A DNA stretch of 64,000 nt from Flavobacteriales bacterium (lineage in GTDB: Bacteria > Bacteroidota > Bacteroidia > Flavobacteriales_D > Crocinitomicaceae), in contig CANFRV010000012.1 in assembly GCA_947449575.1 (NCBI GenBank), positions 1-64,000 of the forward strand, read 5' to 3'. A program made the position numbers and the translations under genes. Positions 1 to 64,000 of the stretch are shown piece after piece; within the stretch, counting starts at the first letter, position 1; each line of letters starts with the position of its first letter. The notes below the pieces were generated by a model, which searched no databases, had not been told where the DNA came from, and saw only the letters and a program-made list of their open reading frames with translations.

Positions 1-2
1 CA

Positions 3-44
3 GAATACGATCCGCAACTTCAACTGAAATTTAGTAGTTCATAA
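3..44 (+). CDS. Possible C-terminal tail of a gene cut by the window edge
   Basis: Frame 3 of the first bases stays open for 13 codons, reads EYDPQLQLKFSSS and then meets TAA at 42-44. The residue mix is protein-like, but the stretch is too short to assign. It could equally be chance, because the other two frames also close within about 35 bases. Confidence 0.2.
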   Translation, partial: EYDPQLQLKFSSS

Positions 45-165
45 AATGTAGGGGGCTTACTTTTCAATTTCATCAATAAGTTCCAATAAAATAAAGTATT
101 TCTGTGAGTAAAAGGATTAATTCATATTTTTATCGGACACTAGTGATTTACAATCTAAAAAAAAT

Positions 166-933
166 ATGAGATATATTCTGACAGGAGTTCTAATACAATT
201 TTGCTTAACAGCTTTTGGACAATTAGACATTAAAGAAGTGGAAAAAACAGTGGTAAAAATAAATGATAGTTTGTATGCTTCAAAGTTCGAGGTTTCGAAT
301 AGCCAATACATCAGCTTTATCAATGCATTAAAAAAAGCAAATCAAAAAGAAAAATTAGAAATTGCTCAGATTGACACTTCACTTTGGAACATGAAACCCT
401 ACGCAAAATATTACCATTCTCATCCTGCCTATAAAGATTATCCAGTTGTAAATATCAGTTACGACGGAGCAATTATGTTTTGCGACTATCTGACAAATGA
501 ATATAATTCAAGCCCTGCCAGAAAATATAAAAATGTAAAATTTCGCCTACCGACCGAACAAGAATGGATACTAGCTGCAAAGGGTGGGGAAAATTCTGCT
601 ATCTATCCCTGGCAAGGAAGTGATTTGAAAGATAAAAAGGGACATCAAATGTGCAATTTTGTAAGACCAATAAATGATTCTATGACTATTGCTGGAACAC
701 TCACAGATGATCCAGACATCACAGCTCCAGTAAAATCATATTCACCCAACAAATTTGGCTTATATAATATGAGTGGTAATGTTGCAGAAATGATTGCAGA
801 AAAAAGTTTAGTCAAAGGCGGTAGTTGGTTTGACGAATCAGAATTTATGACAATCATTAGCAAACAAGAGTATGACGGAAACGCAAAAAGAACTGTTGGC
901 TTTCGTTACTTTTTAGACATCATTGAAAAATAG
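166..933 (+). CDS. Secreted SUMF1/FGE-fold domain protein, probably non-catalytic
   Basis: A 255-residue protein. A short signal peptide (residues 1-19, ending in TAFGQ) leads into a formylglycine-generating-enzyme-like (SUMF1) domain. Visible hallmarks are EVSNSQYISFI near residue 42, FRLPTEQEWILAAKGG near 125, YPWQG near 147, FGLYNMSGNVAEM near 197, VKGGSW near 216 and the terminal GFRYF. The C-terminal segment lacks the cysteines that true sulfatase-activating enzymes use, so I infer a structural or binding role, as for the GldJ/GldK relatives of Bacteroidota; it is much shorter than those. No operon partner is evident. The ATG at 166 is chosen because it gives a clean signal peptide. Confidence 0.8.
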   Translation: MRYILTGVLIQFCLTAFGQLDIKEVEKTVVKINDSLYASKFEVSNSQYISFINALKKANQKEKLEIAQIDTSLWNMKPYAKYYHSHPAYKDYPVVNISYDGAIMFCDYLTNEYNSSPARKYKNVKFRLPTEQEWILAAKGGENSAIYPWQGSDLKDKKGHQMCNFVRPINDSMTIAGTLTDDPDITAPVKSYSPNKFGLYNMSGNVAEMIAEKSLVKGGSWFDESEFMTIISKQEYDGNAKRTVGFRYFLDIIEK

Positions 934-1228
934 AATACAAATAGTAAAAACTACCAAATATAGCAGTGACTGCGATGTCTATTTCGGATTCTAGACTAAC
1001 AGTTATCTTTTTTTTGTTGAGTTATAATTTCTCTTTTATACTTCAATAATGCAAACAATCAAACCTTCACTAGATTTCTTTTCTAGCTAGTTCGCGCAAA
1101 CCTGAATATATTTAGTAAATTTACGACTCAAGTAACTCAGATATATTACTAGCAGATGAGACCTAGATCGGCAATCTTAGGAATGCACCAGTAAAAACGA
1201 AACCAAAAATTTGTAAATTTTGAATAAT
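934..1228. other. Intergenic region, no gene seen
   Basis: About 295 AT-rich bases. All frames are broken by frequent stops and I see no stem-loop with a T-run. Weak TAAATTTA-like elements near 1110-1125 and 1210-1222 could belong to a promoter of the next gene, but no matching -33 element was found. Confidence 0.4.
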
Positions 1229-1951
1229 ATGTACAACGAAAAAATTGAGAGTTTAATAAACTTCGCTTTAGCAGATAATGAATTAACCGAGAAAGAACGA
1301 CAAATTCTCTTTAAAAAAGCTGAAGAAGCAGGTATTGACCTTGACGAATTTGAAATGGTACTTGATGCTAAATTACACCAGAAAAAACTTAGTACGAAAG
1401 AACCAGATGCACCGGTCGCTGCAACTCCAAAGTCAGACAAATTAGGTGATATTAAGAAATGTCCAGCTTGTGCTGCCATTGTAGGATCATTTCAAGGAAT
1501 ATGTTCTGATTGTGGACATGAATTTACAAACATTGAATCAGTTAGCTCCGTGCAAAAATTATATAGTGAGTTGATGAGAGTTGAAGAAGAAGAAAGAAAT
1601 AGAAAAATAGAAAAATCTGGTATTAAAAATCTTACGAGCAGGTTAACAGATACATCGGCTCTCGATGATATGCAATTAAAGCAGAATATATGGTCTAGAA
1701 AAAGTAGCGTCGTGTTCGCATTTCCTATCCCAAACACAAAAGAAGACATACTTGAATTTTTGTCATTAGCTGTCTCCGAAGGGAGTAAAAAAATATCATT
1801 CTTGGGTATGTACCCCGAAGAAAAATCGTATATAAGAACTTGGCGTACTAAAGCTGAACAAATTGTCATGAAAGCTCGATTTAGTCTCAGCGAGGATAAA
1901 AAGTTAATAGAGGAAATAAACCAATGTGCAAAAAAATTAGAAATAAAATAA
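1229..1951 (+). CDS. Hypothetical protein with TerB-like N-terminus and a zinc ribbon
   Basis: A 240-residue cytoplasmic protein with no signal peptide. The first 50 residues (SLINFALADNELTEKERQIL and following) are acidic, helical and look like a short TerB/EF-hand-like tellurite-resistance module, as found in shock and surface-stress proteins. Residues around 74-95 form a zinc ribbon with two CxxC pairs (CPACAA and CSDCGHEF). A long charged helix and a C-terminal alpha/beta part follow. The frame can be extended to a TTG at 1220, but the ATG at 1229 (MYNEKIESL) is the more likely start. No neighbour is close enough to suggest a function. Confidence 0.7.
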   Translation: MYNEKIESLINFALADNELTEKERQILFKKAEEAGIDLDEFEMVLDAKLHQKKLSTKEPDAPVAATPKSDKLGDIKKCPACAAIVGSFQGICSDCGHEFTNIESVSSVQKLYSELMRVEEEERNRKIEKSGIKNLTSRLTDTSALDDMQLKQNIWSRKSSVVFAFPIPNTKEDILEFLSLAVSEGSKKISFLGMYPEEKSYIRTWRTKAEQIVMKARFSLSEDKKLIEEINQCAKKLEIK

Positions 1952-2115
1952 TTTTACCCACCAATGATAATGCAAATAGATTTTAGGATTTTTATTTTTT
2001 AGTGATTGAGAAAGATATAATCATTTGTTAATAGTTGACGCATTCATCCATATTGACTTGAACCTACCTCCAATTTATATTTAAAAAAAAATATGATTAA
2101 TTTCATGATTTTACA

Positions 2116-2123
2116 TATTTTTG
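2116..2123 (+). promoter_or_regulatory. Bacteroidota -7 element upstream of the 2154 lipoprotein gene
   Basis: TATTTTTG matches TAnnTTTG exactly and lies 30 bases before the ATG. No clear TTTG -33 element sits at the expected distance, so this is a partial match. Confidence 0.35.
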
Positions 2124-2153
2124 TCCTACAATAAATTAAAAATTTGAAGTATT

Positions 2154-2699
2154 ATGAGAAAAAAAATGTTTTATCTTCCAATGTTATTATTAACAGTGGG
2201 AATACTATTTTCTTGCGGAGACAAAGATGCTGCTGGAGCTGATTCTGAAGCTAAAGCTAAAGTAATTGCAGAAAATTTTTGCAAATTTGCAAAAGAAATA
2301 GGGTTTGATGCAGACTTAAAACTTGACGAAGAGTATATGCGCAAGCATGGTGATAAATTTGAAGAAAAATTTTATGAGAATTCTGATAAATTTCTTACAG
2401 TACTAAAAGATTTGGATGCGCATTTAAAAACATTAAATGATGAGCAAAAACAAAACTTCACAAAAGAATTACTAAAAGCTATAATTGATACCGACTGTTC
2501 TAACATATTGTTCAAATCAATTCCTTACGGAAAGCTAAGTGATGGGATTAAGGAGATGGAAAAAGAAATTACTGCTGCTAAATATCGTAAAGATCACCCA
2601 GTTGAAGATGAATATGATTACGAGGAACCTAGCTTGGACGAATATGGTGTTGAACCAGCTGCGGCTGAAGAAGCGCCTGCTTACGACGAAGCTTACTAA
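2154..2699 (+). CDS. Small acidic lipoprotein, unknown function
   Basis: A 181-residue protein. Residues 1-21 are a lipoprotein signal ending in the lipobox-like ILFSC, giving a lipidated Cys followed by GDKDAAG. The mature part is helical and rich in Lys, Glu and Asp, with one internal Cys (TDCSN near 127). The C-terminal 35 residues are strongly acidic and low in complexity (YDYEEPSLDEYG, then an Ala/Glu/Tyr tail). I do not recognise the family. It is a monocistronic gene with a good terminator 25 bases after its stop. Confidence 0.75.
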   Translation: MRKKMFYLPMLLLTVGILFSCGDKDAAGADSEAKAKVIAENFCKFAKEIGFDADLKLDEEYMRKHGDKFEEKFYENSDKFLTVLKDLDAHLKTLNDEQKQNFTKELLKAIIDTDCSNILFKSIPYGKLSDGIKEMEKEITAAKYRKDHPVEDEYDYEEPSLDEYGVEPAAAEEAPAYDEAY

Positions 2700-2723
2700 A
2701 AAATAATAAAATAACAAATAATG

Positions 2724-2754
2724 AAAACCGTGGGACATTCTCACGGTTTTTTTT
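2724..2754 (+). terminator. Rho-independent terminator of the 2154 lipoprotein gene
   Basis: A 12-bp stem (AAAACCGTGGGA at 2724-2735 against 2739-2750, with one G-T pair) closes a 3-base CAT loop. An uninterrupted T-run continues to 2754. Confidence 0.85.
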
Positions 2755-2784
2755 ATAGCTAGCTTGCCTTTTTTTTAAAAAATA

Positions 2785-2967
2785 TGGAATCGTAAAACAC
2801 TTGAATTCTTCACATCAGAAGACAAAGAAAATATTGAGAAAATATTCAATTAAAACTGTCCCAAGTATTTTGACGAAAACTATATTACAGATTTACTTGA
2901 CTTTGTAGACAACTATGCAGATTCTAATTTTAAAGTTCTACTAGTAAAAGATCTAATAATTGATTAG
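2785..2967 (+). pseudogene. Decayed reading frame with one internal stop
   Basis: One frame reads as plausible protein for 60 codons: WNRKTLEFFTSEDKENIEKI at the start, then an in-frame TAA at 2851-2853, then NCPKYFDENYITDLLDFVDN and onward to TAG at 2965. Composition on both sides of the stop is protein-like, while the other frames are riddled with stops. There is no ATG start in frame. I take it as the remnant of a small gene. The family is not recognised, and chance openness cannot be excluded. Confidence 0.4.
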
Positions 2968-3117
2968 AGAAAACTAAAGACTGCTCAGTACAATTAGGTT
3001 AAAACTCATTTTAAATCACTAGCTTTATACTCTATTCATACATTGATCACTTACTTGCTATCTCTAGTCAATCACTATAAATAGTTGGTAATTCATCACG
3101 TAATACTTCACATTGTC

Positions 3118-3738
3118 ATGGAAATAGATAACATTGTAGAATTTAAATCATCCCCTGAAATTAAAGCAAAATTATCGTTGTACGGCATTGCTAAAACATT
3201 TGCAGAAGGAGACATCATTTTAAAAGAAAATGCCTACATCAATTCAATTCCAATTGTCATAAGTGGCAGTATTCGTGTGATGAGAACAGATGAAGATGGG
3301 CGCGAACTGCTCTTGTATTATATAGAATCTGGGGAAAGCTGTATTATGTCATTTTTAGGAGGTCTGCACCAAGACACCAGTAAAATAAAAGCAATCGCCG
3401 AAGAAAAAACGGAAATTCTATTTATACCGATTGAAAGAGTAACTGAACTAATCAAAGAATATCCAGAATGGTTGAAATATATATTTCGGCTGTATCACAA
3501 ACGTTTTGAAGAATTGTTAGAAGTTGTAAATGAAGTTGCTTTTAAAAAGATGGATGAACGAATTTTAAATTTCATCAAAAAGAAAGTTGAATTAACCAAA
3601 AATAATGAGCTTCATTTGACGCATGAACAAATCGCTCAAGAGCTTGGTACTGCTAGAGTTGTTGTTTCAAGATTACTAAAACAAATGGAAGATGAAGGTT
3701 TAATTGTTTTAGGTCGAAATAAAATTGAGCTTATGTAA
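3118..3738 (+). CDS. Crp/Fnr-family transcriptional regulator
   Basis: A 206-residue protein: a cyclic-nucleotide-binding-type beta-roll (residues about 15-125) and a Crp-type winged helix-turn-helix at the C-terminus (LTHEQIAQELGTARVVVSRL, then EDEGLIVLGRNKIEL). The N-terminus has no Fnr-type cysteine cluster and the only Cys visible is in GESCIMSFLGG, so an Fe-S oxygen sensor is unlikely. An upstream TTG at 3085 keeps the frame open, but ATG 3118 (MEIDNIVEF) fits the family start. It sits directly before the rhodanese/membrane gene run and 9 kb from the cbb3 genes. I infer that it regulates one or both, since Crp/Fnr proteins often sit beside such genes in Bacteroidota. Confidence 0.9.
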   Translation: MEIDNIVEFKSSPEIKAKLSLYGIAKTFAEGDIILKENAYINSIPIVISGSIRVMRTDEDGRELLLYYIESGESCIMSFLGGLHQDTSKIKAIAEEKTEILFIPIERVTELIKEYPEWLKYIFRLYHKRFEELLEVVNEVAFKKMDERILNFIKKKVELTKNNELHLTHEQIAQELGTARVVVSRLLKQMEDEGLIVLGRNKIELM

Positions 3739-3779
3739 CAAAAGTAGCTGTATAGACGATCATAATTGATGACTTTTGT
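3738..3779. repeat. Inverted repeat between the regulator and its presumed target genes
   Basis: ACAAAAGT (3738-3745) and its perfect complement ACTTTTGT (3772-3779) are separated by 26 bases. There is no T-run, so it is not a normal terminator. It could be an operator or part of the promoter of the 3815 gene. Chance is possible. Confidence 0.3.
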
Positions 3780-3814
3780 AGTGTAAGATAAGTATACACG
3801 TAATACGAAAAATT

Positions 3815-4018
3815 ATGAAAAAAAATGTCGGAACATTCGATAAAGTAGTGCGGATCATCATGGCGCTTTCGATAGTGACACTATACCTAACTGATTTTAT
3901 TGAAGGAATTACTGCAATAATTTTGTTAGCATTGGCCGGAATCTTTCTCCTCACAAGCGCCATAAGTTTTTGCCCTTTATACTTTCCATTTAAAATTTCA
4001 TCCAGAAAAAAACAATAA
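3815..4018 (+). CDS. YgaP-like inner-membrane protein (DUF2892)
   Basis: A 67-residue protein with the DUF2892 signature: an N-terminal MKKNVGTFDKVVRIIMALSI, then two hydrophobic helices (about residues 14-30 and 33-50), ending in AISFCPLYFPF with a conserved Cys. This fold is the membrane part of E. coli YgaP, where it is fused to a rhodanese. Here the rhodaneses are separate genes downstream, which supports a shared sulfur-transfer or sulfide-related role. First gene of the run 3815-5766. Confidence 0.85.
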   Translation: MKKNVGTFDKVVRIIMALSIVTLYLTDFIEGITAIILLALAGIFLLTSAISFCPLYFPFKISSRKKQ

Positions 4019-4020
4019 GC

Positions 4021-4215
4021 ATGAATTTTATCCTAAAACATAAAATAATTATAATTGGAATGTTCATTGGCTCACTAAGTGGATATCTCTATTATTATTT
4101 TGTTGGATGCGCAAATGGAACTTGCCGTATTACGTCAAATCCACTTAACAGCACTTTATATGGCGCACTTATGGGTTCATTAGTATTTAGCATGTTTAAA
4201 TCGAAAATAAAATGA
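4021..4215 (+). CDS. DUF6132 family small membrane protein
   Basis: A 64-residue protein with two transmembrane helices flanking a loop with VGCANGTCRITSNPLNS. The spaced cysteines, followed by T-SNP and YGALMG, are typical of the DUF6132 group found beside rhodanese and thioredoxin genes in Bacteroidota. The two Cys (in GCANGTC) could bind metal or take part in thiol chemistry, but no function is established to my knowledge. It starts 2 bases after the previous stop, and its TGA overlaps the next ATG (ATGA), indicating translational coupling. Confidence 0.75.
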   Translation: MNFILKHKIIIIGMFIGSLSGYLYYYFVGCANGTCRITSNPLNSTLYGALMGSLVFSMFKSKIK

Positions 4216-4487
4216 CAAACGAACGAATTTTTATCGCCAATTTGAAATGCAGCGGCTGTGCTACTACTATCAAAAAAGAAGTTGAAAAAATTGAAGGAGT
4301 ACAAAATGTCCTTGTCGACAAAGATAATGATGCGCTGGATGTCTCTTACGAAAATGTTGAGAGAGAAGTTATCATTAAAAAACTTCATTCCCTTGGATAT
4401 CCTGAAGCGACGGAAGAAAATGGTTTATTATTACAATTAAAAAGTTATGCAAGTTGCATGATAGGTAGAATCAATAATCTCAAATAA
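4212..4487 (+). CDS. Heavy-metal-associated (HMA) domain protein
   Basis: A 91-residue cytoplasmic protein. The ferredoxin-like HMA fold occupies residues 1-70 with a CSGC motif (Cys13, Cys16) and the usual KIEGVQNVLVD and LHSLGYPE segments. It is close to copper chaperones and mercury/copper ATPase N-domains, but the Met before the motif is replaced by Leu-Lys, so the metal or persulfide ligand is uncertain. A C-terminal tail adds a further Cys (ASCMIG). It overlaps the previous gene by 4 bases and lies next to two rhodaneses, so sulfane-sulfur or copper transfer is possible. Confidence 0.85.
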   Translation: MTNERIFIANLKCSGCATTIKKEVEKIEGVQNVLVDKDNDALDVSYENVEREVIIKKLHSLGYPEATEENGLLLQLKSYASCMIGRINNLK

Positions 4488-4488
4488 A

Positions 4489-4773
4489 ATGAATATAGAA
4501 CAAATAATTAAAGAAAATCAAGGCACAGTTATAGATGTTCGCACTTTTGACGAATATTGTGGAGGAAATGTAGTCGGTTCAATCAATATTCCGCTACAAG
4601 AAATTGGGCAGAGACTTGCAGAAATCAAAAATTTAAAAGCGCCATTAGTTTTATGCTGTGCTTCCGGCGGGCGAAGTGGTCAAGCGCACCAATATCTTAG
4701 CGCTCAAGGTATAGAATGCTGCAATGGAGGCTCTTGGCTGAATGTAAATTATATTATTTCTCAAAACGTATAA
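4489..4773 (+). CDS. Single-domain rhodanese (sulfurtransferase) 1
   Basis: A 94-residue rhodanese of minimal length. The N-terminal TVIDVRTFDEYCGG and INIPL are the standard CH2A elements. The active-site loop is CASGGRS with catalytic Cys57, preceded by a second Cys56. A C-terminal ECCNGGSW adds two more cysteines, which is unusual. It would move sulfane sulfur from a persulfide donor to an acceptor thiol in the cytoplasm. Tandem with a second rhodanese 3 bases downstream. Confidence 0.9.
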   Translation: MNIEQIIKENQGTVIDVRTFDEYCGGNVVGSINIPLQEIGQRLAEIKNLKAPLVLCCASGGRSGQAHQYLSAQGIECCNGGSWLNVNYIISQNV

Positions 4774-4776
4774 ATC

Positions 4777-5091
4777 ATGTTAAACGCAATTAAACAATTA
4801 TTTGGATTAGGTCCAAAAATAGATTACGCAGAATTAGTAAAACAAGGAGCTATTATCTTAGATGTGAGAACGAAAGGCGAATATGGAAGTGGAGCAATCA
4901 AAGGTTCAATGAACATTTCTTTGGATCAATTAAATAAAAATCTTTCCCAATTGAAAAATAAGAACCAGACAATTATCACCTGTTGTGCATCCGGCATGCG
5001 AAGTGCATCAGCAAAAAATATTTTAAAATCAAACGGTTTTACCAATGTGCACAACGGTGGCGGATGGTCGAGTTTAAAAAGTAAAATATAA
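4777..5091 (+). CDS. Single-domain rhodanese (sulfurtransferase) 2
   Basis: A 104-residue protein. It has ILDVRTKGEYGSGAIKGSMN, the active loop CASGMRS with Cys70, and again a preceding Cys69. The end reads NVHNGGGWSSL, the typical rhodanese C-terminal glycine-rich turn. It diverges from rhodanese 1 in the loop (GMR against GGR) and lacks the extra C-terminal cysteines, so the pair may have different donors or acceptors. Its stop overlaps the next start by one base (TAATG). Confidence 0.92.
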   Translation: MLNAIKQLFGLGPKIDYAELVKQGAIILDVRTKGEYGSGAIKGSMNISLDQLNKNLSQLKNKNQTIITCCASGMRSASAKNILKSNGFTNVHNGGGWSSLKSKI

Positions 5092-5309
5092 TGATAAAAA
5101 CAGCATTATTACAAGGCTGGACGTTTATGAGATGGCTGAGGGTAGCAATTGTTATTGTTATGCTTATTCAAACATACATTTCACATGATGGATTTTATGC
5201 GGTAATCGCAATTTTCTTCTTATTTCAAGTCTTTTCAAATCAAGGATTTTGCGGAAATAGCAGTTGTTCGATCCCCGTAAATAAAACAAAATCAGATTCT
5301 CAAAATTAA
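5091..5309 (+). CDS. Small Cys-containing membrane protein of the rhodanese cluster
   Basis: A 72-residue protein. An N-terminal amphipathic stretch (LLQGWTFMRWLRVAIVIV) leads into two hydrophobic helices (about residues 14-30 and 36-50). A short C-terminal tail carries CGNSSC. I recognise the type from rhodanese neighbourhoods in Bacteroidota but know no assigned function. The paired cysteines after the last helix could accept persulfide sulfur or a metal. It is translationally coupled to rhodanese 2. Confidence 0.65.
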   Translation: MIKTALLQGWTFMRWLRVAIVIVMLIQTYISHDGFYAVIAIFFLFQVFSNQGFCGNSSCSIPVNKTKSDSQN

Positions 5310-5319
5310 TACGATAAAA

Positions 5320-5766
5320 ATGGAACCACATGCATATAACGTAAACTTGAAATGGATTTCGGACCGAAAAGGTGAAATTTCTTCTCCTGAGTTAGATACA
5401 AAAATAGAAGTTGCTACACCTCCACAATTCCCAAAAGGCATGGAAGGGATTTGGAGTCCTGAACATTTGTTTACAGCCGCAGTGAATAGCTGTTTTATGA
5501 CGACTTTTCTATCCATCGCCGAAAACTCAAGATTAGAATTCTCCTCTTTTACCTGCGAAGGAAGTGGTATTTTAGATCAAGTAGAAGGGAAATTTTTAAT
5601 GACTGAAATTACTTTGAAACCTTTTCTCACTCTATCAAACGAAAAAGATAAAGAAAAAGCAGAGCGGATTTTACAAAAATCAGAAGCAGTTTGTTTAATT
5701 TCGAATTCAATTACTTCAAAAGTGATTTTACAAACAACGTTACTTTTTGAATTAACAAAATTATAA
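5320..5766 (+). CDS. OsmC-family protein
   Basis: A 148-residue protein of the OsmC/Ohr fold. The two conserved redox cysteines are visible: Cys58 in AAVNSCFMTTF and Cys125 in SEAVCLISNSI. Family members reduce organic hydroperoxides, and some react with persulfides. The N-terminus (NVNLKWISDRKG) and PPQFPKGMEGIWSPEHLF fit a standalone OsmC-like enzyme. Its place among rhodaneses and thioredoxin points to thiol or persulfide stress. Either substrate is possible; the family call is secure. Confidence 0.9.
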   Translation: MEPHAYNVNLKWISDRKGEISSPELDTKIEVATPPQFPKGMEGIWSPEHLFTAAVNSCFMTTFLSIAENSRLEFSSFTCEGSGILDQVEGKFLMTEITLKPFLTLSNEKDKEKAERILQKSEAVCLISNSITSKVILQTTLLFELTKL

Positions 5767-5771
5767 GAATC

Positions 5772-6137
5772 ATGTTTAAAAATATATTATTCACTAGTAC
5801 AAAGAATAAATGTCCAAGATGTCACCAAGGAAATGTGTTTATTTCGAATAAAGTATTTGATTTAAAAAATTTCGATAAAATGAATGAAAAATGCAGTCAT
5901 TGTGATCTCAAATTCGAAAAAGAATCAGGTTTTTTCTATGGGGCAATGTTTGTAAGTTACGCCTTAATGGTAGCATGGTTCATCACGACATGGGTGCTCA
6001 ACATAATTCTTTTTAAATTAAGCACCTACTCTTATTTAGGATTTGTATTTTTGACCATCATTCTTCTAAGTACTATTACTTTTAGAACATCGAGGTTGAT
6101 CTGGATTAGTTTCTTCACTAAGTATAGTAGAAAATAA
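5772..6137 (+). CDS. DUF983 family membrane protein with N-terminal zinc ribbon
   Basis: A 121-residue protein. Two CxxC pairs (Cys14/Cys17 in CPRCHQG, Cys41/Cys44 in CSHCDL) make a small zinc ribbon. FEKESGFFYGAMFVSY, the DUF983 signature, follows, and then two transmembrane helices. DUF983 proteins lie next to cytochrome oxidase genes in many bacteria, which matches the cbb3 locus further downstream, but their role is unknown. It starts 5 bases after the OsmC gene and so is probably in the same transcript. Confidence 0.88.
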   Translation: MFKNILFTSTKNKCPRCHQGNVFISNKVFDLKNFDKMNEKCSHCDLKFEKESGFFYGAMFVSYALMVAWFITTWVLNIILFKLSTYSYLGFVFLTIILLSTITFRTSRLIWISFFTKYSRK

Positions 6138-6160
6138 AAAACATTAATAATTATCAAAAA

Positions 6161-6874
6161 ATGAAAAAATATCTTTTATTACCTATTATTGGATTTGCAA
6201 TAATATTCACAAGTTGCACAAATGGACAATTATCTAAAACCAATCTTACGCCTGAAGATTTCCTGAAAAAAATAACAGAATTACCAAATGCTCCCATCAT
6301 CGATGTAAGAACTCCAGGTGAATTCCAAGGTGGACATATTGCGAATGCAAAAAACATTGATTGGAATGGAACCACTTTTGATACACAAATAGCGGATTTT
6401 GACAAAACTCAACCCATCTTTGTATACTGCTTAAGTGGAGGTAGAAGTGGTTCTGCTGCATCTCAAATGCGTTCAGCTGGTTTTAAAGAAGTCTATGAAT
6501 TGAACGGAGGATTGATGAATTGGAAAAGCGCTAATCTTCCAGAAACAACTGAAGCTGGCAGTGCACCAAAAAGCGATGGCATGACGAAAGCTGAATTTGA
6601 TAAACTCGCGAATTCTGAAAAATTAGTTTTATTTGATTTTTATGCTGAATGGTGCGGCCCTTGTAAAAAAATGGCCCCTTTTTTGGAAGAAATATCAAAA
6701 GAAATGCCTGACAAAGTTACTATTATTCGAATAGACGTGGACAAGAACCCATTAATTGCTGACGAATTAGCAATAGAAGGTTTACCCACCTTATTATTGT
6801 ACAAAGGAAATAAAAACACCTGGAAAAATCTTGGTTTTCTGAATAAAGAAGAAATTGAGGAACATTTAAAATAA
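6161..6874 (+). CDS. Rhodanese-thioredoxin fusion lipoprotein
   Basis: A 237-residue envelope protein. A lipoprotein signal ends in FTSC (Cys about 19). A rhodanese domain follows (PIIDVRTPGEFQGGHI, active loop CLSGGRS with Cys90), then a linker, then a thioredoxin domain with WCGPC (Cys165, Cys168) and the cis-Pro segment EGLPTLLLY. Fusing the two active sites in one periplasm-facing lipoprotein suggests that the thioredoxin reduces the rhodanese persulfide or passes sulfur on. It continues the cluster after a 23-base gap. Domain calls are certain; the physiological substrate is inferred. Confidence 0.93.
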   Translation: MKKYLLLPIIGFAIIFTSCTNGQLSKTNLTPEDFLKKITELPNAPIIDVRTPGEFQGGHIANAKNIDWNGTTFDTQIADFDKTQPIFVYCLSGGRSGSAASQMRSAGFKEVYELNGGLMNWKSANLPETTEAGSAPKSDGMTKAEFDKLANSEKLVLFDFYAEWCGPCKKMAPFLEEISKEMPDKVTIIRIDVDKNPLIADELAIEGLPTLLLYKGNKNTWKNLGFLNKEEIEEHLK

Positions 6875-6924
6875 AATCAGAAAATCACTCGTGGGTACTT
6901 ACCCCTTTTTTAAATTCTTTGTTG

Positions 6925-6932
6925 TATATTTG
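6925..6932 (+). promoter_or_regulatory. Bacteroidota -7 element upstream of the 6992 gene
   Basis: TATATTTG matches TAnnTTTG exactly, 59 bases before the ATG. No good TTTG lies 17-23 bases upstream, so it is a half-supported promoter. It suggests that 6992 begins a new transcript. Confidence 0.4.
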
Positions 6933-6991
6933 AATTGTAAAGTGCGATTGCTTTTTATGTCAGCTAGTGCCTTATCTTTTAAACGATACGA

Positions 6992-7543
6992 ATGAAAATT
7001 TTAAAATTTATAGTAATTATCCCTATTTTACTTATGCACTTTGCGTGCGTTGATAGTTCAACTTCCAAATCAGTATCCAAGATTCCGCAAGATTGGAATA
7101 TTTTTGATCAAAAGGAATATTCTATACAATATCCTAATACCTGGACACTTGATAAATCCGGTGCAATGGGAACTTCATTTGTTTTGTTCTCACCAATCAC
7201 TTCAAAAAACGATGCATTTAAAGAAAATGTAAATCTTGCGATACAAAGATTCCCTGGTCAAGAAATTAGTTTACAAGACTACACAAATTTATCTGTCGAG
7301 CAGATAAAAAAAATGCTAACGAATTCTAAAATTCTAGAAAATAAGCGACTAGTATCAAATGATCAAGAATTTTCAAAAATAGTTTACACAGGGAAACAAG
7401 GGGAATTTGATTTGAAATTTGAACAATATTATTGGGTAGAAAAGGAAAAAGCATATGTTCTTACTTTGACAACGCAAGAGAATGAATATACCAATTACAA
7501 AACCATTGGAGAGAAAATTCTTAACAGTTTTCACATTAAATAA
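6992..7543 (+). CDS. PsbP/DcrB-like lipoprotein
   Basis: A 183-residue lipoprotein (signal ending LLMHFAC). The mature part resembles the PsbP-related/DcrB fold: EYSIQYPNTWTLD near the start, FVLFSP in the middle, KIVYTGKQGEFDLKFEQYYW, and a closing YKTIGEKILNSFHI. Members are small envelope proteins with no general enzymatic activity. A separate -7 element precedes it, so it may not be cotranscribed with the sulfur genes. Confidence 0.65.
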   Translation: MKILKFIVIIPILLMHFACVDSSTSKSVSKIPQDWNIFDQKEYSIQYPNTWTLDKSGAMGTSFVLFSPITSKNDAFKENVNLAIQRFPGQEISLQDYTNLSVEQIKKMLTNSKILENKRLVSNDQEFSKIVYTGKQGEFDLKFEQYYWVEKEKAYVLTLTTQENEYTNYKTIGEKILNSFHIK

Positions 7544-7564
7544 GCCCAGCTAAAATAAAAAAAA

Positions 7565-7897
7565 ATGAAGAAGTCAATTTCTCTTTTCATCGGTTTATTT
7601 TCGTTAACAGTAGCGCTGCATTCTTTTGGGCAATCAACGGAAGTAACATGTAATTCTATTTCAACATTGATTAATGGCGTATATCAATCTAAAAATTTAC
7701 GTCTACAAGAAACAAGTAAAAATAGTATTCAGTCGATCACGATTAATTCGAAGGAATATGCATTTAAACCTGTAGATTCTGTTTTTGAAATCGACTTATC
7801 TGACTTGAAGGTTGGTCAAAAGTATACAGTACAAATCACGTATTGTGAAAGTAAAGATGCTCCTTACAAAATTTTAAATCCAGAAGCGTTAAAGTGA
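7565..7897 (+). CDS. Small secreted protein, unknown function
   Basis: A 110-residue protein with a clear signal peptide (residues 1-22, ending SFGQ). The mature part looks beta-rich and has two Cys (VTCNSI and TYCESKD) that could form one disulfide. The family is not recognised. It is 21 bases downstream of the PsbP-like lipoprotein and probably cotranscribed with it. Confidence 0.6.
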   Translation: MKKSISLFIGLFSLTVALHSFGQSTEVTCNSISTLINGVYQSKNLRLQETSKNSIQSITINSKEYAFKPVDSVFEIDLSDLKVGQKYTVQITYCESKDAPYKILNPEALK

Positions 7898-7949
7898 ATT
7901 TCTTGACGTAGTAATCCAGAATTTACATCCAGAAACGGTTGAAATATCT

Positions 7950-7981
7950 TTTGACTTATTTACTTTATTTTAGTACCTTTA
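7950..7981 (+). promoter_or_regulatory. Promoter of the TauE-like exporter gene
   Basis: TTTG (7950-7953), 20 bases, then TACCTTTA (7974-7981), a one-mismatch TAnnTTTG. The -7 element ends 19 bases before the ATG at 8001, so the leader is short. Confidence 0.55.
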
Positions 7982-8000
7982 AACCTATTTAAGTATAGAA

Positions 8001-8774
8001 ATGGAAATCGTACTAATTTCTTTTGTTGCTCTCTTTGCATCGTTGCTTACCTTCTTTTCCGGCTTTGGATTAGGTACTATCCTCTCCACTTTTTTAGCTA
8101 TCTTTTTTCCTATAGAAATAGCGATTGCATTAACAGGAATAGTACATCTTCTCAATAATTTCTTTAAAATCGCCTTGATTGGAAAAAATATTCATTGGAG
8201 AATCGGACTTAGATTTGGTCTCACTGCAGTAGTTGGGGCCTACCTTGGAGCCGAATTACTCACGCATGTCAATGGAGAAATAATCCTTTATAGTTACAAA
8301 ATCGGAGAAAAAGAATTTTCCGTAACACTGATAAAGTTGATTATTTGTTTTCTAATTATTGCTTTCTCACTTTTTGAAATTCTCCCGCGTTTAAAAAATA
8401 TTCAATTCTCAGAAAATAAAAGTTTTCTAGGTGGATTAATTATCGGTTTCTTTGGTGGATTATCGGGTAATCAAGGTGCTTTGAGAAGTGCATTTCTAAT
8501 TCGCTATAAATTGACAAAGGAAAGCTTCATTGCAACTGGTGTTTTAATTGCTTGCTTTATCGACATAACTCGACTTTCAGTATATTTCAATGGGATTTCA
8601 AATATCAACGTCTTAGATAAATTACCTCTACTGATATCAGCTGTATTGTCCGCTTTTATAGGGGCAAACGTTGGAAGTAAACTGTTAAAAAAAGTGACAC
8701 TTTCCTTTGTTCAAAACATAGTAACCGTAATGATTTTACTACTCGCTCTTCTCATTGGGTTTGGTATTATCTAA
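8001..8774 (+). CDS. TauE/SafE-family membrane exporter
   Basis: A 257-residue polytopic membrane protein with about eight hydrophobic helices. The family signatures are seen: SGFGLGTILSTFLAIFFPIE near the N-terminus and a second glycine-rich half, GGLIIGFFGGLSGNQGALRS. TauE/SafE proteins are thought to export sulfite, sulfoacetate or other small sulfur anions. Placement between a persulfide-type cluster and the cbb3 locus supports sulfite export, since sulfite is the product of persulfide oxidation. That substrate is inference. It has its own promoter. Confidence 0.85.
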   Translation: MEIVLISFVALFASLLTFFSGFGLGTILSTFLAIFFPIEIAIALTGIVHLLNNFFKIALIGKNIHWRIGLRFGLTAVVGAYLGAELLTHVNGEIILYSYKIGEKEFSVTLIKLIICFLIIAFSLFEILPRLKNIQFSENKSFLGGLIIGFFGGLSGNQGALRSAFLIRYKLTKESFIATGVLIACFIDITRLSVYFNGISNINVLDKLPLLISAVLSAFIGANVGSKLLKKVTLSFVQNIVTVMILLLALLIGFGII

Positions 8775-8993
8775 AATTAAAAATCTATTTTCTTTTTCAT
8801 TATCCTTTTTTATACATTATTTACAAGGGAAATGAATGATTTGATGATTATTTCACCTAAAAATCAATCCACTAAAAAAATGAAAATCGTTTCAATAGCA
8901 GACAAATAAAAATTATTTTGAAATAAAAAAATGATTTTCGAACTGATGAACATCATTTTTTACCTCTTGGCAATTGCGCTAACTTTGTATGCT

Positions 8994-10364
8994 ATGAATA
9001 ACAAAAATTTATTAATTCAAAAGTACAATGTTCCTGGTCCAAGATACACTTCTTATCCAACGGTACCATTTTGGAAAAACGATGAACTCACTCAAAAAGA
9101 ATGGATTGAGTCGATCAATGTAAATCGAAAAGTATTTAAATCAGATGAAATTAGTTTATATATTCATTTACCCTATTGTGAAAGTTTGTGCACTTTTTGT
9201 GGTTGCCATAAGCGAATTACAAAAAATCATGCCGTCGAAAAACCCTATATCGATACCGTACTAAAAGAATGGAATACTTATCTCTCCCTACTCGATTTTC
9301 AACCAATTATCAAAGAACTTCATTTTGGAGGAGGAACTCCCACATTTTTTAAACCTTCCGAATTAAAACGACTATTGATAGGGCTTTTTAATACAACAAT
9401 AATAGATCCTGACAAACATGAATTAAGTTTTGAAGCACATCCAAATAATACCACGGAAGAACATTTACGCATTTTGTATGACTTTGGATTCAGAAGATTA
9501 AGTTTGGGAATTCAAGATTATAGTCCGATTGTTCAACAAGCAATCAATAGAATTCAACCTTTTGAAAATGTTCAAAAAGCGCATAATATCGCCAAAGAAA
9601 TGGGTTATTCTTCCATTAGTCATGATTTAGTTTTTGGACTTCCCAAGCAGCATTTGGAAGATATTGAATATACCATAGAAAAAACATTGCAATTAATGCC
9701 TGATCGAATTTCTCTCTATAGCTACGCCCATGTTCCGTGGATAAAAGGCAATGGTCAAAGAGGTTATGACGAAAAAGACCTTCCGCAGAGTGAAGAAAAA
9801 AGAGCATTGTATGAGCGGTCAAAAGAATTACTTCAAAAAGCAGGATACGTAGAAGTTGGAATGGATCATTTCGCTTTAAAACACGATGAATTATCAAAAG
9901 CAATGCAGTCAAAATCTTTGCATAGAAATTTCATGGGCTATACAACAAAATCAACGTCGATGATGATAGGACTCGGAATGTCTTCAATTTCTGATAGTTG
10001 GTTTGGATTTGCGCAAAATGAAAAATCAGTTGAAGCGTATAGTGAAATCGTAAATCAAGGAAAACTTCCCATCATTCGAGGTCACTTGCTTTCTGAATTA
10101 GATCTGTTAATACGACGACACATATTAGATTTAATGTGTCATTTCGAAACAACGATTGATCAAGAATCACTTGTTCAAGATTTATTTCCTGCAATAAAAA
10201 ATCGATTATCCGAGTTAATTAATGATGGATTTGTGATCATTCAAGAGCAAAAAATAATACTTACGGAGGAAGGGATTCCTTTTGTCAGAAATTGTTGTAT
10301 GGCATTTGATCAAGATTTGAATGATACAACAAGTAATGAAAAAATGTTTTCAAAAACAGTTTAA
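8994..10364 (+). CDS. hemN: Oxygen-independent coproporphyrinogen III oxidase (radical SAM)
   Basis: A 456-residue radical SAM enzyme that decarboxylates coproporphyrinogen III in haem synthesis without oxygen. The N-terminus has the HemN signature YNVPGPRYTSYPTVPFW. The cluster motif is YCESLCTFCGC (Cys62, 66, 69 and the extra Cys71 typical of HemN). LHFGGGTPTF and the HemN C-terminal domain (LIRRHILDLMCHFET) follow. The frame extends upstream to an ATG at 8931, adding a 21-residue hydrophobic segment not usual for the family, so I choose ATG 8994. Haem supply next to a haem-copper oxidase locus fits low-oxygen growth. Confidence 0.92.
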   Translation: MNNKNLLIQKYNVPGPRYTSYPTVPFWKNDELTQKEWIESINVNRKVFKSDEISLYIHLPYCESLCTFCGCHKRITKNHAVEKPYIDTVLKEWNTYLSLLDFQPIIKELHFGGGTPTFFKPSELKRLLIGLFNTTIIDPDKHELSFEAHPNNTTEEHLRILYDFGFRRLSLGIQDYSPIVQQAINRIQPFENVQKAHNIAKEMGYSSISHDLVFGLPKQHLEDIEYTIEKTLQLMPDRISLYSYAHVPWIKGNGQRGYDEKDLPQSEEKRALYERSKELLQKAGYVEVGMDHFALKHDELSKAMQSKSLHRNFMGYTTKSTSMMIGLGMSSISDSWFGFAQNEKSVEAYSEIVNQGKLPIIRGHLLSELDLLIRRHILDLMCHFETTIDQESLVQDLFPAIKNRLSELINDGFVIIQEQKIILTEEGIPFVRNCCMAFDQDLNDTTSNEKMFSKTV

Positions 10365-10450
10365 ACAAAAAGTAGATGACAAACATTCGACTTTGCAAAA
10401 ATCGTCTGTTATTCAAAAACTACTTCTAAAAATGAAATATCTAGGTAAAA

Positions 10451-12814
10451 ATGAGCGAAATTTGCTATCACTGTGGTGATGATGTTATTGGAAAAGGCTA
10501 TTTTATTGAAGAAAAAAAATTCTGCTGCAATGGTTGCAAAATGGTGTATCAATTACTTCATGATAATAATTTAGATAGCTTTTACACCTTAGAAAACAAA
10601 CCTGGAGTAAAACCAACCAACGCTACAATAAGCAAATATTCCTTTTTAGAAGTAGAGGCAATTAAATCGAAATTCATTGACTATCATGATGAAAACACGG
10701 AAAAAGTCACCTTATTTCTACCCGAAATTCATTGTTCCTCCTGTATCTATTTATTAGAAAATGCCTCAAAAATTCAACCAGCGATTATTTCTTGTCAAGT
10801 TAACTTCGCAAAAAGAGAAGCAATTATTTGTTACAACCCCAATTCGATTAAACTTTCAGAGTTAGCTCTTTTTCTAGATCAAATTGGTTACGCTCCTAAT
10901 TTTGGAAATCGGAAAGAAGCGGAAAAAAAAATGGATAAACAATTCATGTATAAACTGGGGATTGCAGGATTTGCATTTGGTAGTATTATGCTATGGAGTT
11001 TCCCTGAATATTTAGGAATCGAAGACATGAATTCTACATTCAGAAATTTCACGACTATCCTGACGTTAATTGTATCGTTGCCCGTTCTTTTTTACTCCGC
11101 AAACGCCTATTTTATTTCAGCATACAAAGCTATAAAATTCAGGAACCTAAATTTAGATGTACCGATAACACTAGGAATTATTGCGCTTTATTCTCAAAGT
11201 TTATTTACCATATTACACGGAGATGGGCCAGGATATATGGATTCATTTGCTGGATTTATTTTCTTTCTCCTGATTGGAAAATGGTTTCAAAATAAGACCT
11301 ACAAATCACTTTCATTTGAGCGAGATTACACCTCATATTTTCCTGTTGCGGTTACAAAAGTAATGGGAGATTCTGAACAAATAATTGAAATAGAAGATTT
11401 AAAAGTAGCTGATCTATTTATGGTTAGAAATGAGGAAGTAATCCCGTGCGATAGCCAGTTAATGACCACAAAAGCAAAAATAGATTACAGTTTTGTGACG
11501 GGTGAATCAATCCCTATCACCAAAATAAAAGGTGACTTCATCTATGCAGGCGGAAAATTATTAGGGCAAAGAGCGCAATTCAAAGCAATAAAAGAAAGTA
11601 ATCGCAGTCACTTGACCCAATTATGGAATGAAGTAGCAAAAGACGATAAAGAGAAAGATCAAAAAACGATCCAAGATAAAATTTCATTTTACTTTTTATT
11701 GATTATTTTAGTTATTTCACTAGCCGCAGGAATTGGCTGGGCTTTAGTCGATCCTTCCAAAATTACACAAATTGTAGTATCCATTTTAATCGTTGCTTGC
11801 CCATGCGCATTAGCGCTTTCGAGTCCTTTTACCTTTGGAAATATTTTACGGGTTTTAGGAAGAAAAGGATTATACTTAAAGAATGCAAAAGTAATCGAAC
11901 GAATAAATGAAGTCACCGATATCGTTTTTGACAAAACAGGAACATTAACAACAGGAACGCTAGATGGTATTGAATTTATCGGAAAAGAATTATCAGACGT
12001 CGATAAAAAGATACTTATTTCCGTTGCGCATTCATCGACACATCCTCTTTCTAGAGCATTGGTAAACTATTTACATCAGCAGATTACTTCCAAACTTCCT
12101 GAAACATGCGAGTTTGATGAAATTTTAGGCCAAGGAATCTCTGCCATTTGCGATAACAAAAGAATTAAAATCGGCTCCAGAAGTTTTGTTAGTTGTGCTT
12201 CTGATCAGGAAGCAGAAAATGAAACTTCCGTTTTTATTTCCATTGATAATCAATATCTTGGTAAATTTGTGTTTTATTCAGAACTTAGAAGTGGAATATC
12301 AGATATGATTTCTAAATTAACTCCTTTCTCACTTCACGTTTTATCTGGTGATAATGATAAAGACAAAGAACTTCTGTATTCTATTTTTCCAAAAAGCACC
12401 ACTATTCAATTTCATCAATCACCAACGGATAAGCTAACCTATATCGAATCATTAAGACAGCAAGGAAAAAAAATAATGATGATTGGCGATGGTTTGAATG
12501 ATGCTGGAGCATTAGGGAAATCAGATGTGGGAATTGCTGTATCTGAAGATATTTTTCGATTCACACCTTCGTCTGACGCGATTATTGAAGCATCCAAATT
12601 GTACTCGATTCCAAAATTAATTCAACTATCAAAATATTCTAAAGTTGTCTTAAAAAGTTGTCTAACATTCTCAATATCGTACAATATTATCGGTTTAACA
12701 ATTGCCATTTCTGGACAAATGAGTCCGCTTGTTGCAGCTATCTTAATGCCAATCAGTTCAGTTACTGTCGTTTTCTTAAGCACCTTCTTAGTACTACTAA
12801 AAGGAAAGGAATAA
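10451..12814 (+). CDS. ccoI: Copper-transporting P1B-type ATPase for cbb3 oxidase assembly
   Basis: A 787-residue P-type ATPase. The N-terminus has a Cys-rich metal-binding domain (CYHCGD, FCCNGCKMVYQLL) and then an HMA-like domain with CSSC (Cys95, Cys98). Membrane helices follow. The ion path motif is CPC (450-452) in ACPCALALSSPFTFG, the phosphorylation site is DKTGTLT (Asp494), and the hinge is GDGLNDAGAL. CcoI/FixI enzymes export Cu(I) for the CuB centre of cbb3 oxidase. Position directly before ccoS supports this over a general copper efflux role. Confidence 0.93.
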   Translation: MSEICYHCGDDVIGKGYFIEEKKFCCNGCKMVYQLLHDNNLDSFYTLENKPGVKPTNATISKYSFLEVEAIKSKFIDYHDENTEKVTLFLPEIHCSSCIYLLENASKIQPAIISCQVNFAKREAIICYNPNSIKLSELALFLDQIGYAPNFGNRKEAEKKMDKQFMYKLGIAGFAFGSIMLWSFPEYLGIEDMNSTFRNFTTILTLIVSLPVLFYSANAYFISAYKAIKFRNLNLDVPITLGIIALYSQSLFTILHGDGPGYMDSFAGFIFFLLIGKWFQNKTYKSLSFERDYTSYFPVAVTKVMGDSEQIIEIEDLKVADLFMVRNEEVIPCDSQLMTTKAKIDYSFVTGESIPITKIKGDFIYAGGKLLGQRAQFKAIKESNRSHLTQLWNEVAKDDKEKDQKTIQDKISFYFLLIILVISLAAGIGWALVDPSKITQIVVSILIVACPCALALSSPFTFGNILRVLGRKGLYLKNAKVIERINEVTDIVFDKTGTLTTGTLDGIEFIGKELSDVDKKILISVAHSSTHPLSRALVNYLHQQITSKLPETCEFDEILGQGISAICDNKRIKIGSRSFVSCASDQEAENETSVFISIDNQYLGKFVFYSELRSGISDMISKLTPFSLHVLSGDNDKDKELLYSIFPKSTTIQFHQSPTDKLTYIESLRQQGKKIMMIGDGLNDAGALGKSDVGIAVSEDIFRFTPSSDAIIEASKLYSIPKLIQLSKYSKVVLKSCLTFSISYNIIGLTIAISGQMSPLVAAILMPISSVTVVFLSTFLVLLKGKE

Positions 12815-12818
12815 TACT

Positions 12819-12832
12819 GTGATTCACATCAC
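12819..12832. promoter_or_regulatory. Crp/Fnr-type palindromic operator upstream of ccoS
   Basis: GTGAT-TCAC-ATCAC is a perfect inverted repeat in the Crp/Fnr layout (five-base half-sites, four-base spacer). It lies 5 bases after the ccoI stop. Its centre (12825.5) is about 41.5 bases before the expected transcription start near 12867, given the -7 element at 12855, which is the class II activator position. The obvious candidate regulator in the window is the Crp/Fnr protein at 3118. Confidence 0.65.
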
Positions 12833-12854
12833 GTTTTCCTTTGTTAATCGACTC

Positions 12855-12862
12855 TATCTTTA
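12855..12862 (+). promoter_or_regulatory. -7 element of the ccoS-ccoNOQP promoter
   Basis: TATCTTTA is a one-mismatch TAnnTTTG. No well-placed TTTG -33 element is present, as expected for an activator-dependent promoter whose -33 region is covered by the operator at 12819-12832. The leader to ccoS would be about 110 bases. Confidence 0.5.
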
Positions 12863-12975
12863 CAATAAGATTCAAATTTGGAGACATAATTAGGACTGAT
12901 TTCTATCATGTTTTTTTGTTTCATTTTTGAATAAATATCATAAATAGGGAAAATAATTGTCAAGAACTTTGCGCC

Positions 12976-13161
12976 ATGGAAATAATCTATTTGATGTTAA
13001 TCGTGAGCTTAGTAATCGCTTTATTTTTCTTGATTTCCTTTCTGTGGGCAATCAAGTCGGGGCAATACGATGATGACTACACACCTTCAGTTCGAATTCT
13101 TTTTGAAGATGAATTAATAAATAACCAAAATAAAAACAAAAATGGAAATTCAGAAGTTTAG
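12976..13161 (+). CDS. ccoS: cbb3 oxidase maturation protein CcoS
   Basis: A 61-residue protein with one N-terminal transmembrane helix (IIYLMLIVSLVIALFFLISF), then FLWAIKSGQYDD, the CcoS signature, and a polar tail. CcoS is needed to insert haem and copper cofactors into cbb3 oxidase. The last 20 bases overlap the start of ccoN in another frame, so the two are translationally coupled. First gene downstream of the Crp/Fnr-type site. Confidence 0.92.
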   Translation: MEIIYLMLIVSLVIALFFLISFLWAIKSGQYDDDYTPSVRILFEDELINNQNKNKNGNSEV

Positions 13162-15346
13162 TTACGACAACAAGATCGTAAGGAATTTTGCGTATGCAAC
13201 CGTAATTTGGGGAATTACAGGAATGGTTGTAGGATTAATAGCTGCCTTACAGCTTGCTTTCCCCGAATTTTTTAATGATTACTTAGGTTTTAGTTTTCTT
13301 TCGTTTGGTAGAATTAGACCATTGCACACCAATGCAGTGATTTTTGCATTTGTGGGGAATGCTATTTTCATGGGAGTTTATTATTCCTTGCAGCGATTGC
13401 TAAAATCCAGAATGTGGAGTGATAAACTTAGTAAAATTAATTTTTGGGGATGGCAATTCATCATTCTCTGTGCTGTTGCAACCCTTCCTTTTGGGATTAC
13501 ATCTGGTAAAGAATACGCAGAGTTAGAATGGTGGATCGATATATTAATCGCAATTATGTGGGTGGTATTCGGATGGAATATGTTCGCCACGATTTTGACA
13601 AGAAGAGTGAAACATTTATATGTCGCTATTTGGTTTTACATTGCAACATTTGTAACGGTTGCTATTTTACATATTTTTAATTCATTTGAATTACCCGTTT
13701 CTTTCTTTAAAAGTTATTCATGGTATGCTGGAGTACAAGATGCTTTGGTTCAATGGTGGTATGGTCACAATGCGGTTGCCTTCTTCTTAACCACTCCTTT
13801 CTTAGGATTAATGTATTATTTTGTTCCTAAAGCGGCCAATCGTCCCGTGTATTCTTATCGATTGTCAATCGTTCACTTTTGGGCATTAATCTTCTTGTAT
13901 ATTTGGGCTGGGCCGCATCATTTATTGTATTCAGCTTTACCTGACTGGGCGCAAAGTTTAGGCGTTGTTTTTTCTATCATGTTAATTGCGCCTTCTTGGG
14001 GAGGAATGTTGAACGGACTACTTACGCTGAGAGGTGCCTGGGACAGAGTTCGTGACGATGTTATGTTAAAATTCATGGTCGTTGCCTTAACCTGTTATGG
14101 AATGGTGACATTTGAAGGACCGTTATTATCGTTGAAAAATGTAAATGTCATCTCTCATTTCACTGATTGGACAGTAGCTCACGTTCACATTGGAGGACTA
14201 GGATGGAATGGTATGTTTACTTTTGGTATGTTATATTGGCTCTTTCCTCGTCTTTATCAAACCGAATTATATTCTAAAAAATTGGCAAACCAACATTTCT
14301 GGATTGCTACTTTAGGTGTTTTATTGTACGCTATTCCAATGTATTACGCAGGATTTGTACAAGGATTGATGTGGCAAGACTTCAAAGCGGATGGAACGTT
14401 GGCAAATCCTGATTTCTTGGCAACAGTGAAACAAATTAAACCATTCTACATTTTACGTTCGATTGGTGGATTATTATTTATCGTTGGAACTTGCATGATG
14501 TTTTACAACCTTATTAAAACAGCTAAAAAAGGAAGTTTACTTGCAAATGAAGACGCTGAAGCTCCAGACTTAAAAAACACGACTGTTGTTGCTACTAAAG
14601 GTGAATACTGGCACAGAAAAATAGAACGCAGACCTGTAAGAATGATGATTTTCGCTATAATCGTTGTTGCTATTGGAGGACTAGTTCAAATTGTACCTAC
14701 CATGATTGTGAAAAGCAATGTTCCAACAATCGCCAGCGTAAAACCATATACACCTCTTGAGTTAGAAGGACGTGATCTTTATATTCGTGAAGGTTGTTAC
14801 AATTGCCATTCCCAGTTGATTCGCCCATTGCGATTCGAAACTGCACGTTACGGAGATTATTCTAAAGCGGGGGAATTTGTGTATGATCATCCATTCCAAT
14901 GGGGTTCTAAACGTACAGGGCCAGATTTAGCACGTGAAGGTGGAAATATTAAGATTAAGAAAAGTAATTTTTGGCATTATCAACACATGATTCGTCCAAA
15001 AGATATTTCTGATGGATCTATTATGCCTGCATACATTTGGTTAAGAGATAATGATTTGTCGACAGATTTAATCGAAAAGAAAATCAATGCAATGAGAACT
15101 TTAGGAGTTCCTTATGAAGCAGGATACGAGAAAAAAGCGTTAGCGGATTTACAAAAACAAGCGTTAGAAATCGCAACTGATATTGCGAATGAGATAAAGA
15201 GTAAGTTACCTGAAAAAGTACGAAAATCTTACAATTCAAAAGATGAGATTAATAAACTTCAGAAAAAAGAACTTATTGCTTTGATTGCTTATTTGCAGAG
15301 ACTTGGGAAAGATGTATCCATTGAAACAAAAATAAATAATAAGTAA
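13142..15346 (+). CDS. ccoNO: Fused cbb3 cytochrome c oxidase subunit I/II (CcoN-CcoO)
   Basis: A 734-residue fusion. Residues 1-480 are CcoN, the haem-copper subunit: His62 in RPLHTNAV, the CuB ligands in WYGHNAV and AGPHHLLY, and the haem ligands in VAHVHIGGLGW. After a linker and one helix, residues about 515-734 are CcoO, with one haem c site CYNCH (Cys552, Cys555, His556) followed by SQLIRPLRFET, and the axial Met628 in MPAYIWL. It reduces oxygen to water with high affinity while pumping protons. The fusion is common in Bacteroidota. Confidence 0.97.
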   Translation: MEIQKFSYDNKIVRNFAYATVIWGITGMVVGLIAALQLAFPEFFNDYLGFSFLSFGRIRPLHTNAVIFAFVGNAIFMGVYYSLQRLLKSRMWSDKLSKINFWGWQFIILCAVATLPFGITSGKEYAELEWWIDILIAIMWVVFGWNMFATILTRRVKHLYVAIWFYIATFVTVAILHIFNSFELPVSFFKSYSWYAGVQDALVQWWYGHNAVAFFLTTPFLGLMYYFVPKAANRPVYSYRLSIVHFWALIFLYIWAGPHHLLYSALPDWAQSLGVVFSIMLIAPSWGGMLNGLLTLRGAWDRVRDDVMLKFMVVALTCYGMVTFEGPLLSLKNVNVISHFTDWTVAHVHIGGLGWNGMFTFGMLYWLFPRLYQTELYSKKLANQHFWIATLGVLLYAIPMYYAGFVQGLMWQDFKADGTLANPDFLATVKQIKPFYILRSIGGLLFIVGTCMMFYNLIKTAKKGSLLANEDAEAPDLKNTTVVATKGEYWHRKIERRPVRMMIFAIIVVAIGGLVQIVPTMIVKSNVPTIASVKPYTPLELEGRDLYIREGCYNCHSQLIRPLRFETARYGDYSKAGEFVYDHPFQWGSKRTGPDLAREGGNIKIKKSNFWHYQHMIRPKDISDGSIMPAYIWLRDNDLSTDLIEKKINAMRTLGVPYEAGYEKKALADLQKQALEIATDIANEIKSKLPEKVRKSYNSKDEINKLQKKELIALIAYLQRLGKDVSIETKINNK

Positions 15347-15369
15347 ATTTTTAATTTAAAAAATAAAGT

Positions 15370-15579
15370 ATGTTACGTTTTATAACACAAGTATTTAAAG
15401 GGATGGATGGCGTGTCTATTTATCCAATTATCTCGCTTTTGATTTTTGTTATTTTCTTTGTTTCAGTGATGGTTTACGTACTAAAAATGAAGAAAATGGA
15501 AATCGATGAACTGAGTCAAATTCCTTTTGAAACAGAAGAATCAGAGATACAAAATAGAGTAACAACATCAAACAAATAA
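15370..15579 (+). CDS. ccoQ: CcoQ-like small cbb3 oxidase subunit
   Basis: A 69-residue protein with one transmembrane helix (YPIISLLIFVIFFVSVMVYV), then a charged helix (LKMKKMEIDELSQIPFE). Size, topology and place between ccoNO and ccoP match CcoQ/FixQ, which stabilises the complex. Sequence conservation in this family is low, so the call rests mostly on context. Confidence 0.8.
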   Translation: MLRFITQVFKGMDGVSIYPIISLLIFVIFFVSVMVYVLKMKKMEIDELSQIPFETEESEIQNRVTTSNK

Positions 15580-15583
15580 GAAG

Positions 15584-17017
15584 ATGAAAAATTCAATAAA
15601 CACTTTTAAAACAATCATTATCATTCTGTTTTTGAGTACATCTATTTTTGCTCAAGACGGTGAATCGCTTTTCAAATCGAAATGTAATGCATGCCATTTA
15701 CTGGATAAAAACTCAACAGGGCCTCTTTTAAAAGATGTCTCAAAAAAATGGGCTGATGCTGGCGAAAATGCTCTGTTATTTGATTGGGTAAAAAATTCTG
15801 CCGCTTTAATCGCTGGAGGAAAAAGTAAAATGGCCAATGAAATCAAAGGTTTCAGCGCTATGGAAATGCCTGCACAGGAGGTGACAAAAGCGGATGTAGA
15901 TGCTATTTTAGCGTTTGTGGATTCATATGCGCCACCAGTGGCAGCTGCAGCGACTTCTAAGGCGACATCTGCTGTACCTGAAAAAGTTGTTGTGCCGAAT
16001 TACACTAAAAACTTAACGTATTTCTACTTTTTAAGTGCACTGGTTATTGTTCTACTTATTACCATTTTCCTGATGTCACAGTCAATCACCAATATGGTGA
16101 AGAATGAACTTTTTAAATCAAAGTTAGCGGAGAAAAAGAATAAAATTGAAACACTTAATTCAAGTGGTGTGTCTAAAACAATTTTAAGTTTTATTGCATT
16201 TTTCGGACTAATGGCAGCAACAAATAATTCTATGGCTTTGAGTTTTGTCGGCCCTGGAAAAACGAAGGAATTATCGCCTTGGTTGCTTGTAGAAACAAGT
16301 GATTTGTACTTCTTAGCATTTATCAATTTAGTTTTAGTCGGCATTGTTTTATATTTAAAGAACTTATTTACAACGGCTTTTGGATTAATCTATTCTATTC
16401 CTGAGAAAGTTTCTAAGAAACGGATGAATATCAACAAGATCGTCAATGACATCGTTCCAATTGAAGAAGAACATACAATTCTAATGCACCACGAATATGA
16501 TGGAATTAGAGAATTAGATAATAATTTACCGCCTTGGTGGGTTTGGGGTTTTATTGCGACAATCATTTTTGCGGTCGTTTACTTGTTTAATTTTCACGTA
16601 TTCAAAACATCCGATTTACAAATTGCTGCGTATGAAAAGGATATGATAAAATTTGAAAAAGAAAACAAAGCGTACAAAGTGAAAATGTCGATGGATATCG
16701 ATGAAACAAATGTCACACTTCTTACTGCTCCTGCTGAATTAGAGAAAGGGAAAGCTTTATTTGAAACTACATGTTCTTCTTGTCACCAAAAGACGGGTGA
16801 AGGATTAGTGGGTCCGAATTTAACAGATAAAAATTGGATCTATGGATATGATATTAAAGAGGTATTTGGAACCGTTAGTAATGGTACTCAAAACAACATG
16901 CCTTCGCACAAAGGAATATTAAATCCGGTCGAAATACAAACTATCGCATCATATGTGCTCTCTCTGCCATACACAAAAGGTAGTCTTGAACCAAAAGGTG
17001 ACATTATAGAAAAATAA
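15584..17017 (+). CDS. ccoP: cbb3 oxidase cytochrome c subunit CcoP with an N-terminal haem domain
   Basis: A 477-residue protein. A signal-like N-terminus (residues 1-23, ending SIFAQ) precedes a monohaem cytochrome c domain with CNACH (Cys34, Cys37, His38) and a Met-rich EMPAQ ligand segment. Helices near 145-165, 195-215 and 240-260 follow, then the CcoP N-domain (HEYDGIRELDNNLPPWWVWGF), then one C-terminal haem domain with CSSCH (Cys397, Cys400, His401) and NNMPSH. Standard CcoP carries both haems after the membrane helix; here one has moved to the N-terminus or been added there. It starts 4 bases after ccoQ. Confidence 0.93.
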   Translation: MKNSINTFKTIIIILFLSTSIFAQDGESLFKSKCNACHLLDKNSTGPLLKDVSKKWADAGENALLFDWVKNSAALIAGGKSKMANEIKGFSAMEMPAQEVTKADVDAILAFVDSYAPPVAAAATSKATSAVPEKVVVPNYTKNLTYFYFLSALVIVLLITIFLMSQSITNMVKNELFKSKLAEKKNKIETLNSSGVSKTILSFIAFFGLMAATNNSMALSFVGPGKTKELSPWLLVETSDLYFLAFINLVLVGIVLYLKNLFTTAFGLIYSIPEKVSKKRMNINKIVNDIVPIEEEHTILMHHEYDGIRELDNNLPPWWVWGFIATIIFAVVYLFNFHVFKTSDLQIAAYEKDMIKFEKENKAYKVKMSMDIDETNVTLLTAPAELEKGKALFETTCSSCHQKTGEGLVGPNLTDKNWIYGYDIKEVFGTVSNGTQNNMPSHKGILNPVEIQTIASYVLSLPYTKGSLEPKGDIIEK

Positions 17018-17128
17018 AGAACTACATCCAAGTATATAAACAACGGAAACAGATTAAGGTGAGTTTATTTCTAACGGATAGAAAGTGAAACAGTCTCGTT
17101 GAGAATCGAAAGTCTTAAAAAGAATAAA

Positions 17129-18526
17129 ATGAGTGAAGACGAAGAAGGATTTAGAGATCGAATAGCAACTATTAGTGAAAAAGGGAAACGTGTATGGATT
17201 TTTCCCAAAAAGCCAAAAGGAAAATTATACAATTATAGAAAAATAGTTAGTTATTTCTTTCTGATTGTTTTGTTTGGCTTGCCGCACGTTAAGTACCAGG
17301 GTCAACAACTGTTACTCTTTAATTTACTGGAGCGGAAATTTATTATTTTTGGAGGAATATTCTGGCCGCAAGATTTTTATTTGTTTGCTATTGCATCAAT
17401 TGTAGGTCTAGTTTTTATTATTCTTTTCACTATTATTTTTGGTCGCGTTTTTTGTGGTTGGGTATGTCCACAGACCATTTTCATGGAAATGGTCTTTAGG
17501 AGAATTGAATATTGGATTGAGGGAGATTATAACCATCAAAAAAAATTAAATGCTCAACCATGGAACAAAGAAAAAATAGCAAAGAGAGCTCTAAAACATA
17601 GTATTTTTTGGATAATTTCTTTTTTTATTGCTAATACGTTCTTATCCTACATTATAGGTAGTGATGAATTATGGCGGATTCAAACAGATCCGAAAGGGAT
17701 ACATTTTGGTGGATTAATTGCTATTGCCATTTTTACAAGTGTTTTTTATTTAGTTTTTGCCCGCTTAAGAGAACAAGTGTGTACAACTATTTGCCCGTAT
17801 GGTCGATTACAAGGTGTTTTATTGGATCAGAACACTATGGTAGTGGCGTATGATAGTGTTAGAGGCGAAAATCGAGCAAAATTCAAAAAGAATGAAGACC
17901 GAAAAGAAAATGCAAAGGGTGATTGTATCGATTGCCATCTTTGTGTCAGCGTTTGTCCTACTGGTATAGATATTCGGAATGGAACGCAACTAGAATGCAT
18001 AAATTGCACAGCTTGTATCGATGAATGCAATACAATCATGGACGGAGTTGGACTTAAAAAAGGTTTAATTCGAATGGTTTCTGAAAACGGAATAAAAAAT
18101 AAAACGGGCTTTGAATGGACGCGCAGAGTAAAATCATATACTGCCCTTTTGATACTTTTATTGGGTATTTTAATTTCCTTATTAATTACAAGATCTGATT
18201 TTGAAACAGTTATATTCAGACTCCGGGGAACGACGTATCAAATGGATGAATCAGGGAAAATCAGTAATATTTTTGAGATAAATTTAACCAATAAGACCAG
18301 AAATAAGTACGATATAAAATTTAAACTAGGGGATCCCGAGGGGGAAATAATCTTAGAAACGAAAAAGTTAACATTGAAAAATGAAGCGGTGATTAATAAC
18401 CGTCTAATAATTAAATATCCGTATGGCAGTATCTCCGATGGAAAAAAAATAATCACCATCATTGTCCTCGGAAATGGAAAAGAAATTCAAAAAGTGAAAG
18501 TCAAATTTATTGGTCCAATGATCTGA
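17129..18526 (+). CDS. ccoG: Cytochrome oxidase accessory protein CcoG (4Fe-4S)
   Basis: A 465-residue membrane ferredoxin-like protein. Several helices carry CGWVCPQTIFMEMVFRRIE and CTTICPYGRLQGVL. A twin cluster segment follows, CIDCHLCVSVCPTGIDIRNG and CINCTACIDECNTIMD. The C-terminal 110 residues are the Ig-like FixG domain. CcoG/RdxA reduces Cu(II) for cbb3 assembly. The open frame reaches back to a TTG at 17099, but ATG 17129 (MSEDEEGFRDRI) is the family-like start. The 111-base gap from ccoP has no visible terminator. Confidence 0.94.
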   Translation: MSEDEEGFRDRIATISEKGKRVWIFPKKPKGKLYNYRKIVSYFFLIVLFGLPHVKYQGQQLLLFNLLERKFIIFGGIFWPQDFYLFAIASIVGLVFIILFTIIFGRVFCGWVCPQTIFMEMVFRRIEYWIEGDYNHQKKLNAQPWNKEKIAKRALKHSIFWIISFFIANTFLSYIIGSDELWRIQTDPKGIHFGGLIAIAIFTSVFYLVFARLREQVCTTICPYGRLQGVLLDQNTMVVAYDSVRGENRAKFKKNEDRKENAKGDCIDCHLCVSVCPTGIDIRNGTQLECINCTACIDECNTIMDGVGLKKGLIRMVSENGIKNKTGFEWTRRVKSYTALLILLLGILISLLITRSDFETVIFRLRGTTYQMDESGKISNIFEINLTNKTRNKYDIKFKLGDPEGEIILETKKLTLKNEAVINNRLIIKYPYGSISDGKKIITIIVLGNGKEIQKVKVKFIGPMI

Positions 18527-18590
18527 TATCATAGATCTCAATTAGTAAAAAATAGCCTTTAAAAAAAAAGATAAACTAAAAAAGAAGAGA

Positions 18591-19019
18591 ATGAACTGGG
18601 GAAAAGGATTAGCAATTGCAATGATTTCATTTATGATATTCATTCTGTATATGGTATTCACTTTGATTTCTAAAACAACGGATCTCGAAAGCACTGATTA
18701 TTACAAAAAAGAAATTGAGTTTGAAAAAGAAATCATTGCCTTACAAAATACAAATCGACTAAAAGAAAAAGTGAAAGTTTCTCAAAATGAGGACTATGTG
18801 GTGGTGCAATTTCCTGCCTTAGAAAAAATGGATTCACTAAAAATTCACTTGTTTCGCCCAAACAATGAAAAAGAAGATCAATTTTTCTCTGTGGAAGATT
18901 CTAAAATTATGCTGATTCCAATTAAAAAACTTAAAAAAGGAACCTACGATTTAAACTTACAATTCAAGATCAACAATGACCTCTACATGCAAAAAGAATC
19001 CATTGTGATAACTAAATAA
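18591..19019 (+). CDS. ccoH: FixH/CcoH-family protein
   Basis: A 142-residue protein. One N-terminal transmembrane helix (KGLAIAMISFMIFILYMVF) is followed by TDLESTDYYKKEIEFEKEI, the FixH signature, and a beta-rich periplasmic part. CcoH takes part in cbb3 assembly with CcoI and CcoG. It lies 64 bases downstream of ccoG. Confidence 0.9.
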   Translation: MNWGKGLAIAMISFMIFILYMVFTLISKTTDLESTDYYKKEIEFEKEIIALQNTNRLKEKVKVSQNEDYVVVQFPALEKMDSLKIHLFRPNNEKEDQFFSVEDSKIMLIPIKKLKKGTYDLNLQFKINNDLYMQKESIVITK

Positions 19020-19078
19020 AAAGAAACTAAAAATTTCAGAATTACAAGATTTTACAAATAATCTGTCTTTAAAATATC

Positions 19079-19858
19079 ATGTTCTCTCTTTTTACATCGG
19101 CTTTTTTACTGGGAATTATTGCCAACTTACATTGCGTTGGAATGTGCGGTCCTATAGCACTTGCGTTGCCTCTAAATCGAAGTTCTAAAGTGGAAATTAT
19201 TGTCGGAATTTTGCAGTATAATTTTGGGAGAATCCTCACCTACTCTATTTTAGGTTACATCATTGGCTTTATTGGTCTGGGGATTCATCTTATTGGAATT
19301 CTTCAATGGGTTAGTATCACTGCTGGCATTGGAATTATCGTCTATGCCTGGAGAAAATATCTCTTCCAAGGAATCCTATTTCAACATCTTAGATTCAATT
19401 TTATTCAAAAATTTACATCCAAAAAAATGGGGTATATTTTACGAAATAACCATCCTTTAAAACTTTTTTTATTTGGAATGTTAAACGGACTTCTGCCCTG
19501 CGGAATGGTTTATACAGCTCTGCTTATTTCGATCGTTGCTGGAAACCCAATCTATTCATCATTTTCTTTGTTTTTCTTTGGTCTCGGTACATTGCCTGGA
19601 ATGCTACTAATATCATTTTTCGCGCAAAAAATCACCACTCGTTTTAGAGGTAAAATAAACAAGATGCTTCCATTTTTTGTGACAATAATTGGGCTTTTAA
19701 TTGTTTTGAGAGGTCTAAATTTAAATATACCCTATCTGAGTCCAAAAACGGAAACACCGAAAAATTCTTTGGATATTAAAATCATTCCTTGTCATTCAAC
19801 TATGATGTTTGGAAATCCCTATTCTAATAATAACCTGAGATTCTGTGTTAATATTTAA
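19079..19858 (+). CDS. DsbD_2/TauE-like membrane protein of the cbb3 locus
   Basis: A 259-residue membrane protein with six to seven helices. The first helix has NLHCVGMCGPIALALPL and the fourth region has GMLNGLLPCGMVYTALL. These paired cysteine/proline motifs are typical of the DsbD_2 (UreH-like) group that databases label as sulfite exporter TauE/SafE family. Members at the end of cbb3 loci are thought to help with copper or thiol redox during oxidase assembly. The membrane cysteines could carry electrons or Cu(I). The substrate is not determinable from sequence. Confidence 0.82.
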   Translation: MFSLFTSAFLLGIIANLHCVGMCGPIALALPLNRSSKVEIIVGILQYNFGRILTYSILGYIIGFIGLGIHLIGILQWVSITAGIGIIVYAWRKYLFQGILFQHLRFNFIQKFTSKKMGYILRNNHPLKLFLFGMLNGLLPCGMVYTALLISIVAGNPIYSSFSLFFFGLGTLPGMLLISFFAQKITTRFRGKINKMLPFFVTIIGLLIVLRGLNLNIPYLSPKTETPKNSLDIKIIPCHSTMMFGNPYSNNNLRFCVNI

Positions 19859-19909
19859 TAATCACTTTTTTAACTAATATAAATCATATTTATTGAGCGA
19901 TTTTCACTG

Positions 19910-19917
19910 TAAATTTG
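19910..19917 (+). promoter_or_regulatory. -7 element upstream of the 19954 gene
   Basis: TAAATTTG matches TAnnTTTG exactly, 37 bases before the ATG. The nearest TTG (19893-19895) is only 14 bases upstream, shorter than usual, so the promoter is only partly supported. Confidence 0.45.
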
Positions 19918-19953
19918 ACCTGATAGAAGATTTACACACAAAAAAAAATAAAG

Positions 19954-20337
19954 ATGCAAAAGAAAGATTCAATTTACGAATTACACGAAGATCATAAGGA
20001 ATGGCTTAGCAAATTAGATTTCTACAAAGACGATATTAAAATCTTAAAACATCGATTGGAGGAAGTCGTTTCTAAAAATACCGATCATTCAGTGCTTGCT
20101 GAAGCTGAAAAGTTTCAGAATCAATTTATCGTTCAAAATGATAATATTGATCACATCAGACATTTTATTAACTTAGAAGAAAATAAAATTGAGAAAATTG
20201 TAAATGCAAATCCGGTAGCTGTGGATCATCGGAAAATAGAACATCGTGAGGTGCAAAAAGATTTAATAGACAATTTTGAAAAAAACTTTAAGCAATTGAG
20301 AATCGATTTCAACGCATATATTGCAAAATGGATATAA
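19954..20337 (+). CDS. Small helical coiled-coil protein, unknown function
   Basis: A 127-residue cytoplasmic protein. It is almost entirely helical with heptad-like patterns (ELHEDHKEWLSKLDFYKDDI, then LEEVVSKN and NIDHIRHFINLEEN). Histidines are frequent (11), including HEDHKEW near the start, reminiscent of hemerythrin-like helical bundles but without a clear HxxxE/HxxxH set. The family is not recognised. It sits after the cbb3 locus, has its own -7 element and a strong terminator. Confidence 0.65.
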   Translation: MQKKDSIYELHEDHKEWLSKLDFYKDDIKILKHRLEEVVSKNTDHSVLAEAEKFQNQFIVQNDNIDHIRHFINLEENKIEKIVNANPVAVDHRKIEHREVQKDLIDNFEKNFKQLRIDFNAYIAKWI

Positions 20338-20363
20338 CTGACTTCTAAGTACTTATTCTTTGA

Positions 20364-20396
20364 AAAAAATTCGTTTAATTCTTAAACGAATTTTTT
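20364..20396 (+). terminator. Rho-independent terminator after the 19954 gene
   Basis: A perfect 15-bp stem (20364-20378 with 20382-20396) around a TTC loop. The 3' arm ends in six T and the 5' arm in six A. The symmetry means it could also work on the other strand. Confidence 0.85.
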
Positions 20397-20475
20397 GTTT
20401 AAAATAGTGATGTTATTGCAAACCTTTTCTCAATTTTACACGTTACTAAGTAATGAAACCAAATAAGAAAAAAAT

Positions 20476-21012
20476 ATGACTGGAAATACTGCTGCAAAGC
20501 AAGCACATAAGATTAACACAAATGAAGATTTAAAAGGCGTATTCCAACGGACAACTTTTTCAATACTATTCTTCACCTCAGTCACTATTGCTTTTTTTAT
20601 GCAATCTTGCGCTAAAGACAGCACGAAAGTGGTAGTAAGTTCTAGCAGTTCAAAGAAAAGTCATAATTTAGGTCAAAACTGTATGAATTGCCATGTTAGT
20701 GGAGGTGAAGCTGCAAATGAAGGGGGTGTTTTCTACATTGCGGGAAGTGTGTATGATAGTTCTCTTTCATTTGCTAACCCGAATGCTACTGTAAATATGT
20801 ACACAGGTCCTGGAGGAACTGGGACTTTAAAATACTCAATTCCAGTCGATAAAAAAGGTAATTTTTATGCTACTGGTGGTGTTGATTTTGGCTCTGGCCT
20901 TTATCCTTCCGTGCAAGGTGCGACAACCGTTCACCATATGAGTTCGCCTGTAATGACTGGGCAATGCAATAGTTGTCACAATGTGTCAACTTCAAAAATT
21001 TGGGCAAATTAA
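20476..21012 (+). CDS. Lipoprotein with two CxxCH haem c motifs
   Basis: A 178-residue envelope protein. A 26-residue polar N-terminus precedes a hydrophobic segment (FSILFFTSVTIAFFMQSC), so the Cys is a likely lipid anchor. The first haem motif is CMNCH in HNLGQNCMNCHVSGGEA and the second is CNSCH near the C-terminus (TGQCNSCHNVS). Between them is a beta domain (FYIAGSVYDSSLSFANPNATV) of the kind seen in extracellular cytochrome-like proteins of anaerobic metal reducers. It probably binds two haems and carries electrons. It is cut off from cbb3 by a terminator. Confidence 0.75.
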   Translation: MTGNTAAKQAHKINTNEDLKGVFQRTTFSILFFTSVTIAFFMQSCAKDSTKVVVSSSSSKKSHNLGQNCMNCHVSGGEAANEGGVFYIAGSVYDSSLSFANPNATVNMYTGPGGTGTLKYSIPVDKKGNFYATGGVDFGSGLYPSVQGATTVHHMSSPVMTGQCNSCHNVSTSKIWAN

Positions 21013-21144
21013 TCAGTTGTAGAAAATCGGTAGCGAAAAAGTTCACTTTCAAGGGTTTATATTTAAGCGTCTTTTAATTTTTTAGTGGTAATAAATTGAT
21101 CATTGTCTAATAAGTAAGGTTGTTAATTATTCTGCTCTAAATCA

Positions 21145-21175
21145 TTGATTTTTCAAACATATTAATCTAAATTTG
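21145..21175 (+). promoter_or_regulatory. Promoter of the fumarase gene
   Basis: TTG (21145-21147), 20 bases, then TAAATTTG (21168-21175), an exact -7 match. The leader to the ATG at 21210 would be about 30 bases. Confidence 0.6.
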
Positions 21176-21209
21176 TACTGTTTCAAACTAAAAATGAAAC
21201 CTTATAATT

Positions 21210-22814
21210 ATGGCAGATTTTACATACCAAGATCCTTATACAATACTAAGAGATTCAACCGAATATAGAAAAATTTCTTCTGACTTTGTGACCGTAGAAA
21301 AATGTGGAAACAGAGAGATTTTAACAATTGACCCAAAAGCATTAGAATTTCTTGCTGAAAAAGCATTGGCAGATGTGTCATTTTATCTTAGAACTTCTCA
21401 TTTAGAAAAATTGAATGCGATTTTACAAGATCCTGAAGCAACTGATAATGACCGTTTTGTTGCCTATAATTTATTGCAAAATGCCGTTGTTGCTGCTGAA
21501 GGTCAACTTCCTTCTTGTCAAGATACTGGAACGGCAATCGTACTGGCAAAAAAAGGGGAAGATGTATATACGGGAACGGATGATGCTGAATTTTTATCGA
21601 AGGGGATTTTCAATACGTTTCAGGAACGAAATCTTCGCTATTCGCAAGTAGTTGCCTTAAACATGTTTGAGGAAAAGAATTCGGGTTCAAACCTACCTGC
21701 TCAAATTGATATTTACGCAAAAAAAGGCATGCAATATGAATTCTTATTTTTAGCAAAAGGTGGCGGCTCTGCAAATAAAACATTCTTGTACCAAAAAACT
21801 AAATCGCTTTTAAATGATAAATCACTGGAGGAATTTGTAAGAGAAAAAATTAAAGATTTAGGAACTTCGGCTTGCCCTCCGTATCATTTGGCTTTTGTAG
21901 TTGGAGGAACCTCTGCTGAGGCGAATTTAGCTGCTGTAAAAAAAGCTTCTGCCGGTTATTTCGATGAGCTTCCAACGGAAGGGAATATGAATGGTCAAGC
22001 TTTTCGTGATTTAGAATGGGAGAAAAGAATTCACTTAATTTGTCAAGAAAGTACTATTGGAGCGCAATTTGGGGGGAAATATTTCACCCATGATGTCAGA
22101 CTTATTAGATTGCCTAGACATGCTGCTTCTTGCCCTGTAGGATTAGGTGTTTCCTGTTCTGCGGATAGAAATATCAAAGCGAAAATTACAAAAGAAGGAT
22201 TATTCTTGGAACAATTAGAAATGAATCCTCGAAGATTATTACCGGCAACTGCGCCTCATTTAGAGCCAGCAATTGAAATAAATCTGGATAGACCGATGGC
22301 AGAAGTTTTAGCTGAGTTATCCAAATATCCTATTAAAACGAGATTAACACTAAATGGAACATTGATTGTTGCAAGAGATATGGCGCATGCTAAAATTCAA
22401 GAAATTATTGAATCTGGAAAGCCAATGCCTGAATATTTCAAAAATCATCCTATCTACTATGCTGGTCCTGCAAAAACACCTCAAGGAATGGCGTCCGGAA
22501 GTTTCGGACCAACTACGGCGGGAAGAATGGATTCATATGTTGCTAATTTTCAAAGCCTAGGCGGAAGTATGATTATGCTAGCCAAAGGAAATCGATCAAA
22601 AGAAGTAACCAATGCATGTGCAAAATATGGTGGATTTTATTTAGGGTCAATTGGCGGTCCTGCAGCAATTTTAGCGAAGGAAAATATTACTTCCGTAGAA
22701 GTTGTTGATTTTGAAGAAATGGGAATGGAAGCCGTAAGAAAAATAACAATTAAAAACTTCCCCGCTTTTATCATTACGGACGATAAAGGAAATGATTTTT
22801 TTGAAAATTTATAA
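21210..22814 (+). CDS. fumA: Class I fumarate hydratase (4Fe-4S)
   Basis: A 534-residue iron-sulfur fumarase that converts fumarate to malate in the TCA cycle. The N-terminal alpha domain has [26 protein letters not shown] and [17 protein letters not shown], which supply the three cluster cysteines. The C-terminal beta domain shows [23 protein letters not shown] and [12 protein letters not shown]. Length fits the single-chain form. The symbol fumA is by family; fumB would be equally valid. It has a good promoter and runs 38 bases ahead of the CDF transporter. Confidence 0.96.
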
Positions 22815-22852
22815 GTTACAATACCTTTACTTATTGACAATTCCCTTAATGA

Positions 22853-23731
22853 ATGGACCAAATGACGCATGAAGAAACGGCTGTAAAAGCAACTTATTTT
22901 AGTATTGCAGGAAATTCTTCGCTGGCACTAATCAAAGGTTTGGCAGGATATTTTGGAAATTCTTACGCGCTAATTGCGGATGCTATTGAATCAACAACTG
23001 ATATTTTCGCGTCTTTTCTTGTATTGTTTGGAATTAAATATTCCAATAAACCCGCAGATAAAAATCATCCATACGGTCACGGAAGAGCTGAACCTTTAAT
23101 CACGTTTCTTGTTGTAGGATTTTTAATAACATCCGCTACCATAATCGCCTACGAAAGTATCAAAAACATAAGCACTCCGCATGATTTACCAAGTCCTTAT
23201 GTTTTACTTATTTTAGTTCCTATCATAATTTGGAAAGAAATATCGTTTAGAATTGTGATCAAAAAAAGTAAAGAAACCAATAGCTCTTCTTTAAAAGCAG
23301 ATGCTTGGCACCATCGAAGTGATGCTATTACTTCAATTGCTGCATTGATTGGAGTTTCTATCGCTCTAATCGCTGGTAAAGGCTATGAATCGGCGGATGA
23401 TTGGGCTGCATTATTTGCCGCCATATTTATTTTATACAATAGCTATCATATTTTCAGACCTGCTCTTGGAGAAATTATGGATGAACATAAATATGACGAA
23501 CAAGTGGATTTGATTCGAAAAGTAGCCAAAACAGTGGATGGAATTATCAATACTGAAAAATGTTTTATTCGGAAAGTGGGCATGAAGTACCATGTAGAAT
23601 TGCATGCAACTGTTGATGCAGCGATTAGTGTCAAAGAAGGCCATCAATTAGCTCACGTTTTAAAAGACACACTACGATCAGAAATTATTGAATTAGGTCA
23701 TGTTTTGATTCATATTGAACCAAATGACTAG
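22853..23731 (+). CDS. Cation diffusion facilitator (CDF) metal transporter
   Basis: A 292-residue transporter. Six helices carry the CDF residues: ALIADAIESTTDIFAS in the second helix (Asp pair for the metal) and DAWHHRSDAITSIAAL in the fifth. KNHPYGHGRAEPL is the usual loop. The C-terminal ferredoxin-like domain (VAKTVDGIINTEKCFIRKVG) is present with HVLIHIEP at the end. CDF proteins export zinc, iron, cobalt or manganese in exchange for protons. The specific ion cannot be read off; the HxxxD pair in helix 5 is compatible with zinc or iron. Confidence 0.93.
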   Translation: MDQMTHEETAVKATYFSIAGNSSLALIKGLAGYFGNSYALIADAIESTTDIFASFLVLFGIKYSNKPADKNHPYGHGRAEPLITFLVVGFLITSATIIAYESIKNISTPHDLPSPYVLLILVPIIIWKEISFRIVIKKSKETNSSSLKADAWHHRSDAITSIAALIGVSIALIAGKGYESADDWAALFAAIFILYNSYHIFRPALGEIMDEHKYDEQVDLIRKVAKTVDGIINTEKCFIRKVGMKYHVELHATVDAAISVKEGHQLAHVLKDTLRSEIIELGHVLIHIEPND

Positions 23732-23933
23732 CTTAATCTGAGTTTTTTTTCGAGAATTCTTTATTTATAGCACAGAATTTTTCTAAAATAATACAAGTTT
23801 CAGTAAGCGAATATTTTGTTTGATATTTTATATTTGTTGACGATTTTGTTATTGACTCAATATTTCAGCGCTAATTTAACCTCTACTTCATATTGAATAG
23901 TTAAATTTACAAGCAAATAAAAAAACGAATAAA

Positions 23934-25142
23934 ATGACATTTGATATCGCAATAATTGGTGGAGGAATCGTTGGTGCAGCTACGATGTACAAAATACAAA
24001 AAGAAAATCCTTCCTTAAAACTTATTCTTATTGAAAAAGAAGATATTCTTGCAGATCATCAAACTGGTCACAATTCTGGAGTGATTCATTCTGGATTATA
24101 TTACAAACCAGGATCATTAAAAGCAAAAAATTGTATTCAAGGCCGACATGAATTAGTAGCTTTTGCGAAAGAAAATAATATTGCCCACGATATTTGCGGA
24201 AAAATTGTTGTTGCAACGGAAGAAAGTGAGTTAGAAAATTTAGAAAAAGTATACAACCTTGGAATTGCCAACGAAATTGAAGGAATAAGAAAATTAACAG
24301 CGGAAGAAATAAAAGAATATGAGCCAAGTTGTGTAGGAATTGCTGGAATTCATGTTCCATGCACTGGTATCATCGATTTTCGCGCTGCTACTGCAAAAAT
24401 GGTTGAACTTGCTTTAGCGATTCAACCAGAAAGTCAATTGAAACTAAGCCATGAAGTAACTGACATAAAAAAGAATCCAGAAACATCAACTGTTGTTACG
24501 AACAAAGGAAATTTTGAAGCGAAATACCTTGTGTTTTGCGCAGGACTGCAAGCGGATCGATTAGCGAGAAAAGATGGTGTTGATTTAAAAGAAAAAGTAG
24601 TCGGTTTCCGTGGAGATTATTACGAATTAACTGAAAATGCTAAACATAAGATCAAAAATTTAATTTACCCAGTTCCAAATCCTGATTTCCCTTTCCTTGG
24701 CGTTCATTTTACTAGAATGACGGACGGGGAAATTGAATGTGGACCAAACGCGGTGTTCACTTTCAAACGAGAAGGATACAAAAAAACTGATTTTTCTTGG
24801 AGAGATACGATCGATGCACTTACCTATCGAGGGACATGGAAATTATTTTTCGGAAATATGAAATTTGGGATCAATGAATATCGAAGAGCTTTCTCGAAAA
24901 AATTATTTTTACAAACACTTCAACGAATGGTTCCTTCTTTAACAATGGATGATATTAAACCAGGAAGAGCAGGTGTCAGAGCTTTACTTTTAAGACAAGA
25001 CGGAGACACAAGAGATGATTTTAGAATCGAATATCATGGTAAATCTATTCACGTCTTAAATGCACCTTCTCCAGCTGCGACTGCATCTCTAGCAATTGGT
25101 GGTTACATCGCTGAAGAATGTAAAAAGCATTTTGGATTGTAA
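23934..25142 (+). CDS. lhgO: L-2-hydroxyglutarate oxidase
   Basis: A 402-residue FAD-dependent oxidoreductase that oxidises L-2-hydroxyglutarate to 2-oxoglutarate. The dinucleotide-binding glycine motif is at the start (IIGGGIVGAATMY). HNSGVIHSGLYYKPGSLKA is the LhgO/DAO-family substrate segment, VGFRGDYYEL is seen near 225, and the C-terminal RAGVRALLLRQDGDTRDDF and NAPSPAATASLAIG close the FAD site. It converges on the TlpA-like gene with a 4-base gap and has no visible terminator. Confidence 0.94.
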   Translation: MTFDIAIIGGGIVGAATMYKIQKENPSLKLILIEKEDILADHQTGHNSGVIHSGLYYKPGSLKAKNCIQGRHELVAFAKENNIAHDICGKIVVATEESELENLEKVYNLGIANEIEGIRKLTAEEIKEYEPSCVGIAGIHVPCTGIIDFRAATAKMVELALAIQPESQLKLSHEVTDIKKNPETSTVVTNKGNFEAKYLVFCAGLQADRLARKDGVDLKEKVVGFRGDYYELTENAKHKIKNLIYPVPNPDFPFLGVHFTRMTDGEIECGPNAVFTFKREGYKKTDFSWRDTIDALTYRGTWKLFFGNMKFGINEYRRAFSKKLFLQTLQRMVPSLTMDDIKPGRAGVRALLLRQDGDTRDDFRIEYHGKSIHVLNAPSPAATASLAIGGYIAEECKKHFGL

Positions 25143-25146
25143 AAGT

Positions 25147-26589
25147 TTATTTTTCCGTTTTTTTCAATTCGCTTTTCATTTTTTCAATATAGAAAAACAT
25201 TTTATCTATTGTTACACCTTGCCCATTTGGAATCGGCCCAAGTGCTGGTGATGCAACAACGTAGCCGTATCCATCCAATAAAACGTAACTAGGAAAAGTT
25301 TCTATTTTATATTTTTTCAACACTGGATCAACAGCACTTATTTCAAAATTATCCCACGTCAATGAGGATAAAATCTTTTTCTCATCTTCGCTGTACGATT
25401 CTTTTTTTAAATATATCGTGATAAATTGAATGTCATTCTTGTATTTTAACTGCAAAGGAATTAACAATTTGAGTTCTTTTATATTTTCAACACTTGAAGG
25501 ATCAAAGAAATGAAGATATATATGCTTATTAGCGTATGACCCGAGTGTTTTAACGGCACCATCATTTGTGGTAAACATAAAATCAGGAGCTCTTCCACCC
25601 GGAACTAATTCCAGTAATCGGTTTCTTAAATTTTTAGATAGCACCTTATTCGCCTCAAACATAGCATGGCTCGAAACACTGTCCATAATGGTTAATATAT
25701 TTGACTGAGGAAAATCTCCGGTATAAAAGACATCTGATAACATATTCACCATCATCATCTCCCTAAGTCTTAAATTCATTAGGTAATATTCACCCGATAA
25801 TGCTTTCATAATGAGCGTAGGACTACTTTTTAAAACTCCTAAGAAGACATCATTATACACTTTAAAACTTAGTCGCACCATGAAATTTTTATAAAAATCT
25901 GAAATGTATTCCATGTACGCGTCATTTTCATACGAAACAGGCGCATACTTTATGTAAAAATCATATTTTTGATCGAGTCCCTTGGCTTCGGATTGCTGAA
26001 TTTCATCTAAAGAAGCAAAAGAAAACTTAACGAAAGTTTTAAAGAAAGTACTTGTATCCGTCGAATACGCTTTTTCTACATTTTTCTTAAAATTCTCCAA
26101 CTGCAAGGCAAATTGAATACCATCTATTTTCTTGATGTAAAAATAAGTTCCTAAAAAATCATCTACCCAACGTTCAAATCCTAATATCTTATAATTGATA
26201 TCTGTCGAATCTAATCCATAAAAAGAAAGTTCAACCGAGTTTCCATTTGGACGATAAGGATCATATTTATCTTTTTCAGGCAAGTACACCTCATACATCG
26301 CATTTGGCTGAATATATAAAAAAGAGCTGTTTTTATTGGATCTAACTACGACTTTTTGAATCTTATTTCCTTTAAACTGCAAGTTAAATGTACTATCCCC
26401 TTCAACTATTGCAGAACCTAGAAGGGCTTCAGTATTACTAAGATAATCCTGGATTTCATAGACTTCAACCATTTTTCCAACATATGCTGGAGCGTACCCT
26501 TTGATGGTGACCAAATTCTCCTTTTGACCAATGCAAAAATTGACAAAAGATAAAGAACAGAGGAAAAAAATTAAATGGATTCTACGCAT
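25147..26589 (-). CDS. TlpA/thioredoxin-like secreted protein lacking catalytic cysteines
   Basis: A 480-residue secreted protein (signal ending NFCIGQ). The first 350 residues match the DUF4369-like and helical N-terminal parts of Bacteroidota TlpA-type proteins. The last 130 residues keep a thioredoxin fold: GGRAPDFMFTTNDG, YLHFFDPSSVEN where WCxxC would stand, and YKIETFPSYVLLDGYG with the cis-Pro. No Cys remains in the domain, so disulfide chemistry is lost. It may bind a partner or be structural. It is a normal-length paralogue of the 38151-39548 gene, which keeps its cysteines. Confidence 0.8.
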   Translation of the reverse strand: MRRIHLIFFLCSLSFVNFCIGQKENLVTIKGYAPAYVGKMVEVYEIQDYLSNTEALLGSAIVEGDSTFNLQFKGNKIQKVVVRSNKNSSFLYIQPNAMYEVYLPEKDKYDPYRPNGNSVELSFYGLDSTDINYKILGFERWVDDFLGTYFYIKKIDGIQFALQLENFKKNVEKAYSTDTSTFFKTFVKFSFASLDEIQQSEAKGLDQKYDFYIKYAPVSYENDAYMEYISDFYKNFMVRLSFKVYNDVFLGVLKSSPTLIMKALSGEYYLMNLRLREMMMVNMLSDVFYTGDFPQSNILTIMDSVSSHAMFEANKVLSKNLRNRLLELVPGGRAPDFMFTTNDGAVKTLGSYANKHIYLHFFDPSSVENIKELKLLIPLQLKYKNDIQFITIYLKKESYSEDEKKILSSLTWDNFEISAVDPVLKKYKIETFPSYVLLDGYGYVVASPALGPIPNGQGVTIDKMFFYIEKMKSELKKTEK

Positions 26590-26625
26590 ACTATTATGTT
26601 TTGATTACTGAACAAACACTAAGTT

Positions 26626-27084
26626 CTAAACGAGTAATGAGGAATTTGTTACAAATAAATCGATGGATCCATTGTTTTTAAAGATTTCACGAACAATCGA
26701 AGAATTAATGGCTCCATACTTTTGATCGGTCAATAAAAAAATGGTTTCTATATCAGAAAGTGCACTATTCATAAGCGCAATTGATTTTTCATATTCAAAA
26801 TCTTTCGAATCTCTCAGTCCTCTGATAATGAATTGAGCACCAATATCCTGACAAAAATCTACGGTTAATTTTTGATATGTCTTAATAGAAACAGCTGGTT
26901 GATTTTTAAATAAAGATTCAATGTGCTGAATTCTCTTATCTAAATCAAATAAATAGTTTTTTGTCGAATTAATGCCAATACCAATAATTACTTCATCAAA
27001 TAAAGGGAGAGATTTTAATACAATGTCTTCATGTCCTTTTGTGAAAGGATCAAAGGAACCAGGAAATAAACCAATCTTTTTCAT
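26626..27084 (-). CDS. coaD: Phosphopantetheine adenylyltransferase
   Basis: A 152-residue nucleotidyltransferase that makes dephospho-CoA in coenzyme A synthesis. The start GLFPGSFDPFTKGHEDIV includes the T/HxGH motif. FIIRGLRDSKDFEYEKSIAL and the C-terminal SSIVREIFKNNG are family signatures. Length is typical (150-160). It is downstream of rsmD in the same orientation after 85 bases, a common Bacteroidota arrangement. Confidence 0.96.
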   Translation of the reverse strand: MKKIGLFPGSFDPFTKGHEDIVLKSLPLFDEVIIGIGINSTKNYLFDLDKRIQHIESLFKNQPAVSIKTYQKLTVDFCQDIGAQFIIRGLRDSKDFEYEKSIALMNSALSDIETIFLLTDQKYGAINSSIVREIFKNNGSIDLFVTNSSLLV

Positions 27085-27169
27085 CTGTATTTTATTTTAC
27101 TGGTGAAAGTCAATCACCTTTAATATCTTAAATCCATTCTTTCTTCTTCACCCGCGTCCTTGAAAATAG

Positions 27170-27733
27170 CTATATTTTCTTTAACTGGATCACCTCGACA
27201 TTCGAAAAGAAGCTAAAATAAACATTTCCGAAAGGTCTCATCTTATCAAATTGCGGTATTTGCTCAAGTCGAGTGTGCTTTCCATGTTCAATTATTAATA
27301 CACCATCTTCATTCAATAAATTTCTCTCAAAGACAATTTCTGCAATTTGATCATGAAACTTGACATCATAAGGCGGATCAGAAAAAATAATATCAAAGGT
27401 TAAATCTGTCTTTTTCAAAAACATGATTATATCGCCCTTAATAATATCCATTTTATCTTCAATACCAAATTCTATAGCCGTTTTTCGAATAAATTGAACA
27501 CAATTATACTCTTTATCTACAGCTGTCACAGATCCTACTTCTCGAGAAATAAATTCAAATGATATATTGCCTGTCCCTGCGCAAAGATCTAGAACTTTTA
27601 AATCTTCAAAATCATATTGATTTCCCAACACATTAAACAACCCTTCTTTGGCAAAATCAGTTGTTGGCCTTGACGGAAATTTTTTAGGAATTGAAAAACG
27701 CCTCGATTGAAGAATACCTCTTATTACACGCAC
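27170..27733 (-). CDS. rsmD: 16S rRNA (guanine(966)-N2)-methyltransferase RsmD
   Basis: A 187-residue SAM-dependent methyltransferase acting on the small ribosomal subunit. MRVIRGILQSRRFSIP, the RsmD N-terminal RNA-binding segment, and RPTTDFAKEGLFNVL are clear. The SAM loop is DLCAGTGNISFEF and the catalytic motif is DPPYD. Its start overlaps the end of the DUF3822 gene by 10 bases, indicating cotranscription. Confidence 0.95.
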   Translation of the reverse strand: MRVIRGILQSRRFSIPKKFPSRPTTDFAKEGLFNVLGNQYDFEDLKVLDLCAGTGNISFEFISREVGSVTAVDKEYNCVQFIRKTAIEFGIEDKMDIIKGDIIMFLKKTDLTFDIIFSDPPYDVKFHDQIAEIVFERNLLNEDGVLIIEHGKHTRLEQIPQFDKMRPFGNVYFSFFSNVEVIQLKKI

Positions 27734-28485
27734 AGGGTTTGATAATTTAAAATTAAATGAGTATTCACTTCGATTTTATAGGTTTTTAAATCTGATAATA
27801 GATTTAATTTTTCTTTTAATTCATCTACTTGTTCATCCGACGATCCTGTGCCATTGCATAGAGTCACAGTGCCTTCTTTTCCAATATAGTTTTTTTGCTG
27901 CATCGTATATATAAAATGATATACAACGTCATCAATTGCCTGAAATTCAAACAGTGAATAAAATTGCAAATCATTTACACACGTTACTAATAAGCTAAAT
28001 GAATTCTCATGCAACGTTAAATAGGAACTTAATTTAAATGTTGAACCCGCAAAAATCCCATGCAGCAAATGACTGCCTTCATGCTGAATAACAATTCTTG
28101 GAAATTTTCGAACAAAAAAAGATTTAACCCATTGCGGAATTTCATACACATTTACAACTGATAATTCTGGAATCCGATTGTAATCAATATGTTCACTTGG
28201 AATGTCGGCATTGTAACATAACCTAAAAAGTTCTTCTGGTTTCGTTTCACTGAATACATTATTTGGAAGTAAGGTGGAATACATAGAATACCATGACAAC
28301 GAATAGCTATCATACTCTCTTTCCTTGTATCCTTTTTCAAGAAAAATTTGATCTAACTGCTCTTTGTAGCGATAATCTATTTTATCCTTAAATGAATAAT
28401 TGTCAATCGATTGAACAACACCATCCTGAATAGTTGCAAAACGCACGGCATTTTCAGAAATTTCTATTGCTAATTGATTTTTCAT
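27724..28485 (-). CDS. DUF3822 family protein
   Basis: A 253-residue cytoplasmic protein. It starts NQLAIEISENAVRFATIQDG and has the two-lobed, actin/ASKHA-like pattern of DUF3822, with an internal repeat of the SLLVTCVNDLQFYSLFEFQA kind. In Bacteroidota this family is almost always just upstream of rsmD, as here, but its role is unknown. It is first in the DUF3822-rsmD-coaD transcript and has a very good promoter. Confidence 0.85.
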   Translation of the reverse strand: MKNQLAIEISENAVRFATIQDGVVQSIDNYSFKDKIDYRYKEQLDQIFLEKGYKEREYDSYSLSWYSMYSTLLPNNVFSETKPEELFRLCYNADIPSEHIDYNRIPELSVVNVYEIPQWVKSFFVRKFPRIVIQHEGSHLLHGIFAGSTFKLSSYLTLHENSFSLLVTCVNDLQFYSLFEFQAIDDVVYHFIYTMQQKNYIGKEGTVTLCNGTGSSDEQVDELKEKLNLLSDLKTYKIEVNTHLILNYQTLCV

Positions 28486-28508
28486 TGCATTGAAACGATT
28501 TATTCACA

Positions 28509-28539
28509 CAAAGCTAAGATTATTTATAATAGACAACAA
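28509..28539 (-). promoter_or_regulatory. Promoter of the DUF3822-rsmD-coaD operon
   Basis: On the minus strand TTG (28537-28539, with a second TTG at 28534-28536) is followed after 17-20 bases by TAGCTTTG (28516-28509), an exact TAnnTTTG. It ends 23 bases before the ATG. Confidence 0.7.
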
Positions 28540-28621
28540 GATTCAAGACTTAAAACCTGAATTTATTATTATCAACCAGCGTTCGGTTCATATTTTATAA
28601 TCAGATTTAAATTAAAAAAGG

Positions 28622-28629
28622 TACCTTTA
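28622..28629 (+). promoter_or_regulatory. -7 element of the RecD-like helicase gene
   Basis: TACCTTTA, a one-mismatch TAnnTTTG, lies 19 bases before the TTG start at 28649. A -33 element is not clear. Confidence 0.4.
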
Positions 28630-28648
28630 AAAGATCAAATAGAACAAC

Positions 28649-30070
28649 TTGAAAAAACAAGAATTTTACGATGAATATTGCCGCGCTTTTGGTCACGAGC
28701 CAACCATAGATCAATCGAAATTGATTCATTTATTGGTTGACTTTGTTGCTTCAACTGAAAAAAATGGCTTATTTCTTTTGAAAGGATATGCTGGGACAGG
28801 AAAAACGTCTATTTTAGGAACGCTTGTAAAAGTTCTTTCAGCGAACAAATTTAAAACTAGATTACTAGCTCCTACTGGAAGAGCTGCAAAGGTATTGAGT
28901 CTTAAATCGACAAAAATGGCCTTTACAATTCATAAACAAATTTATAGAAGAGAACCATCATCAGACGGAAATGTGCATCTGCAATTGAGTCCAAATTTGT
29001 TCAAAAACACTCTTTTCATTATAGATGAAGCCTCCATGATTGGTGATTATTCTATACAAAAAGACGGGTCAATTGGACAAAGGAATTTATTGGATGATCT
29101 TATTGAATATGTGTATTCTGGAGATAATTGCAAACTGATTCTCTTGGGAGACGAAGGACAATTACCGCCCGTTGGTTGCGAACATTCTCCCGCGTTAAAC
29201 AAACAGCATCTAACGTTCAATTATTCAAAATTAAAAATTATTGATTTTCAGCTGAAAGAAGTTTTGCGACAAACGGAAAATTCTTCCATTCTAGAAAATG
29301 CTACCAGACTTCGGGAAAATAGCGAAGGAGAATATCCACGCTTTAAAATTGAAAAATTTGGTGATTTAATCCGCTTAGAAGGGGGTGATTTACAAGATCA
29401 ACTTGAAGCGAGTATGAGTGAATTTGGATCCGAAGAAACAATTGTTATAACGAGATCAAATAAGTGGGCAAATACCTACAATAATCAAATTAGATCGAGG
29501 ATTTTGTGGTATGAAGATCTTCTATGCAATGGTGATTGTTTAATGGTGGTGAAAAATAATTATTACTGGATCGATGACGCATCAACCGTTGGATTTATTG
29601 CCAATGGTGAAATGATGAAAGTGAACCGCATTCTTAAACGCGAAGAAATCTATGGTTTTGAATTTATTAAAGCGACCGTCGAATTAGTTGATTATCCCGA
29701 TTTAGCTGAATTGGAGGTTATTTTATTACCCGAAACCCTTAATTCAGATGGGCCAGCGCTTTCTAGAGAGCGAATGAAAGATTTATTTTTTGCCATCGAG
29801 AAAGATTATGAGCACGAACGCAATAAAAGAAAAAGGTACGACCTCATCATGAAAAACCCCTATTTTAATGCGCTTCAAGTAAAATATGCCTATGCGATTA
29901 CCTGTCATAAATCCCAAGGTGGACAATGGGCAAGTGTTTTTATCGACCAAGGTTACATCACTGAAGAAATGTTGAACAATGATTATTATCGTTGGCTTTA
30001 TACGGCGCTAACAAGAGCTAAAGAAAGAGTTTATCTAGTTAATTTTTCTGATGAATATTTTGATAGTTAG
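28649..30070 (+). CDS. RecD2-like ATP-dependent DNA helicase with TTG start
   Basis: A 473-residue SF1B helicase. Walker A is GYAGTGKTS (near residue 47), LLAPTGRAAKVLS and TIHKQIYR are the next motifs, Walker B is FIIDEASMI, and GDEGQLPPVG is motif III. The C-terminal UvrD_C_2 part ends YAITCHKSQGGQWASVFID and RWLYTALTRAKERVYLVN. The only possible start near the domain is TTG at 28649, because an in-frame stop (28640-28642) lies just upstream and the next Met is after the Walker A motif. It is much shorter than full RecD2, as is usual for the Bacteroidota form. Confidence 0.92.
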   Translation: MKKQEFYDEYCRAFGHEPTIDQSKLIHLLVDFVASTEKNGLFLLKGYAGTGKTSILGTLVKVLSANKFKTRLLAPTGRAAKVLSLKSTKMAFTIHKQIYRREPSSDGNVHLQLSPNLFKNTLFIIDEASMIGDYSIQKDGSIGQRNLLDDLIEYVYSGDNCKLILLGDEGQLPPVGCEHSPALNKQHLTFNYSKLKIIDFQLKEVLRQTENSSILENATRLRENSEGEYPRFKIEKFGDLIRLEGGDLQDQLEASMSEFGSEETIVITRSNKWANTYNNQIRSRILWYEDLLCNGDCLMVVKNNYYWIDDASTVGFIANGEMMKVNRILKREEIYGFEFIKATVELVDYPDLAELEVILLPETLNSDGPALSRERMKDLFFAIEKDYEHERNKRKRYDLIMKNPYFNALQVKYAYAITCHKSQGGQWASVFIDQGYITEEMLNNDYYRWLYTALTRAKERVYLVNFSDEYFDS

Positions 30071-30080
30071 ATTTGATATT

Positions 30081-30120
30081 TTTAGATTTTTAGATTTTTA
30101 GATATTAGATATTAGACTTG
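30081..30120. repeat. TTAGA-type intergenic repeat, copy 1
   Basis: A run of TTAGATTTTT and TAGATATTAG units ending in ATTAGACTTG. A shorter relative with the same TTAGATTTTTAGA start and ATTAGACTT end occurs at 50821-50852. Both are intergenic. Confidence 0.55.
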
Positions 30121-30197
30121 TTTTTTTCAAACTAATACGCATCAGTCTATAAGCGCAGCGGTCTTTTATCTATTTAGACGCTAGCAATTTTCTCCTT

Positions 30198-31031
30198 CTA
30201 TTTTCTCGTGAAAATTACATCAACTCTTCTGTTTCGTTGTTGATCTTCTGGTGTTATTTCAGGCACTGCAATTGGCATCGTGTTATCATATCCTTTAAAG
30301 GTCAATCTTTCTTGAGGTATCCCCTTCTCAATTAATGAACTATAGACCTTTTTCGCTCTTTCTACTGCAAGAATCGGATCAGAGTGACAACAAACATGAC
30401 CTCTAATTAATGCTGTAACCTCCTTATTTCTAGCTAAAAAAAGATATAAACTTTCAACTTCAGGTTCTGATTCTGGAAGTAGAATAGCTTTTCCTCCAAC
30501 AAATTGAATGTCCAAGACAATGGCTTCATTCTCTTTTTCCGAGTGCAGGAGTGCTTTCTCAAATCTATCTATTTCTGCCACTTTAGTCGGTGTGTTTTCC
30601 TGTATTACTTCTGATTTCAACGTATTATCCTTATTATCAATCGGTAAACTATAAGAAATAACGGCTTTTCTGTAAGCTGAATTAGCCATATTTTGCTTAA
30701 TTGCTTCATTTTTCACCTCACCATTGCTATTCTTTACGGCGATTAAAATATTATTTTGACTAAAAAATGTATTCATTGTTGCAAGACGTTTGTCAGATAA
30801 AACGATATTAAAATCAATCGATCCAACAGTATCACAATAGGTGTCAATAGCATGAATAACATAGTTATTGACCTTGACTTCTTTTACAAAGGCTTCTAAT
30901 TTTTTTTGTGATTTTTCATTCAAAACGTGTTTATTAGTATTGAAATAGACAACGAATGACTTTTCAATTTCCTGAGAAATAAAGTACGATGAAACGGTTA
31001 TAAAAAAACCTACTAATAAAACATTCCTCAT
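30198..31031 (-). CDS. Secreted protein with two OmpA-like domains
   Basis: A 277-residue protein with a signal peptide (residues 1-20). The N-terminal half looks like a degenerate OmpA domain (VYFNTNKHVLNEKSQKKLEA, DTVGS, LSDKRLATMNTFF). The C-terminal half is a full OmpA peptidoglycan-binding domain (LIRGHVCCHSDPILAVERAK, GIPQERLTFKGYDN, and the end QQRNRRVDVIF). The acidic residue before HVCCHSD is replaced by Arg-Gly, and CC inside the usual GHTDxxG is unusual. It is downstream of the 750-residue gene, with a 60-base gap, and probably cotranscribed. Confidence 0.82.
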   Translation of the reverse strand: MRNVLLVGFFITVSSYFISQEIEKSFVVYFNTNKHVLNEKSQKKLEAFVKEVKVNNYVIHAIDTYCDTVGSIDFNIVLSDKRLATMNTFFSQNNILIAVKNSNGEVKNEAIKQNMANSAYRKAVISYSLPIDNKDNTLKSEVIQENTPTKVAEIDRFEKALLHSEKENEAIVLDIQFVGGKAILLPESEPEVESLYLFLARNKEVTALIRGHVCCHSDPILAVERAKKVYSSLIEKGIPQERLTFKGYDNTMPIAVPEITPEDQQRNRRVDVIFTRK

Positions 31032-31091
31032 CTTTTTTGATTTTAAATGGTTAGTAAATACGCGTCTAAAAATACTTAAAAAAGCTTTCTT

Positions 31092-33344
31092 TTATTTAAT
31101 ATCGTTTAATTTAATTGAAGTTGAACCTACTTTGATTTTGGTTTTTAAAAGTTCTCCTTTTATTCTATCAATAACAATTTTCGCACTCTCTTTTTCGAGG
31201 TAAATTGCTGCCAAAGAAGTCATTTCTTGATTGAATTTCCTTAAAATTGTCGCTGTTCTGTACACACTTAAAATATCATTTTTCGACAATTTATACTTCT
31301 TCATCAAGGCAAGAATTGCAGGATTTCCAATATTCATGTTAGAGGCGACCGGATCTGTGTAGGAATTAACTTCAATTTTTATTTCTCGATCAAGAATCAC
31401 AAATAATTCTGATTTTCTTAAACGCAAATAAGTTGAATCCATTCTAGATCCTTTATAAGATAGCTCTTCAACCGACTTACTGTTTTTCACCGTTCTTGAA
31501 CCATTCCAATATCCAATTCCTTGTCCTTTTGCTACAATGGAAAACTGATTCTTCTTATTGATTAGTCCTTCAAAAAATTGACGAACAGCAACACTATCTT
31601 TATTTTCAAAAAGAAGTCTTGACAAATCCCATTTATCTGAGGCGAAAACATCGTTCAATTCCAATCGAAGTCTTGCGTCGTAATTTGGCAAAGCATCCAT
31701 CAGATTGATATGTAGCATTACTTCATCTGTTACTTCTGAAAGTGCTGTTTCTGGAACTGATAATAGCCTAATTTCAAAATCTTCAGATCCTTCTGTTTCC
31801 CTAAATTGGAATTCTTGCGTATAAATATCAAATGTTGTGGAATCCTGGAAAGTATATAAACCATCTTTCACTGTGTATTTAGCCCAGTTAAATCCTAGTA
31901 ATTGTTTGTAAGAATCAAGCCTTCTTTGATATTTTGCCATCAAAGCCATTGCCTGTCTTTTTTGTTCTTTTAATTCTTCAATTCTCTTGTTATAATTGTC
32001 AAATAATGTATACAGACCAACGATTGATTCTTGCACAACTTTTCGCTCGTCTTTATTTGACATGGTAGTTGGCTGATAATCTTTTGCTGTACCTGGCGCT
32101 GCATTCTTTTTTTGTTTTTTGACAGCTTTAGACATTTTTTTATTTGTGACAACTTTTTGATAGCCAAAATCAGAATATTTTTTTTCGTATTTAATGATCT
32201 TCAATTCTGTTTGATCTTTTTTCTTTTGATTGTATTTAATCCAATAATCAAATCCTTTCTTCCCATGAATCATTTCTTGTAAATGGGCTATTTTATCAAA
32301 CTCCAACTCGTTAATTATTTTTTGAAAAGTTGTGGATCCAGAAAAACTAGACTCTGGAGAAAGAAATCGAGTATCATCAGATCCGAAAAGATGATATGAC
32401 AAACCATTTTTCTCAATAACGACGGTGGTTTGATATTTAGAACTATAGGACCAAACATCAAAGTGAAGATTTGTAATTCGATTATTTCCGACGGTCAAAA
32501 GATTCAATTCTGGGAAAAGCAAGGGCTCAATCTTCTGATCATTACTTTCAGGAATTGCTACTAACTCGACTTGATAAGGAAATAAACCAACCGCTTTTGG
32601 TAAACTAGTATTCCAAATTCCTTTTTCTTCTTTTTCTCGACCTTGTTGGTCTCCACTTGATGATCCATCACCGGCAGCAAGTAAAATGTTTTCAAAAATA
32701 TCAGCCTCCCCACCTAGCAATTGAAAAATTTCAAAGGCTCGTTTCTCAACATATTCATTTACAGCCTTATCTACCCCCTGAAAAGTGACTAATTTATCAT
32801 TTTGAGTCAGAAAATAATAGGATGCTAAAAAGGCATTTTTATCATCAAAAGACAACGTTGGGTTGAGCAAGTTGTCGAGTTTTTTATTGGGAACCATTCT
32901 TCCTTCGCTTCTAACCAATGCATTTGGAGGCAGATAGCGCACGAATATTTTTTCAAAAGCTGCATATTTTTCCAAAAATGGCAAAAGTGCTGAATCGCTA
33001 TCTCTCTTCGCATATAGAATTCGATTTAATTCCCACAAAGCCATTTTGTTAGCTACTTCGCTCAACAAGCCCTTTTCTGATTTCGCAATTTCCTCATTAC
33101 GTATAATCAGCAGTTCGGGTTTAAAAATGATCAATGATTCTATCGAGTCATAATTAATTGATTTATTTGGATATTTTATTTTTGGGCCAATGTAATCAAA
33201 ATACCTTCCTAAATTTGTATCTAAAATAGGACTTTTCTTTACGGCATGAAATAAATAAGCTCTTTCTTCTGGTGTCAGTTCTTTACTATTTTGAGAGTAT
33301 CCTAAAAGAGGAAGGAAAAGAATTAAAAGGAAAAATATCTTCAT
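31092..33344 (-). CDS. Large secreted protein of unknown family
   Basis: A 750-residue protein with a signal peptide (residues 1-17, ending LGYSQ). No known domain is recognised. There is a Lys-rich segment near residues 395-425 (KKMSKAVKKQKKNA) and a coiled coil near 440-475 (YNKRIEELKEQKRQAMALMA). The C-terminal 250 residues look alpha/beta. It has no T9SS tail and no lipobox, so it is probably periplasmic. The 60-base gap to the OmpA-like gene suggests a shared envelope function. Confidence 0.75.
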   Translation of the reverse strand: MKIFFLLILFLPLLGYSQNSKELTPEERAYLFHAVKKSPILDTNLGRYFDYIGPKIKYPNKSINYDSIESLIIFKPELLIIRNEEIAKSEKGLLSEVANKMALWELNRILYAKRDSDSALLPFLEKYAAFEKIFVRYLPPNALVRSEGRMVPNKKLDNLLNPTLSFDDKNAFLASYYFLTQNDKLVTFQGVDKAVNEYVEKRAFEIFQLLGGEADIFENILLAAGDGSSSGDQQGREKEEKGIWNTSLPKAVGLFPYQVELVAIPESNDQKIEPLLFPELNLLTVGNNRITNLHFDVWSYSSKYQTTVVIEKNGLSYHLFGSDDTRFLSPESSFSGSTTFQKIINELEFDKIAHLQEMIHGKKGFDYWIKYNQKKKDQTELKIIKYEKKYSDFGYQKVVTNKKMSKAVKKQKKNAAPGTAKDYQPTTMSNKDERKVVQESIVGLYTLFDNYNKRIEELKEQKRQAMALMAKYQRRLDSYKQLLGFNWAKYTVKDGLYTFQDSTTFDIYTQEFQFRETEGSEDFEIRLLSVPETALSEVTDEVMLHINLMDALPNYDARLRLELNDVFASDKWDLSRLLFENKDSVAVRQFFEGLINKKNQFSIVAKGQGIGYWNGSRTVKNSKSVEELSYKGSRMDSTYLRLRKSELFVILDREIKIEVNSYTDPVASNMNIGNPAILALMKKYKLSKNDILSVYRTATILRKFNQEMTSLAAIYLEKESAKIVIDRIKGELLKTKIKVGSTSIKLNDIK

Positions 33345-33427
33345 AAAAAATAATTAATTTGACACTACTATAAGTTCTCAAGGCTTTAAAGGTAACATTT
33401 GCAAAAGAAAAAAAAGGTAAAAAAAGC

Positions 33428-33464
33428 AAAAAAAAAACCGTTCACCTTAAAGATGAACAGTTTA
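33428..33464 (-). terminator. Terminator of the 33487 T9SS protein gene (minus strand)
   Basis: On the minus strand AAACTGTTCA pairs with TGAACGGTTT (9 of 10 pairs) around a 9-base loop, then runs into a stretch of T. It lies 23 bases after the stop of the 33487-34512 gene. Confidence 0.75.
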
Positions 33465-33486
33465 AAACAAATGTATTTTAGTGTGT

Positions 33487-34512
33487 TTAGTTTACACGAA
33501 CTGTTTTCGTTGTTTTTATACCTTTGTTTAGGATCACAACAGAATACATTCCTGACGCAACTTGATTTAAATCAATTGATGTTCCATTACTTACGTTTTC
33601 TAAAGAGGAAACAACTCTTCCTACTTGATCTACTATTGTTACAGTTGCATCCGCTGCAAAAGTTCCATTGATTGTAACATTTCCTTGCGTTGGATTTGGA
33701 TAAACCACAAAATCATTTTTCGCATTTTCCCGAAGAGAAACCAATGCAGTAGGTTGAACAGATGAAAGAACTAAAGTTACTGAAGAGTTGATCGTTGTTC
33801 CTTGCACTTCGATCGTGGTTTGAGTAAAAACTGGCATACTAGAATTAAGTATATCATAGTAATCAAACTGAGTTCTGATCACTGTTACGTCAGTTGTAAA
33901 TGGACCAATTGATATTGTTGCCGAAGTAGTTTCAACAATTTTATGACGAAGCACACTTGACCTTGATGTTCCATCTGGTAACAACAAAGTTCCTTGTCCA
34001 TCAACTATTGATACAACACTTCCTGAACAAGGTGTTCCTGTAGGTGCGATTGATCCATTTGTCAAAGTGCCAGAATAAGGATCTGTAAAAGTGTTGGTCA
34101 CTGCAAAAGGATAATTCATTATTTTTTCTGCATCTATGTCAAAATTAACATCGACATCTCCAACGGTTACATCTGTAAAAACAAAACCATAAGAAGTTCT
34201 ATCTGTTGGAGTTGAAGCCCAATAGGTAGATACAAAACCTGGAATACTTGTCACTTTCGTTGCTCCAATATAAGCAGATCCAGTGGCATCTGCAACGGTT
34301 AATATTTTTGCTGGAACCGCTGAATACCCAGTAAGTGCTGAGAAATCCCACGTAACACCTGTTCCCGTTGTAGCATTATAATTGGTATAAGCTGAATCAC
34401 AAACATACATCGTAGCACTTGCCCCAACAATTGGTTCATTTGCTTGCGTTAAGTTTTGAGAGTGGGCAATGGATGTAAAAATGAAAGATGCGAATAGTAA
34501 TTTTTTTTTCAT
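33487..34512 (-). CDS. Secreted protein with T9SS type A sorting domain
   Basis: A 341-residue surface protein. The signal peptide is residues 1-18 (SIAHSQ). The body is Thr/Ser/Gly-rich and beta, with two Cys (MYVCDSAY and TPCSGS). The last 75 residues are a T9SS CTD: VVYPNPTQGNVTINGTF, IVDQVGRVVSS, then ASGMYSVVILNKGIKTTKTV. It should be secreted and anchored through the type IX system. The body family is not recognised. It is monocistronic with a terminator. Confidence 0.88.
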   Translation of the reverse strand: MKKKLLFASFIFTSIAHSQNLTQANEPIVGASATMYVCDSAYTNYNATTGTGVTWDFSALTGYSAVPAKILTVADATGSAYIGATKVTSIPGFVSTYWASTPTDRTSYGFVFTDVTVGDVDVNFDIDAEKIMNYPFAVTNTFTDPYSGTLTNGSIAPTGTPCSGSVVSIVDGQGTLLLPDGTSRSSVLRHKIVETTSATISIGPFTTDVTVIRTQFDYYDILNSSMPVFTQTTIEVQGTTINSSVTLVLSSVQPTALVSLRENAKNDFVVYPNPTQGNVTINGTFAADATVTIVDQVGRVVSSLENVSNGTSIDLNQVASGMYSVVILNKGIKTTKTVRVN

Positions 34513-34874
34513 AATGTTTCTTAATTTTCTATTTTTTTGTTAAACGTACTAAAAACAAATTAATTTGAACCTATTTTTTATATTAATGGTTTATTTTAAG
34601 GATAAAAATTAATTTTCACCTTCCTACTATGCAAAACGATTAAACAATTATAATGGTTGGGTTAAATTGCTCAATTCCTTCAAATAGATTGAATTTTCAA
34701 TCTATACATGTTGAACATCTTATGATAGTTGCAACATAAATAGCGAGGAATACCACCTCATGCTGCAAACAAAACGATAAATTAGGCATTGTTTCCAAAA
34801 TTCTAGTTCCTTTTAGTTTAATTTATCTATTTTTGGGTATTGATTATGAATAAGAATAACTATTTCAATGCCGT
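34513..34874. other. Divergent intergenic region with an inverted repeat
   Basis: About 360 AT-rich bases between the divergent T9SS gene and the permease gene. No reading frame is credible. It holds a 10-bp inverted repeat at 34684-34705 and an exact -7 element TATTTTTG at 34828-34835, 40 bases before the permease ATG, without a good -33 match. Confidence 0.5.
34684..34705. repeat. Perfect 10-bp inverted repeat in the permease upstream region
   Basis: ATAGATTGAA and TTCAATCTAT are separated by TT. There is no T-run and it is not next to a gene end, so an operator is more likely than a terminator. Confidence 0.5.
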
Positions 34875-36818
34875 ATGGATTTCAAAAGCTTATTTAGGAA
34901 AAAAAATGTTTCTGACATTTTAAAACAAGTTGAAAAAGACAACGCTGAAGGAACGCATGGTGCATTAGGGAAACATTTAGGTGTTCGTGACTTAGCGGCT
35001 TTTGGTATTGCGGCAATTATTGGAGCTGGGATTTTTAGCACGATTGGTAAAGCAAGTTCCGATGGCGGTCCAGCGGTTATTTTTCTATTTTTATTTACCG
35101 CTTTAGCTTGCGGATTTGCGGCTTTCGCTTATGCAGAATTTGCCTCAATGGTTCCTGTTTCTGGAAGCGCTTACACCTATTCGTATGTAGCCTTTGGAGA
35201 ATTAATAGCTTGGATAATAGGTTGGGCTTTGATTATGGAATATGCTATCGGAAATATTACAGTGGCCATTTCCTGGAGTGATTATTTCACGTCTCTACTC
35301 GAACGAATGCATATTCACCTGCCGATGTGGATTCAAATGGATTATTTTACGGCGTATGACGGGTATCATGAAGCTGTGAACTTAATGAGCAGTGGGAAAT
35401 TATTTAAAAATTTAAGTGAAAACCTGCAAGCTGCGCATACCGCCTGGCAATCGGCTCCCACCATTGGATCCTTTCATTTGGTGGCAGATATTCCTGCTTT
35501 GATGATTATTATTTTAATTACCGCTCTGGTTTATAGAGGAATGAAAGAATCTCGAAATGCTTCTAACTTAATGGTAGTTATTAAATTAGCCATTATTTTA
35601 TTGGTAATTGCTGTGGGTATTTTCTATGTTGACACAGAAAACTGGTCTCCTTTTGCTCCCAATGGTATTGGAGGAATGCTGAAAGGAATATCAGCGGTAT
35701 TCTTTGCCTATATTGGGTTTGACGCTATTTCTACGACTGCGGAAGAATGTAAGAATCCACAGAGAGATTTACCAAGAGGAATGATGTGGGCGATTATTAT
35801 TTGTACGGTTTTATATATGGTTATCGCGCTGATATTAACAGGAATGGTGAATTATTCTGAGTTAAATGTTGGTGATCCTTTAGCCTTTGTTTTTGAAAAA
35901 TTGGATCTAAAATGGATGTCTGGCATTATTGCTGTGAGCGCTGTATTTGCCATGGCGAGTGTGTTATTGGTATTTCAAATGGGACAACCTCGTATTTGGA
36001 TGAGCATGAGTAGAGATGGTTTATTACCGAAGAAATTCTCTCGTATTCACCCAAAATATAAAACACCGTCATACGCAACGATGGTGGTAGGTTTTGTGGT
36101 CGCAGTGCCCGCACTGTTTTTAAATTTAACAATGGTGACAGATCTATGCAGTATCGGAACTTTATTTGCTTTTGTGGTTGTTTGCGGGGGTGTTTTGGTT
36201 CTGCAAAATAAAAAAGACATTCCACGAGGTAATTTTAAAACGCCCTACGTTAATTCGAAATATGTAATGCCTGTGTTAGTGATTCTTACTACCTTCCTAT
36301 TATTTACTTACAACAACGAGGCTACGATGGCTTTTTTAACAAACGAGAAACAAATAAAAGCTCCGACAGAAATAATCACCTCACTTTCTTCGCAAGAAGT
36401 TTCTAAAATAAAACAAAATTTATTGACATTGGATGAAGTTGCCTTCAAACATAGCGACCAGGATGTGGAAGTGTATTTAGATTCGATTGTTACTAAGGCT
36501 GAAATTAATTATTTACCAAAACTTCACTCCTTAAAATTAAGCGACAAGGTGATTTATGAATCTGGATTTTCTCTTTTTTCTCAAAAAATTCCAACGTATT
36601 TATTCTTTCTAATCTGTTTGGTCTTGACGTATTTCTCCATTACACATAATCTATCATTGATTCCAATGTTAGGCCTAGTAAGTTGTTTATACATGATGAG
36701 CGAATTAGGTCTGTGGAACTGGATCTTTTTCACGATTTGGCTCATTATCGGACTACTCGTATATTTTAGTTACGGCAGAAAAAACAGTAAACTAGGAAAC
36801 AAAGTTGTTACTGAATAG
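34875..36818 (+). CDS. APC-superfamily amino acid permease (CAT-like)
   Basis: A 647-residue permease with about 12-14 helices. The N-terminus is cytoplasmic, then FGIAAIIGAGIFSTIGKAS, the APC glycine motif; FAAFAYAEFASMVPVSGSAY and FFAYIGFDAISTTAEECKNP are typical of cationic amino acid transporters. MGQPRIWMSMSRDGLLPKKF follows. Residues about 480-560 form a polar insertion (NEKQIKAPTEIITSLSSQEV and onward) between late helices, not usual for the family. Substrate and polarity of that loop are not determined. Confidence 0.9.
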   Translation: MDFKSLFRKKNVSDILKQVEKDNAEGTHGALGKHLGVRDLAAFGIAAIIGAGIFSTIGKASSDGGPAVIFLFLFTALACGFAAFAYAEFASMVPVSGSAYTYSYVAFGELIAWIIGWALIMEYAIGNITVAISWSDYFTSLLERMHIHLPMWIQMDYFTAYDGYHEAVNLMSSGKLFKNLSENLQAAHTAWQSAPTIGSFHLVADIPALMIIILITALVYRGMKESRNASNLMVVIKLAIILLVIAVGIFYVDTENWSPFAPNGIGGMLKGISAVFFAYIGFDAISTTAEECKNPQRDLPRGMMWAIIICTVLYMVIALILTGMVNYSELNVGDPLAFVFEKLDLKWMSGIIAVSAVFAMASVLLVFQMGQPRIWMSMSRDGLLPKKFSRIHPKYKTPSYATMVVGFVVAVPALFLNLTMVTDLCSIGTLFAFVVVCGGVLVLQNKKDIPRGNFKTPYVNSKYVMPVLVILTTFLLFTYNNEATMAFLTNEKQIKAPTEIITSLSSQEVSKIKQNLLTLDEVAFKHSDQDVEVYLDSIVTKAEINYLPKLHSLKLSDKVIYESGFSLFSQKIPTYLFFLICLVLTYFSITHNLSLIPMLGLVSCLYMMSELGLWNWIFFTIWLIIGLLVYFSYGRKNSKLGNKVVTE

Positions 36819-37011
36819 CTATTATTTGGAGGAGGCATTTAAAGAAATCAGAATATATAACTGACTTTACTATTTTATAAAAATGCAAATTATCATCACC
36901 CTGCTTGCGCTTAATTGCGGGGAAACGCTATTTTTTTTGATTAATGTAATTCTCCATCGATAATAAATAATTTGTTATTGAATTTTTACTAATCAATACC
37001 TTAGAATCAAA

Positions 37012-37521
37012 TTAAAAACGAACTCCCCAACTTACATAAACAGCCTCCGGCCAACTTACACCTGTGCGAAAGATAAATCGTTTGCCAGGTTTGTTAGAGC
37101 GATATCCGATTGTAATTGCGAATGGTGCAACCTCATCCTTAAAATCACCGGAATAAAAATAGTTAATACCTACTGCTGTTTCCAAGTGCGCTTTTTTTTG
37201 ACCAAGCAATAATCCAAATTTCATAGATGCATAAGCACTTTCACCTTCCCAATGGGCTGCGATTCCTGTTCCTAAGGTTAAAAAAGAAGAAAATCGAGAT
37301 CCTAAAAAATGATCTTGTAATTTTCGCTCGTAATATATATAGGCTGGAAGATATAACAAAGCTGATCCGATTCCTCCTTGAAGAACATTTTTATAATTCT
37401 TATTATCTTTTATCGAATCCCTTGAATTCACTGAACTTAAAACTCCATCAGAATCATACGTTTGTGCATAACTTACTAACTCAAAAAAGCACGCCAAAAA
37501 AATTGTGATTATTATTTTCAT
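37012..37521 (-). CDS. Small outer-membrane-type secreted protein, unknown function
   Basis: A 169-residue protein with signal peptide (ending LVSYAQ). The mature part has alternating hydrophobic strands (FSSFLTLGTGIAAHWEG, AHLETAVGINYFYSG, APFAITIGYRSNK) and ends VSWGVRF with a terminal aromatic, the usual outer-membrane beta-barrel end. It is short for a barrel, so it could have 6-8 strands. The family is not recognised. No neighbour in the same direction within 100 bases. Confidence 0.65.
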   Translation of the reverse strand: MKIIITIFLACFFELVSYAQTYDSDGVLSSVNSRDSIKDNKNYKNVLQGGIGSALLYLPAYIYYERKLQDHFLGSRFSSFLTLGTGIAAHWEGESAYASMKFGLLLGQKKAHLETAVGINYFYSGDFKDEVAPFAITIGYRSNKPGKRFIFRTGVSWPEAVYVSWGVRF

Positions 37522-37618
37522 TTTTATAAAAATTAAATTTTGTTCTTACTCATTTTGATTTTCAGACCATGTCTTTACTGGATAATTCCAAATGTCATTT
37601 ATATCTTAAACGGATTTG

Positions 37619-37666
37619 CTATTTGCTACTTATACCAAATGTAATTATAAAATAGAACTTTGCCAT
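37619..37666 (-). pseudogene. Possible remnant of a ParE toxin start
   Basis: On the minus strand, overlapping the ParD end, an ATG opens MAKFYFIITFGISSK then stops. ParE toxins begin at exactly such an overlap, often with MAKY/MAKF. Only the first few residues could be ParE-like, so this is speculative. Confidence 0.2.
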
Positions 37667-37907
37667 TATTTTTTCTAGACCTAAGAGGTTCCAAATGTTT
37701 TTTTGGGTCAAAGCCAACCCCTCGAACACTTTCTATTCCTTCACGAATGGCATTCCGTAAAATGATTATTCGACTTCCTACCTCTTCCAAAAGACGAAAC
37801 CCAGCGCGCACGACTTCACTTGCATTGCTGAAACGACCTTTCGAAACACTTGATTCTATGAAACACTCGAAATGATCACCCAATGAAATTGATGTGTTTC
37901 TTCCCAT
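37626..37907 (-). CDS. parD: ParD-family antitoxin without a toxin partner
   Basis: A 93-residue ribbon-helix-helix protein. MGRNTSISLGDHFECFIES, GRFSNASEVVRAGFRLLEE and VGFDPKKHLEPLRSRK are ParD signatures. A ParE gene should follow on the minus strand, but none is present between the stop and the next gene at 37521. The last 11 residues (KVLFYNYIWYK) go beyond the family end and look like read-through into decayed sequence. It may be an orphan repressor or a relic. Confidence 0.85.
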   Translation of the reverse strand: MGRNTSISLGDHFECFIESSVSKGRFSNASEVVRAGFRLLEEVGSRIIILRNAIREGIESVRGVGFDPKKHLEPLRSRKNNGKVLFYNYIWYK

Positions 37908-38150
37908 GATTTCTGCATTTATGAGAAAGTACCAAATTTTGGTGACAAAACCATGTTTTCAATAGATTTTTTCGGAAAATTACATTTAACGTGAAACTAT
38001 GAAGAAACAAATGCTAATTAGTCTATAAAATAACCTTAAAATAATAAATAGCCAACAACAGTCATACCTAATTTTACATGCTTGAAGTTCACTATAAAGT
38101 GCACTTTTTTCAAAATTTTCTATGTGTACTAAAGTAGAGTGCGTCTTTTC

Positions 38151-39548
38151 CTATTTATTCCCCTGAACTAAATACCAATCTACCCAACCGTCCATTTGCT
38201 TCATGGAGGTGGGACGCAATAAAATCTCACGTTTTTCATTCAAAAAATACATCGTTGGGGTGCCAAAAACATAATAGTCTTTTACTACTTTACTGTTCCA
38301 TTTTTGATAATCACATACTGAGATAAAAGGAAATACGGATACAAAATTCGTAAATAGTTCCTTGGTTTCATCGAGCGAAATAAATACAACTTCTATTCCG
38401 TTTGCTTTCCATTTTGAATATTGTTTTACTATTTCAGGAAGCTCTTCTTTGCATTTAGGACACCAGCTGGCTCCAAAAACAACCACTGTGTATTTACTTT
38501 TTATCTCGGATAGTGTCTTGGGTAGATTATCAGATCCATATTCCCGAGCGAAAAGATCGCCTTTGAGAACAATTTCCGGAGCAATATTTCCTTTCTTCAT
38601 CGCTCGGTAACTTTCCAGTTGGTTCGCAAGTTCACTGTTGATGGTACAACTTGTTTCATTTAACGCCTTAATGGCCAAATACTCGGATGCTTGAAACAAA
38701 CTATGGCGCTCCAATAGATCGAACAAGTAATCAGTTACTTCGTTGAGTTTTTTTTCATCTTTTACGAGTTGTACCATCATCACATCAATGGAATGTTGCA
38801 TTTCTATGAACATTGAATCCAATGATTTTCCGCTATTTTCCAACAGCCAGAAATGACTTTCGATAGCATCTTTAAACAAACCACTTTTGTATAGTCGCTG
38901 ATCGGTATAATCCATAGCTCTTAAGGAAGCTATCGTTGCTTGAATTTCATTGGGGCGGTATTGCGCTATAGTAGAAACACCACTTACTAATTTACGCGCA
39001 GGTAAAAACCAACTGACATAGCTGTTTTTGGGTAAACTTGACAAAAATAGTTCGTCTTCTTTTTTTATACGCTGCTTTTCTTGCTGAATAGCTTTGTTGG
39101 GAGATTTTTGCACCGAAAATAAAGAATCAAAGGTATATATATTCTCTAAATAAATCCAAGCACTTAATGCTTGTTCTCTGCGAGGATGTTCGGTGGCATA
39201 TTGGGCAAACCATTTATTTTCGTTGCCTTTTAGCGTTTTGAGTGTTTCAGGGTAGCTCAAAGCTTCGCCACTAATTTCAACATCTTCTCCACTTAAAATA
39301 ACAAAAAGGGGTTTATCATCGGCAGATTTCAAATACCCGACACCATAATCTGCTTTAGAATACGTAAGTTTGAAATTACCTTTGTCATCGATAAAAGTAC
39401 TTGAAATGGGATACGTTTGAAGTCCATTGAAACCTTCGAGTTTAATTTCTTGCTTGGCCAGTTGTTTGAGATTGCCCATAATTGTTTGGGCCCTGACACA
39501 AGTGACTTGCATAGCTATAATAAAAGCAATCTTTACCATGCTAAGCAA
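38151..39548 (-). CDS. TlpA-family thioredoxin-like protein with active WCPKC
   Basis: A 465-residue secreted protein (signal about residues 1-20, ending CVRAQ). The N-terminus is a DUF4369-like beta domain (TIMGNLKQLAKQEIKLEGFN), the middle is helical, and the C-terminal 140 residues are a TlpA/AhpC thioredoxin fold: APEIVLKGDLF, then VVFGASWCPKCKEELPEIVK with both catalytic Cys, and VFGTPTMYFLNEKREI with the cis-Pro. It should reduce disulfides in the periplasm. Compare the cysteine-less paralogue at 25147-26589. The start is taken at MLSMVKIAF; the internal Met at residue 4 is an alternative. Confidence 0.9.
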   Translation of the reverse strand: MLSMVKIAFIIAMQVTCVRAQTIMGNLKQLAKQEIKLEGFNGLQTYPISSTFIDDKGNFKLTYSKADYGVGYLKSADDKPLFVILSGEDVEISGEALSYPETLKTLKGNENKWFAQYATEHPRREQALSAWIYLENIYTFDSLFSVQKSPNKAIQQEKQRIKKEDELFLSSLPKNSYVSWFLPARKLVSGVSTIAQYRPNEIQATIASLRAMDYTDQRLYKSGLFKDAIESHFWLLENSGKSLDSMFIEMQHSIDVMMVQLVKDEKKLNEVTDYLFDLLERHSLFQASEYLAIKALNETSCTINSELANQLESYRAMKKGNIAPEIVLKGDLFAREYGSDNLPKTLSEIKSKYTVVVFGASWCPKCKEELPEIVKQYSKWKANGIEVVFISLDETKELFTNFVSVFPFISVCDYQKWNSKVVKDYYVFGTPTMYFLNEKREILLRPTSMKQMDGWVDWYLVQGNK

Positions 39549-39824
39549 GTAATTTAAGTATGAAACTTGTCATTAAATCAATTTTGTATAAAAATTCAAT
39601 TGTGTAAAGATACCAATATTATTGACGGACAACTAAATCAAAAAAATATTATTTTCTAAAGTAAATTCCCAAATTAAGACTCTCTATTGACAAATATTTG
39701 AAAAATATTTTATTTTTCATCACGATATGTTTTCTTTACTGCTATAATCATTTTTTTTAAAAATCATTACGTTACTCTGGATGTAAAAAATTCTGCCACC
39801 CTAATTGGATGAAAGGATAAAGTA
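39549..39824. other. Intergenic region, no gene seen
   Basis: About 275 very AT-rich bases between the thioredoxin-like gene and the broken surface-protein gene. No credible frame, promoter or terminator was found. Confidence 0.4.
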
Positions 39825-41210
39825 TCAATCCTTAAGGCAACGAACAGCAAGTCCCCATGCTCGGACGAAAGTGCCCATGGAGGTACTCATATCGTGAAAG
39901 ATGAGGAGGAGCGAATAGATGTCACTACCCTTACTACTCCAATACAAGCCGTAGAAACCGGCCCAGTCGAGCAAACCACTGCTGCCGCTGCGGAAGCCAC
40001 TCATAGGCAACTTAAGCGGGGACGAAAAAGCCCCCACCGATGAATTTGCACTCCAACTTAATCGTTCTGCATCAAGTTCTGTATCAGTAGGTATTCTATA
40101 TCCACTTGGGCAAGGGTTGTTTACCCCATTCACGCCTTGCCATAAATTGGTGTTTTGTGGGCTGCGCCAATCGTCGGGATAACTTGATGCTATTACAAAA
40201 TTACCATGTGCAGGTTGGGTCTATACTGCTTAAGATAACTGTGGTAGCTGAAGTACGACACTGGTGTCCATCTGCCCTTCTTCCCCATTGATATAAATCT
40301 CCGTAAGAAGCTGCATCGTTGCTGGATGTTGCTGCTTGAGAAGCTCCCAAGTTTCTATCCATCCATGTTTTACCCGTAGTTGGGTTGGTTACATCTACAA
40401 TGTCTGTTGGGCCTGCACAATTTACGGTGCCAACTGGGAATCCTACTACTACAGCTATACCACAAGTCTCATTCCAACCGCTTCCTATAAAAAAGTTTAA
40501 ACAATTTGTAGTGGTATTAAAAATGACTAAACCAGTAGCAGGTGAATCTATGGCGTCACGCTGTAAAGCAGTCATTCTTGGTGGTAAAAACCCTTGCGTG
40601 GCACTAGCAATTTCAAGTTTTGCAGATGCATTTGGATTGGAATTGTTGTTCCAATACCCACTCCTGCACCATTGTTGTGGATGTTACTATTATTAACCAC
40701 CCATTGCGAACCATCCCAATAAGGTGTGTTACCTGATGCAGTTCCGCTACTGAGCATTCCTGCTGAGCCTGTTAATCCTTGCACACCTTGCGGACCAGCT
40801 GGACCAGGTGTTCCATTAGCACTAAATAATGCATACGGCACACTCAACAACTGACTTGTTCCTGTAATTGTGTAATTTGTACCACCGGTTGGGTCGGTTT
40901 CTGTTTTTATAAAGTAAGGACCTGCGGACCAATCAATAGCTGCCATGGTTCCTGTTACAGCAGCTCCGCCTCCAATTTCAAAACTGGCTAACCCGTTTGC
41001 ATTGGAAGTGGGAGTGTGTGTTTCTACATACACAGAGGAACCTGCAGCAGAACCTTGTAATATACTTACTTTCATACCTACTGGTGAGGATGTTAGTAGG
41101 GTATTACTACTGGTGCGAATCACAGCCTGATAACTCATTTTTTGAGGAGCTTGAGCAAAAACAATAGTTGTTAATAATAAACTAGCTACTAGTGAATAGA
41201 ATTTTTTCAT
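39825..41210 (-). pseudogene. Fibrobacter-paralogous-domain surface protein broken by two frameshifts
   Basis: Three same-strand fragments together cover one gene like the intact neighbour at 41380-42750. The first (41210 to about 40640) has the signal peptide, QKMSYQAVIRTSSNT and the collagen-like GTPGPAGPQG. It then shifts near 40642: adding one base restores NPNASAKLEIASATQGFLPP, the usual linker, into the second fragment (TDIVDVTNPTTGKTWMDRNL). Near 40217-40219 one extra G in GGG shifts again, and removing it restores DQPAHGNF-like sequence into the third (NNPCPSGYRIPTDTELDAE). The net shift is zero, so ends match. Confidence 0.85.
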
Positions 41211-41297
41211 AACTTTTTAGTTTTTGATCGTTTTGAAGCTCTTTATGTATTGCTAATTGTATATTAATGTTAAAAAAATCGACTGCTTACGAGCTTA

Positions 41298-41333
41298 TTA
41301 AAACCATTCCATCCTCTGAAAAAGCGGAATGGT
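41298..41333 (-). terminator. Likely terminator of the 41380 gene (minus strand)
   Basis: ACCATTCC and GGAATGGT pair across a 15-base spacer (41303-41310 with 41326-41333) and are followed on the minus strand by TTTTAAT. The stem is 8 bp and the T-run weak, so this is moderate. Confidence 0.5.
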
Positions 41334-41379
41334 ATGGTTAAAGTGTCAAATCAATCAAATCGCAGTGCTAATCAAAGTG

Positions 41380-42750
41380 TCAATCCTTGATGCAACGGAT
41401 GGTTAAACCATGTCCACGATGATATGAATTCATATAGGCGGCGCCACTAAAAAAATATAAATATCTTGCTTGAGCAGATGCAATTGTACTGGTGGAATAT
41501 ATTCCTATTTGACCTACAATACTTAAAACGCCATTAGAAGCATACCTATCTCCTCCCATTGATAATTTTAATGGTGAATTGAATGCTCCAATGAAATCAT
41601 TTGTAGACCAACTTGCTCTTTCTAAATTAATTTCTGATTCGGTTGGTAATCTATATCCACTTGGACAAGGGTTGTTTAACCCATTAACACCTTGCCAAAG
41701 ATTGTCATTTTTGGGACTTCTCCAGTCAGGTGGACTTACACTTGATAAAATAAAGTTTCCATGTGCTGGTTGATCTATACTACTTAATGTTGCAGTAGTA
41801 GGTGAAGTACGACACTGGTGCCCATCACTTCTTCTTCCCCACTGGTATAAATCTCCATAAGCTAAAGCATCTGTGCTTGAGATTGCTACTTGAGAAGCTC
41901 CCAGATTTCTATCCATCCATGTTTTACCAGTGGCTGGGTTGGTTACATCTACAATGGCTGTTGGGCCTGACGTGCAAAAAACAGAGCCTACAGGATACAG
42001 TGCTGATGAACAAACACCTGCGAGAGTCAACCAAGTTAATGCACCTCCACAAAAACCTAATACCTGCCCATTTGAGCCAGGGTTCAAAGTTATCCATGCA
42101 CTTCCGTTCCAATACATCATTTGGTTAGTGACTGTGCCATTTGAAAATCCATTTCCCTCAGGACCTTGAATACCTGTTAATCCTTGAATACCCTGTGCAC
42201 CATCTGCACCTGGTATTCCTTGAACACCCTGTGCACCTGCCGGACCAGTTAATCCAATTAATCCTTGAACGCCCTGTGCACCTTGCAAACCTTGCACACC
42301 TTGCACACCTTGCACACCTTGTGGACCTTGAGGACCAGCTGGACCAGGTGTTCCATTAGCACTAAATAATGAATACGGCACACTCATTAATTGGCTTGTT
42401 CCAGTAACTGTGTAACTTGTACCTCCAGTTGGGTCGGTTTCTGTTTTTACAAAGTAAGGCCCTGATGCCCAATCAATACCTCCCAAGGTTCCTGTTACAG
42501 CGGTTCCGCCTCCAATTTCCAAACTTACTAACCCGTTTGCATTCGTAGTTGGCGCATGTGTCTCTATAAACACGACTGCACCGGTTGCAGAACCTTGCAA
42601 GATACTTACTTTCATGCCTACTGGTGCAGATGTTACTAGTGTATTACTACTGGTGCGAATCACAGCCTGATAACTCATTTTTTGAGGAGCTTGAGCAACA
42701 GCAATAGTTGTTAATAATAAACCAGCTACTAGTGAATAGATTTTTTTCAT
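41380..42750 (-). CDS. Surface protein with collagen-like repeat and FISUMP domain
   Basis: A 456-residue secreted protein (signal ending IAVAQ). Residues 20-130 are the common Bacteroidota N-domain (QKMSYQAVIRTSSNTLVTSA). Residues about 130-200 are collagen-like Gly-X-Y (see the repeat entry). The C-terminal 200 residues are a Fibrobacter succinogenes major paralogous domain (TAIVDVTNPATGKTWMDRNL, YGDLYQWGRRSDGHQCR, NPCPSGYRLPTESEINLERA, RGHGLTIRCIKD). There is no T9SS tail. Six bases downstream of the T9SS gene at 42756, so they form one transcript. Confidence 0.9.
   Translation of the reverse strand: MKKIYSLVAGLLLTTIAVAQAPQKMSYQAVIRTSSNTLVTSAPVGMKVSILQGSATGAVVFIETHAPTTNANGLVSLEIGGGTAVTGTLGGIDWASGPYFVKTETDPTGGTSYTVTGTSQLMSVPYSLFSANGTPGPAGPQGPQGVQGVQGVQGLQGAQGVQGLIGLTGPAGAQGVQGIPGADGAQGIQGLTGIQGPEGNGFSNGTVTNQMMYWNGSAWITLNPGSNGQVLGFCGGALTWLTLAGVCSSALYPVGSVFCTSGPTAIVDVTNPATGKTWMDRNLGASQVAISSTDALAYGDLYQWGRRSDGHQCRTSPTTATLSSIDQPAHGNFILSSVSPPDWRSPKNDNLWQGVNGLNNPCPSGYRLPTESEINLERASWSTNDFIGAFNSPLKLSMGGDRYASNGVLSIVGQIGIYSTSTIASAQARYLYFFSGAAYMNSYHRGHGLTIRCIKD
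42150..42354 (-). repeat. Collagen-like Gly-X-Y coding repeat
   Basis: About 22 consecutive Gly-X-Y triplets inside the 41380 gene, such as GPQGVQGVQGVQGLQGAQ and LTGPAGAQGVQG. At DNA level the 9-base unit ACCTTGCAC recurs several times around 42280-42320. The unit can change copy number by slippage. Confidence 0.85.
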
Positions 42751-42755
42751 ACTTT

Positions 42756-43244
42756 TTAGTTTTTGATGATTTTGAAGGTTTGAACTTTTTTATGATCTTG
42801 TTTTATAACATTTACAAAGTAAGTAGCTATGGGTAAAGCGCTCATGTTAATTTGCGTTTGCTTTGCTGTTATTTGTTCGTCGATTATTAATTTTCCCTGC
42901 ATATCACAAAGTTGATAGGATACCTTTTCGCTCTTGTAATCGTATATTTCCAAGATTAAATGGTCTGTTGTTGGGTTGGGAAAAGCAGTAAGTGAAATGT
43001 TCGTTTCTGTTTCCTTTAAGCCAAGCGTGTAAATTTCATAAGCGTGCTGAACGCCTTGTGCTACACTGCCATTACTTCCTGTATGGGACGTGTATACCAA
43101 TTGTCCGATACTGTAGGCAACATTTCCTCCAGCCCCATAAGAATTGCTGCCAGTCGCGTTAAAAGATTCTTGAGCATAAGAAAGCCCAGAACATAGCACG
43201 CCTAATGCTAATAAAGCATAGTGTTTTGATTTGTTTTTTATCAT
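42756..43244 (-). CDS. Small secreted protein with T9SS type A sorting domain
   Basis: A 162-residue protein. Signal residues 1-24 (ending LSYAQ) lead to a short Gly/Ser/Asn body (FNATGSNSYGAGGNVAYSIG, then HTGSNGSVAQGVQHAYEIY). The last 75 residues are a T9SS CTD: LTAFPNPTTDHLILEI, YQLCDMQGKLI, ATYFVNVIKQDHKKVQTFKI. Short proteins of this type often precede FISUMP-domain genes in Bacteroidota, as here, so they may act together on the cell surface. Confidence 0.88.
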   Translation of the reverse strand: MIKNKSKHYALLALGVLCSGLSYAQESFNATGSNSYGAGGNVAYSIGQLVYTSHTGSNGSVAQGVQHAYEIYTLGLKETETNISLTAFPNPTTDHLILEIYDYKSEKVSYQLCDMQGKLIIDEQITAKQTQINMSALPIATYFVNVIKQDHKKVQTFKIIKN

Positions 43245-43462
43245 AGTATTGGTTTTAAATGGTTACTTCCGTTTTAAAAAAAGGGTGTGTCAACAATACG
43301 AATATACTATTATTTTTGATACAAATGTGGTAACGGGAGCATCTTTTTTATTTTCTTCTCTTAAAAATAACAGAACCTGAAAAATATTCCCTCAAAGTAT
43401 TGTAATGCTGTGCTTTTAAACCACTGGTAAAAAAAAACAATTTAAGTAAACTTTTTTGGGAC

Positions 43463-44680
43463 TCACTTCCAATTCAAAAAATCAATCAAACTCAATGCAG
43501 GAATACCTTTATACGAATTCCCTTCAAAACCATTTCGAGTAATAACAAACTTGGGATAATTATCTTTTATTTTTAATAAGTTTCCAAATTCTCTATCGAT
43601 TGTTTTTTGTTCATCTATCGTAACAGCTACTTGCATATAGATTATTTCACCATTTTTCTCACACACAAAATCAATTTCTTCTGATGCTAAAACACCTACT
43701 TTGGTAGAATAACCTAAAAACTGTAAATGATTGTAAACTACATTTTCTAAAATTTTCGATTTATCTTCCAATCGATATCCCCATATAGCGTTTCGAATTC
43801 CTAAATTTTCAAAATAATACTTTTCACCAATCTCAAAAATTCGCTTTCCTACAATATCATATCGAGGTACTTCTCGCACTAAAAAAGCTTTCGTCAAATG
43901 ATGTAAATAAGTTTGGACTTGATTTGGAGCGATCTTTATTTGTTGAGATTTTAAAAAATCACTTATACTTTTGGAAGAAAATAAACTTCCTGTATTACTC
44001 GCTAAGAATAAAACCAATTGCTCTAAAAATCCAACGTTTCGAATTGAATAACGCTCGACAACATCTCGGTATATAATCGTTGTGAAAATATTTTTCAAGT
44101 ATTCAAATACTACTGAATCTTCTAAGGGTAAATGTATTATGTAGGGAAGTCCGCCATATTTTAAATACAAATCAAGCGATTTTTCTGAGTTTTCTTTTTT
44201 ATGAAATTGTATGAATTCGGAAAATGAAAGGCTATAAACTGTGATTTCAATAAAACGTCCACTCAAAACAGTTGATAATTCTCCCGATAATAAATTAGAA
44301 TTACTACCAGTACAATATAAATCCAACTGATCGTCTAAAACAAGTGAGCGTAAAGCTCTTTCAAATTCAAAAACATCTTGTATTTCATCAATAAAAACAT
44401 ACGTTTTGCCATTTTTAGATTTATTTTCGAGCACATATTTCTCTAAATCTAAATACGTTTTTATAAAATCATTTTGTAAATCTTCTTTATTAATATATAC
44501 TATGAAAGCAGTTGGATCAATCTTCTGAATATGCTCCATAACCTGAAAAAGAAGATAACTTTTCCCAACTCTTCTTTGACCTGTAAAAGCTTTTATCAAT
44601 TGCTTACCAATAAATGGAATAACTCTATTTAAATATGTATTTCGGGGATAAACTACTTTGGGAATTTTGTATGAATTCAT
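43463..44680 (-). CDS. AAA-type ATPase with DUF4143 domain
   Basis: A 405-residue ATP-binding protein. Walker A is FTGQRRVGKSYLLF near residue 36, Walker B is YVFIDEIQDVFEFE near 95, and SGELSTVLSGRFIEI is a sensor-like segment. The C-terminal part (VVYNHLQFLGYSTKVG, then EIDFVCEKNGEIIYMQVA) is DUF4143, a nuclease-fold domain. Family members are common mobile accessory genes with no proven function. It has a good promoter and no partner gene. Confidence 0.92.
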   Translation of the reverse strand: MNSYKIPKVVYPRNTYLNRVIPFIGKQLIKAFTGQRRVGKSYLLFQVMEHIQKIDPTAFIVYINKEDLQNDFIKTYLDLEKYVLENKSKNGKTYVFIDEIQDVFEFERALRSLVLDDQLDLYCTGSNSNLLSGELSTVLSGRFIEITVYSLSFSEFIQFHKKENSEKSLDLYLKYGGLPYIIHLPLEDSVVFEYLKNIFTTIIYRDVVERYSIRNVGFLEQLVLFLASNTGSLFSSKSISDFLKSQQIKIAPNQVQTYLHHLTKAFLVREVPRYDIVGKRIFEIGEKYYFENLGIRNAIWGYRLEDKSKILENVVYNHLQFLGYSTKVGVLASEEIDFVCEKNGEIIYMQVAVTIDEQKTIDREFGNLLKIKDNYPKFVITRNGFEGNSYKGIPALSLIDFLNWK

Positions 44681-44703
44681 TTATTTGTATTTATATAATG
44701 ACA

Positions 44704-44737
44704 CAAATATAGTAAATTATTAAATCATAATTACAAA
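44704..44737 (-). promoter_or_regulatory. Promoter of the AAA/DUF4143 ATPase gene
   Basis: On the minus strand TTTG (44737-44734), 22 bases, then TATATTTG (44711-44704), an exact -7 match, 24 bases before the ATG at 44680. Confidence 0.65.
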
Positions 44738-44849
44738 ATATCACAAAATATATAAAAGGTATAATTATACTTATAACTTTTATGTAAATACTTACTAATT
44801 ATAAATACAAAAATAATGAAATCAAGTTGATCTTTCAACCACAAAACAC

Positions 44850-44880
44850 TTTGTTTCTCCACTCTTTTTACCTACTTTTG
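44850..44880 (+). promoter_or_regulatory. Promoter of ffh
   Basis: TTTG (44850-44853), 19 bases, TACTTTTG (44873-44880). Both elements match the Bacteroidota consensus exactly. The leader to the ATG at 44902 is about 15 bases. Confidence 0.75.
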
Positions 44881-44901
44881 CGCTATTAATATAGAAAAAT
44901 T

Positions 44902-46251
44902 ATGTTTGAAAATCTTACCAGCAAGTTTGAAAAGGCGTTTAAAGTTCTAAAAGGTCACGGTTCAATTACGGAAATTAATGTTGCTGAAACATTAAAAGAA
45001 GTCCGCAGAGCCCTGTTAGATGCCGATGTTAACTTCAAAACAGCGAAAGAATTTACAACTACTGTAAAAGATAAAGCCATTGGGCGAGATGTTTTAACGT
45101 CTATTTCTCCAAGTCAATTGATGACTAAAATTTGCCACGAAGAGTTGGTTGAATTAATGGGAGGAAATGAAGTTGAAATAAATTTAAAAGGAAACCCAGC
45201 AATTATATTAATGTCAGGATTGCAAGGTTCTGGTAAAACTACATTTTCAGGGAAATTAGGAAATTACCTGAAGACTAAAAAAGGTAAAAATGTATTGCTT
45301 GCAGCATGTGATGTATATCGTCCTGCAGCAATTGACCAACTTCACGTGTTAGGCGAACAATTAGGAATTGAAGTTTTCTCAAATAGAGAAGATAAAGATC
45401 CTGTGAGTATTGCAAAAGCTGCTGTTAATCATGCTAGAAGCAAAGGTTTCAATGTATTAATTATCGATACTGCGGGTCGTTTAGCTGTTGACGAGCAAAT
45501 GATGAATGAAATTGCGGCTGTAAAAGCGGCTGTTCAACCTTCTGAAACGCTTTTCGTGGTGGATTCCATGACAGGTCAAGATGCTGTGAATACGGCAAAA
45601 GCATTTGATGATAAAATTAACTTCGATGGTGTAGTTTTAACAAAATTAGATGGCGATACAAGAGGTGGTGCAGCTTTGTCCATTAAAACGGTTGTAAATA
45701 AACCAATTAAGTTTGTTGGTACGGGTGAAAAAATGGATGCATTGGATGTTTTCTACCCTGCTCGTATGGCAGACAGAATCCTAGGCATGGGGGATGTTGT
45801 TTCGTTAGTTGAATTAGCGCAAGAACATTATAACGAAGAGGAAGCTCGGAAATTACAGAAAAAAATATCTAAAAATCAATTCGATTTCAATGACTTCTTA
45901 GCTCAATTACAGCAAGTAAAGAAAATGGGGAATGTGAAAGATTTAATGGGAATGATTCCAGGAATGGGAAAAGCAATGAAAGATGTGGACATAAAAGATG
46001 ATGCTTTTAAACCGTTAGAAGCGATCATTCAGTCTATGACTCCTACTGAAAGATCCAATCCAGATTTAATAAACGCGCAACGAAAAAACAGAATTGCAGC
46101 AGGAAGTGGAACGAATATTCAAGAGGTCAATAAATTGATGAAACAATTCGAAGACACGAAAAAGATGATGAAAATGATGTCAAATCCAAAAGGAATGGCT
46201 CAAATGATGAAACAAATGCAAGGAATGGGCGGCGGAATGCCGGGGATGTAA
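44902..46251 (+). CDS. ffh: Signal recognition particle GTPase Ffh (SRP54)
   Basis: A 449-residue SRP54 protein that targets nascent membrane proteins to FtsY. The N domain starts MFENLTSKFEKAFKVLKGHG. The G domain has GLQGSGKTTFSGKLG, DVYRPAAIDQL, DTAGRLAVDEQM and TKLDGDTRGGAALS. The M domain ends with a Met-rich MKMMSNPKGMAQMMKQMQ and GGGMPGM, the RNA- and signal-binding part. Length is normal. It has a strong promoter and a terminator shared with the convergent HutD-like gene. Confidence 0.97.
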   Translation: MFENLTSKFEKAFKVLKGHGSITEINVAETLKEVRRALLDADVNFKTAKEFTTTVKDKAIGRDVLTSISPSQLMTKICHEELVELMGGNEVEINLKGNPAIILMSGLQGSGKTTFSGKLGNYLKTKKGKNVLLAACDVYRPAAIDQLHVLGEQLGIEVFSNREDKDPVSIAKAAVNHARSKGFNVLIIDTAGRLAVDEQMMNEIAAVKAAVQPSETLFVVDSMTGQDAVNTAKAFDDKINFDGVVLTKLDGDTRGGAALSIKTVVNKPIKFVGTGEKMDALDVFYPARMADRILGMGDVVSLVELAQEHYNEEEARKLQKKISKNQFDFNDFLAQLQQVKKMGNVKDLMGMIPGMGKAMKDVDIKDDAFKPLEAIIQSMTPTERSNPDLINAQRKNRIAAGSGTNIQEVNKLMKQFEDTKKMMKMMSNPKGMAQMMKQMQGMGGGMPGM

Positions 46252-46257
46252 TTTTTT

Positions 46258-46295
46258 TGATTTGGTAATTTTTATTAATAAAAATTACCAAATCA
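46258..46295. terminator. Bidirectional terminator between ffh and the HutD-like gene
   Basis: A perfect 38-base palindrome (19 bp per arm, TGATTTGGTAATTTTTATT and its complement) with almost no loop. It contains the last codons of the minus-strand gene and serves both converging genes. T-runs flank it on both strands. Confidence 0.75.
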
Positions 46296-46872
46296 AAATT
46301 TCAATCAATTCCCCAATTCCAACAACACCTATTTTCTCTAATTCAAAATTAGATTCAATCAAAATCATTCCCCCTTTTTCCAATTCATATTCCTCCTGAT
46401 TCAAATGAATTTGAATTCCACCAGAAACCAAATAATACCCAACTGTTAGTGCAGATGAAGAGGTATCATTTTGGAGAATCACATGTTCAACACTATTCTC
46501 TTTCAGGGAAATATAGTTCATTTCACCAGAAATACCTTCCCCCATTATCAAGTTAAAATCAATTACTTTACCCTTGGCGGACGTCTTCCAATCACCCGAA
46601 AAATGATAACTCTCAAACGGTTGCAATACTTTTGAAAATTGACCTTCATGAAATATTTCCAATTCACCTTCAAGCACCATCAATATTCTTGAAAAACCAG
46701 GAAAGGGCGTGAAATCAGATTCTTCTATGGCAACAACTGCTGAACTAATCCGAAAGTCAAATTTTCTCTCAGTAAAAACAGAATTTTCCGGAGAAATATA
46801 TACTTGTGTCGTTGTACCTCCTGCCCACGTTGAATGAACATGATCCTTCTCCGAAATTTTCTGAATATTCAT
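46285..46872 (-). CDS. hutD: HutD-family protein
   Basis: A 195-residue cytoplasmic protein of the cupin-like HutD fold. STWAGGTTTQVYISPENS and FDFRISSAVVAIEESDFTPF are the start signatures, followed by FPGFSRILMVLEGELEIFHEG. HutD is linked to histidine utilisation in other bacteria, but no hut genes are in this window and its biochemical role is unclear. Its stop lies inside the shared terminator palindrome. Confidence 0.85.
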   Translation of the reverse strand: MNIQKISEKDHVHSTWAGGTTTQVYISPENSVFTERKFDFRISSAVVAIEESDFTPFPGFSRILMVLEGELEIFHEGQFSKVLQPFESYHFSGDWKTSAKGKVIDFNLIMGEGISGEMNYISLKENSVEHVILQNDTSSSALTVGYYLVSGGIQIHLNQEEYELEKGGMILIESNFELEKIGVVGIGELIEILIW

Positions 46873-47008
46873 AAATCAGCTTTTTAAGTTGTATGACAAA
46901 GATGATGAAATTTAATGTAAACATTATTTTTAATTTCCTATATTAGTTTAAAATAATACCCACGTTTTCATTAAATTTTAACTTTCTTTGAGATTTTTTT
47001 ATAACTAA

Positions 47009-48058
47009 ATGGTAAAAAAAGTAGATTCAATTACGACGTCAGGAAGAAATCTTGAACTTGATGCGCTGCGAGGAATTGCTGCATTAATGGTTATGTTCTT
47101 TCACTTCTCAATGAATCGACCTGAATGCCAAATGGGCTTGAAATTTGGCGTTGCTGGGGTGAATCTATTTTTTATGATTAGTGGTTTTGTGATATTTAAA
47201 AGTATTGAAAACCTAAACAAGAGTAGCGATTTTTTGATGAATCGTTTTGGTCGCCTATTCCCGACATACTGGACAGCAGTTTCCTTTACGTTTGTATTAA
47301 TCCTACTCTTTCCCTTTTTTAGAACGGATCCTGTTTTCGATGCTAAAATCACAGATTATATAGGGAATATGAGCATGATTCAGTATTATCTAAAAATTCA
47401 AAATTTTGATGGTTCCTATTGGTCGATGATTGTTGAATTAAATTTCTACCTCTTTATTTTTATTTTTATCGCATTAAAAAAAACGAAATACATTCTGGAT
47501 ATTGGTGTTCCAATAGCTATTATTTTGACTTTCGCTTTCTTGTTTAAAAATGATTATCGTCCTCTTGATCATGTTTTTTTCTACCTACCCATTACTGAAT
47601 ATTTTCCGCTGTTTTTAAGTGGTATTATTTTTTATAAAATTTCTTCTTCTGAAAATAAAGGCAAGAATTATATGTATTTAGGAATCTTACTCTTTCTTCA
47701 AATACTATTATTAGACGTTCACTATTCAGATAATCTATCATTTCTAACATTGAATGAGCATATTTTCATGTTCCTACTTTTCAATCTCATTTTTATCTTG
47801 TTCATCCATAATAAGTTGAAATTTATTGTAAATAAAGTGACATTATTCTTTGGCAAAATCTCTTTTTCACTGTATTTAATTCACCAATTTTTCGCCTTTT
47901 ATTTTATAATCCCATATACCGTTGACACATTACACATAAATTTCTGGATTGCTTCCATTTTTATTGCCTTTCCAATCATTACTTTACTTTCTGCTGTAAT
48001 GACTTTTTACATTGAGATTCCGTTGAGCAGGAGAATAAAACGAAAAAGAATTTCTTGA
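47009..48058 (+). CDS. Acyltransferase 3 family membrane protein
   Basis: A 349-residue protein with about ten helices. The start LELDALRGIAALMVMFFHFS is the family signature with its catalytic-type His. FGVAGVNLFFMISGFVIF and NRFGRLFPTYWTAV follow, and YWSMIVELNFYLFIFI near residue 135 is also conserved. Members O-acetylate surface polysaccharides or peptidoglycan. The acceptor is unknown because there are no glycan genes next to it. Confidence 0.93.
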   Translation: MVKKVDSITTSGRNLELDALRGIAALMVMFFHFSMNRPECQMGLKFGVAGVNLFFMISGFVIFKSIENLNKSSDFLMNRFGRLFPTYWTAVSFTFVLILLFPFFRTDPVFDAKITDYIGNMSMIQYYLKIQNFDGSYWSMIVELNFYLFIFIFIALKKTKYILDIGVPIAIILTFAFLFKNDYRPLDHVFFYLPITEYFPLFLSGIIFYKISSSENKGKNYMYLGILLFLQILLLDVHYSDNLSFLTLNEHIFMFLLFNLIFILFIHNKLKFIVNKVTLFFGKISFSLYLIHQFFAFYFIIPYTVDTLHINFWIASIFIAFPIITLLSAVMTFYIEIPLSRRIKRKRIS

Positions 48059-48369
48059 TTTACTTTAGTCAGTAATTATTAATGTAAGAAAATAGAACAC
48101 CAATTATTCAAAAAGTGAAAAATACTATTTTAGTCAACGCTCAACTTGATAAAAATCATTTAGTAAGAAATTGATTAAAAATACTTTTAGAAAAAATTGA
48201 TCAATTCATAAAAAAGAAAAATATCACACAAAATTCGCATAGAGATTAACGCTATTAGTTCTAATACAGCTCAACGATTAATCAAATGATGCTTTGTAGA
48301 TACAACTAAAAAAAATAGTGAATTTAATGCTGGTCAGTTGGTAATGATAAATTTTCAATCGACTATAAA
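48059..48369. other. Intergenic region, no gene supported
   Basis: About 310 very AT-rich bases. One plus-strand frame around 48100-48250 is open for two stretches of about 25 codons (NTILVNAQLDKNHLVRN, then a stop, then LKILLEKIDQFIKKKN), which could be a gene relic or chance. No promoter or terminator is clear. Confidence 0.4.
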
Positions 48370-49227
48370 ATGGAAAAACAGGAAGAACTTTCGGTACTAA
48401 AAGCATCTGGAGAAAAAGAAATTTTCTCTTTTGAAAAATTAAGAAATTCCTTGCTCCGATCAAAAGTGCCTGATGAAGATATAGACAAAATAATAGAGGA
48501 AGTAAAAACCCAAATTTACCCAGGAATAAGCACAAAAAAAATTTATAGTATCGCTTTTCATCTAATTAAAAAAAGTTCGCCTCCAAGTGCATCAAGATAT
48601 TATCTAAAAAAAGGATTAATGGATCTAGGACCATCTGGTTTTCCATTTGAAAAATACATCAGTGAACTTTTTAAATGGAAAGGTTATAAAACGGAAGTGG
48701 ATATAATTCTTCAGGGAAAATGTGTCAGTCATGAAATCGATATTATTGGTAAAAAAGAAAGTACACTTCTACTGGCAGAATGTAAATATAAAAATCAGCA
48801 AGGAGTTTCCGTTGATGTAAAAGTTCCGCTCTACATTAATTCAAGATTTCAAGATCTGTTGGATAACGGTATTCTAAAAAAACCTTTTACTAAATTCGAA
48901 GGTTGGATCATCACAAATTCAAGGTTCACTCAGGATGCCTTGGCTTTTTCAAAATGTAAAAATATTCAATTATTAGGTTGGGACTATCCAAATCATTCTG
49001 CATTGCGGGAAATAATAGATAATTCAGGATTATATCCAATTACCTGTTTAACAACGATTACCCAATATGAAAAAAAAGAACTTCTTCAAAAAGGGATTAT
49101 ATTGGTAAGTGACATTTGTGCAAGTGAGCAAGTTCTTGATAGAGTGAGAATTGACAGCAAAAGATTCAATACAATACTCGATGAAAGTAGGAAATTATGT
49201 CGAACAGAAGATGATAAAAAACAATGA
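48370..49227 (+). CDS. ATP-cone domain fused to a PD-(D/E)xK nuclease-like domain
   Basis: A 285-residue protein. Residues 6-90 are an ATP-cone (VLKASGEKEIFSFEKLRNSL, then YPGISTKKIYSIAFHLIKK), normally a nucleotide-sensing module of ribonucleotide reductase or NrdR. Residues about 92-200 look like an Mrr-type restriction endonuclease fold: HEIDIIGKK (Glu122, Asp124) and AECKYK (Glu137, Lys139) give the PD-(D/E)xK set. The rest is helical. This implies a nuclease controlled by ATP or dATP, possibly in DNA defence or repair. The fusion exists in other bacteria; the function is not known to me. Confidence 0.82.
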   Translation: MEKQEELSVLKASGEKEIFSFEKLRNSLLRSKVPDEDIDKIIEEVKTQIYPGISTKKIYSIAFHLIKKSSPPSASRYYLKKGLMDLGPSGFPFEKYISELFKWKGYKTEVDIILQGKCVSHEIDIIGKKESTLLLAECKYKNQQGVSVDVKVPLYINSRFQDLLDNGILKKPFTKFEGWIITNSRFTQDALAFSKCKNIQLLGWDYPNHSALREIIDNSGLYPITCLTTITQYEKKELLQKGIILVSDICASEQVLDRVRIDSKRFNTILDESRKLCRTEDDKKQ

Positions 49228-49287
49228 TAATACTCATCTCACAACACTGATTATCAACCAAAAGAAAAAAAATACAACTTATAATTA

Positions 49288-49316
49288 TTGTTTTACAGAA
49301 TAAAAATGTAATTTAG
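49288..49316 (+). promoter_or_regulatory. Promoter of the 49341 T9SS protein gene
   Basis: TTG (49288-49290), 18 bases, TAATTTAG (49309-49316), a one-mismatch -7 element, 24 bases before the ATG. Confidence 0.5.
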
Positions 49317-49340
49317 CGAAAAATTTTAAAATAATATACT

Positions 49341-50174
49341 ATGAAAAAAGGTTTACTTTCAATGGGTGCAATTCTTGCACTAACAGTATCAACGAGCTTA
49401 AATGCTCAGATCTACTCTGAAAATTTCGAAAATGCAGCTGCATGGGATGCTACAACAGGGTGGGGAACTTTCCAAAATGACGCGGATACAAATCAATGGG
49501 GTTTATATAATCTTTCTACTGATCCAAATGCTGTATTAGCGGCAATGGGCACTGCTGCAGGATCTGCTTCTTGGAGCACAGTTGCATTAACTCCGGATAA
49601 TTTTATTTATTCTCCACCAATTAATTTAACAGCCTACACTGAAACTGCATTATCATTTAAATATATTGCTGCTGACCCTGCTTATCCAGGAGAAAACTTT
49701 TCAGTTTACGTGGTAAAAAATCAAGCGGATTTACTTACTGCTACTCCAGTTTATACTGAAACGATTGCTGTTGGTGGTGTATTAAACACAAAAACAGTAG
49801 ATATTTCAGCATTATCAGGAACTGCTGATGCTGATTCAGTTCGTATCGTTTTCCGTCACTATAACTGTACTGATATGTACTATTTATTTATTGATGACAT
49901 TCAAGTTACGGATGCGGCTGGACTTAACAAAGTTGAGGCTATCGCTGTAAGTGCATTCCCTAACCCAGTTGTTGATGTATTAAATATTAACCTAAAGGAA
50001 AACATTTCTTCCGTTACTATTATGTCAACTGAAGGTAAAGTAATTTCTTCTAACCTTGTAAACAACTTAAACACTGCAAGTGTAAATGTTGCTGAATTAG
50101 TTAGCGGTGTATACATATACCAAGTTAAAACTTCTAATGGAGTTGTTGTAACAAACAAATTCGTTAAAAAATAA
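49341..50174 (+). CDS. Secreted choice-of-anchor J protein with T9SS type A sorting domain
   Basis: A 277-residue surface protein. Signal residues 1-22 (ending LNAQ) precede a beta-sandwich of the choice-of-anchor J (cleaved-adhesin) type: IYSENFENAAAWDATTGWG, SPPINLTAYTETALSFKYI and YYLFIDDIQVTD. The final 75 residues are a T9SS CTD: VSAFPNPVVDVLNINL, TIMSTEGKVISS, VSGVYIYQVKTSNGVVVTNK. It should be an abundant surface or released protein. It has a promoter and a strong terminator. Confidence 0.92.
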   Translation: MKKGLLSMGAILALTVSTSLNAQIYSENFENAAAWDATTGWGTFQNDADTNQWGLYNLSTDPNAVLAAMGTAAGSASWSTVALTPDNFIYSPPINLTAYTETALSFKYIAADPAYPGENFSVYVVKNQADLLTATPVYTETIAVGGVLNTKTVDISALSGTADADSVRIVFRHYNCTDMYYLFIDDIQVTDAAGLNKVEAIAVSAFPNPVVDVLNINLKENISSVTIMSTEGKVISSNLVNNLNTASVNVAELVSGVYIYQVKTSNGVVVTNKFVKK

Positions 50175-50191
50175 TTATCATTTTTATTTTG

Positions 50192-50225
50192 AAAAGCTGT
50201 CTGAATTTTCAGACAGCTTTTTTTT
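50192..50225. terminator. Terminator between the 49341 and 50231 genes
   Basis: AAAAGCTGTCTGAA pairs perfectly with TTCAGACAGCTTTT (14 bp, 2-base spacer) and is followed by T to 50225. The A-run on the other side lets it serve the convergent minus-strand gene as well. Confidence 0.85.
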
Positions 50226-50230
50226 GTTTG

Positions 50231-50809
50231 TTACTTTTGTAATTGAATAAATAATTCAGTTCCTTTTCTTGGCTCAATTGAATTATAACATGCTTCCATT
50301 TTCAAGTCAGAAAAATAAGGACTAAAACATTCCATATATTCTGCTTTACTTCCGCCAAACGGTGGCCCAGATTCAAAATCTCGATCAAAAAGTAGGCCTA
50401 CTAACTTCCCTCCTGTTTTCAAAAGTTCATTCACTTTTTGAGCATATTTAGTGCGTAAACTAGGATCAATAGCGCAATATAACGTTTGCTCAAGAATTAG
50501 GTCATACTTTCCACCATGCTGAAAAAAATCAGTGACAAATAAATTCTCAGAAGGAAAATCTTTTACTCTTTCCTGAAAAGAATTGATTGGCTCCTTGGAA
50601 AAATCAAGGATATGTACGTTGTGAAAACCTAATTTATGCAGGTATTCTGCTTCATATCCTTTTCCAGCACCTGGAATCAAAATCGATAGTGATGTATCGG
50701 TCAATTGATCAACATATGATTTAATGGGTGGTGTTATTTTCTTTAAATCCCAACCGGTATCGTTATTTTGATATCGATAACTCCAATATTCTGATGATAA
50801 TTTTTCCAT
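50231..50809 (-). CDS. TPMT-family SAM-dependent methyltransferase
   Basis: A 192-residue methyltransferase of the thiopurine/thiol methyltransferase type. The start EYWSYRYQNNDTGWDLKKIT, the SAM loop ILIPGAGKGYEAEYL, DFFQHGGKYDLILEQTLYCA and GLLFDRDFESGPPFGGSKAE are family marks. Substrates in bacteria include thiols, selenium and tellurium compounds and halides. None can be selected here. Confidence 0.88.
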   Translation of the reverse strand: MEKLSSEYWSYRYQNNDTGWDLKKITPPIKSYVDQLTDTSLSILIPGAGKGYEAEYLHKLGFHNVHILDFSKEPINSFQERVKDFPSENLFVTDFFQHGGKYDLILEQTLYCAIDPSLRTKYAQKVNELLKTGGKLVGLLFDRDFESGPPFGGSKAEYMECFSPYFSDLKMEACYNSIEPRKGTELFIQLQK

Positions 50810-50820
50810 TTATTTTAGAA

Positions 50821-50852
50821 ATTAGATTTTTAGACGTTAGAAATTAGACTTT
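50821..50852. repeat. TTAGA-type intergenic repeat, copy 2
   Basis: Sequence starting ATTAGATTTTTAGACG and ending AAATTAGACTT. It shares the TTAGATTTTTAGA start and ATTAGACTT end with 30081-30120. Its end overlaps the -33 element of the next gene. Confidence 0.5.
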
Positions 50853-50878
50853 GTTTCAATTTCTAAAGCTTATATTTG
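50850..50878 (+). promoter_or_regulatory. Promoter of the DUF4440 gene
   Basis: TTTG (50850-50853), 17 bases, TATATTTG (50871-50878). Both match the consensus exactly; the leader is about 30 bases. Confidence 0.7.
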
Positions 50879-50911
50879 AGCTAAAATAACATAGAATTTA
50901 ACTATATCAAA

Positions 50912-51340
50912 ATGAAAAAATTTATTATACTTCTATTCTTCACTTCTCTAACAGTTACATCTTTCTCTCAAAAAGAATCAAAAGATGTTCAAACGGTTAT
51001 TCAAAATATGAATAACCAAGAAAAATCGTGGAATAATTTTGATATTCAAGGCTTCATGAAATTTTATTGGAACAATGACAGTCTAAAATTTATTGGTCAC
51101 AAAGGCATTACCTATGGCTGGAAAAATACATTAGATAATTATTTAAAAGGATATCCAACCCAAGAAGCAATGGGGATTTTAAAATTCACGATTGCCGAAG
51201 CAACACAATTATCAAAAAACAGTATTTATGTCATCGGGAAATGGGAATTAACAAAAGAAAAACCAGTTGGTGGATATTTTACGTTGCTTTGGAAAAAAAT
51301 AAATGGAAATTGGGTTATTGTCTGCGATCATACTAGTTAG
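50912..51340 (+). CDS. Secreted DUF4440/SnoaL-like protein
   Basis: A 142-residue protein with signal peptide (residues 1-19, ending TSFSQ). The mature part is a cystatin-like NTF2 fold: VIQNMNNQEKSWNNFDIQGFM, GWKNTLDNYLKGYP and GYFTLLWKKINGNWVIVCDH. DUF4440 proteins are common in Bacteroidota; most have no known activity. It has a consensus promoter. Confidence 0.85.
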   Translation: MKKFIILLFFTSLTVTSFSQKESKDVQTVIQNMNNQEKSWNNFDIQGFMKFYWNNDSLKFIGHKGITYGWKNTLDNYLKGYPTQEAMGILKFTIAEATQLSKNSIYVIGKWELTKEKPVGGYFTLLWKKINGNWVIVCDHTS

Positions 51341-51423
51341 AAGATAATCAGTTACTACTATAAATAAGCTGCTAAAAATCTAAAATATAATTCAAATTTC
51401 TGACTTCATTCTCTAAATCCCTC

Positions 51424-51431
51424 TATATTTG
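51424..51431 (+). promoter_or_regulatory. -7 element upstream of the metal-type uptake locus
   Basis: TATATTTG, an exact -7 match, 22 bases before the TTG start at 51454. No good -33 element is seen, so an activator or a weak promoter is possible. Confidence 0.45.
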
Positions 51432-51453
51432 CACCTCTACTTCACGGTTTAAA

Positions 51454-51837
51454 TTGAAAAAAAGAAGGAAAATACAAGTCAAGGTTTTATTTCTAGTGCT
51501 GATCTATTTGTTCAGCAGTAATCCTACTGTTTTATTCCATCATCACGATGCAGAAATCGTTAGCTTTGAGAAAGCCTCGTCTTGTGAAAAAGCGATTTAC
51601 TATTCAAATCATGCCGATAAATGCTCTCATACTTCTCATATCTCCAACACTCCGGAAAAATGCTTACTGTGTGACCTGCATGCCGTTTCTCCACATTCAT
51701 TTCTAGATTTTTTAAAGCAAAACATAGCGAAAGAGCAAACCAGTAAACCAGTAAATATTACTGAAAATTATGTTTACTGCTTTCCTTCTGATTTTACGAA
51801 TAAAGGTCCACCTTCTCTTTTATCTTTTTCCGTTTAA
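51454..51837 (+). CDS. Small His/Cys-rich membrane-anchored protein before a TonB receptor
   Basis: A 127-residue protein. A basic start (KKRRKIQVKV) leads to one hydrophobic helix (LFLVLIYLFSS), then HHHDAEI, CEKAIYYSNHADKCSHTSH, and CLLCDLHAVSPH. The clustered His and Cys suggest metal binding. No ATG exists in the frame; the TTG at 51454 is the only start that keeps the helix and follows a -7 element. It is 61 bases before the receptor, so they are probably one operon. The family is not named with certainty, but similar proteins sit in metal-uptake loci. Confidence 0.65.
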   Translation: MKKRRKIQVKVLFLVLIYLFSSNPTVLFHHHDAEIVSFEKASSCEKAIYYSNHADKCSHTSHISNTPEKCLLCDLHAVSPHSFLDFLKQNIAKEQTSKPVNITENYVYCFPSDFTNKGPPSLLSFSV

Positions 51838-51898
51838 TTTTCTCTCAGGGCAATTTCTTGTCCTGACTAGTCATTTATACATTTTCAAAAAAATAAAG

Positions 51899-54313
51899 AT
51901 GAAAGTAAAAATCTTTTATAGTCTCGTTATGTTTTTTTTCATAACGAATAATGCTATAGCACAATATACAATTACGGGTACTATCCAAGACGAGCAAACA
52001 AACGAATTTTTAACAGGCGTTGCTGTATATATTAACGACCTAAAGATTACGACCTATACGAATCAGGAAGGTAAATTCAAATTTGAAAATATTACAAAAG
52101 GGAATTATCTCCTTGAAGTAAGTGTAGGAGGATACAAAAAAAGAGTTGAAAACAGACAAATTAGCCAAGATACAGTAATCGATTTTCTATTAGCGGAATC
52201 TGTATCAGAACTAAATGAAGTGGTAATTACTGCAGTTTCCCGTTCTACTGAATTAAAATTAAGTCCAATTATTATAAAACCAATCGATATTGGACTTCTC
52301 AATCAAAACAGTTCAACGAATTTGATCGATGCTTTAAAAAATATCCCGGGTGTTAGTCAAATTACTACTGGCGCGGGAATTTCTAAACCAACCATTCGCG
52401 GTTTAGGCTACAATAGAGTAATTTCTCTGTACAATGGTATCCGCCAAGAAGGTCAACAATGGGGTGATGAACATGGTATTGAAATAGATGAATATTCAAT
52501 CGAAAGAATTGAAATTGTTAAAGGACCGGGCAGCTTAATGTATGGTTCGGATGGCATTGCTGGAGTTTTAAATTTTATTTCGCCCAAAGCACCGCAAGTA
52601 GGAAAGATAAAAAGTCAACTTATTTCCAACTATCAAAGTAATAATAATTTAATCGGTAATTCCTTTTCAACTGCAGGCAACAAAAATGGCGTTCAATGGC
52701 TTGCTCGTTTCAGTAACAAGTTTGCAGGAAATTATCAAAACAACTATGATGGAAAGGTTTTTAATTCTGGATTTCAAGAAGTTAATGGGGGACTTTTTAT
52801 AGGTGTAAATAAAAAATGGGGCTATTCACATGTCAATATAAGCACTTACAATTCTATCATAAATATGGTGGAAGGCGAAAGAGATAGTGTAGGAAATTTC
52901 ATCACTGATATTCCAGATGGAACTGGCAGTACAACCAATATATCAGCGAAAGAACTTTCGTTAAACATTTATAACATTGGGTTTCCACATCAAGAAATAA
53001 ATCACTTCAGAATTCTCACAAATCATTATTTTATTTTAAAAAAAGGGACTATTAACTTCGACGCTGGTTTCCAAAATAACAAAAGAAAGGAATTTGGAGA
53101 TATTGTCAACCCAGAAGACAAGGCATTGTTTTTTGACTTAAGCACCTTCAACTATAATTTGAAATATAATTTCGTTGAAATGAAAGGATGGGAAAGTTCA
53201 ATAGGTATTAGTGGGATGCAACAAAGTAATCTGAACAAGGGATTAGAATTTTTAATTCCCGAATACGCTCTTTTTGACATTGGAGGATTTTTATTTACAC
53301 AGAAAACATTTAAAAAATTAACATTCGCAGGCGGTGTAAGATTTGACAACCGAAACATCAATGCAAAGGAATTAATTGTAGACAATGTAGGACTTCCGGT
53401 AAACACTGAGAATGACTCCACAAGTATAAAATTTAAGCAGTTCAATAATAATTACAACAGCTTTTCGGGAAGTATTGGATTTTCATATCAAATCAAAAAG
53501 AAATCCACCATTAAGTTAAATTTTTCCAGAGGATTTAGGACTCCTAACATTGCTGAAATTGCATCCAATGGTCAGCACGAAGGTACTTTAAGATTTGAAT
53601 ACGGTTCTCCCAATTTAAAATCAGAAATTAGTCACCAAATTGATCTTGCTTATTTTTTAAACTCTGACCACGTTACTTTTGAGCTCACTCCTTTTACAAA
53701 TATTATTTCCAATTACATTTTTTCAGAAAAACTCCCAAGTGTATTCGGTGGTGATTCCATACCCGACCCTTCGAATCCTTCTCCAGCATTTAAATTTACG
53801 CAGGGAAACGCAACGTTAATTGGGGGTGAAATCTACCTCGATGTGCATCCTCATCCATTTGATTGGTTGCATATTGAAAACTCATTTTGCTTTGTTCAGG
53901 CTACTCAAAAAAACCAACCTGACAGCACAAAATACTTGCCTTTTATTCCTGCACCAAAGTACAGAGGAGAGTTGAAAGCACAATTTAAAAAAACAGGTAA
54001 AAAATTATCCAATACCTACGTGAAAGTTGCGGTTGACATGTACTTTCAACAAAACAAGTATTTCAAAGCGTATACTACAGAAACCGCGACACCATCTTAC
54101 ACATTATTAAGTGCTGGAATTGGTGGAAATATAAAAGCGTTTGACAAACCTAATTTTATGAGTATTTATGTAAGCGCTGAAAACTTAACGAATGCTTCGT
54201 ATCAAAGTCATTTGAGCAGGTTGAAATACGCTCCTCAAAATATGTTAACCGGACGAACTGGAGTCTACAATATGGGGAGAAACTTTAGTTTTAAAGTAAT
54301 CTTTAACCTATAA
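51899..54313 (+). CDS. TonB-dependent outer-membrane receptor, probably for a metal
   Basis: An 804-residue receptor. Signal residues 1-22 (NAIAQ) precede a carboxypeptidase-regulatory-like domain (YTITGTIQDEQTNEFLTGVA), the plug (NLIDALKNIPGVSQITTGAG, then KPTIRGLGYNRVISLYNGIR and QWGDEHGIEIDEYSIERIEI), and a beta-barrel ending FSFKVIFNL. The frame is open to an ATG at 51770, but ATG 51899 gives the signal peptide. The plug type (GQQWGDEHG) is close to metal-type receptors, and the His-rich neighbour supports zinc, copper or iron. The ligand is inference. Confidence 0.9.
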   Translation: MKVKIFYSLVMFFFITNNAIAQYTITGTIQDEQTNEFLTGVAVYINDLKITTYTNQEGKFKFENITKGNYLLEVSVGGYKKRVENRQISQDTVIDFLLAESVSELNEVVITAVSRSTELKLSPIIIKPIDIGLLNQNSSTNLIDALKNIPGVSQITTGAGISKPTIRGLGYNRVISLYNGIRQEGQQWGDEHGIEIDEYSIERIEIVKGPGSLMYGSDGIAGVLNFISPKAPQVGKIKSQLISNYQSNNNLIGNSFSTAGNKNGVQWLARFSNKFAGNYQNNYDGKVFNSGFQEVNGGLFIGVNKKWGYSHVNISTYNSIINMVEGERDSVGNFITDIPDGTGSTTNISAKELSLNIYNIGFPHQEINHFRILTNHYFILKKGTINFDAGFQNNKRKEFGDIVNPEDKALFFDLSTFNYNLKYNFVEMKGWESSIGISGMQQSNLNKGLEFLIPEYALFDIGGFLFTQKTFKKLTFAGGVRFDNRNINAKELIVDNVGLPVNTENDSTSIKFKQFNNNYNSFSGSIGFSYQIKKKSTIKLNFSRGFRTPNIAEIASNGQHEGTLRFEYGSPNLKSEISHQIDLAYFLNSDHVTFELTPFTNIISNYIFSEKLPSVFGGDSIPDPSNPSPAFKFTQGNATLIGGEIYLDVHPHPFDWLHIENSFCFVQATQKNQPDSTKYLPFIPAPKYRGELKAQFKKTGKKLSNTYVKVAVDMYFQQNKYFKAYTTETATPSYTLLSAGIGGNIKAFDKPNFMSIYVSAENLTNASYQSHLSRLKYAPQNMLTGRTGVYNMGRNFSFKVIFNL

Positions 54314-54333
54314 TTGGGGGGATTTGTGAAAAA

Positions 54334-55371
54334 CTAGTTGTCAAGAATTGATATTTTTCTTACTATTCTATTTTTCGTATTCGAAATTTCAATAAAAAGT
54401 ACACTTGCCTCAAACTTTGAAATATCAATTATTTTTGAAGTTTGAGGCACCTGTTCTTCATACACAACTTTTCCAGTCATGTCAAATAATCGAATCAAAC
54501 TTTCATTTGGTATAGAAACTGTAATACTTTCAGACGCTGGATTAGGAAAAATAGTAACCATTATTTCTTGCTCACTTATCGATAAAGGCGCCTGATGAAT
54601 TACTGCAACTCCATCAAGATCAAATCCTCCAGCGGCAAATTCTGTAGGGTATAAATCATTAATGAGATGTCCTTGGGAATCCATACTGCCAAAGATCGGA
54701 TCAATTGTTCCAATTACATCGATAATTTTTACATGGGTAACATTTGAAATATCCAATCCTGAAATACTTGCTAACTCATTTAAATCAAATGGAGTTCCAA
54801 AACCTTGTCTATACTTCCCCGCAAGATTATTGAAATAGCGACAATCTGTAAAATCAAAAGTACCGGTTTGAACAATAAAAGGTGCCTCACTTATGCATGG
54901 AAATCGAAAAAATTGAATACCATCCGAACTAACTTCAACAAAGGCTAATTCAATAAAATTGTCTGTAAATCCATTTTCAAAAATTGCAAAATCAGGACCA
55001 ATTTCATCCTTAATTCCTCTATCAAACGTTAAAACTGCCACTCCTGAATCTCCAATAGATACAACATTTGTACTATTTCCTTCTGCTGGTCCAATCGCTT
55101 CAGCATCTAACCCAAAAGAGGCTAATCCTGAAGATGGATTGGCAATGTTCATATATCCACGCTCAATTGAAACACCTGTAGCCCAAGCCACAATAATGGA
55201 TGAGTCATTCCGAATCGCTGTCGTTCCTGTAGTTCCTGGCACTGAGGCAAATGTTTGAGAATAACATCTTGTACTGAATTTACAAAGTCCGATAACTGAA
55301 ATTATCAGCGAAAAAGCGAAAGTTTTAACAATCGAATAATATTGTTTCTTATTGTCTTTGTTTTTAGTCAT
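54334..55371 (-). CDS. Unrecognised surface protein with T9SS tail in the B12 operon
   Basis: A 345-residue protein, last in the B12-type operon. The signal is long and starts at ATG 55371 (MTKNKDNKKQYYS), 8 bases inside the end of the propeller gene; a TTG at 55380 is a less likely start. The body is a beta domain (VAWATGVSIERGYMNIANPS, GPDFAIFENGFTDNFIELAF, VEVSSDGIQFFRFPC, GGFDLDGVAVIHQ) with two Cys 22 apart. The last 75 residues are a T9SS CTD (VTIFPNPASESITVSI, LFDMTGKVVYEEQ). Family name not known to me; operon position implies a B12-related surface role. Confidence 0.8.
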   Translation of the reverse strand: MTKNKDNKKQYYSIVKTFAFSLIISVIGLCKFSTRCYSQTFASVPGTTGTTAIRNDSSIIVAWATGVSIERGYMNIANPSSGLASFGLDAEAIGPAEGNSTNVVSIGDSGVAVLTFDRGIKDEIGPDFAIFENGFTDNFIELAFVEVSSDGIQFFRFPCISEAPFIVQTGTFDFTDCRYFNNLAGKYRQGFGTPFDLNELASISGLDISNVTHVKIIDVIGTIDPIFGSMDSQGHLINDLYPTEFAAGGFDLDGVAVIHQAPLSISEQEIMVTIFPNPASESITVSIPNESLIRLFDMTGKVVYEEQVPQTSKIIDISKFEASVLFIEISNTKNRIVRKISILDN

Positions 55372-56422
55372 AAAAAACAATATTATTTGGATTTAACCCC
55401 ACGTGATAACTCGTTTCATATACGCCTGAACTTGAAAAAACACGGACATAGCCTGTATTTGAAAATCCCATTGCATCAAAACAATAAATTTTAGAATTGG
55501 AAGGTCTATATTTCACACCAAACAATGTGGTAAATTGACTGTTATCAATCAAGGACGGATTTGAAATGGTCTCAGAAACGGCATCAAACAGCGCAATATT
55601 ACTTGTAGATGTTGCATAATTATAATTACTAATCAGTAAGTTATCGCCCATTTTTTCTATTCCTGATGCCTCAAAAGGAAAAGTTGTTTCGACAAGATCT
55701 GTCACTGAATTAATTCGAACCATACGCGAAGGAATTGTTGAATAATTTCCTCTCGTAATCACATAAACATCTCCCTGAGAATCAGTGACAACTTTACCTG
55801 GATTTTTACCTACCGTGATTTTTTTTATTTCAGATAAACTACTCAAATTAATTACTGAAATAGTTGAATCTACATTTGGCGAATTTAACCCACCAGAATT
55901 GGATACATACAATTTGTTATTAGAAACAGATAAACCTTCTGGATTTGATCCAACTGCAATTCTTTTCGTAATACTTAAACTGGCTGTATCAAGAACATCT
56001 ACAAATCCATCATAACAGGTAATAAATGCTTTCGAACCATTAAAAACAATTGATCTTGGCTGCTTGGCTATGCTTCCATTCATCATAGAAATTTGTTTAA
56101 TAGAGGCTCCTGTTGCTTTATCCAAAACTTCTATCGTGCTGGAAACGTTTACAACTAAGTAAATTTTTCCTCCATATTCTTGCATGTCATTTCCTGTATC
56201 CCCCAAAAGTCGACTCGTTTTATTTGTGAAAAACAGATCATCTGAGCCTCCACTGGTAAAATCAACCCATGAAATTGTTGAATTATTTTGCTGAAAAAGT
56301 CCTTCACAGAGCACCAACATTCCATTCTTCATGACAGCTGGTGAAGTAGCAGATTGACACATCTGTTCTCGCTTACAGCCTGCGAATAGCAAGATTACTA
56401 AAAGAATTTTAATTGATTGCAT
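55364..56422 (-). CDS. btuG: BtuG-like beta-propeller lipoprotein (YncE fold)
   Basis: A 352-residue lipoprotein (signal ending LLFAGC). The body is a 7-bladed YncE/BtuG-type propeller with repeating blades, for example DTASLSITKRIAVGSNPEGL, SVSNNKLYVSNSGG, SSLSEIKKITVGKNPGKVVT. BtuG lipoproteins of Bacteroides sit on BtuB and bind B12 with very high affinity; here the place right after btuB and under the same riboswitch supports that role. It overlaps btuB by 14 bases. Sequence identity to BtuG was not tested. Confidence 0.78.
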   Translation of the reverse strand: MQSIKILLVILLFAGCKREQMCQSATSPAVMKNGMLVLCEGLFQQNNSTISWVDFTSGGSDDLFFTNKTSRLLGDTGNDMQEYGGKIYLVVNVSSTIEVLDKATGASIKQISMMNGSIAKQPRSIVFNGSKAFITCYDGFVDVLDTASLSITKRIAVGSNPEGLSVSNNKLYVSNSGGLNSPNVDSTISVINLSSLSEIKKITVGKNPGKVVTDSQGDVYVITRGNYSTIPSRMVRINSVTDLVETTFPFEASGIEKMGDNLLISNYNYATSTSNIALFDAVSETISNPSLIDNSQFTTLFGVKYRPSNSKIYCFDAMGFSNTGYVRVFSSSGVYETSYHVGLNPNNIVFYD

Positions 56423-58385
56423 AACTCAAAGTAATTAAATAATTTCTTCCTGGCATTACAAAATAGCGCATGTATGCGTAAGAACTATTAAAAATATTTT
56501 TGACGGATAATTGAATTCTAAGAGCATGTTTCACAGGCAGTTTAATTTGCGTGAATAAGCTCACATCCATAATCGCGAAACCATCAATTTTATTAGCAAT
56601 TATGTTCTCAGTTAAGGAATAACGAAGCGAAGAAAGGGTAGTAGAAAAATGGATTCCTGTCTTTTTTCGCTGTATCGTAGCATCAAAATTTCCAATATGC
56701 CTTGGAATGTAAGCAACTTGATTCAAATATGTTGGAGAGTGTGAATCGGACACATCCACCGAATATTGATAGGTATAATTCATCGTAAAATTCGTCGTCA
56801 ATCTATTGCTATGTAGCGTATTGATTTGCATTCTTGATTCAAAACCAAAGGTATTTACGAAACCAATATTTTGCATCGACCATACAAATAAATTTTTAGT
56901 GGGAATTGCTAAAATTTGATTTTCCACACGATTTGCAAAACCATTGACAAGTATATTTAGTTTTGAATCTCCTTCAAGCGGACGAGCAGAAATACCAAGT
57001 GAAAATTGATGTGCTTGCTCTGGTTTTAACTTCGTATTTCCTACTCCATTATAATATAATTCATTGAAAGAGGGCATTCTGAAGGAGTTACGATACCATG
57101 CTTTCAAAATCCATTTCCATTTTCCAAATTCAACTTTTTCAAGGGATAAAAATGGATTTACCTTCAAACGATTTTTTGCTCTTTCTCCTTGATCATTCTC
57201 TTCTATAATTTGTTGAGCAGAAATTTGAACTTCTGATTTCCATGTTTCTCGATTTAAATTCAAGCCAATTAATCCAAAAGTATGAAGTCTTCTAGGAGCT
57301 GCAGTATTCAATGTTGAAAATGTTAAATCACTATACTTAGTTTCTAAACCGCCAAAAAAGGCAGAACTGTTGAGCAGTAATCGTTGAAAAGAAATTCCGC
57401 CTTGATATAAATTATTGGTATAAATAGCTGAAATCCCTCCCGTATTATTCAAAAAATAAGGGTCTGTATAATGCAACCAATCATGATTATAACTTCCAAA
57501 TAATCGATAAAAAAGCATTTTATACGTTTGAGAATAATCGATATTAACGACACTCGCTTGCGCAGATAATCTTTGATTAGCCGTTGTATTATATAAAATA
57601 ATAGCTCCAGGCAAACCTTGGTCGGCACTATTGGTTCTACAAATCACTCGCAATCGCCCTTCCTTTTTCAATCTGAATCCGACAGTAAATCCTGAATACC
57701 AATCTACTAAATCATTATTATCTCGAATTCCGTTGTACGTTGTTTTTCCATTTTGAATAGAATAAGGGTATTTTCCATTGGCGGAACGATACTTTCCGAA
57801 TACACTCATAAACATCTTTGCTTTCCCATATTTTAGCGAAATATAATTGTCTATTTCACCGAATGATCCAACCTTAGAGGATAATCTCATTTTAAATGGG
57901 TCCGTCGAAAAATTATTTTCAAACGTGTTCACAGAGACTGTACTTCCGTTAATATAGGATGATGGAGATAACAAAAATCCATTCTTGCCACCGACACTTA
58001 AAGTGATGGATTCTACATTATCCGTCTGTATTTGTCCTAAATTAATCTGACCTGTTTGCGTGTTTGAAATAGAGAATCCATCGACAATAAACGTAGTATG
58101 TTGACTTCCCAAACCTCTCACAGATACTGTTTTTAAACCTCCTACTCCACCATAACTCTTTAAGGTTGTACCTGAGAATTTTTGGATTATTACACCTAAA
58201 TCTTCTGGCTGTGTCAATATAATTTGTTCTCGATTGAAGGTCTGTGAGGTGAGATCTAATGTCTTTAATCGATTAATTTCTAAAGCAGAAACACTCACTT
58301 CTGGTAATGAATTGATTGTATCTTGTCCATATCCTAGCATACAAACAAGAAATAAATTAAGAACCAAAAGTGAATATCGCATCAT
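56409..58385 (-). CDS. btuB: BtuB-like TonB-dependent cobalamin receptor
   Basis: A 658-residue outer-membrane receptor. Signal residues 1-20 (ending MLGYGQ) are followed by a TonB-box-like start (TINSLPEVSVSALE), the plug (LGVIIQKFSGTTLKSYGGVG, VSVRGLGSQHTTFIVDGFSI) and a barrel ending RNYLITLSYAIN. The short plug without a carboxypeptidase-like domain fits BtuB. The cobalamin riboswitch upstream gives the ligand. Its ATG overlaps the stop of the DUF4465 gene by 1 base. Confidence 0.88.
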   Translation of the reverse strand: MMRYSLLVLNLFLVCMLGYGQDTINSLPEVSVSALEINRLKTLDLTSQTFNREQIILTQPEDLGVIIQKFSGTTLKSYGGVGGLKTVSVRGLGSQHTTFIVDGFSISNTQTGQINLGQIQTDNVESITLSVGGKNGFLLSPSSYINGSTVSVNTFENNFSTDPFKMRLSSKVGSFGEIDNYISLKYGKAKMFMSVFGKYRSANGKYPYSIQNGKTTYNGIRDNNDLVDWYSGFTVGFRLKKEGRLRVICRTNSADQGLPGAIILYNTTANQRLSAQASVVNIDYSQTYKMLFYRLFGSYNHDWLHYTDPYFLNNTGGISAIYTNNLYQGGISFQRLLLNSSAFFGGLETKYSDLTFSTLNTAAPRRLHTFGLIGLNLNRETWKSEVQISAQQIIEENDQGERAKNRLKVNPFLSLEKVEFGKWKWILKAWYRNSFRMPSFNELYYNGVGNTKLKPEQAHQFSLGISARPLEGDSKLNILVNGFANRVENQILAIPTKNLFVWSMQNIGFVNTFGFESRMQINTLHSNRLTTNFTMNYTYQYSVDVSDSHSPTYLNQVAYIPRHIGNFDATIQRKKTGIHFSTTLSSLRYSLTENIIANKIDGFAIMDVSLFTQIKLPVKHALRIQLSVKNIFNSSYAYMRYFVMPGRNYLITLSYAIN

Positions 58386-59347
58386 TATTTAATGATATTC
58401 TGAATAAAAAATCCCTTTTCATTCGTGATCTTCATAGTATATGACCCACTGGACAAGTTAGAAACTTCTATAGTGGTAGCCCCTGAATAGTAAGAAGTTA
58501 GCACACTCTTTCCTGCCACATCATAAATTTCAATGATCCCAGATTCTCCTTTGACATGCAATTGATCTGCCATTGGATTTGGATAGACTGTAATTCCTGA
58601 AATCGTGTTTTCTGAAAGTCCTGTGCTCTTATTAATCGTCAAATTATCAATCGCAAAATAAGCTGGGGTATTCATGCCAAAGTCTCCATTATCAGACGAT
58701 TCAAGTAAAAAAGATATCGAATACACCTTTTCCGTAATAAAGGATAAATCTATAGAATGCCATGTATTTACAATGTAATCTTGTGCATCATCGGTGAAAC
58801 GAAAATCTGCTAAATAAAATTCTACTGAGTCAATTTTTCTTCCGTTCTCGGCATGAGCGAAGATCCACACTTTGTAATAATCTTCTCCATTGGTGCCATC
58901 TGTAATTCCATTAGCATCAGTGAGGGATCCAAATTTCTTACTATATGTATCTCCATCTCTCATCGAAATAGCGGTAAACGTTGTATTTGTAATTTCAAGT
59001 GAATCCAAATCAACTCCTTGACTAGCAAATGAAATTGTCCCAGCTGGATAATAAACGGCATAATTCGACGAGCCTGAGCCAGAACCCGCGAATGCACTAT
59101 ATTGATTCAAATATCCAGGGGTTGTGACATCCGTCATATTCGAAATCGCAAAACCATTCCATGAGTCCCAACTAGAATTATAATCATTTGAAAAAACTAC
59201 TCCATTCTCAATAAAACCGCCAGAACCTGAAGATCCATAATTAAACGATTCTGGTGCTAAAATAACACCTTCGAACCCAATAGTCTGTTGAGCATGCATG
59301 AAAAGTGTTGTGAAAATTGTAAAAACTGAAAAATAAATTTTCTTCAT
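58385..59347 (-). CDS. DUF4465 protein with T9SS type A sorting domain, BtuH-like
   Basis: A 320-residue protein, first gene after the cobalamin riboswitch. The signal ends LFMHAQ. The DUF4465 domain (residues about 25-240) shows YGSSGSGGFIENGVVFSNDY, SWDSWNGFAISNMTDVTTPG and YLNQYSAFAGSG. The last 75 residues are a T9SS CTD (GITVYPNPMADQLHVKG, IYDVAGKSVLTS, SSGSYTMKITNEKGFF). In gut Bacteroides, BtuH proteins are B12-binding surface lipoproteins, and as I recall they carry DUF4465. Here the lipid anchor is replaced by T9SS export. Homology to BtuH was not tested. Confidence 0.85.
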   Translation of the reverse strand: MKKIYFSVFTIFTTLFMHAQQTIGFEGVILAPESFNYGSSGSGGFIENGVVFSNDYNSSWDSWNGFAISNMTDVTTPGYLNQYSAFAGSGSGSSNYAVYYPAGTISFASQGVDLDSLEITNTTFTAISMRDGDTYSKKFGSLTDANGITDGTNGEDYYKVWIFAHAENGRKIDSVEFYLADFRFTDDAQDYIVNTWHSIDLSFITEKVYSISFLLESSDNGDFGMNTPAYFAIDNLTINKSTGLSENTISGITVYPNPMADQLHVKGESGIIEIYDVAGKSVLTSYYSGATTIEVSNLSSGSYTMKITNEKGFFIQNIIK

Positions 59348-59464
59348 AACTTTAATTATTACTAAAATAAATAAAAATGAAGATTTCAGTTCAAGCCAAG
59401 CATGTCTTTGAACCTAGGAATACAAAAGTATATCCGACTTTTATCTGAAGTCTTCAACAAATAA
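59348..59464. other. Leader between the riboswitch and the B12 operon
   Basis: About 117 AT-rich bases of 5' leader with no clear frame. No second stem-loop of terminator type is evident, so control may be at translation start. Confidence 0.4.
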
Positions 59465-59625
59465 CAACCTTGGCAGGTATTCTGACTCTCATCAACTCGA
59501 TTTCGTCTTCCCAGTTTTTACACCAGTGACATAGTAAAATCGATATTACGATGATTACAGCTGCAGACACAGTTTCGGATTTACACCGAATTCCCTTTTA
59601 TTCCACGCAGTGGTACCATAAATCT
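59465..59625 (-). ncRNA. Cobalamin riboswitch
   Basis: Read on the minus strand the conserved boxes come in order: GGGAATTCGGTG (59595-59584), then CTGCAGCTGTAAT (near 59565), GTCACTGG with a stem-loop, CTGGGAAGACG (59514-59504, the B12-box region), and AGTCAGAATACCTGCC (up to 59472). This order and spacing are specific for the cobalamin class. Ligand binding would turn off the downstream DUF4465-btuB-btuG operon. Confidence 0.93.
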
Positions 59626-59629
59626 AGTG

Positions 59630-59662
59630 TAAAGATAGTGTTTAGATTGCAATCACCTCCAA
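59630..59662 (-). promoter_or_regulatory. Promoter of the riboswitch-controlled B12 operon
   Basis: On the minus strand TTG (59662-59660), 22 bases, TATCTTTA (59637-59630), a one-mismatch -7 element, immediately upstream of the riboswitch. Confidence 0.5.
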
Positions 59663-59789
59663 TTTCGACTTTATTTTAAAAAAAGCCACTTTTAAAAAAA
59701 TAAAAAAAATAAAATTTTATATAACTATTCGATCTTTTATTCGTTATAAGGATATATGATATTGAGCTATTTTTTAATATTTTTTTGTC

Positions 59790-60146
59790 ATGAATGCGAA
59801 AAACATACAACGAGTCAATGAAGCGATTTACATCTTACGAAATTTCATTGATCTAAGTGCTCAGTTATTGCCTTTTTTAAGCGAACTGCACTACTCAAAA
59901 AAGGTCCTGACAGATGCGGATCTTGAAGATAAAAAGAATATCATTGAAGTTTTCGAGACGTATTCCTTTGATCAGGAAACATCGCGAATATTGATGAATT
60001 CACCCATTCTCGAAAAAATCCAAAAGTCCTTCACATCTATTATCGATTCTAAAAGTTCGAGAGATAAATCTAAACGAGAATTGTTAGAATTTAGAAAAGA
60101 GCACAAGAAATTAATGAGAAGTTGGACATTGATAGATGCTAATTAA
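59790..60146 (+). CDS. Small helical cytoplasmic protein, unknown function
   Basis: A 118-residue protein without signal peptide. It is all helix: RVNEAIYILRNFIDLSAQLL, LEDKKNIIEVFETYSFDQET, and a charged end SKRELLEFRKEHKKLMRSW. The family is not recognised and no close neighbour suggests a function. Confidence 0.6.
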   Translation: MNAKNIQRVNEAIYILRNFIDLSAQLLPFLSELHYSKKVLTDADLEDKKNIIEVFETYSFDQETSRILMNSPILEKIQKSFTSIIDSKSSRDKSKRELLEFRKEHKKLMRSWTLIDAN

Positions 60147-60245
60147 ATAATTTAGATAAACCGACTAATCATGAAATCGTTTTTCCTGCCCTACTATAAA
60201 TAGCAGAAACTAGTATTTATTAAGTCCAAATCCTCAATAAAATCT

Positions 60246-60253
60246 TATTTTTG
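60246..60253 (+). promoter_or_regulatory. -7 element touching the queE start
   Basis: TATTTTTG, an exact -7 match, ends 5 bases before the queE ATG, so the transcript would be leaderless or nearly so. A -33 element is not clear. Confidence 0.4.
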
Positions 60254-60257
60254 TTAC

Positions 60258-60881
60258 ATGATTCAGAAAAAAATAGACACAACTGTTGAACTTCCAATAA
60301 TGGAATTTTTTTATACAATTCAAGGTGAGGGCTTTTATGCCGGAAGAGCGGCATTCTTTATTAGAATTGCGGGTTGTGATGTCGGTTGCGTATGGTGTGA
60401 CGTAAAAGAAAGTTGGGATTCTGAAAAACATTCATTACAAACAATAGACTTTTTAATTCAAGAGGTTTTAAATTCAGGGACAGATTTCGTTGTTATCACG
60501 GGAGGAGAACCCGCAATGTACGATTTAACAGAATTGACGCGGAGATTAAAAAATAATAACATTGAAGTTGCCATGGAAACATCTGGCTGCTATGAGTTAA
60601 TTGGCCAGATTGATTGGTATTGCTTTTCTCCGAAGAAATTTAAAAAACCTGTTGAACAAGCATTTCAAATCGCTTCTGAATTAAAAGTGATTATTAGTCA
60701 TCCATCTGATTTTCAATGGGCTGAAGAAAATGCGGCTAAAATTAATTCATCTTGCAAAATGTATCTTCAACCAGAATGGTCAAAACAGGAACGGTTTTTG
60801 CCTGAAATCATCGACTATGTTAAGAATAATCCTAAATGGCGAATTTCCTTGCAGACGCATAAATTCATGGAAATCCCTTGA
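60258..60881 (+). CDS. queE: 7-carboxy-7-deazaguanine synthase (radical SAM)
   Basis: A 207-residue radical SAM enzyme of queuosine synthesis that makes 7-carboxy-7-deazaguanine. FFYTIQGEGFYAGRAAFFIR is the family start and the cluster motif is CDVGCVWCD (Cys40, Cys44, Cys47). VVITGGEPAMYDL is the GGEP motif, and SLQTHKFMEIP closes the protein. Length is normal. No other queuosine genes are adjacent. Confidence 0.95.
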   Translation: MIQKKIDTTVELPIMEFFYTIQGEGFYAGRAAFFIRIAGCDVGCVWCDVKESWDSEKHSLQTIDFLIQEVLNSGTDFVVITGGEPAMYDLTELTRRLKNNNIEVAMETSGCYELIGQIDWYCFSPKKFKKPVEQAFQIASELKVIISHPSDFQWAEENAAKINSSCKMYLQPEWSKQERFLPEIIDYVKNNPKWRISLQTHKFMEIP

Positions 60882-60946
60882 ATTATTTGTAGAACGAAAC
60901 AAAAAAAGTTCTTTTTGCGTATCACCTGAAATAGACGAAAATCAAT

Positions 60947-62989
60947 ATGAATAGTAAAACAAATAATCTACTTATGAAAACATTTTTGTTACTAGTTCAA
61001 ATTTTAGTATTCGCAGCGTGCAGTGTTGCTCAAGGTCAATATTCTAGTTCAAACAAAAAAGCAATCGCTCTGTTTGAAGAAGGAATGCAAATGGGAAATA
61101 CAAAAGACCTTAAAACGGGATACCCAAGGTTTCAAGATGGAATCAACATCCTACTCAAATCTATTGAGAAAGACCCTAAATTTTGGGAACCCTATATTCT
61201 TATTGCGGAATTTTATGAGGCATTGGGTAAAAATAAAGAAGCTATTCAATATTTTGAAATGACCTTAGCTATAAATCCTAATCATAGCTCCACTGGAAGT
61301 ACTTTTTTTTACTTAGCTAATTCTCAAAAACTTATAGGAGATTATGAAGGAGCTATTAAAAATTTAGACTTTTACATTAGTAATCGCAACGCAAATCCTG
61401 ATATGGTCAATCAGGCTTACTTGATGAGAGAAGATTGTCTTTTCGCACAGGAGGCCATGAAAAACCCTCTTCCATTTACGCCAATTAATATGGGACAAGG
61501 CGTTAATACTGCTGATCCAGAGTATTACCCAACAATTACTGTGGATGGAAAAACAATTTTATTTACTAGAAGAATTGATGATGCGCGAGTTCCGGTCTAT
61601 AAAGAACAAGAAGATTTTTACGTTTCGCAACTGAGTGATAAAAACATTTGGGGAACTGCTGTTGCAATGCCTTCAAATATTAATACCTTGTTAAACGAAG
61701 GTGCTCCAACTATTTCTGCAGATGGACGTTCTCTTATTTTTGTTGCTTGTTCTGGTCAATCAGATGATGCTGACTACGGAGAAGGAAGAACGGGAAAAGG
61801 AAGTTGTGATATTTTTTACACTAAAAAACTAGGAAATCGTTGGTCAGATCCTGTTAACTTGCCAGGAAATGTTAATTCTTATTCGTGGGAGTCTCAGCCG
61901 TCACTTTCATCGGATGGAAAAACACTTTACTTTATCAGAAGGGTGAGTAAAAAAGGGGAAATGCCAAATTCTGATATTTTTGTTGTGCACCTAAAGGAAA
62001 ATGGATATTGGGGCACTCCTGAACGATTACCTTCGATAATTAATACCGAACATGAAGAAGAATCTGTGTTAATTCATCCAGATGGAAGAACATTATATTT
62101 TGCTTCTAGAGGACATGTAGGTATGGGAGGTTCTGATTTATACATGTCTCATTTAGAAGATAATGGCACTTGGACAAAACCTCTTAATTTGGGTTATCCG
62201 ATCAACACATTAGCAGATGAAAATTCATTAATGGTTTCTCCAGATGGTGAAATTGGTTTCTTTGCTTCAAATCGAGGGGGTGGTTTTGGAGATTTGGATA
62301 TTTATTGGTTTAATATGCCAGAAAATTTACGTCCAACGAAAACTTTGTATTTTGAAGGAAAAGTATTTGACGTGACAAATAATAAACCGCTTGCTGGTAA
62401 ATTTAGATTGATTGATCTAAAAACAAGTAAGGAAGTGATTTATTCAGAAGCAGATGCAACCAATGGCGAATTTATGGTCTCACTTCCCGTAAATTGCGAC
62501 TATGCTTTAAACGTATCGTTCCCAGGTTATAATTTCTTCTCTCAAAATTTTAACATGACAAATCCAGAAGGATTGGAAGCTGTTCACATGGATGTACCCA
62601 TGATTCCTATTACTAGTTCACAACCCACAATCCTAAAAAATGTGTTTTTCGACTTAGCAAAAGCAACCTTAAGAACGGAATCATTTGTTGAATTAAATAA
62701 ACTTCGTGACTGGTTACTCTTAAATCCTACGATTAATATAGAATTGGGCGGGCATACAGATACACGAGGTGATGCAACAGAAAATCAAGTCTTATCAAAC
62801 AATCGTGCGAAAGCAGTGTACGATTATTTAATTAACCAAGGAATTGTTGCCACACGATTATCATTTATTGGGTACGGTGAAACCGTTACTATTAATTCTG
62901 ACGCTGATATCGCCAAACTTTCGACTGAAAAATTGAAAGAAGCAGCGCATCAGGAAAATCGTAGAACTGAATACAAAATCATTAAATAG
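60947..62989 (+). CDS. porE: PorE-like lipoprotein: TPR, PD40 propeller, carboxypeptidase-like and OmpA domains
   Basis: A 680-residue outer-membrane lipoprotein. Signal and lipobox (LVFAAC) are near residue 25. TPR helices (about 40-170, FWEPYILIAEFYEALGKNKE) are followed by a PD40 beta-propeller (PTITVDGKTILFTRRIDDAR, PTISADGRSLIFVACSG, PSLSSDGKTLYFIRR), a carboxypeptidase-regulatory-like domain (LYFEGKVFDVTNNKPLAGKF) and an OmpA domain (IELGGHTDTRGDATENQVLS). This order and length match PorE of the T9SS. Paralogues of similar layout exist, so the symbol is tentative. An internal ATG at 60974 is an alternative start. Confidence 0.75.
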   Translation: MNSKTNNLLMKTFLLLVQILVFAACSVAQGQYSSSNKKAIALFEEGMQMGNTKDLKTGYPRFQDGINILLKSIEKDPKFWEPYILIAEFYEALGKNKEAIQYFEMTLAINPNHSSTGSTFFYLANSQKLIGDYEGAIKNLDFYISNRNANPDMVNQAYLMREDCLFAQEAMKNPLPFTPINMGQGVNTADPEYYPTITVDGKTILFTRRIDDARVPVYKEQEDFYVSQLSDKNIWGTAVAMPSNINTLLNEGAPTISADGRSLIFVACSGQSDDADYGEGRTGKGSCDIFYTKKLGNRWSDPVNLPGNVNSYSWESQPSLSSDGKTLYFIRRVSKKGEMPNSDIFVVHLKENGYWGTPERLPSIINTEHEEESVLIHPDGRTLYFASRGHVGMGGSDLYMSHLEDNGTWTKPLNLGYPINTLADENSLMVSPDGEIGFFASNRGGGFGDLDIYWFNMPENLRPTKTLYFEGKVFDVTNNKPLAGKFRLIDLKTSKEVIYSEADATNGEFMVSLPVNCDYALNVSFPGYNFFSQNFNMTNPEGLEAVHMDVPMIPITSSQPTILKNVFFDLAKATLRTESFVELNKLRDWLLLNPTINIELGGHTDTRGDATENQVLSNNRAKAVYDYLINQGIVATRLSFIGYGETVTINSDADIAKLSTEKLKEAAHQENRRTEYKIIK

Positions 62990-62992
62990 AAT

Positions 62993-63970
62993 ATGAATTT
63001 CCTTCGCCTTATTCGACCTATAAATTTATTAATCATTGCTTTTACGATGTATAGCACGCGTGTATTTTTATACGTGTATGAACATTTTTTTGAAACACAA
63101 TTATTTGCGAAGGAAGGTGAAAGTTTTGATTTCTTCTTATTGGTTTTTTCAACAATTCTAATTGCAGCAGCGGGAAACATAATCAATGATTATTTCGATG
63201 TAAAAGCAGATCGAATTAACAAACCAGAGAAACTTATTATTACAAAGTATATCACAAGAAGATGGGCTATCCTGAATCATTGGATTTTGAATGGTATTGC
63301 CTTCTCGATTGCCGTCTATTTAAGTGTCCGAAATCAAACGTTCTGGTATGTTTTTATTCATCTATTATCAATAAATTCTCTTTGGTTTTATAGTATGTCT
63401 TTTAAAAGAAAACTGTTGATTGGAAATATTACCATCGCATTTTTAACCGCTTTAGTTCCCGTGTTATGTGGTGTTCATTTTTATATTCAAAGCCAATTCC
63501 CTTCGGGTGAAATACAAGAAACAGCTACACCTATCTCCTACTGGATATACCATTTATTGAACCACGGCCATTATATTTTCATTTTAGCTTTTTTTGCTTT
63601 TACAACCAATTTAGCAAGAGAAATAATAAAAGACATTGAAGATATTGAAGGCGATAAAGTATTACATTCAAGAACATTACCAATTATTTACGGAGCGCAA
63701 AAATCGAAATTAATAGCGGGAATTATACTTTTCTTATCACCCATTTTCTTTATAATCTTATTTCTATTGAAATTAAAAAATGACGGTTTATTTTTTCAAA
63801 ATTTACTCATATTTTTACCTGTCGTAATTTCTTTATTTTTAAATATAGTATCTGCTTTACTTCTTATTAAATCAGTTACTCGTAAAGAATTAAAAACGGT
63901 CGAACTTTTTGTGAAACTAGCAATGTTTATGGGGTTATTACTACCCTTTTATTGGATACTTATTTCGTAA
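62993..63970 (+). CDS. UbiA-family prenyltransferase (GGGP synthase-type partner)
   Basis: A 325-residue membrane prenyltransferase with about nine helices. The first Asp motif is NDYFDVKADRINKPEK (Asp66, Asp69, Asp73) and the second is DIEDIEGDKVLHSRTLPI. In Bacteroidota these proteins are annotated as geranylgeranylglycerol-phosphate geranylgeranyltransferase; the real acceptor is not settled. It starts 4 bases after the PorE-like gene and its stop overlaps the next ATG. Confidence 0.9.
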   Translation: MNFLRLIRPINLLIIAFTMYSTRVFLYVYEHFFETQLFAKEGESFDFFLLVFSTILIAAAGNIINDYFDVKADRINKPEKLIITKYITRRWAILNHWILNGIAFSIAVYLSVRNQTFWYVFIHLLSINSLWFYSMSFKRKLLIGNITIAFLTALVPVLCGVHFYIQSQFPSGEIQETATPISYWIYHLLNHGHYIFILAFFAFTTNLAREIIKDIEDIEGDKVLHSRTLPIIYGAQKSKLIAGIILFLSPIFFIILFLLKLKNDGLFFQNLLIFLPVVISLFLNIVSALLLIKSVTRKELKTVELFVKLAMFMGLLLPFYWILIS

Positions 63971-64000
63971 TGATTAAAAACAAAAAATTAATTTTAGGTT
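63970..64000 (+). CDS. maf: Start of a probable Maf-family nucleotide pyrophosphatase (partial)
   Basis: The ATG at 63970 overlaps the prenyltransferase stop (TAATG). Ten codons remain, reading MIKNKKLILG. Maf proteins begin with a LILGSxSPRR motif, and maf commonly follows this prenyltransferase in Bacteroidota. The rest is outside the window. Confidence 0.55.
   Translation, partial: MIKNKKLILG

Follow-up and report, generated by a model that had tools for sequence, protein, structure and literature searches.

Results

Organization of the operon

Four genes were found on the minus strand of the window, which is the whole stretch of 64,000 nucleotides analyzed here. They lie directly after a cobalamin riboswitch, and neighboring genes overlap by 1, 14, and 8 nt. 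By sequence similarity, the operon is assigned the order riboswitch, btuJ (T9SS), btuB, btuG (lipoprotein), and btuH-like (T9SS), and the products of the first and the last gene are called J and Q herein. The coordinates are listed in Table 1, in which the signal peptides of J and Q were called by eye. The original prediction of a riboswitch heading a B12 uptake operon of four tightly overlapping genes agrees with this layout; its starting point at 59662 does not, as the aptamer itself starts at 59635. The TTG at 55380 is probably not the true start of Q: a start at the ATG of 55371 makes Q overlap the btuG-like gene by 8 nt, as happens in relatives such as L033-L035.

Table 1 Features of the riboswitch-headed operon within the window.
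Feature	Position	Strand	Evidence
Cobalamin riboswitch aptamer (RF00174)	59455..59635	-	cmscan 87.9 bits, E 2.4e-20, model 1-189/189
Candidate regulatory hairpin GACUU-CAGAUAA-AAGUC, just 3' of the aptamer	59436..59452	-	5-pair stem kept in relatives
btuJ-like gene (J; signal peptide, DUF4465, type A T9SS sorting domain)	58385..59347	-	PF14717, PF18962, TIGR04183, PDB matches
DUF4465 domain of btuJ-like gene	58640-59173	-	PF14717 E 5.8e-47
Type A T9SS sorting domain of btuJ-like gene	58391-58588	-	PF18962 E 6.1e-13; TIGR04183 E 9.5e-11
btuB-like TonB-dependent receptor	56409..58385	-	PF07715; TIGR01779 E 1e-25; 8blw_A E 3e-81
btuG-like beta-propeller lipoprotein	55364..56422	-	PF16819 E 2.2e-13; 8blw_B E 8.2e-66; lipobox LFAG/C16
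Q gene (signal peptide, btuH-like core, type A T9SS sorting domain)	54334..55371	-	PF18962; profile-profile; 7biz
btuH-like core of Q	54574-55260	-	profile-profile match to BtuH
Type A T9SS sorting domain of Q	54346-54552	-	PF18962 E 9.2e-11

The riboswitch and its leader

The covariance-model check was positive over the full length of the RF00174 model, with a score far above the cut-off of 31.5 bits. This is the only cobalamin riboswitch detected in a genome-wide search. The source genome and its relatives together include 35 genomes with a DUF4465 match, and in 34 of them a riboswitch immediately precedes that match, which indicates that the pairing of riboswitch and operon is not due to chance. 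One of the 34 (G009) scored 28.6 bits, under the Rfam cut-off, and in the 35th (G056) the riboswitch is upstream of btuB, at the operon head. A 5-pair hairpin with a similar loop and varying stem letters was present in 34/35 leaders upstream of DUF4465, the window's own included, a count made without a chance control. The fold of the whole leader was not clearly more stable than its shuffles (z -1.22).

The BtuB-like receptor and the BtuG-like lipoprotein

Both transporter components named originally were borne out. The best solved relative of the receptor is BtuB1 of Bacteroides thetaiotaomicron. Against the TIGR01779 equivalog the receptor reached 90.4 bits, and the cut-off of 599.7 was not reached. 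This model presumably rests on proteobacterial BtuB, and the gene is therefore named BtuB-like. The BtuG-like protein scored 50.4 bits against PF16819 (cut-off 27.2) and matched BtuG1 over residues 35-352; its lipobox (LFAG|C), found by pattern, has its Cys at residue 16.

J belongs to the BtuJ family

J scored 160.7 bits against PF14717, with a cut-off of 25. The BtuJ family is represented in the PDB by entries 9fct, 9qpm, and 9hmu, and the nearest solved structures to J are 9qpm (E 2.7e-21) and 9fct (E 7.7e-21). J shares with the DUF4465 family (IPR027828, BtuJ) its domain, its neighborhood, and the loop motif with the binding tyrosine: GMNTPAYF in J is the HI-loop NTPAY motif that carries the B12-binding Tyr230, and this tyrosine is invariant in 28/28 DUF4465 proteins. 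DUF4465 is the BtuJ family. The equation of DUF4465 with BtuH that was put forward originally was ruled out, as a BtuH profile, built from single matches of 200-330 residues, gave P 0.32 against the DUF4465 profile. Eight DUF4465 proteins bind B12, one of them from Fluviicola taffensis (Clarke et al. 2026). Because the family has been tested in this way by others, J very likely binds B12 as well.

Q is a remote relative of BtuH

The fourth protein had been described as unknown with a T9SS tail. The tail stands, and the core can now be assigned by profile comparison as a remote BtuH relative. The core of Q has no Pfam family, the BtuH domain itself has no Pfam match, and the only convincing match of Q to Pfam or to solved structures is its sorting tail. 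In profile-profile comparison the Q core matched BtuH with P 4.3e-6 alone, and with P 1.1e-10 and a probability of 97% when bridging homologues were added. The reversed control gave 0.18, and the best of 50 column shuffles scored 20.0 vs 78.7. The relation becomes clear only once the BtuH alignment and the bridging homologues are used; the Q profile matched single BtuH sequences weakly, with probabilities of 0.9% and 22%. The match is limited to the N-terminal 50-120 residues. The profile of Q with bridges also matched a T9SS tail profile (P 3e-5), which was put down to left-over tail columns because the Q profile alone gave only 0.046. The tree in this comparison was made without L033, L059, and L064 and with L034, L035, L038, and L119 added; it carries warnings for long branches (L080, L079, L119, and L082) and for odd composition (L053 and L069).

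The position of Asn399, which contacts the B12 phosphate in BtuH2, is Asn in 32/32 Q proteins (that of the window among them) and 20/20 bridging relatives, and by alignment column in 24/27 of the BtuH set; counting by motif pattern (13/27) misses true cases. The position of Gln333 is Thr in the window's Q. The ring contacts of BtuH (Tyr510, Trp511, Trp577, and His476) lie outside the region matched by Q and are not alignable. From the sequence, B12 binding by Q is plausible.

AlphaFold models of Q were poor (pLDDT 53 and 50). VIA-align placed 7biz (BtuH) first of 897 chains for the model of pLDDT 50, with 145 residues aligned at an rmsd of 4.4 and a Z of 7.3, which is under 8; the next row had a Z of 6.4. 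A Foldseek search with the weak model of the Q core returned nothing at an E of 0.001 or lower, and BtuH did not appear among the 50 matches listed. A match of the Q core to 3-hydroxyisobutyrate dehydrogenase (E 0.0019) was taken as chance, as the aligned part is 53 residues long and the enzyme is cytoplasmic and unrelated. Other partial matches of the core were weak, with E of at least 0.46 in one search and at least 0.02 in another.

In the stretches available, 17 of 21 loci with diverged Q relatives from other classes have a neighbor matching the BtuB or the BtuG profile. In two longer stretches the gene row ends in a CobO-like adenosyltransferase gene (CobO named by eye). No Q relatives were confirmed among viral contigs.

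T9SS tails and lipoboxes among relatives

Two of the three accessory proteins carry T9SS tails and BtuG is a lipoprotein, as had been read from the sequence at the outset. The TIGR04183 scores were 41.5 bits for J and 34.2 bits for Q (cut-off 23). SprA, the T9SS part searched for, is present in the same genome (TIGR04189, 2372 bits vs 200). The lineage is indeed other than Bacteroides, being Crocinitomicaceae by named contigs. The survey of T9SS tails in DUF4465 proteins was carried out, and the tailed layout is the rule in this family: 26 of the 28 complete proteins have the tail, and the remaining two have a lipobox. Outside Crocinitomicaceae the tail was found in 9/13. The variant is therefore not peculiar to the source genome, as it is seen elsewhere in the phylum too. 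The sample is uneven and mostly Crocinitomicaceae; within it, 35/41 complete proteins are tailed and 6/41 have a lipobox, whereas more than 70% of DUF4465 proteins were reported as lipoproteins and the remainder with periplasmic targeting signals (Clarke et al. 2026).

These counts leave out L059 (gene cut by the contig end), L086 (G133, a 1866-aa frame), L085/L165 (G286; DUF4465 missed by the profile, the L165 frame lipoprotein-like by eye), and two genomes that scored below cut-off (G070 and G364). Also excluded were the incomplete additional matches of G019 and G026 and the copies on named contigs, L033-L035 and L038, each of which is tailed. L033 and L065 are one genome.

Similarly, the tail is present in 31/32 Q proteins. 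Among 30 frames with typical BtuH domains elsewhere, 8 are tailed by our own profile, 15 have a lipobox by pattern, and 7 have neither, some of these being pattern misses such as L091, a fused BtuG that likely has a lipobox. Of 10 BtuH-domain frames submitted to Pfam, 5 showed the tail, 4 of them above cut-off.

Of the 29 genomes tested for SprA, G294 and G286 gave no match. Four genomes (G012, G034, G301, and G376) have SprA, yet their DUF4465 protein is a lipoprotein, which gives no support to reading the lipobox simply as a mark of T9SS loss. Two relatives that have SprA and keep DUF4465 as a lipoprotein indicate that the T9SS tail is not indispensable.

B12 use in the genome

The genome carries MetH (891 aa), a mutase large subunit, and an IcmF-like fusion, all named by eye. 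CbiC was not found in the genome. No riboswitch accompanies C33, the sole strong importer of the FecCD type, which counts against the interpretation given below.

Discussion

The role of surface proteins in B12 capture was established in gut Bacteroides, and the capture proteins examined there are lipoproteins. Locus 1 of B. thetaiotaomicron is BtuK1-K2-H1-B1-GH-J1 (PDB 8blw, 9fct), and BtuH2 of locus 2 is PDB 7biz. The window shares with this species the cobalamin riboswitch, BtuB with its BtuG lid, for which BtuB1 and BtuG1 are the closest solved relatives, and the BtuJ and BtuH capture modules. Both modules are lipoproteins in B. thetaiotaomicron, whereas both are T9SS-tailed in the window. 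A BtuH domain is fused to BtuG1 in that species, with the order of the two modules matching that of the window's genes, and L079 has a similar fusion, whereas here a separate and very diverged btuH-like gene follows btuG. In Flavobacterium psychrophilum, a TonB receptor (THC0290_1776) likewise stands behind a cobalamin riboswitch; unlike the window, the available part of its description does not mention T9SS-tailed accessory proteins. The uptake system itself is known, and the variant is new.

With high confidence, the locus is interpreted as a cobalamin-repressed, BtuBG-type outer-membrane B12 capture operon in which J and Q would be exported via T9SS. At low cobalamin, the riboswitch would permit expression, as its family suggests. 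BtuB and the BtuG lipoprotein lid would form the transporter, in view of their strong similarity to the solved BtuB1G1. J and Q would cross the outer membrane through the type IX system by their C-terminal sorting domains and be held on the surface rather than released, where they would catch cobalamin and pass it to BtuG, in place of the BtuJ and BtuH lipoproteins that gut Bacteroides use. The imported vitamin would be used by MetH and the two mutases. Nothing was found that supports the term piracy used originally.

The fate of J and Q after export could be different. T9SS cargo may be released or anchored (PMC10202324), and published work has likened BtuJ-bearing vesicles of B. thetaiotaomicron to siderophores, so that J and Q might be soluble, diffusing B12 traps and a protein analogue of a siderophore. 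We regard this as unlikely: released traps would presumably benefit competitors, BtuG remains a lipoprotein, and surface holding works in two relatives from one genus, where DUF4465 has a lipobox. A doubtful but more credible alternative concerns Q, which may serve the BtuBG complex in a structural or docking role and not itself bind B12. The BtuH site is only partly kept in Q, and BtuL and BtuK2 of B. thetaiotaomicron do not bind cobalamin though their genes sit in such operons, so operon position alone is no proof of binding; against this stands the phosphate-contacting Asn, kept throughout Q and its bridging relatives. It is very improbable that the operon imports another metal chelate or a cobamide fragment and that the riboswitch merely ties it to the B12 pool. 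Sequence cannot reveal substrate choice, and the receptor is far under the TIGR01779 cut-off; however, the nearest solved relatives of all three assigned proteins bind or transport B12, and the genome has B12 enzymes and no CbiC was found in it.

A broader reading is offered tentatively, at somewhat less than even confidence. Q may represent a branch of the BtuH superfamily that spans the phylum, has no name, and is a constant partner of BtuBG. Export of such modules by T9SS may be common and perhaps older. The lipoproteins of gut Bacteroides would then be a special case (the two Bacteroides-like genomes tested gave no SprA match), and non-lipoprotein DUF4465 proteins of Bacteroidota described as periplasmic may in fact be surface-exposed or secreted.

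With this finding, a protein family with a core absent from Pfam gains a likely identity, and the view of non-lipoprotein DUF4465 proteins as periplasmic is put in question. The same capture modules would take a different export route in another family of the phylum. Anchor exchanges are visible inside Crocinitomicaceae, and it becomes testable whether capture requires any tethering of these proteins close to BtuBG.

Organization of the operon

The cobalamin riboswitch named in the original prediction was recovered at full length by a covariance-model search. It is followed, after a gap of 107 bases, by four genes: J (btuJ-like, DUF4465), B (btuB-like), G (btuG-like) and the fourth gene, Q. 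As had been read from the sequence, the genes overlap, successively by 1, 14, and 8 bases. The two accessory proteins expected to carry type IX secretion system (T9SS) tails were also identified as such. The stop of Q and the end of a convergent TonB receptor gene, which is outside the operon, are 20 bases apart.

Features of the operon and its flank in the window
Feature	Position	Strand	Description
Cobalamin riboswitch	59635-59455	minus	full length, 87.9 bits
Candidate hairpin	59436-59452		directly 3' of the aptamer; loop CAGAUAA
J		minus	signal peptide (by eye), DUF4465 domain, type A T9SS sorting domain
B		minus	TonB-dependent receptor
G		minus	beta-propeller lipoprotein
Q	start most likely ATG at 55371	minus	signal peptide (by eye), core without Pfam match, type A T9SS sorting domain
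Convergent TonB-dependent receptor gene	51770-54313	plus	N-terminal part carboxypeptidase-like (by eye)

Conservation of the operon

Of 59 genomes related to the window, 35 have DUF4465, against only 11 of 392 genomes phylum-wide (9 above the cut-off), the window's own genome being included in both counts. The riboswitch lies immediately upstream of J in 34 of 35 genomes; in the remaining one (G056) it heads the operon upstream of btuB. A 5-pair hairpin with a similar loop (CAGAUAA or UCGGGAUAA-like) stands 3' of the aptamer in 34 of 35 leaders by raw count, with altered stem letters. This hairpin may be the regulatory kissing-loop hairpin of the cobalamin riboswitch class. Within the family of the window (Crocinitomicaceae, by named contigs), 22 of the 23 loci with all four genes have the order J-B-G-Q, and one has J-Q-B-G.

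A contig labelled as a Chryseobacterium gleum MAG (L032, CAMDAO010000143.1) encodes a Q 96% identical to that of the window. It is probably mislabelled, because after it the closest named relatives belong to the Crocinitomicaceae.

Identity of B, G, and J

The closest solved structures to B and G are BtuB1 (E 3e-81) and BtuG1 (E 8.2e-66) of B. thetaiotaomicron, both in 8blw; against the BtuB model TIGR01779, B scored far under the cut-off. J has matches among DUF4465 proteins of known structure (9qpm, 9fct, and 9hmu; best E 2.7e-21), which puts it in the BtuJ family (DUF4465). Clarke et al. 2026 (PMC13398666) report B12 binding by eight DUF4465 members, one of them a Fluviicola taffensis protein. 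The loop motif GMNTPAYF of J includes the binding Tyr of the family, which is invariant in all 28 members from the window's family, the window's J included.

DUF4465 had originally been equated with BtuH. This was rejected by profile comparison, as the BtuH profile did not match DUF4465 (P 0.32); BtuH2 (7biz) is described as a distinct family (PMC8941943).

Q is a BtuH-superfamily protein

The fourth protein had been described as unknown with a T9SS tail. The tail stands, and the protein can now be placed. The BtuH references were taken from G294, a genome inferred to be Bacteroides-like: the BtuH2-like domain P0005 (7biz, E 3.8e-123) and P0006, the H domain of a fused BtuG. A profile of 32 Q cores matched 27 BtuH domains with P 4.3e-6 (probability 87%, 49 aligned columns). 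The Q core was searched in 395 phylum genomes and matched at E <=0.01 in 52, its own genome counted, of which the six weakest (E > 1e-4) may be chance; many of the rest belong to other classes and are diverged. A neighbour matching the BtuB or BtuG profile was present at 17 of 21 diverged Q loci, and these profiles may catch other TonB receptors or propellers. Twenty diverged relatives from other classes served as bridges. They matched Q with P 5e-25 and BtuH with P 1.6e-11 (probability 97%, 97 columns), and Q plus bridges matched BtuH with P 1.1e-10 over 120 columns. The controls gave P 0.18 for reversed BtuH and a best score of 20.0 for 50 column-shuffled BtuH alignments, versus 78.7 for the real one. 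Q plus bridges gave P 0.25 against DUF4465, 0.36 against BtuG, and 3e-5 against the T9SS tail profile, the last being ascribed to residual tail columns in bridge rows.

Independently of the profile comparisons, VIA-align of the Q core model placed 7biz at the top of 897 chains (Z 7.3 over 145 residues; chain 317-592). The model is weak (pLDDT 50), a Z below 8 can reflect a mere common arrangement, the second row reached Z 6.4, and plain Foldseek on the same model gave no match at E <=0.001, so the result is regarded as supporting evidence short of proof. Among the residues of BtuH2, Asn399 makes contact with the phosphate of B12, and Phe401 sits beside the lower ligand (PMC8941943). Counting along the chain, with residue numbers deduced from the construct, places them at the N and F of GNAF. 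That motif, as DF-x-x-F-E-N-x-F with slight variants, is found in all 32 Q and all 20 bridges; among the Q proteins Asn is present in 32/32 and an aromatic at +2 in 29/32, and the Asn column of the BtuH alignment is N in 24/27. Gln333 of BtuH2 lies within a PAPGQ motif, and many Q proteins have a similar APAPG or APAAG start; the Gln333 position is variable among them, with Thr in the Q of the window. In B. theta BtuG1, G and H are fused (PMC10404256); in the window G and Q follow in the same order, as separate genes overlapping by 8 bases. The profile matches with bridges, the VIA-align rank, the Asn motif, and the G-Q order together indicate that Q is a BtuH-superfamily protein. B12 binding by Q is plausible.

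Q was also seen in other settings. In Paenimyroides baculatum (L037, NZ_VWSG01000001.1) it has a T9SS tail, and a profile search found no DUF4465, BtuB, or BtuG match within about 8 kb. Two loci of another class (L158:5697-11745 and L159:2474-8825) show a head-to-tail row of btuB, a btuG lipoprotein, a second propeller-like protein, Q, and a gene resembling by eye the cobalamin adenosyltransferase CobO; the propeller-like protein and Q are both T9SS-tailed.

Exchange of the surface anchor

In a survey of DUF4465 proteins, Pfam assigned a T9SS tail to 26 of 28 complete J within the family and to 9 of 13 outside it; it also assigned one to 31 of 32 Q. The tailless J of the family come from one genus (G012 and G034) and both have a lipobox by pattern, as do the four outside the family (G294 twice, G301, and G376). 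At the 24 family loci where G was seen, 22 of the G proteins were classed as lipoproteins, and none carries a T9SS tail. All 41 complete DUF4465 proteins, an uneven sample, have a lipobox or a T9SS tail, and none lacks both. In a tree built from 44 DUF4465 domains, some long branches of which are unsure, the anchor switches at least twice (minimum 3 changes, 2 forced by well-supported branches, 2-4 across bootstraps). The lipoprotein pair of one genus is nested among the tailed proteins of the family. These results indicate that the anchor was exchanged while the DUF4465 domain was retained. Anchor exchange likewise occurs in typical BtuH domains from the order of G294, where 8 of 30 frames have a T9SS tail (own profile) and 15 a lipobox (pattern); of 10 such frames submitted to Pfam, 5 showed the tail, 4 of them above the cut-off.

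Two other tailed architectures were observed. In a 682-aa protein (L119:262-2307, genome G542), a BtuH-like domain and a DUF4465 domain (PF14717, E 6.5e-48) are combined with a T9SS tail. A 571-aa frame (L064:4609-6294, genome G026), also T9SS-tailed, has several DUF4465 matches, seemingly two tandem domains.

According to Clarke et al. (PMC13398666), more than 70% of DUF4465 proteins are predicted to be lipoproteins, and the remainder have periplasmic targeting signals; the words "secretion" and "sorting" are absent from the main text. In contrast, those without a lipobox among our 41 are T9SS-tailed. Among the matches listed, whose titles and abstract openings were covered and which left most subscription journals outside, no publication joining T9SS and B12 capture proteins was found. 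Both subjects are treated in PMC12578637 and PMC12016528, and are not joined in the parts consulted; PMC12751083, PMC9723704, and PMC6143338 are also cited. The uptake system is already known; the variant form and the placement of one protein family are new, and no new kind of system is described.

A proposed model of B12 capture

Of the T9SS components, SprA was searched for and is encoded in the genome. A MetH, an IcmF-like mutase, and a subunit of methylmalonyl-CoA mutase were named by eye. Of the B12 synthesis genes, CbiC was searched for and not found, which makes synthesis of the ring unlikely. One strong FecCD-type importer adjoins ATPase-like and lipoprotein-like genes. This gene content fits a B12-dependent, scavenging cell. 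Alongside the observed anatomy, family assignments, and conservation of the operon, we infer the following regulation, export, attachment, and hand-over. At low cobalamin the riboswitch would open, and the outer membrane would house BtuB with its BtuG lid. J and Q would pass the outer membrane via T9SS and remain on the surface, or be partly released, where they may capture cobalamin and hand it to BtuG.
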